Virus record (IMG/VR): IMGVR_UViG_3300045911_000169
Span: 1-22,762 of that record
Length of the DNA stretch: 22,762 bases
Reading direction: 5' to 3' (one strand)
Origin: a virus
Below, in pieces: positions 1 through 22,762 of the stretch. Position 1 is the stretch's first letter. Every line of letters starts with the position of its first letter. The notes under the pieces are model-generated. The model saw only the letters and a list, made by a program, of their open reading frames with translations, had not been told where the DNA came from and ran no database searches. The translations under genes were made by a program, and so were the position numbers.

Positions 1-435
1 TTTATGAGCCTTTTTGCACCAGTCGGAGCCGATCCATTGGCAAATCCCCCACACCCACCATCCGGCGATCTTCGGGTCGTAGTAATCCGGGTCGGTTTTT
101 AGCCGCTCAACATGTCCCAGACCCTCATTGATCAGCCATTGATGTCGAGCGTGCAAGTCGCATTCATTGACCGGCCAGTCAGCGTAGTATGCCACCTCGT
201 CAGGCGATCGGCTCAGTGCGCGCCAGAAGTTGGCGACCATCCCATTCAGATCGTTTACCGTTTCGATTCGCGTGTCTTGGAATGGCCAGTGGGGACGGCC
301 CAACAATACCGCGCCCGAGCCGAAAAACGGCTCAACATAGTTTTTCACGTCGCCGAATCGCTCCCACACCAGGGATGCGATACGGCTCTTGCCGCCAAAG
401 TAAGGGAATGGCGACTGCAACGGCTTATTACTCAT
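1..435 (-). CDS. D12-class DNA adenine methyltransferase, N-terminal part (cut by window edge)
   Basis: I translated this minus-strand frame from the ATG at 435-433. It is open for all 145 codons to the window edge. Near the N-terminus it has PYFGGKSR (residues 11-18) and VEPFFGSGAV (34-43), the AdoMet-binding signature of D12/Dam-type N6-adenine methyltransferases, followed by VNDLN. The catalytic DPPY motif should lie beyond the edge, so activity cannot be judged. An AGAGGG Shine-Dalgarno sits just upstream of the start. The enzyme would methylate adenine in a short DNA target. Such genes are common in phages, often near ParB-like genes. Here it lies on the far side of the tRNA fragment and looks more G+C-rich than the genes to the right. 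It may therefore belong to the chromosome or another element rather than to this phage. Confidence 0.85.
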   Translation of the reverse strand, partial: MSNKPLQSPFPYFGGKSRIASLVWERFGDVKNYVEPFFGSGAVLLGRPHWPFQDTRIETVNDLNGMVANFWRALSRSPDEVAYYADWPVNECDLHARHQWLINEGLGHVERLKTDPDYYDPKIAGWWVWGICQWIGSDWCKKAHK

Positions 436-600
436 CTTGCCCTCTTGCTTTGAGATTATTTCATGGCCCGTTCCCAGGTGGTCATGCGATTGCCCTTGGA
501 TCGAGACTGCTTGTTTTTGCCCTCTTTGTTTTGTTATCTTAGCCAACGTTGCTCTCTCTACAAGCGCTGTGAGGAGTGGTTGCCGTGAAACCCGAAGCCG

Positions 601-635
601 CTACCTCTCTGCGAGCGAGAGCGAGCAGAGGGTAG
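601..635. other. Imperfect hairpin beside the tRNA fragment
   Basis: CTACC (601-605) pairs with GGTAG (631-635). After one bulged T, CTCTGC (607-612) pairs with GCAGAG (625-630), leaving a 12-nt loop. On the minus strand it lies just 3' of the tRNA fragment, where a processing or termination hairpin would sit. There is no T-run, so I do not call it a rho-independent terminator. Confidence 0.4.
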
Positions 636-642
636 CGGTAGT

Positions 643-684
643 TCACCCGGCCTGGATTCGAACCAAGACAAAGAGAACCAAAAA
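643..684 (-). tRNA. 3' fragment of a tRNA gene (tRNA-Gln-like); candidate att site
   Basis: Read on the minus strand this is the 3' half of a tRNA. It has a loop TTTTGGT compatible with anticodon TTG, the stem strand TCTCT, a short variable region, and a T arm CTTGG-TTCGAAT-CCAGG that pairs fully (one G-T). The acceptor strand CCGGGTG and discriminator A follow. No matching 5' half (D arm, AGAGA stem, CACCCGG) lies to the right; the sequence runs straight into A7T9 (680-695). A lone tRNA 3' end is typical of tyrosine-integrase attachment sites. The orientation puts inserted DNA to the right and chromosome to the left. Alternatively it is the attP of an unintegrated phage. Confidence 0.65.
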
Positions 685-932
685 AATTTTTTTTTCATTG
701 ACTACCCGCTTCGTGTATATACTCTCTAGGTAGACCGATTGCGGTCCGCAAATTCCTCTCGACCCTGAGCGAAGAGGAATTTTGTCGGGCGGCAAAATAT
801 GTTACTAATTTCTATCGATGAAGCATAAATCAATTCCGATGCGTTCCAATGTCACTACAAGCGCTTCCTATTCCTCGCAAATTGTATTACAGTAATAACC
901 CCATTCAATCGCCCCGACACGGAGAATAAAAC
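685..932. promoter_or_regulatory. Leader of the early operon with two dyads
   Basis: No gene is seen from 436 to 932 apart from the tRNA fragment and its hairpin. Between the fragment and the first early gene are two clear dyads. One is a 13-bp palindrome, TTGCGG-T-CCGCAA, at 739-751. The other is a perfect 10-bp inverted repeat, AAATTCCTCT (750-759) with AGAGGAATTT (773-782), around a 13-nt loop. A TTGACT and a TATACT occur at about 697-722 but are only 14 bases apart, which is too close for a standard promoter. The dyads are candidate operators or an RNA leader for the early operon. Confidence 0.4.
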
Positions 933-1673
933 GTGAAAAAAGAAAGCGTCGACCTACTGCGCAAAACGATTTGCGCCAACCTAAGCGAGTCGGATTTTCG
1001 ATTATTCCTGCACGTCTGCGAAACGGCCGGCCTTGATCCATTCACTAGGCAAATATACGCTGTAATGCGATATGACGCCGTTACTGGAAGGGATGTTATG
1101 TCGATTCAGGTTGGCATCGATGGGTTGCGGCTCATCGCTTCTCGTAGTGGCGAACTCGATGGTCATGACGGGCCATATTGGGCCGGAACCGATGGCGTGT
1201 GGAAAGACGCTTGGTTACCATTGACACCGCCCTCGGCCTGCAAAATATCCATCTACAGGAAGGGAACCAAATACCCGTTTACAGGAATCGCTCGATTCGA
1301 TTCGTATGCACAGCGAAAACGAGACGGTCAGTTAGCAAATTTTTGGGCGAGAATGCCGGACGTGATGTTGGCAAAAGTCGCCGAGGCGATGGCATTACGC
1401 AAGGCATTCCCCGCCGAAATGTCAGCGTTGTATATCGATGAGGAAATGACGCTGAATCCTGAGTTAATCGAGGAAGTGAAGCCGGCTAGCAACGCATCAA
1501 CGAAACAAAATCTATTGATGGAATTGGTCACGAAAAAAGGAATCGACATGAATAAACTACTCAATTGGGCCGGTGTCAATTCAATCGAGGAAATGAGCGA
1601 GGAAAAATTGGATCGCGCAATTGAGTTTGCTAGCAAAAAAGAGGGCGTGACCGTGTCAACCACCCCCGACTGA
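933..1673 (+). CDS. Bet/RecT-type single-strand annealing protein
   Basis: This 246-aa protein matches the lambda Bet/RecT family: an early region rich in LSESDFRLFLHVCETAGLDPF and RQIYAVMRYD, then IGIDG-like and GPYWAG segments, and the PDVMLAKVAEAMALRKAFP region that is strongly typical of the family. These proteins coat single-stranded DNA and anneal complementary strands, working with the exonuclease encoded next door. The GTG start at 933 is supported by GGAG at 921-924 with an 8-nt spacer, the same pattern used by the primase gene. The C-terminus is odd: the stop codon (1671-1673) lies in the loop of a hairpin belonging to an inserted mobile element. The last few residues are therefore element-encoded and the native tail has been replaced. 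Confidence 0.9.
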   Translation: MKKESVDLLRKTICANLSESDFRLFLHVCETAGLDPFTRQIYAVMRYDAVTGRDVMSIQVGIDGLRLIASRSGELDGHDGPYWAGTDGVWKDAWLPLTPPSACKISIYRKGTKYPFTGIARFDSYAQRKRDGQLANFWARMPDVMLAKVAEAMALRKAFPAEMSALYIDEEMTLNPELIEEVKPASNASTKQNLLMELVTKKGIDMNKLLNWAGVNSIEEMSEEKLDRAIEFASKKEGVTVSTTPD

Positions 1674-1896
1674 AGTCGGGGGCTTGCGAAGACCCGCAAG
1701 CCAAGCGGGTCAAGCACCCAAATATGGTGTTGCCTATGTGGGAGGATGCCTTAAGGATCGTATCAGTCTTCATCGGATCACTGACGGGGTGAGGTTATGC
1801 CAGAACGCCAAGCCGTCTGATTGTGAGTTTCTGGCATTCAACTCTTGGAGGACGCGGCTCCTCCCCTGTCTAAAGACAGGGGTTTCCGCCGCGTGA
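1662..1896. mobile_element. Non-autonomous element resembling IS200/IS605-TnpB ends
   Basis: This short non-coding stretch is bounded by strong hairpins. On the left, CCCCCGAC (1663-1670) pairs with GTCGGGGG (1675-1682), followed by GGCTTGCG/CGCAAGCC (1681-1688/1695-1702), which competes with GACCCGC/GCGGGTC (1691-1697/1705-1711). On the right, TGCCAGAA/TTCTGGCA (1798-1805/1829-1836) precedes CCCCTGTC/GACAGGGG around TAAA, nested in CGCGGC/GCCGCG (1853-1893). Subterminal imperfect hairpins of this kind, without terminal inverted repeats, are the ends of IS200/IS605 elements. No Y1 transposase or TnpB is present, so it would be a MITE-like derivative. It fits exactly between the annealing-protein gene and the exonuclease gene. 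Exact boundaries and which end is left or right are not certain. Confidence 0.6.
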
Positions 1897-1902
1897 ATGT
1901 TT

Positions 1903-2505
1903 ATGAAAAAATTCTATTGTTCGCAATGCTCTGACGATTGGTATAATTTGCGAAAGGGAATTCCAACTGCATCGCAATTCCATCGGATAATTACAAGTAA
2001 AATGGAATATGCGACTATTGCATCCGCTCGGTATATTCATGATCTAATCAACGAATCAAAAAATCTTTATAGGTCGCCAGCGATGCAATATGGCATCGAT
2101 ACAGAGTCAGAAGCCCGCAAATGGTTAGAATTGGTTCTCGACAAAAGCGTTAGCGAAATCGGCTTTATTCTCAGCGATTGTGAGCGTTTTGGATGCTCGC
2201 CAGACGGCCTAATAGATGGCGAGGAAATTGGAGTCGAGATAAAATGCCCGCAGAGAGAAGCGCATAGTAAATTCCTAGACGGTCAACCTATCCCGCACGC
2301 TTACTACGCTCAGATTCAAGGGTCGTTACTGATCACGGGCTACGAAAAATGGTATTTCCTTTCGTATCGACATGATATGCCGCACGAACTCAGAGTCGTG
2401 CATCGAGACGAGGCGTTCATTCAGAAACTAAAACAGTTTTTAGATTATTTCAACGAGGAACTAAACAGAGCGAGGATCGAACTATGCCAAGAAAGCGGAT
2501 CGTAA
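1903..2505 (+). CDS. YqaJ/lambda-type recombination exonuclease
   Basis: Its active-site pattern is that of the YqaJ/lambda exonuclease branch of PD-(D/E)xK nucleases. GCSPDGLI carries the catalytic Asp and EIKCP carries the Glu-x-Lys pair (Asp103, Glu114 and Lys116 if counted from the ATG at 1897), followed by YYAQIQGSL with the family glutamine. The N-terminal WYNLRKGIPTASQF segment is also typical. It would resect DNA 5' to 3' and hand the strand to the annealing protein upstream. Two in-frame ATGs exist, 1897 and 1903. I prefer 1903 (MKKFYC) because 1897 abuts the inserted element. The element has probably displaced the native ribosome-binding site, so expression may be altered. The end overlaps the next gene by 22 bases. 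Confidence 0.87.
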   Translation: MKKFYCSQCSDDWYNLRKGIPTASQFHRIITSKMEYATIASARYIHDLINESKNLYRSPAMQYGIDTESEARKWLELVLDKSVSEIGFILSDCERFGCSPDGLIDGEEIGVEIKCPQREAHSKFLDGQPIPHAYYAQIQGSLLITGYEKWYFLSYRHDMPHELRVVHRDEAFIQKLKQFLDYFNEELNRARIELCQESGS

Positions 2506-2894
2506 AAGCGAATTGCCTAAATTGTCAGGCGTTCACGTTGACCTATCGGCGTGGCTTGTGCAAAAAATGTTATGACGTGAAAACGGTGCGGGTCAATTTC
2601 ATCCCGAAAAGGGCGCCAGCCGTTCGCGATATGATTTGCGCAGTATGCCACAATTTGCGTAGTAGGGTATCCCACACGAATGACATATGCCGTTCCTGCC
2701 GTCGTGCTATAAGCGAATCCAAGCCGATAGTAGACGACACGATAGACCTGCCACTAGCACCGATCCCAACATGCGAGACGCCCGGCACAAAAGAAAAAAT
2801 CGAGATAATGGCCAAAAGGGCCGAGAATGGTTACGCCGTGTTCCATCCTCGGGATAAAACTATCCGTGAATGGTTAGCGGAGAACCCAACGTGA
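2484..2894 (+). CDS. Small double zinc-ribbon protein of unknown function
   Basis: This 136-aa basic protein has two Cys4-type clusters: CLNC with LCKKC in the first 30 residues, and ICAVC with ICRSC at about residues 51-72. Both have the CxxC...CxxC layout of zinc ribbons. The rest is low in recognisable features, with a C-terminal FHPRDKTIREWLAENPT segment. It overlaps the exonuclease gene by 22 bases, and its TGA overlaps the GTG of the primase gene, so it is translated as part of this replication operon. A role in DNA or protein binding at replication or recombination is plausible from the zinc ribbons and neighbours, but I do not recognise a named family. Confidence 0.7.
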   Translation: MPRKRIVKANCLNCQAFTLTYRRGLCKKCYDVKTVRVNFIPKRAPAVRDMICAVCHNLRSRVSHTNDICRSCRRAISESKPIVDDTIDLPLAPIPTCETPGTKEKIEIMAKRAENGYAVFHPRDKTIREWLAENPT

Positions 2895-5074
2895 CGATCC
2901 ATGAAATTCTATCACGACTCACAGCGGTCAGAGTAACAGGCGAGAAAAAATGGGTCGCAAAATGTCCAGCACACGATGACGATAAACCTAGTTTATCTAT
3001 CGCTCAAACAGATAAAAAAGTATTGATTCATTGCTTCGCTGGATGCTCAACCGAGCAAGTCGTTCAAGCGTTAGGTATTCGATTGAGCGATTTGAATCTC
3101 GATAACTCTCAGAGATACTACACGCTACAACATTGCGTTGATAGTTATCGCAAGAAGCTCGGTGAACCTAATGCCATATACTACTATCGCAATAGGTCAA
3201 ACGATGTTGTGGGCGTTGTTATTCGCTGGGAAACGAGCAAGGGGAAAGAGATTCGTCCAGCATCTTTATCGAGCGGCTCTTGGATGATGCAAGCGATGAG
3301 CGAACCGAGACCGTTGTATAACCTACCAAAAATACTCTCAGCGGATCAGAGCGAAACTATATGGGTCGTTGAAGGCGAGAAATGCGCTGACGCACTCAAC
3401 CAACTAGGTTTTATTGCAACGACTTCCTCGGGCGGTGCTAATGCCGCATTGAAAAGCGATTGGTCGCCTCTTTATGGCCGCAATGTTGTCCTCGTTCCTG
3501 ATAATGACAACGCTGGCGAAAAATATGTTACAGAGATAAATTCCAAACTATCTAGTAATAATGCAAACGTTAAAATAGTTCGCCTTGAAGGCGTTCCAGA
3601 AAGTGGCGATGTCGTCGATTGGCTTGCTATTCATGCCAGCGAAGATTGTCGTGCAAAATTGCAGGAAATTGCAGGCGTGACGAATCTGCAAAAATCCAAG
3701 ACGCCCACAATTATCGAGAATGCTATACGACAGATTGAAGCGATTGTCGAATCAGAAAACGAGGGCGAAGACGCATCAGTTTACGACGACATTCTCTCGT
3801 ATCAGAATTTCCCTACTGCACTACTCCCGTCAATAGTTCGCGACTATGTCAACGAATCTAGTAGCATTACAGGAAGCGATCCGGTATATACTATTCTGCC
3901 GCTTTTCTCTGTCCTCTCAGCGACTATAGGCAAGTCCGCTTGTGTTAGGATCAATTCATCGTGGATAGTATGGCCCGTAGTATGGACGATGATAATTGGA
4001 GAGAGCGGCACAATGAAAACGGTCGCAAAAAAAAGAGCGCTTGAACCACTACGCAACCTCCAATCGATTTTTTTTGCCGAATACGAAGAGGCGTTGCAGG
4101 AATACCAAGAACAAGCGAAAAACGACCAAACTGGATCGCTCAAGCCGCCAATACCTAGGCAAATAATTATCAACGACATCACGACCGAGGCGATTATCCC
4201 AGCGATTAAAGATAACGCAAACGGCTTGCTACTAGAGCGAGATGAACTCGACGGCTGGATCAAATCATTCGATAGGTATGCTCGCTCTGGCGGCTCAGAT
4301 TTATCAGCGTGGTTATCTATTTTTTCCTGCGAACCGATCACGGTAAACAGGAAGACGCAGCGAGTATTGCATGTCGAAAGCCCGTTTGTTTCAGTAACTG
4401 GCAGCATTCAGCCGGCGATACTTAGAGAAACGTTCTCGTCAAAAAAATCTCTAATTTCTAGCGGGCTTTTCGCTCGTTTTCTTTTTGCCTACCCGCCCAA
4501 AAAAAAGAAGCGACTAGTAGTGGAGGAACCTAACTATGAAAGGTCGGCTCAATTGAGCGACTTCATCGCTGACTATGTAATGAATAAACGTAATAACAAA
4601 TTTCAATACGTTTTCACAAGAGAAGCCAACAATCGTTGGAATGAATTTTTTAACGAGTTCGCAGAACGGCAATATCGTGCTAGTGGAATACGAGCAACTA
4701 TACTAGCAAAAATGGAAGAATATATACCGAAAATCGCCTTGATTTACCACGTTTGCTCGAAAGATTCAAATAATCTTTCGATCGATATAGATTCGTTAGA
4801 TTCAGCGATCGATACTTGCAATTGGTTGATCCGCGAAGGCGAAAGAATCATCACGCTAATTGAGATGGACGAGTCGGAATATGATCTAACAGAGATTATC
4901 GAATGCGTTCGCAGACTAGGCGGGCAAGTTACGGCGAGAGATTTACAGCGCAGAATATCCAAAATCAAAAGCTCGGCGGCAGCAATCGTCTATCTGAATG
5001 AACTAGCAAAATTGAATATCGGCGAATGGGAAACGATTGGGAAAAAGCGAATATTCAAATTGAGGAAATTCTAG
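2891..5074 (+). CDS. Phage primase-helicase: zinc finger, TOPRIM, DUF3987 ATPase
   Basis: Counting from the GTG at 2891 (727 aa), the order is as follows. A CHC2-like zinc finger comes first (KCPAHDD at about 24-30, HCFAGC at about 47-52). The TOPRIM domain has VEGEKC (160-165, Glu161) and PDNDNAG (Asp204, Asp206). The DUF3987-type P-loop ATPase has GESGTMKT (Walker A, 370-377), ERDELDGW (Walker B, Asp451-Glu452), the VTGSIQP segment and SGLFARFLF with a likely arginine finger. This would make RNA primers and unwind DNA at the phage fork. I chose GTG 2891 over the longer ATG at 2870: it overlaps the upstream stop as GTGA and has GGAG at 2879-2882 with an 8-nt spacer. It is the last gene of the early operon and ends 3 bases from a convergent gene, with no visible terminator. 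Confidence 0.88.
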   Translation: MTIHEILSRLTAVRVTGEKKWVAKCPAHDDDKPSLSIAQTDKKVLIHCFAGCSTEQVVQALGIRLSDLNLDNSQRYYTLQHCVDSYRKKLGEPNAIYYYRNRSNDVVGVVIRWETSKGKEIRPASLSSGSWMMQAMSEPRPLYNLPKILSADQSETIWVVEGEKCADALNQLGFIATTSSGGANAALKSDWSPLYGRNVVLVPDNDNAGEKYVTEINSKLSSNNANVKIVRLEGVPESGDVVDWLAIHASEDCRAKLQEIAGVTNLQKSKTPTIIENAIRQIEAIVESENEGEDASVYDDILSYQNFPTALLPSIVRDYVNESSSITGSDPVYTILPLFSVLSATIGKSACVRINSSWIVWPVVWTMIIGESGTMKTVAKKRALEPLRNLQSIFFAEYEEALQEYQEQAKNDQTGSLKPPIPRQIIINDITTEAIIPAIKDNANGLLLERDELDGWIKSFDRYARSGGSDLSAWLSIFSCEPITVNRKTQRVLHVESPFVSVTGSIQPAILRETFSSKKSLISSGLFARFLFAYPPKKKKRLVVEEPNYERSAQLSDFIADYVMNKRNNKFQYVFTREANNRWNEFFNEFAERQYRASGIRATILAKMEEYIPKIALIYHVCSKDSNNLSIDIDSLDSAIDTCNWLIREGERIITLIEMDESEYDLTEIIECVRRLGGQVTARDLQRRISKIKSSAAAIVYLNELAKLNIGEWETIGKKRIFKLRKF

Positions 5075-5077
5075 TAA

Positions 5078-5254
5078 TCATTTGACTTTCATTCGTTTCA
5101 TCACGTTTGCGACACTATATCGCAATGCAGCGACTCGGCTTCCTCTTGTGATCAATCCTCGTTTGAGCAATTTCGAGGCGAGCTTCTCAATTGCGAGTAT
5201 ATCCTCGTCAGAGAACCGGAACGTGTAGACCTTTTTGGTTGATGATTTTTCCAT
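5078..5254 (-). CDS. Ribbon-helix-helix-like small DNA-binding protein
   Basis: This is a 58-aa basic protein starting MEKSSTKK. A single beta strand (VYTFRFS) is followed by two predicted helices, one around EDILAIEKLASKLLKRG and one around SRVAALRYSVANVM, the layout of Arc/CopG ribbon-helix-helix proteins. Start 5254 is preferred because GGAG lies 8 bases upstream; an ATG at 5281 would add nine residues without a good Shine-Dalgarno. It begins 5 bases after the stop of the HTH regulator gene on the same strand, so the two are probably co-transcribed. By position it is probably a repressor or anti-repressor of the early operon that converges on it; no target site is proven. Confidence 0.6.
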   Translation of the reverse strand: MEKSSTKKVYTFRFSDEDILAIEKLASKLLKRGLITRGSRVAALRYSVANVMKRMKVK

Positions 5255-5258
5255 GATT

Positions 5259-5837
5259 TTAACTCCGTGAATTAGGTTCAATTTGCGACCTCATTGCGCT
5301 GGTAAATGGTCGCATCCAAACTAACGTAAATAACTCAGAGAGACTATCTCTCTGTTGTTCATCCTCGAAAACGTATGCAATTATTTTGATGCTTTGATCT
5401 ATCGCTTTAATTGATCGCGCAACATTCAAAGCGAGTTCGCGACCGATTGCAAAATCAATGATAGCATAGGCAACGTCACCACGTTTAACACGCCCATGAA
5501 ATGCGTGAGGGTTTACGATATACTCTACGCTAAAATTCCTCATAGCGATGCGTGGCATATCGCTTTCAATTGACGTCAAAACGACTATCTGCTCGTATAT
5601 GTCAGTAACGACCTGATCTATCAGGATTCGGCCCAAAGCGCCGTGATTTCGGGCAAATTCATAGACGCTTTCTCTAGGCACTCGGCGATCTTTGCCGCAT
5701 GGAATTCGGAACCCTTTCATTAGGCCGCTATCAATCCATTTCGTGGCCGTTCGTCTAGAGACGCCGAACATTTCGGCTATCTCTCCGGTCGTATATATTG
5801 TTTTTTCGAGTGATTTAGGTATTTTGTAGTTGGCCAT
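5259..5837 (-). CDS. Excisionase/MerR-type HTH protein fused to a degenerate receiver-like domain
   Basis: Residues about 14-66 form an excisionase-family winged HTH (TTGEIAEMFGVSRRTATKW, then the basic wing GKDRRVP). From about residue 68 onward the pattern resembles a response-regulator receiver. A hydrophobic strand ends in AIIDF (the place of the phospho-Asp), a helix follows (GRELALNVARSI), then the strand KIIAYVF and a final WMRPF where receivers have K-P. The acidic pocket near the N-terminus of the domain is not obvious and the lysine is an arginine, so phosphorylation is doubtful. GGAG lies 7 bases before the ATG at 5837. It sits upstream of the RHH gene, against the early operon, as a lysogeny regulator would. 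It could instead be an excisionase-like factor. Confidence 0.65.
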   Translation of the reverse strand: MANYKIPKSLEKTIYTTGEIAEMFGVSRRTATKWIDSGLMKGFRIPCGKDRRVPRESVYEFARNHGALGRILIDQVVTDIYEQIVVLTSIESDMPRIAMRNFSVEYIVNPHAFHGRVKRGDVAYAIIDFAIGRELALNVARSIKAIDQSIKIIAYVFEDEQQRDSLSELFTLVWMRPFTSAMRSQIEPNSRS

Positions 5838-5930
5838 TCATTCGCTCCGCTCCGTTCGGTTTATGACGATCCTGAGTATATCAAAACGTGTCACCATTTT
5901 GCACGATTGTAATGACATTTTGTCGCTGCG

Positions 5931-6009
5931 GTTGGATGGGAAATCCGAGGGCGTGCAGGAACCCCCGCTCCCGTTGGATGGGAAATCCGAGGGCGTGCAG
6001 GAACCCCCG
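5931..6009. repeat. 42-bp direct repeat, two copies
   Basis: A 37-base block starting GTTGGATGGGAAATCC and ending GGAACCCCCG occurs at 5931-5967 and again, identical, at 5973-6009 (period 42). A third partial copy, CGTGCAGGA, follows at 6012-6020. The block is G+C-rich compared with flanking phage genes. It fills the gap between the start of the HTH regulator gene and the end of the protease gene. A diverged copy lies at 7425-7480. Confidence 0.9.
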
Positions 6010-6032
6010 GTCGTGCAGGATTGAATGCTCGA

Positions 6033-7085
6033 CTAATCCTCTAGAACGAGGGCGTCACCATAGCGAAACAGTTTGCGAATAGGTATATTGATCGGTTCCC
6101 AAGGTGCGTTCTTTTTTGCGTCTGGAATCGGTTCCCAAGAGAGCGCTCCGGTCGGTCGATGCTTTTTCACTTGATCTACACTACCGCCCCACATCGACGC
6201 TTTCTGCGCCATTCTGGACGTGCAACAAACCGTAGAGATTAACTCGTTAGTGTCGTCTCGGAATATGCCACCGCCACTATCGCCGCTTGATACCGAGAGA
6301 ATGAATCGAGTTTGACCAAACGCATTCGGCTTCTCAGCGACTTCGCCATCCTCACGGTTGCCCGGCTTGTCGACACCGAAACCCTTGTGCCATACTTTCA
6401 CGCCTACTTCCGGCTCGCGGTCGGCCAATTTTGCACACGGCAAATCAGGGACGCTATCCTCCGTGACTAACCAAGCGACATCGCTCGTTTTGTTTCTCGT
6501 TACTACACGAACAGGATAACGCTTGTTGTTCTCGGGCAAAATCATAACGCCACGATCCCCAACATTCTCGATGCAATGCGCAGCCGTCAGAATATCCCAA
6601 CGTCCGTCAGAACGTCTAGGTGATACTATAGTCGCTGAACATCCTGCGGTACCGAATTGAATTCTCACGATTGCATTTACAGGATCAATCCGCTCTTTTT
6701 TGTCAGGCGGCAGCGGTGAAGGCGGCATCGGTGAAGGCGGCATCGGTGAAGGCGGGACCGGCGTACATCCTTCGATAACGACAGATATTCTCGCTTCCTC
6801 AACGCTGAGATTATCACCGTCTTTGCTGATTACCAATAGCTCGACCTCATAGGTACCCGGGTGCGCAGAGAATTCCAAAACGCCCCTAGGATTAGTTGCA
6901 CGATGAACATCTTTCGACGGATAGATTCGCCAGAGTAGAGCGGATTTTGGGTCGACATTCTCTGCACGCAATCTGACTAGAGAATGCGCAGAGTATTTTT
7001 TTTCTCCGACGATTTTTACTTGCGAATATGCAGGATTAGGAGCGAGACAAACGAACAGAATAGCTAGCAAAATGAGTCGTTGCAT
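6033..7085 (-). CDS. Secreted trypsin-like serine protease with proline-rich linker (cargo gene)
   Basis: This 350-aa protein starts with a clear Sec signal peptide (MQRL, a hydrophobic run, cleavage near AYS-Q at about 22). Next come an all-beta domain of PKD/Ig-like character (about 25-105) and a linker with PPSPM repeats coded by 15-bp tandem repeats. The protease domain follows. Its catalytic triad is visible: His170 in TAAHC, Asp202 in SDVAWL and Ser270 in SSGDSGGG. The enzyme should act outside the cytoplasm. Tail phages rarely carry secreted trypsins, and it lies after the tail fibre gene, so I infer a lysogenic-conversion or host-interaction cargo gene. The ATG shares its A with the stop of a 59-aa gene (TAATG), implying coupled translation. 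Nothing suggests inactivation. Confidence 0.88.
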   Translation of the reverse strand: MQRLILLAILFVCLAPNPAYSQVKIVGEKKYSAHSLVRLRAENVDPKSALLWRIYPSKDVHRATNPRGVLEFSAHPGTYEVELLVISKDGDNLSVEEARISVVIEGCTPVPPSPMPPSPMPPSPLPPDKKERIDPVNAIVRIQFGTAGCSATIVSPRRSDGRWDILTAAHCIENVGDRGVMILPENNKRYPVRVVTRNKTSDVAWLVTEDSVPDLPCAKLADREPEVGVKVWHKGFGVDKPGNREDGEVAEKPNAFGQTRFILSVSSGDSGGGIFRDDTNELISTVCCTSRMAQKASMWGGSVDQVKKHRPTGALSWEPIPDAKKNAPWEPINIPIRKLFRYGDALVLED

Positions 7086-7264
7086 TAGTTTTCATTCCGT
7101 GGAATTAAGGCACGCAACACACGAAGTACAATATCATCCGCCGGACTTGATGACGCCCTGACATACTCAGTTAGTAGGTCGGAATGAATCAAATCTCTCA
7201 ACAACGGGTCTAAATCCGGCAGCGCAGATTTCGCTTGGAACAAACGTCGTAGTAACTCGATCAT
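7085..7264 (-). CDS. 59-aa protein translationally coupled to the secreted protease
   Basis: Reading the minus strand from the ATG at 7264 gives a 59-residue acidic/leucine-rich protein beginning MIELLRRLFQAK and ending RALIPRNEN. GAGG lies 9 bases before the ATG. The stop TAA overlaps the protease ATG as TAATG, strong evidence that it is a real gene translated ahead of the protease. It has no signal peptide, membrane segment or cysteine and is predicted mainly helical. I do not recognise a family. It could be a cytoplasmic inhibitor or chaperone of the protease, or simply a leader peptide that sets protease translation; both are inference from position. Confidence 0.6.
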   Translation of the reverse strand: MIELLRRLFQAKSALPDLDPLLRDLIHSDLLTEYVRASSSPADDIVLRVLRALIPRNEN

Positions 7265-7424
7265 ACTCTCACGCCTCTTAGAATGTCACACGAATAAAAG
7301 AATTTTTATATATATCGTATATAAATTGGTTGATCCGTCCCTGAAATAAAAAAACGAAATAGAAAAATCATCGAATCATCTTCTCATTCTGATCGAGTAG
7401 GCAAAATTTGCGTTCAATAAACCC
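7265..7424. promoter_or_regulatory. A/T-rich leader of the protease unit with an inverted repeat
   Basis: This intergenic stretch separates the tail fibre gene from the 59-aa/protease unit. It contains TTTATATA (7305-7312) and TATATAAA (7318-7325), an 8-bp inverted repeat with a 5-nt centre, 41-60 bases upstream of the ATG at 7264. That is where a minus-strand promoter or operator would be expected. No convincing -35 box could be picked, and no terminator was found after the fibre gene. Confidence 0.35.
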
Positions 7425-7480
7425 TCGGCTTGCAGGATTCCCCGCTGCGGTTGGAGGGGAAATTCGAGGTCGCTTGTGGA
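7425..7480. repeat. Diverged copy of the 5931-6009 repeat
   Basis: GCTGCGGTTGGAGGGGAAAT followed by TCGAGG matches the GCTGCGGTTGGATGGGAAAT/CCGAGG of the first repeat with very few changes. It is preceded by TGCAGGATTCCCCG, matching TGCAGGAACCCCCG. The copy is in the same orientation and lies just past the end of the tail fibre gene. Together with 5931-6009 it brackets the 59-aa/protease unit. Confidence 0.75.
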
Positions 7481-7488
7481 ATGCGAAA

Positions 7489-9252
7489 CTAGAACCCCAA
7501 AATGAGGACGGAAACAGCCGGCTGATCGCCGGGCATATTCAAAAGAATATTAAATTCTACAAACGTTAGACCTATGATCGTGATATTCGCACGAGCAAGA
7601 AATGTCGGCGTAATAAACACCGCCGGCGGACCTTGAGTCGCAGGATAGGTAACGCGATAGGTCAACGGCCCTAGGAATTGCAAGTTGCATCCGTTAGTGG
7701 ATTGTATAGTCGGTGGCGGCCCGTTCCCATTAGTCGAGAAATTGATCCATCGTTGCGTCAAATTCTGAGGCGGTACAGGCGGAGGCGGAGGCGGAGGCGG
7801 GCCACCGGTTGCCACTAATGCACCGCCCATAAATGCTAGGCCGGCACCGAGAGGAATTTCCGTACATGCTCCAGTTATCGGGTTAGGATTCCCGAGTAAT
7901 CTCTCGCCTGTTACGTTCTGGATTTTGGAGTATGTCACAGCATTAGCGGCGATCTTTGGCGTTGTTATAGTGTCATTATCAATCGTCCAAACTGTTCCGC
8001 CACTACTAACCGTTATATCGCCTTTGTCTCCTTCACTAACTCCGCCACCGCCTCCGGTCCCAATTTCCCAGCATATGCCGCCGGCAAATTTATTGCCGAT
8101 CCCGTCTGTTCCTGTAACGCCCTCTTTCGCACTAGTGCCGTTCCCACAAACGAAATTTTGTCTCGCTTGTATTTTGCCATTCGTTGCAAAAATTGCGTTC
8201 CTCTCGGTTCCTGCAAAATCCACTAGAGGCGGGATAGTTGGCGGGTTATTTGAACGAACGAACAGGAAATGATATCGATCAAATGAGTCGTCTTGAACAC
8301 GCAAGCCGATTCCTCGAATTGGTTGAGAATTAAACTCATTCTCGACATAAAAAGAAGCGTATCGCAAAATGTCATCGTATTCATTTCGCAAATGGAACGC
8401 TTTCGTTTTCATCTCAACTAGGTCAAACGTGCCTTTTCGTGGAGCCGATAGGAATTCATCAAAAAATTTTAATGCGTTTAATTCGTATCGAACTGCCGCT
8501 TTGCTAGTATCGTCATCGATTGTAATTTGCGAATGGAAATTTTTGATACCACGCCCCATATCCTGATTAGCGAGCGAGACTATACCGACTTGCGTTTTAG
8601 TGACGTAACGGTTGTTCATTCTCCAATTCGGTTCGCAATTCAAATCGACTAAACAGCGATAAATCTCAGGCGGTCCAGAGTCGGCTAAATCTAAACAGAG
8701 AACACGATGCGGGCCGTCTCTTGTGATAATGGCACGATCTGAAATTGGATCAATCGTAATCGCTTGCCCGTGATTGCGAGCAATTAAACTAGAATCGTCA
8801 CACTGCGCTAAACCTACAGCGACTCCTTTAATGGCCACACGTCCATAAGATTGCGCTGGGATCGGCTCTAATGCGATCCCATTCATGACATAGCTAGGGA
8901 ATGGCTCGCTCGGTGGCGGGACCGGCAGGCCGACAGTGTCGACAACATCCTCGGGCATCATAGCCGACCAACTAAGCGGCCAAATACTCACGACCCGATT
9001 CAGCGAAAAATCTTTCAATCGATCGTCTAGCGTGTGGAATGTTACGCCAGTATAAGGCCGCCAAATATAAACGAAGTTTGATATGTCAATATCTTCGGTG
9101 GATTCATTTTTCGCCCATAAATACAAGGCGTTGCCGCCAGATTCATAAACGACTTCATCACCACCAACCTTAACTCTGTTGGCCAATTCGACGAGCTTGT
9201 TCCAGTCGCTTGCCGCAATGGAAAGCGGGTCGCCAACATTCTTTTTTTTCAT
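7489..9252 (-). CDS. Tail fibre / receptor-binding protein
   Basis: This is a 587-aa protein at the end of the tail module. From about residue 408 it has the fibre signature GDKGDITVSSGGTVW..DNDTITTPKIAANAVTYSKIQNV..RLLGNPNP. This is a variant of the GD(I/V)xVSGxGT..I.N.AVT..KI....V...RLLGR segments seen in many phage tail fibres. A run of eight prolines (near 485-492) separates this from a short beta-rich C-terminal domain likely to be the receptor-binding tip. The N-terminal half (1-400) has no motif I recognise and presumably attaches to the tail. The start ATG overlaps the upstream stop (ATGA) and has AGGGA 7 bases before it. No chaperone or collagen-like triplets are seen. Confidence 0.75.
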   Translation of the reverse strand: MKKKNVGDPLSIAASDWNKLVELANRVKVGGDEVVYESGGNALYLWAKNESTEDIDISNFVYIWRPYTGVTFHTLDDRLKDFSLNRVVSIWPLSWSAMMPEDVVDTVGLPVPPPSEPFPSYVMNGIALEPIPAQSYGRVAIKGVAVGLAQCDDSSLIARNHGQAITIDPISDRAIITRDGPHRVLCLDLADSGPPEIYRCLVDLNCEPNWRMNNRYVTKTQVGIVSLANQDMGRGIKNFHSQITIDDDTSKAAVRYELNALKFFDEFLSAPRKGTFDLVEMKTKAFHLRNEYDDILRYASFYVENEFNSQPIRGIGLRVQDDSFDRYHFLFVRSNNPPTIPPLVDFAGTERNAIFATNGKIQARQNFVCGNGTSAKEGVTGTDGIGNKFAGGICWEIGTGGGGGVSEGDKGDITVSSGGTVWTIDNDTITTPKIAANAVTYSKIQNVTGERLLGNPNPITGACTEIPLGAGLAFMGGALVATGGPPPPPPPPVPPQNLTQRWINFSTNGNGPPPTIQSTNGCNLQFLGPLTYRVTYPATQGPPAVFITPTFLARANITIIGLTFVEFNILLNMPGDQPAVSVLILGF

Positions 9253-10106
9253 CGTCCGATCCCTAAATCTCTCAAATTTGCAGATTCATATACACGTTCA
9301 ACAAACACGGCATAAGGGACGTTTACTAGTCCTCGACCGGCTACTACCGCTTTCTCATAAGCGACCCATAGATACTCGTGACCTTTTTTGTTCACGGGAT
9401 CGCATCCATCAAACGCTACAATACCTATTTGATTTTTTGATACTTCAAACGTGTAGGTAATTTTGACTATTTGCGAATCCTGTTGTGCTATCTGAGCGGA
9501 AACGAATCGCACTTCACCGGCTTCAAATGTACGCCACGCGACCGAATTAACTTTGCCACGCAATTCCATCAATCGTTTGATATATTCCCAACGTATCAAA
9601 TTTCTTTGAAACGTCCAAACCTCGGAGAATGTCATTTTTGTAGTGTCAATATCTACGCCTTCAACTCCATCAGGCGTAACATTGATCGCACGCTTAAAAT
9701 CAGGAAGCGGCCTTAAATCTGCCGGACTTTTGGCCGATGCTCTAGTTTCTAACGATTGAGTAATTTTTAGAGTTTGCGAGGAAATGTCAACGGTTGCATC
9801 CGCTGTAAATATGTCAGTATCGCTAGGATCATATGACGCATTAGCATCGGGGGTAGTTGGGTTATCGCTGCCTTCACGGGTACCTAAACGATAATCTACT
9901 ACGCATTCCCATTTATCATAGCCGACCGGCTTAATTGATCCACCGGCTCGTAGCAAGCCGTCATAGGTCAGAGGCGAATAGGAAATAATCAGCGATCGTA
10001 CTAACGGCTCGCTTGTTAATCCTGTAACGAGATAGGTCAAAGACGCTGAAGGGTTCTCGCCCCATTGCGTCATCGGTGCCGAGACTAATTCAATTACGCT
10101 TGCCAT
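9249..10106 (-). CDS. Distal tail / baseplate-type structural protein (family not recognised)
   Basis: This 285-aa soluble protein is rich in predicted beta strands and has no signal or membrane segment. It lies between the tape measure and the tail fibre gene (18-base gap upstream, 4-base ATGA overlap downstream). In siphophages that position holds distal tail, hub or baseplate proteins. I assign the role from position only. The ATG at 10106 has a poor Shine-Dalgarno (TTTTAGAAT before it), so its translation may depend on coupling with the tape measure gene. Confidence 0.6.
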   Translation of the reverse strand: MASVIELVSAPMTQWGENPSASLTYLVTGLTSEPLVRSLIISYSPLTYDGLLRAGGSIKPVGYDKWECVVDYRLGTREGSDNPTTPDANASYDPSDTDIFTADATVDISSQTLKITQSLETRASAKSPADLRPLPDFKRAINVTPDGVEGVDIDTTKMTFSEVWTFQRNLIRWEYIKRLMELRGKVNSVAWRTFEAGEVRFVSAQIAQQDSQIVKITYTFEVSKNQIGIVAFDGCDPVNKKGHEYLWVAYEKAVVAGRGLVNVPYAVFVERVYESANLRDLGIGR

Positions 10107-10124
10107 ATTCTAAAACTCAATCAA

Positions 10125-11957
10125 TTAAACAAATTTGAATACGTTGATAAACTGAGCGATTTGGTCGTTCATATCCTCGATACCTTTTTCGATATTTTTT
10201 TGTACGTCTAATTGTTTTTTCTCTATCTCAGTTATGCCGCCAATTCCACCGAAAACTTGTTGGTAGTTGGATGCGGAGAACACGCCTCTAGACGCAGACA
10301 AAATCGCTGGCCCGAGTTGTTTTTTGCTCGATGTCATTTTTTGTTCTTGATTCTGCATCGCTTCTTTAAGCGCTCTTTTTGCAGCCGCTTCGCCTATGAG
10401 TTCGTCTAGTTTGTTTTGTTCTTCTGCGAGCTTCTCTCGTGCATCTTCGAGCGCTTTTTCTCTCGCATTCAATCGTTCTTGCCGTTTTTGCTCACGCTCT
10501 TTTTGTATCTCGGCTTGCAATTCCCTTATGCGTGCTGGATTGCGTGCTAGTTCCTCGGCTTTTGCTAGTTTCTCAGCGAGTTCGTCGAATCCAAGCGACT
10601 TGGCGGCCTTCCGCAATGTTGAGTAAATTTTTTCAAACACCGATGAGAATTTCCGAAAGAGGAACGAGTAAAAATCGAGGATAACATCAGTTATCGACTC
10701 ACCTATTTTGTGCCAACCGTCTACAAAAAATCCCTTGAAGCGGTTCCAGATTCGTTGCATTTTAACGACTAAATCTTGCCACAAAACGAGCAACGATTGA
10801 ACGAGGATAGAGAACGCTAGTTTAATATCGCCAGCGAGTATTGCGTCTTTTATCCCAGCGAAAACGCCGCCTAAAAAATCCTTCACGCTTGCGAACATTT
10901 CTCGAATTGGCTCGCCTAAATCTAGCAAGCTATACAGAGCGTAAGCGAGTCCGGCAACGATCGCTACCACAAGCGCAATCTTCAACGCAGCGACAGAGAA
11001 TACCGCCGAAAATACTGCGCCGATTGTGGTAGCAATGGTGACAAGCCCGCCAATGGCAACGGATGCAATTGCAGCGGCTCCACCGATACCTAGTAACGCA
11101 ATCCCAACAGCACTAATAGCAGCGGCAACTATGCCTACAATTTGAACGAGCGAACGATTCTCTTGAATGAATTCTCTGACACTTTTACCAACGTCAAAGA
11201 TTACGGTACCTATTTCCCGCATCGTTTCTTTGCTCGGGAGTATCGCTTGACCTAGAGATATAAACGTATATTTCAATGTTGATATGATTTTTTCTAACTG
11301 ATCCATCGCCTCGGTTGCAAGCTCGGCATCTTCCGTGCTGACGCTTGCTCCAATCGCCTTCGCCTCTTTGCGATACTCTCTGATAGCAGCGCTCCCTTTA
11401 CCTAGCAGCGCAGCGGCCTTCCCGCCTTTTTCTCCAAGCAATTGCATCGCCAGAGCGTTTCTTTTGGCCGGATTCTCTATAGTCGCAAGCCCGTCAGCGA
11501 TCGCCTCTAGTTGCTGGTCTATCGGCAGGTTGATAATATCCTGCACATTCACGCCTAGTTCGGCGAACTTGTTTGCTAGTTCAGCATTCCCGCTCGCCGC
11601 AGCGGCGATATTTTTTTGCATGTCCTTGAGTATGTCGGCAGTATCTTCGGTCGATAATCCTACACGCTCAAACGCATAAGCTAATTCTGATACGATCTCG
11701 GTCGAAGTGCCGAATCGCTCGGCCATTTTGGCGATTGCATCAGCACGAGAAATGAAATTGTCAGCGGCTTTTGCAAGCGTACCTAGGACACTACCACCGA
11801 ACCCTGAAACAGCGGCCCCAACTATTGAGATTTTTTTTGCAAACGCGAGCAATGCTTTTTTAGAACGTTCTAACGCCTTTATGAATTTACTATCGTTTGC
11901 GAATATCTCAACAAACGCCTTGCCGGCTCGTATTGCTCCCGATGAACTATTACTCAT
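10125..11957 (-). CDS. Tail tape measure protein
   Basis: This 610-aa protein has the tape measure pattern. Its N-terminal part has MAERFGTSTEIVSELAYAF, the LSTED..D.L.DMQKN segment and AMQLLGEKGGKA, characteristic of the TP901/lambda-type tape measure family. Several hydrophobic segments follow (about 40-65 and 268-345). A long charged coiled coil runs from about 450 to 540, with repeated REKAL/REKLAEEQ units. It sits directly after the tail chaperones G and GT, as in lambda, and its ATG overlaps the GT stop (ATGA). The general rule of about 0.15 nm of tail per residue would predict a tail near 90 nm; that is inference. No sheath gene is seen, so the tail is probably non-contractile. Confidence 0.88.
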   Translation of the reverse strand: MSNSSSGAIRAGKAFVEIFANDSKFIKALERSKKALLAFAKKISIVGAAVSGFGGSVLGTLAKAADNFISRADAIAKMAERFGTSTEIVSELAYAFERVGLSTEDTADILKDMQKNIAAAASGNAELANKFAELGVNVQDIINLPIDQQLEAIADGLATIENPAKRNALAMQLLGEKGGKAAALLGKGSAAIREYRKEAKAIGASVSTEDAELATEAMDQLEKIISTLKYTFISLGQAILPSKETMREIGTVIFDVGKSVREFIQENRSLVQIVGIVAAAISAVGIALLGIGGAAAIASVAIGGLVTIATTIGAVFSAVFSVAALKIALVVAIVAGLAYALYSLLDLGEPIREMFASVKDFLGGVFAGIKDAILAGDIKLAFSILVQSLLVLWQDLVVKMQRIWNRFKGFFVDGWHKIGESITDVILDFYSFLFRKFSSVFEKIYSTLRKAAKSLGFDELAEKLAKAEELARNPARIRELQAEIQKEREQKRQERLNAREKALEDAREKLAEEQNKLDELIGEAAAKRALKEAMQNQEQKMTSSKKQLGPAILSASRGVFSASNYQQVFGGIGGITEIEKKQLDVQKNIEKGIEDMNDQIAQFINVFKFV

Positions 11958-12612
11958 AGCGATGCCTTTTTTTTGGTTATTTGCCGCAGTGCGAAACCCA
12001 ATAGGTCAAATGCCATGCGTTGGCTTTCAGGCGTAACTTCCTCGATTATTCTATACCGTTGCGGTAGTAGTTTATTCAGATCGGTCGGGCTTTTTCTCAG
12101 CGAAACTGAGTCGGCGATATATGCCGCTAGTATTGCTGATCGTTGCCATTCTGCACGCTGCCTACCATCGGCCATAAATAGTAATTGTCGCATGGAAAAC
12201 GGTAGTGGATTTATGCCAGCGATGCCGGCAAGCTCGAAACAGATTCGCTCTAAATTTCCTCGATCTTCTCGTTTATCTCCGCCTCGATTTTGCTCCAGAT
12301 ATGCCCGATCTTCTTCGGCAATTTCTCCCGAATGCTCGGGCTCGGGGAAAAATTTATCACTAACTCAACGATCGCTCTCGTCGCCTCGCCAATCATTCTG
12401 CCGTCAAGTAACTCGGCGATTTCGTCTTCGCTTTTTTTGGAGAGTATAGCTAACGTTTGAACGATAGCTTCAATGTTGGATAGTTTATCGGCTTCGCCTT
12501 CACGGAAGAAATTGAATAGATCAATCTGCGTTTTCGCCTTGATTTTTAGGGCGATGGCAACATTTATCGGGTAGAGTAATAACTCGCCACCGCTTTCATT
12601 ATGAATGATCAT
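11954..12612 (-). CDS. Tail assembly chaperone GT, made by -1 frameshift from G
   Basis: The T frame is open from upstream of 12349 down to the TGA at 11954-11956. It contains LERICFELAGIAGI, PFSMRQLLFMADGR and RAEWQRSAILAAYIA, the usual pattern of lambda gpT-like extensions. It has no good start of its own; its first ATG (12193) lies in the middle of this conserved block. Translation would begin at 12612 as G, slip -1 at A AAT TTT (12349-12355), and continue in the T frame to give an 88 + 131 = 219-aa fusion. GT is the minor chaperone that recruits tail tube protein to the tape measure. Listing 11954-12193 as a separate gene would be a mistake. Confidence 0.8.
12250..12612 (-). CDS. Tail assembly chaperone G
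   Basis: This 120-aa product of the unshifted frame begins MIIHNESGGE. It is mostly helical, with LSNIEAIVQTLAILS and DEIAELLDGR..GEATRAIVELV, resembling phage tail assembly chaperones of the G type. It binds the tape measure during tail building and is absent from the virion in lambda. GGAG lies 9 bases before the ATG at 12612, which overlaps the end of the HK97-gp10-like gene by 14 bases. It stops at TAG (12252-12250), past the slip site, so most ribosomes give G and a minority give GT. Confidence 0.78.
   Translation of the reverse strand: MIIHNESGGELLLYPINVAIALKIKAKTQIDLFNFFREGEADKLSNIEAIVQTLAILSKKSEDEIAELLDGRMIGEATRAIVELVINFSPSPSIREKLPKKIGHIWSKIEAEINEKIEEI
12349..12355 (-). promoter_or_regulatory. 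Programmed -1 frameshift site A AAT TTT
   Basis: In the G frame the codons read ATA AAT TTT TCC, so the heptamer is A AAT TTT in the required X XXY YYZ register. Slipping back one base joins G residue 88 to an open frame of 131 codons ending at 11954. It is followed by a C/G-rich stretch (CCCCGAGCCCGAG) that could pair downstream, but I did not establish a pseudoknot. Confidence 0.75.
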
Positions 12613-13027
12613 TGAACGAATCTCCGAAAAATAGAGACGGGTTGACCTTTTTTTCTTGCTCTAGTGCTGGACGCATAAACGGTCGTTTTTGGTAGCGTAA
12701 TTGACGGCCTCGATCGGTTACTCTAATGCCGCCATACTCTAGCAGCGAGGGCGCTTCCTTTTTTTTGAGAGCGATCGGGCCAACGAAAACCCTACCCGTG
12801 TCAGGTTCGTAAGCGAAATAGATATGCTTTCGTAGAAGCCCGATATGAGAATGCGGCGGGTTATTCGGATCGCTTACTCGCTTGCTCTTTCTGATAGACG
12901 TTTGAGCACGACGACGAACAAACGCACCCGCTTTGGAAAGCGACTTCCTTTTCGCTTTATCCAACGCTTTGATAACTTTCTCATTATCAAAAAATAAACG
13001 CTCTACTCGTGCCTTTATGTCAATCAT
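12599..13027 (-). CDS. HK97 gp10-like tail completion protein
   Basis: This 142-aa basic protein has an N-terminal helix-rich KAKRKSLSKAGAFVRRRAQTSIR region, PPHSHIGLLRKHIYFAYEP, VFVGP, LLEYGG and RPFMRPALEQE. This is the pattern of the HK97 gp10/minor tail protein family that joins the tail tube to the neck. It lies downstream of the tail tube gene, not upstream as in HK97 and lambda. The ATG at 13027 has no Shine-Dalgarno; instead a recurring motif (ATCAAA-N4-GTTTATAT, 13026-13043) ends at the start codon. It overlaps the G gene by 14 bases. Confidence 0.75.
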   Translation of the reverse strand: MIDIKARVERLFFDNEKVIKALDKAKRKSLSKAGAFVRRRAQTSIRKSKRVSDPNNPPHSHIGLLRKHIYFAYEPDTGRVFVGPIALKKKEAPSLLEYGGIRVTDRGRQLRYQKRPFMRPALEQEKKVNPSLFFGDSFNDHS

Positions 13028-13051
13028 ATAAACGTTCTTTGATATGTCAGA

Positions 13052-13525
13052 TTATGCGAAATCAATCCAAGTCGGCGTGTCAGGCGCAGTAATTTTGACC
13101 GCTTTAGGTTTCTCGGCTGCGTTGCTAGAAGTCGGTGCTAGTTCAATGTCACGATAAAGGACCGAACCGAGATTTTGTTCCTGCGACCATGTAAATACAC
13201 GGGCAAGGAATCGATAACCCGTTACTCCAACAACGCTTAAAGGGCCGTCAAGGCAGAGAATGTCGAGCGTGCTACCATTTATGTACGCCTGACGAACCGC
13301 CTCGTAATCCTCATCGTCATAGATTACTCGGATTTTGGCCGTGATGGAAATATCAACGACCCCCGGCTCGTAGGTTGCCACCGGCCCAGTTAAGCGAGTA
13401 TGCGTCGAGACCTTCTCTCGCGCATCATTGATAGAGCAATCGCCAACGATTGGAATTTCGTTCCATACTGGCGCATCATAGGTCCCCGCGTTGCGATATA
13501 GTTTCGCGTTGAATCCAAACGGCAT
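13052..13525 (-). CDS. Major tail (tube) protein
   Basis: This 157-aa protein with strong beta-sandwich character starts MPFGFNAKLYRN. It has the CSINDAREKVSTHTR segment seen near the start of many tube proteins, the central ISITAKIRVIYDDEDYEAVRQAYINGSTLDI block, and a final RDIELAPT strand. This fits the siphophage tail tube fold, which stacks as hexamers around the tape measure. Position agrees: it follows the neck genes and precedes the chaperones. AGAGGG with a 7-base spacer supports the ATG at 13525. Confidence 0.72.
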   Translation of the reverse strand: MPFGFNAKLYRNAGTYDAPVWNEIPIVGDCSINDAREKVSTHTRLTGPVATYEPGVVDISITAKIRVIYDDEDYEAVRQAYINGSTLDILCLDGPLSVVGVTGYRFLARVFTWSQEQNLGSVLYRDIELAPTSSNAAEKPKAVKITAPDTPTWIDFA

Positions 13526-13551
13526 GAATTAACCCTCTAATGCTCAATTGA

Positions 13552-14016
13552 TTAACTAATTATTGTACGCAATGTAATTTCAAGCTCGGAGTAAAATACC
13601 TTATACTCTCTCGCCATGTCGGCATCGCTGGCCACTAGGTTCACGATGGAAATAATCTCGTAATCGTCGAAATATTCTTCCTCGTAAATTGGGAAAAAAA
13701 TCTCTTTCTCGACAAACTCTTTTTTCTCTCGTATAAACGCATCAAATGGTATTGATTGATCTAAGGCATATCGCTGAGCGATAATCAATCCTAAGCGAAC
13801 TACGAAGAATTCCTCGGAGCGTGTGAGAGAATCACCGACCTCGTAATTCATAGGAACGATGATGATATTCAGATTATCTAGCATCGTCCCTTTATCGCGG
13901 TCGTTTATTTCTATCTGCGGGGATTCCTTTATCGCATAAACGATTGTTGGATCATCCAAACGATCTTCCAGATATTCCCTAATCAATTCGCAGCACAAGT
14001 CGACACTAGCGGCCAT
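13552..14016 (-). CDS. Probable tail terminator / neck protein
   Basis: This 154-aa acidic protein has helix-rich N-terminal (LCCELIREYLEDRLDD) and beta-rich middle parts, ending in a strand (ELEITLRTII). Length, fold pattern and position between head closure and tail tube genes resemble gpU-like tail terminators, which cap the tail before joining the head. No diagnostic motif is visible, so the role is inferred from gene order. It starts 3 bases before the head closure stop on the same strand, with AGGT upstream. Confidence 0.55.
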   Translation of the reverse strand: MAASVDLCCELIREYLEDRLDDPTIVYAIKESPQIEINDRDKGTMLDNLNIIIVPMNYEVGDSLTRSEEFFVVRLGLIIAQRYALDQSIPFDAFIREKKEFVEKEIFFPIYEEEYFDDYEIISIVNLVASDADMAREYKVFYSELEITLRTIIS

Positions 14017-14019
14017 ATT

Positions 14020-14394
14020 CTACCTACGCTTTGTGTGGATTCTGACTATCTCTCTCGCTGAATCAATGTAACGCCAAGGCGGGTCAGTTACGCCCGATGG
14101 AACCGAGACTACGAAGGCGATTTCTTCTCCGTTGATATTCTCTAGGATTATGTCGTCCTCTTGCGGCTCGCCAAATTCCTCGAATATCTCTGAGATTGCG
14201 AGCATGTAATCTCGTTCACTCCAAGTAACGTAATTGCCGAACCCGCCTCGATCAATTGAGGAAAAAAGAGTACGGCCCGCCCACGCTTTGACAATCTTTT
14301 GATTATCTCCACGTTTGTAGGTTACGTTTGTTCCGACAGATTTTGCAAGCGTTGATGCGAGAAAAAAGCTCGCCGCCTGCTTGAACAAACTCAT
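14020..14394 (-). CDS. Probable head closure / head-tail joining protein
   Basis: This 124-aa protein contains VTYKRG, a central WSERDYMLAISEIFEEFGEPQEDDIILE block and a C-terminal PPWRYIDSAREIVRIHTKR. This combination is seen in lambda FII-like/stopper proteins of many siphophages, where the last part gives the conserved PWRY..D...R..HTK. It would sit under the portal and hold the packaged DNA. GAGG 9 bases before the ATG at 14394 supports the start. Confidence 0.62.
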   Translation of the reverse strand: MSLFKQAASFFLASTLAKSVGTNVTYKRGDNQKIVKAWAGRTLFSSIDRGGFGNYVTWSERDYMLAISEIFEEFGEPQEDDIILENINGEEIAFVVSVPSGVTDPPWRYIDSAREIVRIHTKRR

Positions 14395-14415
14395 ACGCTT
14401 TATCCTCGAAATGAA

Positions 14416-14748
14416 TTACATCGACGGCATATGAACCACTAGGCAAGTTTCGCCATCGCCAGCGCAAGCGGTAGCAGTAACACCGAAGACCTTATTCGTG
14501 CCCGCCGTGAGCGTAACTTTATTCGCCGTGTTGTCCCAATAGACTTTTTTATCTGCCGCGATTACGCCATCACCTACACAACGATAAACACCGCCAAACG
14601 ATGCCAATGAACCTAGTTCATTCGCTGCGATTGCTCGATGAGCAATGCGAACAGTGTCGTTGGTTACTACTACCATTCCAGCATCTATCGGAGCCGATGG
14701 CGTGTAGTCAATCATTAGAGGGTTCCCATGTACGAAAGTCGCTTCCAT
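14416..14748 (-). CDS. DUF2190-type capsid cement (decoration) protein
   Basis: This is a 110-aa, beta-rich, glycine/alanine-rich protein starting MEATFVHGNP. It has the family's typical PIDAGMVVV, GVYRCVGDG and KVYWDNTANKVT parts. DUF2190 proteins are found directly after capsid genes and act as trimeric cement on the shell. Here it comes right after the portal-protease-capsid ORF. AGGTGA 5 bases before the ATG at 14748 supports the start and suggests strong expression. Confidence 0.75.
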   Translation of the reverse strand: MEATFVHGNPLMIDYTPSAPIDAGMVVVTNDTVRIAHRAIAANELGSLASFGGVYRCVGDGVIAADKKVYWDNTANKVTLTAGTNKVFGVTATACAGDGETCLVVHMPSM

Positions 14749-14757
14749 ATGTCACCT

Positions 14758-14775
14758 TTCAAATTTTGTTTATAT
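14758..14775 (+). promoter_or_regulatory. Plus-strand copy of the TCAAA-N4-GTTTATAT motif
   Basis: TTCAAA-TTTT-GTTTATAT lies in the gap between the capsid ORF and the cement gene. It matches, with one change, the motif seen on the minus strand at 9065-9082, 13026-13043 and 22666-22683. Function unknown. Confidence 0.35.
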
Positions 14776-14798
14776 GTTAGTATGTTAGATCGTTTGAA

Positions 14799-16388
14799 TT
14801 ACACGGTCGCTTTGACGCCGCCTCGATAATCTTGCTTAGCGACCCCAAAATCATAATATCCTCGCATCTGAATTCCCAATTGATCGAAGTCGGCGTCGGC
14901 TGTTTCGATCACGGGAGTTTCATTCCCATCGACGAAACAAACTTCCATAACGGCGACTTGTGCAGGGTCGGCGATCAGATACCACGAACTAGAGGAACTA
15001 CCCGAGATAGTTGTGTTACTCAAATAAGGCGACGTGATGACGACAAAATCTTTCCCAGCGTGTGGGTTCCCCGTTGAGTATTTCGCACCGGATGCGTTGT
15101 CTCGTAACTCAGTTTGCGGGGCGATCAAAGCTCGTGCAGTATTAGCTAATGCAACCGGCACGAGCAAAAATCGAGGCGTAATATCTAACGGTGAACCATC
15201 GGGCTTCGTTTGTTCCATGAATTTCGTTTCCGCATTTGTTAACCCTGAAATTCCCAGCGGAGACGATGTTGCTAGGTTATTGTTGGATGTTGAGAAAAAC
15301 GTTGCATTATCGAGAAACGTCGTCCAAAACACTTTATTTAGTTTGCTCGCCGCGCCTAAACCAAGCTCGTTGGGAACCTCGGTCAATGCTCCGAGATCAT
15401 CGTTGATAATATCCTGACGTGTGATCGTGATCAGTTTCGCATAAGTTCGAGCTTGATTCACGAACGGTTGGTCAGATAGGCGACCGTGTTTGATCTGACC
15501 GTCTGGCCCGACTTCCTCAAACTCTAAATAACCAACGAGGCGGAGCGACGTATTTTGCTTGAAGTCGCTGACGCTCTTGATTCGTGCGATATTTCTCCAA
15601 ACGTCAGACACCGAGCGATAACCTTCGAGTAGGAATTTATTGGCCACGTTACTGAGTAAATTACTAATATCGACGTTCGAGATTCCAGCGGCTGCAATTG
15701 AGGGTCGATACAGAGCGGCGAGAATTTCTTTCACGTTATCGTTTCGGATGTAAGGTCGCCCACTATATCCGTTCGCTTTTGCTAGTTCTAAGAGCGACTC
15801 TTGCAAGCCGATTCGGCCACGATAACGCTTGTGGGATTCATCGAGAACCTGTTCAGAGAATGACGCTTCGAGTCGTTCTCGTTTCATTCCTGCCGTCTGA
15901 CAAATCGCCGCTTCCACGACCTGAGCGATATTCTGAGAACCGTTATTAAATGGGTTTTTTGCGACAACATTCACACGGGAATTTCGCAAACAGAATAACT
16001 CGAACTTCTCACTACTCCAACCGTTTTCGATCGCTTTTGCTACATCGTCTGCGTTCGCTGAGTAATTGGAAGCGATCTTGCGGATCGCATCAATTCTCTT
16101 AATTTCGTTAGAGTATTCCGCTCGAATCGCATTCAAGCTACTCGAACTTTTTCTCGCTTGTGTTCGCTTCGCTTGTGCGACTTTTTCCTCATCGAGAATA
16201 AGATCATTTACTGGCGGCTCTTGCGCTGTCATTTTTGTTTGATCGTCAACCTGAGTAGTACTATCCTGCGAACCCTCTAATTGATCGAGATAGAATTTCT
16301 CGAACTCGACGCGCAATTTTGCTAGCGTGTCCTCGCTTAGGTTCATCGCATCTAAACCCATTGATGCGAGCCATTGTTCAAAATTCAT
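14799..16388 (-). CDS. Free major capsid protein from an internal start
   Basis: An in-frame ATG at 16388 (residue 667 of the long ORF) is preceded by GGAGG with an 8-nt spacer, one of the best Shine-Dalgarno sites in the window. It would yield a 529-aa capsid precursor beginning MNFEQWLASM. That precursor has a roughly 130-residue helical, charged N-terminal region like a built-in scaffold (delta) domain, ahead of the shell domain. This is inferred from the sequence; product sizes have not been seen. Confidence 0.65.
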   Translation of the reverse strand: MNFEQWLASMGLDAMNLSEDTLAKLRVEFEKFYLDQLEGSQDSTTQVDDQTKMTAQEPPVNDLILDEEKVAQAKRTQARKSSSSLNAIRAEYSNEIKRIDAIRKIASNYSANADDVAKAIENGWSSEKFELFCLRNSRVNVVAKNPFNNGSQNIAQVVEAAICQTAGMKRERLEASFSEQVLDESHKRYRGRIGLQESLLELAKANGYSGRPYIRNDNVKEILAALYRPSIAAAGISNVDISNLLSNVANKFLLEGYRSVSDVWRNIARIKSVSDFKQNTSLRLVGYLEFEEVGPDGQIKHGRLSDQPFVNQARTYAKLITITRQDIINDDLGALTEVPNELGLGAASKLNKVFWTTFLDNATFFSTSNNNLATSSPLGISGLTNAETKFMEQTKPDGSPLDITPRFLLVPVALANTARALIAPQTELRDNASGAKYSTGNPHAGKDFVVITSPYLSNTTISGSSSSSWYLIADPAQVAVMEVCFVDGNETPVIETADADFDQLGIQMRGYYDFGVAKQDYRGGVKATV

Positions 16389-18386
16389 TGCGTTAACCTC
16401 CGTTGTGCGGGAACCTACAATAATAGTTTGAGTATTTGAATCTGCGCCTAGAACGACGACAGATATTTCACGCAAAGCGAATCCTCTTGCAACATATAAC
16501 GGCCCTTGATACTCGCGGCCGTTTACTTGTGCGATACTTTTGGGCGGGATGAATTCCATCTCGCTAGCATCACCGCCAACGCTTGCTTGCAACGGGACGC
16601 CAGAGCGATATAGTCTCAGTAGCTTATCTGAGAGATACTCGCCAGAATCGTCCTTTTTGCCGAGCTTAGATGCGATATATCCTTCGGCATGAATCAAAGA
16701 ATTTTGATATGTTATCGTGTTCGTCTTCCCTATCACGTTGTCAATATCCGCTTTGTGATCGTGCAGGATAGGGACGTTTTGAATTACATTTTTTGCAGAC
16801 GCAACATCGATAACGATTGGATATTCATATAACGGTAAATTCATTGCGTCGCCAGTATACGCGATAATGCGACAAGCCGTCCTACTCAATTCGCTCTCTG
16901 CATCATCAGCGAAAAGAGTTGCAGCGATGCTCAATTTACTTTTTGTTTTTTTTTGTGCCGTAATACTAGCACGCAATTCCTGATCGACCATAGTTAACCC
17001 GTCGAGCTTATCCTGAATGGGGTTCGGATTGAATTCTACGCCAGAGAACCCTAGACCTAATTCACGGCATCGATCCAATTCTCTGCGCCGTTGTATTAGT
17101 TGTTCTTCCCAATCGAGACCACGTGCGGAGTAAATCTCAGAGAGAGTAGTCGTGCCATTCATCAATCGCAGATTGTCAGTCGTCGCATCTTTCAGCGGGT
17201 CGATACTAGGCCGAGCGTCGAAATTCCAAGTGCGAGTAAACTGAGTAGGTAGAACGATTCCGTCTTGCAACATAGCGAGACGAAATTCTTCATACCAACG
17301 TTCAAAAATTGGATTGATTACACAACGAATAAACTCTGATCGTTCAATATCGCGACGCATCTCATACGATTGATGATCTAGCCGAGCGGAGGAATAGTTG
17401 TATTTCGAGGAATCGCCTGCGATTACTCCGAATGGGATATCGAGACAACGCCCTATTTCTCTGAGCAAAACGTCGACAAATGCAGGATAGTTTGTCGTCG
17501 GTTGCTCCGGTTTGAATTGGCTTCCGTGCCAACCGGCGGGCAGCGTCAATAGCGACCCGACTTCGAGCGGGATGTAATCAATAGGCGATTCCTGAATCAT
17601 CGGTTCAGCCGCTGGAATATTCGTTTCCATGACACCGGCTAGCATCGCTGCCGTTTCAGCGGCACGAATCGTAGCGAGAGTATATCTTCGCAATTGTGCA
17701 AATAGTTCTAGTGCTGGTGTCAGTTCGGGGATTCCTCGTAGTTGTCCAGCACGAGTAGGGCGGAACCAATGAATGACATGCGAGGCCGGAACCCAATCGT
17801 TTTTCCATGACGACCCATAGGATCGAGGGTCGCTAGGATGCGCCCGCAAAATTGAGTAAGCGATCGGCTTACCATTCTGGTCACATTTGATTCCATCGTC
17901 AGAGTTATCGCCTCTGAGATAGGGCGTGTAGAATGGTTCGGCGATTTGATCCGCTTCAATCAATCGCAAATCGAGAGATACTCGACAAATTGGGATAAAT
18001 GACAAGTCGCTTGAGAAGACGATAAACCCTTCGCCGTCTCTACGTCTGGATGTTTCTAAAATCCTTAGAGCGTTGTTCAAGCCGCTCGCTCTTGACCACG
18101 ATTCAAAGCTCGTTTCAATCAATCGGCATAGGTTGCGATCAATGCCGTGAACCTGTAACCTCGGCCCGCGCCCAATTAGATCAGCGACAAGCGTATCTAC
18201 AGCGCCTCGGCAATAGCTATTGTTGTCATACTCATAACGTGACCTATTGCGGAGAGTACGGCGATTAACCGGCGTGTTCAAAGAAGCGGGGTGCGAGGAT
18301 TTTGCTCGTGACCAATGACGTTGGTTCCCGTCGTGTGTCTGAGCCGCTTCATAGATGCCGAAGATTCGCTTGAGGAAACGTATCAT
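14799..18386 (-). CDS. Portal-protease-major capsid fusion ORF (1195 aa)
   Basis: One uninterrupted frame holds three head proteins. Residues about 1-460 are a lambda-type portal (early NRSRYEYDNNSYCRGAVDTL, then HVIHWFRPTRAGQLRGIPELTPAL, CLDIPFG, KYNYSSARLD). Residues about 475-655 are an S78/U35-like prohead protease: His542 in PILHDHK, Ser602 in LQASVGGD, then the ALREISVVVLGADSNT strand. Residues 667-1195 are a scaffold-like helical segment plus a capsid domain with VSDFKQNTSLRLVGYLEFEE, VGPDGQIKHG and ITRQDIINDDLGALTEVP. Protease-capsid fusions are known in related phages; adding the portal is unusual. Portal and shell are needed at about 12 versus hundreds of copies, so the internal start at 16388 probably makes most of the capsid protein. 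The portal ATG lacks a Shine-Dalgarno. Autocleavage could separate the parts. Confidence 0.88.
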   Translation of the reverse strand: MIRFLKRIFGIYEAAQTHDGNQRHWSRAKSSHPASLNTPVNRRTLRNRSRYEYDNNSYCRGAVDTLVADLIGRGPRLQVHGIDRNLCRLIETSFESWSRASGLNNALRILETSRRRDGEGFIVFSSDLSFIPICRVSLDLRLIEADQIAEPFYTPYLRGDNSDDGIKCDQNGKPIAYSILRAHPSDPRSYGSSWKNDWVPASHVIHWFRPTRAGQLRGIPELTPALELFAQLRRYTLATIRAAETAAMLAGVMETNIPAAEPMIQESPIDYIPLEVGSLLTLPAGWHGSQFKPEQPTTNYPAFVDVLLREIGRCLDIPFGVIAGDSSKYNYSSARLDHQSYEMRRDIERSEFIRCVINPIFERWYEEFRLAMLQDGIVLPTQFTRTWNFDARPSIDPLKDATTDNLRLMNGTTTLSEIYSARGLDWEEQLIQRRRELDRCRELGLGFSGVEFNPNPIQDKLDGLTMVDQELRASITAQKKTKSKLSIAATLFADDAESELSRTACRIIAYTGDAMNLPLYEYPIVIDVASAKNVIQNVPILHDHKADIDNVIGKTNTITYQNSLIHAEGYIASKLGKKDDSGEYLSDKLLRLYRSGVPLQASVGGDASEMEFIPPKSIAQVNGREYQGPLYVARGFALREISVVVLGADSNTQTIIVGSRTTEVNAMNFEQWLASMGLDAMNLSEDTLAKLRVEFEKFYLDQLEGSQDSTTQVDDQTKMTAQEPPVNDLILDEEKVAQAKRTQARKSSSSLNAIRAEYSNEIKRIDAIRKIASNYSANADDVAKAIENGWSSEKFELFCLRNSRVNVVAKNPFNNGSQNIAQVVEAAICQTAGMKRERLEASFSEQVLDESHKRYRGRIGLQESLLELAKANGYSGRPYIRNDNVKEILAALYRPSIAAAGISNVDISNLLSNVANKFLLEGYRSVSDVWRNIARIKSVSDFKQNTSLRLVGYLEFEEVGPDGQIKHGRLSDQPFVNQARTYAKLITITRQDIINDDLGALTEVPNELGLGAASKLNKVFWTTFLDNATFFSTSNNNLATSSPLGISGLTNAETKFMEQTKPDGSPLDITPRFLLVPVALANTARALIAPQTELRDNASGAKYSTGNPHAGKDFVVITSPYLSNTTISGSSSSSWYLIADPAQVAVMEVCFVDGNETPVIETADADFDQLGIQMRGYYDFGVAKQDYRGGVKATV
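16397..16401 (-). promoter_or_regulatory. Internal ribosome-binding site for the capsid protein
   Basis: GGAGG on the minus strand lies within codons for TEV at residues 663-665 of the long ORF, 8 bases upstream of ATG 16388. It is the signal expected for a separate capsid gene, now read through in frame because no stop codon remains upstream. Confidence 0.7.
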
Positions 18387-18405
18387 AATTTTTTGATATG
18401 TTGAT

Positions 18406-18603
18406 CTAATTGGGTCGAGGCGGCTTCACACGAGCAATGCGAAGGCATTTCCACGCTGAATGAGTTTCGCCTACTTTTTTGCTCGCGAGATACTGATCGG
18501 CCTGAATCAATTCGTCAACGCTTCGAGTCGTTACGCTTTGCCCGTCAACGCTGACCGATTGCGGCTGCTCGATTAGTTCTTCGATCTTCTCGTTTAGGTT
18601 CAT
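18406..18603 (-). CDS. gpW-like head-tail joining protein
   Basis: This is a 65-aa protein beginning MNLNEKIEELIEQ, with VSVDGQSVTTRSVDELIQADQYL in the middle and a basic, proline-rich end. Lambda gpW is 68 aa, with an N-terminal helix, a beta hairpin that reads like VxxDGRxVxFT, and a second helix; the same order is seen here. gpW stabilises the packaged head. Position between terminase and portal is the lambda order (A-W-B). Confidence 0.7.
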   Translation of the reverse strand: MNLNEKIEELIEQPQSVSVDGQSVTTRSVDELIQADQYLASKKVGETHSAWKCLRIARVKPPRPN

Positions 18604-18624
18604 ACTCTCATTTTCGTCATAGCG

Positions 18625-20913
18625 TTAATTTTGTCTACGCTTTTTCGCTTTTTGCTCGGCAGCGATTTCGCTCCATTTCCGTTTATTACGTTTGTCACCT
18701 ATTTCCGAATTATTACCACTAGGGAATATGTTGTTATTTATCCCGCTGATGGAAGCGGCTACCATTGCGAGAACAGAGGAATCGAGCCAATGGTTCTCGG
18801 GGTTCGTTGGTTTAACTCGCCATTCGATAGCTTCTCTCGTTCTCGAAGTAACTCGGATAGGAATCTCGGCCATTAGATGCGAGAAAAACGCTTGATGGAA
18901 CGCATTAGTTTCGTTGTATATATTCAGTGAGTTAGTGGTATTGGCCGAGGAAATACGTTCCGCAAAAGTCGTCTTCCAGTAGTTCGCATCGAATATAACT
19001 AATTGCGATAGGTATTGTCCAGTCGCTGCACGAATTCGCCAATTATTTCCAGCACGATCGCCTAGTTTGAGCGGCCATTCTGATATTGGCTTAGATGTTG
19101 CAGCGATCGAATATCCCTTCGCTGGTATTATGATGCTCCTCAATTTACTCTCTCTCGCCCAGCGATAGATAACATTCGACTGATAACCACTATCGACTAG
19201 GATTCTCTCGATGTTTATTTGCGTACCATTCTCACGCAAATAAGAGCGTGAGAGTAAAAGATTAGTCAAACTATCTAGAGAATTATAGATTCTCTGTTCG
19301 GCGCTTAGTTCCGGATATACAGCCGATAAACCTCTCGTAGGCGACGATGCAGAGAATGCCAAGCCGCCTTGTTCAGGATACGTCCCGTAATCGATGATAG
19401 TACCGCCACCGCTGGGGTTCCATGCGATCATAGTGTAATAAATGATTTCGCTTTGAACGTCTATACCTACTGAGATAATTGCGGCATCGTTCGGGCTTAG
19501 GTATCGCTTTGTAGGAACGATCTTTCTCTCTAGGTTTTCGATTTGAACTAGGGCGCTGTCTGACAACGACTTCGGCATATTCTGATATTCGGCATAGAAT
19601 ACTTCGGGCGCTCTCAAATACAATTCGAGGGCGTGCTGGATCGCAGAAACCTGTTCGCTTGTATATCGATGTTGCCATGTAACACGAGCGCCGTAATCCA
19701 TTGCGTCTCGGTTTGCGATGTAGAATTGGTTCGCGATTCTCCGCTCTTGCCCGATTAGGATTTCGTAGTAGTGTTGCCACAAATCGAGCCGACTAGGAAA
19801 GCTCGACAACATAGGATAGCGTTGGCCATGCCATTGCGGGTTCCGTTTGTTGTCCACGATTCTATCCACTAAATCATCTCGACATATGATCGTTCCTGCG
19901 AGAATTGCAGCGATCGTCTTATTAGGGCCGGCTAGACCTAGCACCGCGCCATTCACCACGTTTTCTCTATTAGTTGTTTGAACGATTGATTTTGAGCTTT
20001 CATCAGTTTGCGGGTCGTCAATAATCACCAAGTCGGGGCGATATTTTTTCCCGTTGATGTTGGCCGATAACCCTCGAATTGAGGAAGTGATCCCCGCACT
20101 GATAATTCTATTTCCTGATATTTCGCTCCCTTCAATTGTGGGAAACGATAGTAATTTTGGCGTCCAAGCGTAACGTATCAAATTCCCTTTATACGTTTGC
20201 AAAGTATAACGACCACTAGAACGATGGATCGGGAGCGTCAGATTCCTAAAATCTTCCTCGATCGATTCGTTGATCTCGATCTCTTGTTTAATTGAATTTA
20301 AAAACGCCGCTGCTTGTGTTTCTGTCGCTGAGAGAATAACCACAAAGCGCCGATGAGAATATAGAGTCGCCCATATTACAGCCGCTTCCAGTAGCGTTGT
20401 CTTACCGCTTCCTCGTGGCATAGCAAACGCAAATTGTCCATCGCCTAGAATGATTCTCTCTATTGTCGAAATGCAGTCGTCGTGCATCTCGCCGAATGGT
20501 AATTCGAATCGCTGAGATAGGTAAGTCGTGCAAAAATCCCTAAATGAATTCCTACACGATTCCCTTCGTTCCGGATTATCGCAGAATACAAAATCGCCTA
20601 TTTCCCTATGCGCCTCAACGGAAATTCTCTGACGCTCAATCGTCTTTTCCCGCTGCCGCTTGTACGCTTCAACACGCTTTGCGACTTGTTCCTCTAAGTA
20701 ATCCTCATGCGTGAGTAAATGACGGAATAACCACGAAGCGAACCGAAGGAAATTGATCTTCTCTCGTGGGTTCTTCCGGACGTGGAAAGCGGATAAATCT
20801 AATAATCTTTTGATTATACTCGGGCTTATCATCCCGCCAGAATAGCTAGAGGAATTGAGCAAGTGCGCCAATTCTGTTGGCGTCATCGCTTGTAGGTTTA
20901 GTTCATCGCTCAT
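18625..20913 (-). CDS. Terminase large subunit (gpA-like)
   Basis: This 762-aa packaging ATPase/nuclease has Walker A at PRGSGKTT (Lys171) and Walker B at LVIIDDPQTD (Asp299-Asp300). It also has HRRFVVILSATE and the TIICRDDLVDRI coupling-type region. The C-terminal nuclease half begins with IISVGIDVQSEIIYYTMIAW and continues with ILVDSGYQSNVIYRWAR. This matches terminases of the lambda gpA/GpA-like group. The N-terminal 130 residues are helical and may replace part of the small subunit's role. A basic tail (KRKWSEIAAEQKAKKRR) ends the protein. The ATG at 20913 overlaps the upstream small gene by 11 bases and has only a weak Shine-Dalgarno, so translation is probably coupled. Confidence 0.88.
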   Translation of the reverse strand: MSDELNLQAMTPTELAHLLNSSSYSGGMISPSIIKRLLDLSAFHVRKNPREKINFLRFASWLFRHLLTHEDYLEEQVAKRVEAYKRQREKTIERQRISVEAHREIGDFVFCDNPERRESCRNSFRDFCTTYLSQRFELPFGEMHDDCISTIERIILGDGQFAFAMPRGSGKTTLLEAAVIWATLYSHRRFVVILSATETQAAAFLNSIKQEIEINESIEEDFRNLTLPIHRSSGRYTLQTYKGNLIRYAWTPKLLSFPTIEGSEISGNRIISAGITSSIRGLSANINGKKYRPDLVIIDDPQTDESSKSIVQTTNRENVVNGAVLGLAGPNKTIAAILAGTIICRDDLVDRIVDNKRNPQWHGQRYPMLSSFPSRLDLWQHYYEILIGQERRIANQFYIANRDAMDYGARVTWQHRYTSEQVSAIQHALELYLRAPEVFYAEYQNMPKSLSDSALVQIENLERKIVPTKRYLSPNDAAIISVGIDVQSEIIYYTMIAWNPSGGGTIIDYGTYPEQGGLAFSASSPTRGLSAVYPELSAEQRIYNSLDSLTNLLLSRSYLRENGTQINIERILVDSGYQSNVIYRWARESKLRSIIIPAKGYSIAATSKPISEWPLKLGDRAGNNWRIRAATGQYLSQLVIFDANYWKTTFAERISSANTTNSLNIYNETNAFHQAFFSHLMAEIPIRVTSRTREAIEWRVKPTNPENHWLDSSVLAMVAASISGINNNIFPSGNNSEIGDKRNKRKWSEIAAEQKAKKRRQN

Positions 20914-21085
20914 TCATGTATTTAACTATTGCGGCGCATAGGTCAACGATTGAAACGCCTTTTTGCGACTGCAAAATTTCCTTTATCAAACGATGCGCCA
21001 TAATCCTATCTATCTCATTCTGCGAAAATTTTGAGCGTTGCAAAAACGACCTTATGTCGCCCTCTTTCATGCTCGTTAGGTTCAT
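20903..21085 (-). CDS. 60-aa protein before the terminase; possible small-subunit-like partner
   Basis: From the ATG at 21085 (GAGG 7 bases upstream) the protein reads MNLTSMKEGD, then helical stretches around RSFLQRSKFSQNEIDRIMAH and VSIVDLCAAIVKYM. The alternative TTG start at 21115 has no Shine-Dalgarno. The place of a small terminase is right, but 60 residues is much shorter than usual, and the helices lack a clear DNA-binding signature. I leave the function open. It overlaps the terminase start by 11 bases. Confidence 0.55.
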   Translation of the reverse strand: MNLTSMKEGDIRSFLQRSKFSQNEIDRIMAHRLIKEILQSQKGVSIVDLCAAIVKYMNER

Positions 21086-21254
21086 CGAGATTCCTCTCGC
21101 AGTATCATCGGACAAGCGTACGGCTTGATTTTATGATGCACACGATTCATGCTAGCCGAATACTCTATATCGATGTTGCCCGGCCACAAAAGAAACGAGT
21201 GAATACTCTATCCGCTCGCTTGTAGGTAATTATCACGATTCCAGCATTACGCAT
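21082..21254 (-). CDS. Possible tiny gene split by a -1 frameshift
   Basis: A frame starting at ATG 21254, with AAGGGA just upstream, encodes MRNAGIVIITYKRADRVFTRFF before a stop at about 21165. The -1 frame is open from 21189 and encodes WPGNIDIEYSASMN, then RVHHKIKPYACPMILREESR. Its TGA overlaps the next gene's ATG as ATGA. A -1 slip around TTC TTT TG (about 21189-21194) would give one 57-aa protein. This may be a programmed shift, a sequencing error, a decaying gene or chance. Confidence 0.3.
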
Positions 21255-21264
21255 AAATTTCCCT

Positions 21265-22176
21265 TTATTCGTTAATCGGCTGCGACCTCTTATCCTTCGA
21301 CTTATCAAGCAACTCATTCAGGCGATCGTTCATTTTGATAAACCCTCTCTCGATCGCTGAATCTATGTCGACTATCACCAGCGCCAAAACCTCAAATAGT
21401 GATTTAACTATCTGATCGCTGTAGCAATAGTATTTTGCAATAAGATCGAAACGGAATCGTATAAACCCATGAGCGGCAGCACATAGGAAGTCGTGTATAT
21501 CGCGAGATAAAACGTTGCGATAGGAATTGATCTTGACTAGTAGTTGGTCGGCTTTCTCACGATTGTATAACTCAGTTATCGTGGGCGGCGAATCCTTTTT
21601 CGGCTCGTAGACTATCGGCCTTGTCTGGGTCGATACATATTTTTCTTCCTGTTGACCGTCTTTGCTCGTGCCGCTTTGTTCGTCTTCCTCATCGCCTTCG
21701 CGCTCTTCATCGCCTTCGATCTCGTCATAACCCTCGCCCTCTTTTTTGCCTTCGATTGCGCTCGATTCGTTTTGTCGCTCAATTGAATCTTTGATCGTTG
21801 CCAACAAATCGTCGAGAGCAAACGCCTCGTATGAAATTGCATCATCGCCGAGCTTACTCAATTCGCTTTGCAGTAGGTCAATGTCCCATTCCGCGAACTC
21901 ATTACTACGATTGTCAGCGATTCGATATGCTCGCACTTGCTCTTCGCTCAGATCGGTCGCAACGTGAACGGGAACTACTGATAGATTCAGATATTTTGAT
22001 GCGTGGTAACGTGTGTGGCCAGCGATAATGACATAGTTTGAATCAACTACTATCGGTTGCCGAAACCCATATTGCCTAATACTCTCAGCGACCGCTCGAA
22101 TCGCTTCATCGCTGATATTTCTAGGGTTATTCTCATACGGCTTGATCCGATCTATCGAGATCGCTTGAACTATCAT
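21265..22176 (-). CDS. ParB-like (ParB/Srx fold) protein with phage-type C-terminal domain
   Basis: This 303-aa protein opens with a ParB N-terminal domain: IDRIKPYENNPRN (8-20), GFRQPIVVD (37-45), IAGHTRYHA (51-59) and YRIADNR. A very acidic linker follows (about 140-180), then a helical domain with LSRDIHDFLCAAAHGFIRFRFDLIAKYYCYSDQIVKSLFEVLALVIVDID. Phage proteins with this pairing are usually found beside methylase or terminase genes. The CTP-binding ParB fold can serve in DNA modification or in genome segregation; here there is no ParA and no visible parS set, so partition is unlikely. The VRR-NUC gene lies 4 bases upstream, so the two are co-expressed at the start of the late operon. Confidence 0.82.
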   Translation of the reverse strand: MIVQAISIDRIKPYENNPRNISDEAIRAVAESIRQYGFRQPIVVDSNYVIIAGHTRYHASKYLNLSVVPVHVATDLSEEQVRAYRIADNRSNEFAEWDIDLLQSELSKLGDDAISYEAFALDDLLATIKDSIERQNESSAIEGKKEGEGYDEIEGDEEREGDEEDEQSGTSKDGQQEEKYVSTQTRPIVYEPKKDSPPTITELYNREKADQLLVKINSYRNVLSRDIHDFLCAAAHGFIRFRFDLIAKYYCYSDQIVKSLFEVLALVIVDIDSAIERGFIKMNDRLNELLDKSKDKRSQPINE

Positions 22177-22180
22177 AAAA

Positions 22181-22504
22181 CTATTCCAGTATTGTTTTAA
22201 CCTCTTCGTATGTTGACGGCCTCGCTACTATGAACGACAAGCCGCAACGAAGAATCCTCTTACGCCATAATATTTGCTCGTTTGTAAGACGTCCAGTATC
22301 CGTTTTGACTTCGATGAAAAGTATACGCTCATCTCGCACTAGGATCAGGTCGGGGAACCCCTTCCCATCGATCGCAGCCGGCGTGAACCAACGACCTCGA
22401 TGATAGAGTTTCGTAAAATGAACTACGGCCCAATTTTTCAGTTTCGCATAAGCGACTATCTCTCTCTGATAGTCCGACTCGTTTCTTTTTTTTCTACGCG
22501 CCAT
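22181..22504 (-). CDS. VRR-NUC domain nuclease
   Basis: This 107-aa stand-alone VRR-NUC protein has a basic N-terminus (ARRKKRNESDYQREIVAY), GKGFPDLILVR with Asp52, FIEVK with Glu65 and Lys67, and LTNEQILWRKRI. These are the PD-(D/E)xK residues of the family. Such phage proteins act as structure-specific endonucleases, probably Holliday-junction or branched-DNA resolvases that clear replication products before packaging. It is the first gene of the late operon. The ATG at 22504 has only a weak TAGG-type Shine-Dalgarno. Confidence 0.82.
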   Translation of the reverse strand: MARRKKRNESDYQREIVAYAKLKNWAVVHFTKLYHRGRWFTPAAIDGKGFPDLILVRDERILFIEVKTDTGRLTNEQILWRKRILRCGLSFIVARPSTYEEVKTILE

Positions 22505-22762
22505 AAAACCTATCGCTTACTCAGTTAGATAATCTCATTTCTATCATATCGACAGATCGAACGAGCAAAAAATAAATAAAGCGTCTGCAAAAATCTGACT
22601 GTTCCCGATGCGATGACGTTTTTTTGGATCATCGAGAAGGAACCAAGGGGGGGGCGATTATCAAAATATAAACCTATTTTGATGCGTTGACATTCTTACA
22701 ATCGTTCAAGTATGTGCGTTGTCATTCATTGACCGCAGGAATTCCCCGAATCTATCAAAATA
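22505..22762. promoter_or_regulatory. Control region upstream of the late operon
   Basis: No gene is seen. The region holds several signals. A 9-bp inverted repeat ATCAAAATA (22660-22668) / TATTTTGAT (22675-22683) has a 6-nt centre, and the same half-site recurs at 22754-22762. Direct repeats GCGTTGACATTC (22684-22695) and GCGTTGTCATTC (22716-22727) lie 32 bp apart. A G8 tract is at 22647-22654. The motif ATCAAA-N4-GTTTATAT lies on the minus strand (22666-22683). A plus-strand TTGACA (22687-22692) sits 17 bases before GTATGT, a possible promoter reading rightward off the window. Confidence 0.5.
22735..22748. repeat. Possible short copy of the intergenic repeat
   Basis: GCAGGAATTCCCCG matches GCAGGATTCCCCG in the repeat at 7425-7480 with one extra base, again upstream of a minus-strand operon. 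At 14 bases this could be chance; the rest of the repeat is absent or outside the window. Confidence 0.25.

Follow-up and report, generated by a model that had tools for sequence, protein, structure and literature searches.

A portal, prohead protease and major capsid protein fused in one reading frame of a tailed phage, with a conserved candidate internal start for the capsid product

Results

A single minus-strand frame carries portal, protease and capsid domains

The window analyzed here, a whole IMG/VR virus record of 22,762 bases, reads by Pfam and PHROG searches as a tailed-phage head-tail module, with a terminase, an adaptor, a fused head ORF, a decoration protein and a tape measure protein (Table 1). 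Judging from relatives in Planctomycetota genomes, this virus of bacteria probably has a Planctomycetes host. Genes for a ParB-like protein and a VRR-NUC nuclease lie upstream of the terminase gene (21265-22504), and a primase-like protein (CHC2 zinc finger, Toprim, DUF3987) is encoded at 2870-5074 on the opposite strand.

The fused head ORF comprises 1195 codons on the minus strand, opening with an ATG at 18386 and running to 14799 without an internal stop. The original prediction had placed portal, protease and capsid domains in this one ORF, without stating its strand, and the profile matches bear this out. Its portal part matches Phage_portal_2 (PF05136) at residues 22-339 (E 3e-60) over most of the Pfam model (5-344 of 354), as expected of a lambda-family portal, and phrog_21 at residues 11-451. 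At the other end, residues 904-1193 match Phage_capsid_4 (PF25209; E 2e-44). A match to the "major head and protease protein" family phrog_4523 extends over residues 538-1193 (E 5e-72), which places both of these domains in one frame, as in the protease-capsid fusion class, and a head maturation protease match covers residues 588-758 (E 2e-8). The Pfam search listed no protease family for this ORF; on the basis of the PHROG match and a conserved motif, the domain appears to work like a protease of the U35/S78 type. Of the His/Ser pair proposed earlier, Ser602 is conserved, but the histidine is residue 544 rather than 542: His544 and Ser602 are invariant in the family alignment (A4), and the His and Ser motifs are readable in all fused members. 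By their position and modelled helices, residues 667-900 would serve as a scaffold.

An AlphaFold2 model of the fused ORF (34 alignment rows; mean pLDDT 71, pTM 0.42) contained folded domains with linkers of low confidence between them, at residues 448-500, 651-665 and 704-749, the first of which is predicted to be disordered. Using Foldseek on this medium-confidence model, we found that the top PDB matches were the lambda and R4C portals (lambda portal, E 2e-17), consistent with a portal fold, and that the phiCD508 capsid was also among the matches.

Table 1. Features of the fused head ORF and its neighbors (positions in the window)
Feature	Position	Strand	Remarks
Terminase large subunit	18625..20913	-	GpA_nuclease, phrog_38
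Small head-tail adaptor gene, upstream neighbor	18406..18603	-	phrog_2545, weak (E 0.002); syntenic with L104
Fused ORF portal-protease-scaffold-capsid (P0001)	14799..18386	-	1195 aa; Pfam and PHROG domain matches
Lambda-family portal domain (residues 1-451)	17034..18386	-	PF05136, phrog_21; fold matches 8xow/8k38
Portal/protease linker (residues 448-500)	16887..17045	-	pLDDT < 50; variable between window and L104; gene boundary of relatives lies here
In-frame ATG, codon 466	16989..16991	-	weak SD, -3.2 kcal/mol
A9 homopolymer in linker	16946..16954	-	-1 shift leads to TAA, +1 shift to TGA, a few codons on
U35-like prohead protease domain (residues 501-660)	16407..16886	-	phrog_3244/4523; conserved His544, Ser602
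Conserved His544 codon	16755..16757	-	invariant column H60 of A4
Conserved Ser602 codon	16581..16583	-	invariant column S118 of A4
Internal Shine-Dalgarno GGAGG	16397..16401	-	8 nt before ATG667; duplex -10.2 kcal/mol
Candidate internal start codon ATG667	16386..16388	-	predicted scaffold-capsid product 529 aa; ATG here in 155/165 and 71/73 relatives
Putative scaffold/delta-like helical region (residues 667-900)	15687..16388	-	between protease and capsid; model helices
HK97-fold major capsid domain (residues 904-1195)	14802..15677	-	PF25209; phiCD508 capsid fold match
Head decoration/cement protein, downstream neighbor	14416..14748	-	PF09956, E 6e-16

The fusion recurs among relatives that mostly have two genes

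In cultured relatives (494 records matched, the lower-ranked 434 of which were sampled only), portal and protease-capsid match as separate pieces. The seven cultured phages that we opened have them as neighboring separate genes that either overlap or have a few tens of bases between them, and in FP_Epona the protease and capsid are also split, with a separate capsid gene, led by a strong Shine-Dalgarno sequence (SD), after a separate protease gene. Among viral contigs, the portal and protease-capsid ORFs differ in frame as a rule (+1 in 119 cases, +2 in 33) and share a frame in 4.

The linker's A9 homopolymer is followed directly by stops in both other frames, so we had to take the possibility of a one-base error seriously. 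On this explanation, a stop codon lost in assembly or sequencing, or an error in the homopolymer, would have joined two genes that the majority of relatives keep apart and in different frames; gaining or losing a single base there would end the frame at once. A lost stop or frameshift of this kind had been suspected from the start, and it is refuted by the relatives. A viral contig from another sample (3300035183_000114, hereafter L104), which forms one clade with the window (support 100), is fused likewise, 60% identical over the full length and has the same gene order, but its linker differs from that of the window in sequence and, by whole codons, in length, and lacks the A9 run. The search of relatives for fused ORFs, as originally suggested, also found them in further lineages: an identical ORF in two samples (L028 and L089), L149 and its 91% relative L301, L302, L090, and L288, L289 and L290 from three samples. 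Given these fusions outside the window's lineage, and the identical or nearly identical ones across samples, we rejected the homopolymer error; we regard an artefact of either kind as highly improbable and conclude that the 1195-codon ORF is a genuine, intact portal-protease-capsid fusion.

The fused ORF of L288-L290 is 1324 codons long and has an extra segment of ~180 residues between portal and protease; on visual inspection, this segment looks like the C-terminal tail of the portal that L039 encodes separately. A sample of 392 Planctomycetota genomes yielded no fused ORF, and one ORF reported there as 1397 aa (G215) is really two ORFs separated by a stop. Two genomes, G001 and G008, reached via L189 and L190, had 12 and 17 matching places per genome, so that a single host may carry several related prophages. 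Portal frames with a single internal TAA or TGA (G084:C139, G285:C997 and G251:C29) represent decayed prophages, errors or recoding. A first scan with a single protein had found no relatives.

A conserved Shine-Dalgarno sequence precedes an internal ATG

Codon 667, between the protease and the scaffold-capsid part, is an ATG with CGGAGGTTAACGCA just before it. Scored against an assumed canonical anti-SD, its SD (-10.2 kcal/mol) surpasses those of all 22 ORF starts in the window, and the fused ORF's own portal start is among the weakest (+0.6, no SD). This weak portal start is not common to L104, which has a good SD there (-8.6). Since many window ORFs have weak SDs, SD strength may be a poor predictor of initiation in this host.

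The internal ATG and its SD are conserved at the nucleotide level. Despite a highly variable surrounding linker, an ATG lies within 8 codons of this place in 155 of 165 aligned relatives, and 97% of these ATGs follow a core SD, as against 11% of the 1594 in-frame ATGs elsewhere (mean anti-SD duplex energy: -7.6 vs. -2.7 kcal/mol; p 3e-75, a value that is too small, since the sequences are related). When we considered the 73 relatives that are <70% identical, the ATG was present in 71, with a core SD in 96% of these, and seven other Met-rich columns of the same 73 representatives had a core SD in 0-16%. The internal SD is found in each of the three codon phases, encodes 68 distinct pentapeptides and is mostly spaced 5-9 nt from the ATG; the peptide before the ATG is TTEVNA-M in the window and KIGGNA-M in L104. 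As the SD occurs in all phases and the peptides differ, we conclude that the nucleotide signal, not the peptide, is under selection.

Six cultured phages that we checked have the same internal SD-led ATG, including those with proteases annotated as ClpP (F10 and Gifsy-2). At the loci of the cultured phages L002-L007 and at other protease-capsid loci, an SD-led in-frame ATG lies at the protease/scaffold boundary (residues 214-223). Protease-capsid ORFs in the wider family have this candidate internal start as a rule, the six cultured phages included, and the capsid in such annotated fusions is probably made separately. In phage lambda, Nu3 is nested in-frame in C; the locus studied here has the sequence layout of such a nested gene, namely an in-frame SD-led start after the protease domain. 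The original prediction held that the fusion implies polyprotein processing, internal initiation or both. The need for one of these stands, and the capsid data (SD-led ATG667, 71/73) favor internal initiation. The further proposal was that the fusion, if conserved, is a distinct way of setting head-protein ratios; with protease-capsid ORFs bearing the candidate internal start already prevalent in the wider family, the triple fusion need not bring a new way of setting the capsid:portal ratio.

Loss of the portal/protease boundary is rare and probably recurrent

The linkers of the window and of L104 contain no SD-led start, and ATG466 is unsupported as a separate start for the protease, given this finding in L104 and its own weak SD. 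L149 has an SD-led start at codon 486 (-10.3), ahead of the protease; its fusion may amount to no more than the disappearance of a gene boundary, the start of the protease being retained. No cleavage site was identified in the fused ORF.

Fused ORFs make up 8 of 234 distinct (non-redundant) rows. The state changes between fused and unfused 6 times on a FastTree tree and also 6 times on an IQ-TREE tree (mixture model, quick search, 41 rows), after an earlier count of 4; on these trees losses are indistinguishable from gains. Based on the 6 state changes, the fusion probably arose several times, and both a single conserved origin and the conserved single strategy envisaged at the outset are unsupported. 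L149 is fused but L304, which shares 81% identity with it, is unfused, a difference that represents a recent gain or loss of the gene boundary. The unusual step at this locus is the loss of the portal/protease boundary, which is rare and recurrent.

Discussion

We consider it probable, from the sequence features described above, that the locus yields a rare full-length chain and an abundant, internally initiated scaffold-capsid protein, and that the portal is freed by the protease. Ribosomes at the first ATG, which has no SD, would make little of the full-length portal-protease-scaffold-capsid chain, and ribosomes at ATG667, with its perfect SD, would make an excess of scaffold-capsid protein. 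In the procapsid, the portal ring and the protease would come from a few long chains, and the protease would then cleave the disordered linkers, including that at residues 448-500, free the 12-subunit portal, and remove itself and the scaffold part. The ratio of 12 portals to hundreds of capsid subunits would be reached through relative initiation, as in lambda C/Nu3 and Mu. An in-frame scaffold start lies inside the protease gene of Mu, and a putative one is found in PaMx73 (PMC4378225). In HK97, the capsid protein includes the scaffold as one of its domains, and the portal is believed to nucleate assembly (PMC10275583), which makes a tether from portal to scaffold-capsid plausible.

The conserved protease residues and the disordered linkers, which suit cleavage, would equally fit a locus that makes only the full-length chain and cuts it into equimolar portal, protease and capsid, with surplus portal discarded. 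However, such a polyprotein would waste large amounts of portal and leave the nucleotide-level conservation of the SD before ATG667 without a purpose, so that we find this explanation quite unlikely. Free portal could also arise by transcriptional or ribosomal slippage at the A9 run, ending some chains after the portal and giving a product of ~485 aa beside the fusion. The close stops in both other frames fit this proposal, as does the length of the product, which is that of the relatives' separate portals, but the run is not conserved in L104, and the window contains eleven A or T homopolymers that are eight or nine bases long, so A9 is not special. Slippage is therefore unlikely in our judgment, and it could add to, rather than replace, initiation at two starts.

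A different question is whether the fusion itself matters. Separate and fused genes may be equivalent, since the protease detaches the portal, and fusions would then come and go. The six state changes on the tree and the patchy distribution argue for such neutrality, as does L149, which is fused yet keeps an SD-led start before its protease while a close relative is unfused; on the other side, the fusion has persisted in both the window and L104 across a long divergence, and neither linker has an SD-led start for the protease. We give neutrality, which is compatible with an internal capsid start, a little under an even chance. More tentatively, and with the odds against it, the covalent chain could be an assembly device, in which 12 portals, each joined to a protease of its own and to a single capsid subunit, nucleate the growth of the abundant scaffold-capsid. 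If true, this arrangement would provide exactly one portal vertex and automatic loading of the protease, with the ring then released by proteolysis.

It has long been asked how tailed phages assemble a shell that has exactly one portal, with protease and capsid in the right numbers. Viruses with portal-protease-capsid chains, apparently recurrent in evolution, are natural experiments on this question: if they are viable, a portal can be attached to protease and shell protein at the outset. In addition, the conserved internal SD and ATG mean that many genes annotated as "protease-capsid fusions" probably give rise to the capsid as a product of its own as well, so that they should be annotated and expressed differently. 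Our searches of the open-licence literature turned up neither a single-frame fusion of portal, protease and capsid nor a description of an internal capsid start within protease-capsid fusions.

Parts of this arrangement are known from other phages. Protease-capsid fusions (PMC5513430, PMC8508860, PMC6536676) and protease-scaffold-capsid fusions (PMC7302621, PMC8508860) have been reported, and Arthrobacter clusters AM, AU and AN have protease-major capsid fusions too. Those of phrog_4523 (Pseudomonas F10/MD8, Rhodobacter RcDormio, Gifsy-2 and Paracoccus Psul1) resemble the present gene in combining protease, a scaffold-like region and an HK97 capsid within a single ORF, but their portal is a separate gene, whereas the fused ORF described here includes it. 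The portal-MuF fusions of Microbacterium and Arthrobacter phages (PMC7302621, PMC5513430) likewise join the portal to another head gene; their partner is the minor head protein MuF, while here it is protease and capsid. The protease genes of lambda (C/Nu3) and Mu share an in-frame internal start after the protease, with the downstream product in excess; unlike here, both phages encode the capsid in a gene of its own, their nested product consists of scaffold alone and no portal is fused. Finally, the HK97 delta domain is likewise a scaffold that forms the N-terminal part of the capsid protein and is removed by a protease, although HK97 encodes portal, protease and capsid in three separate genes rather than in one.
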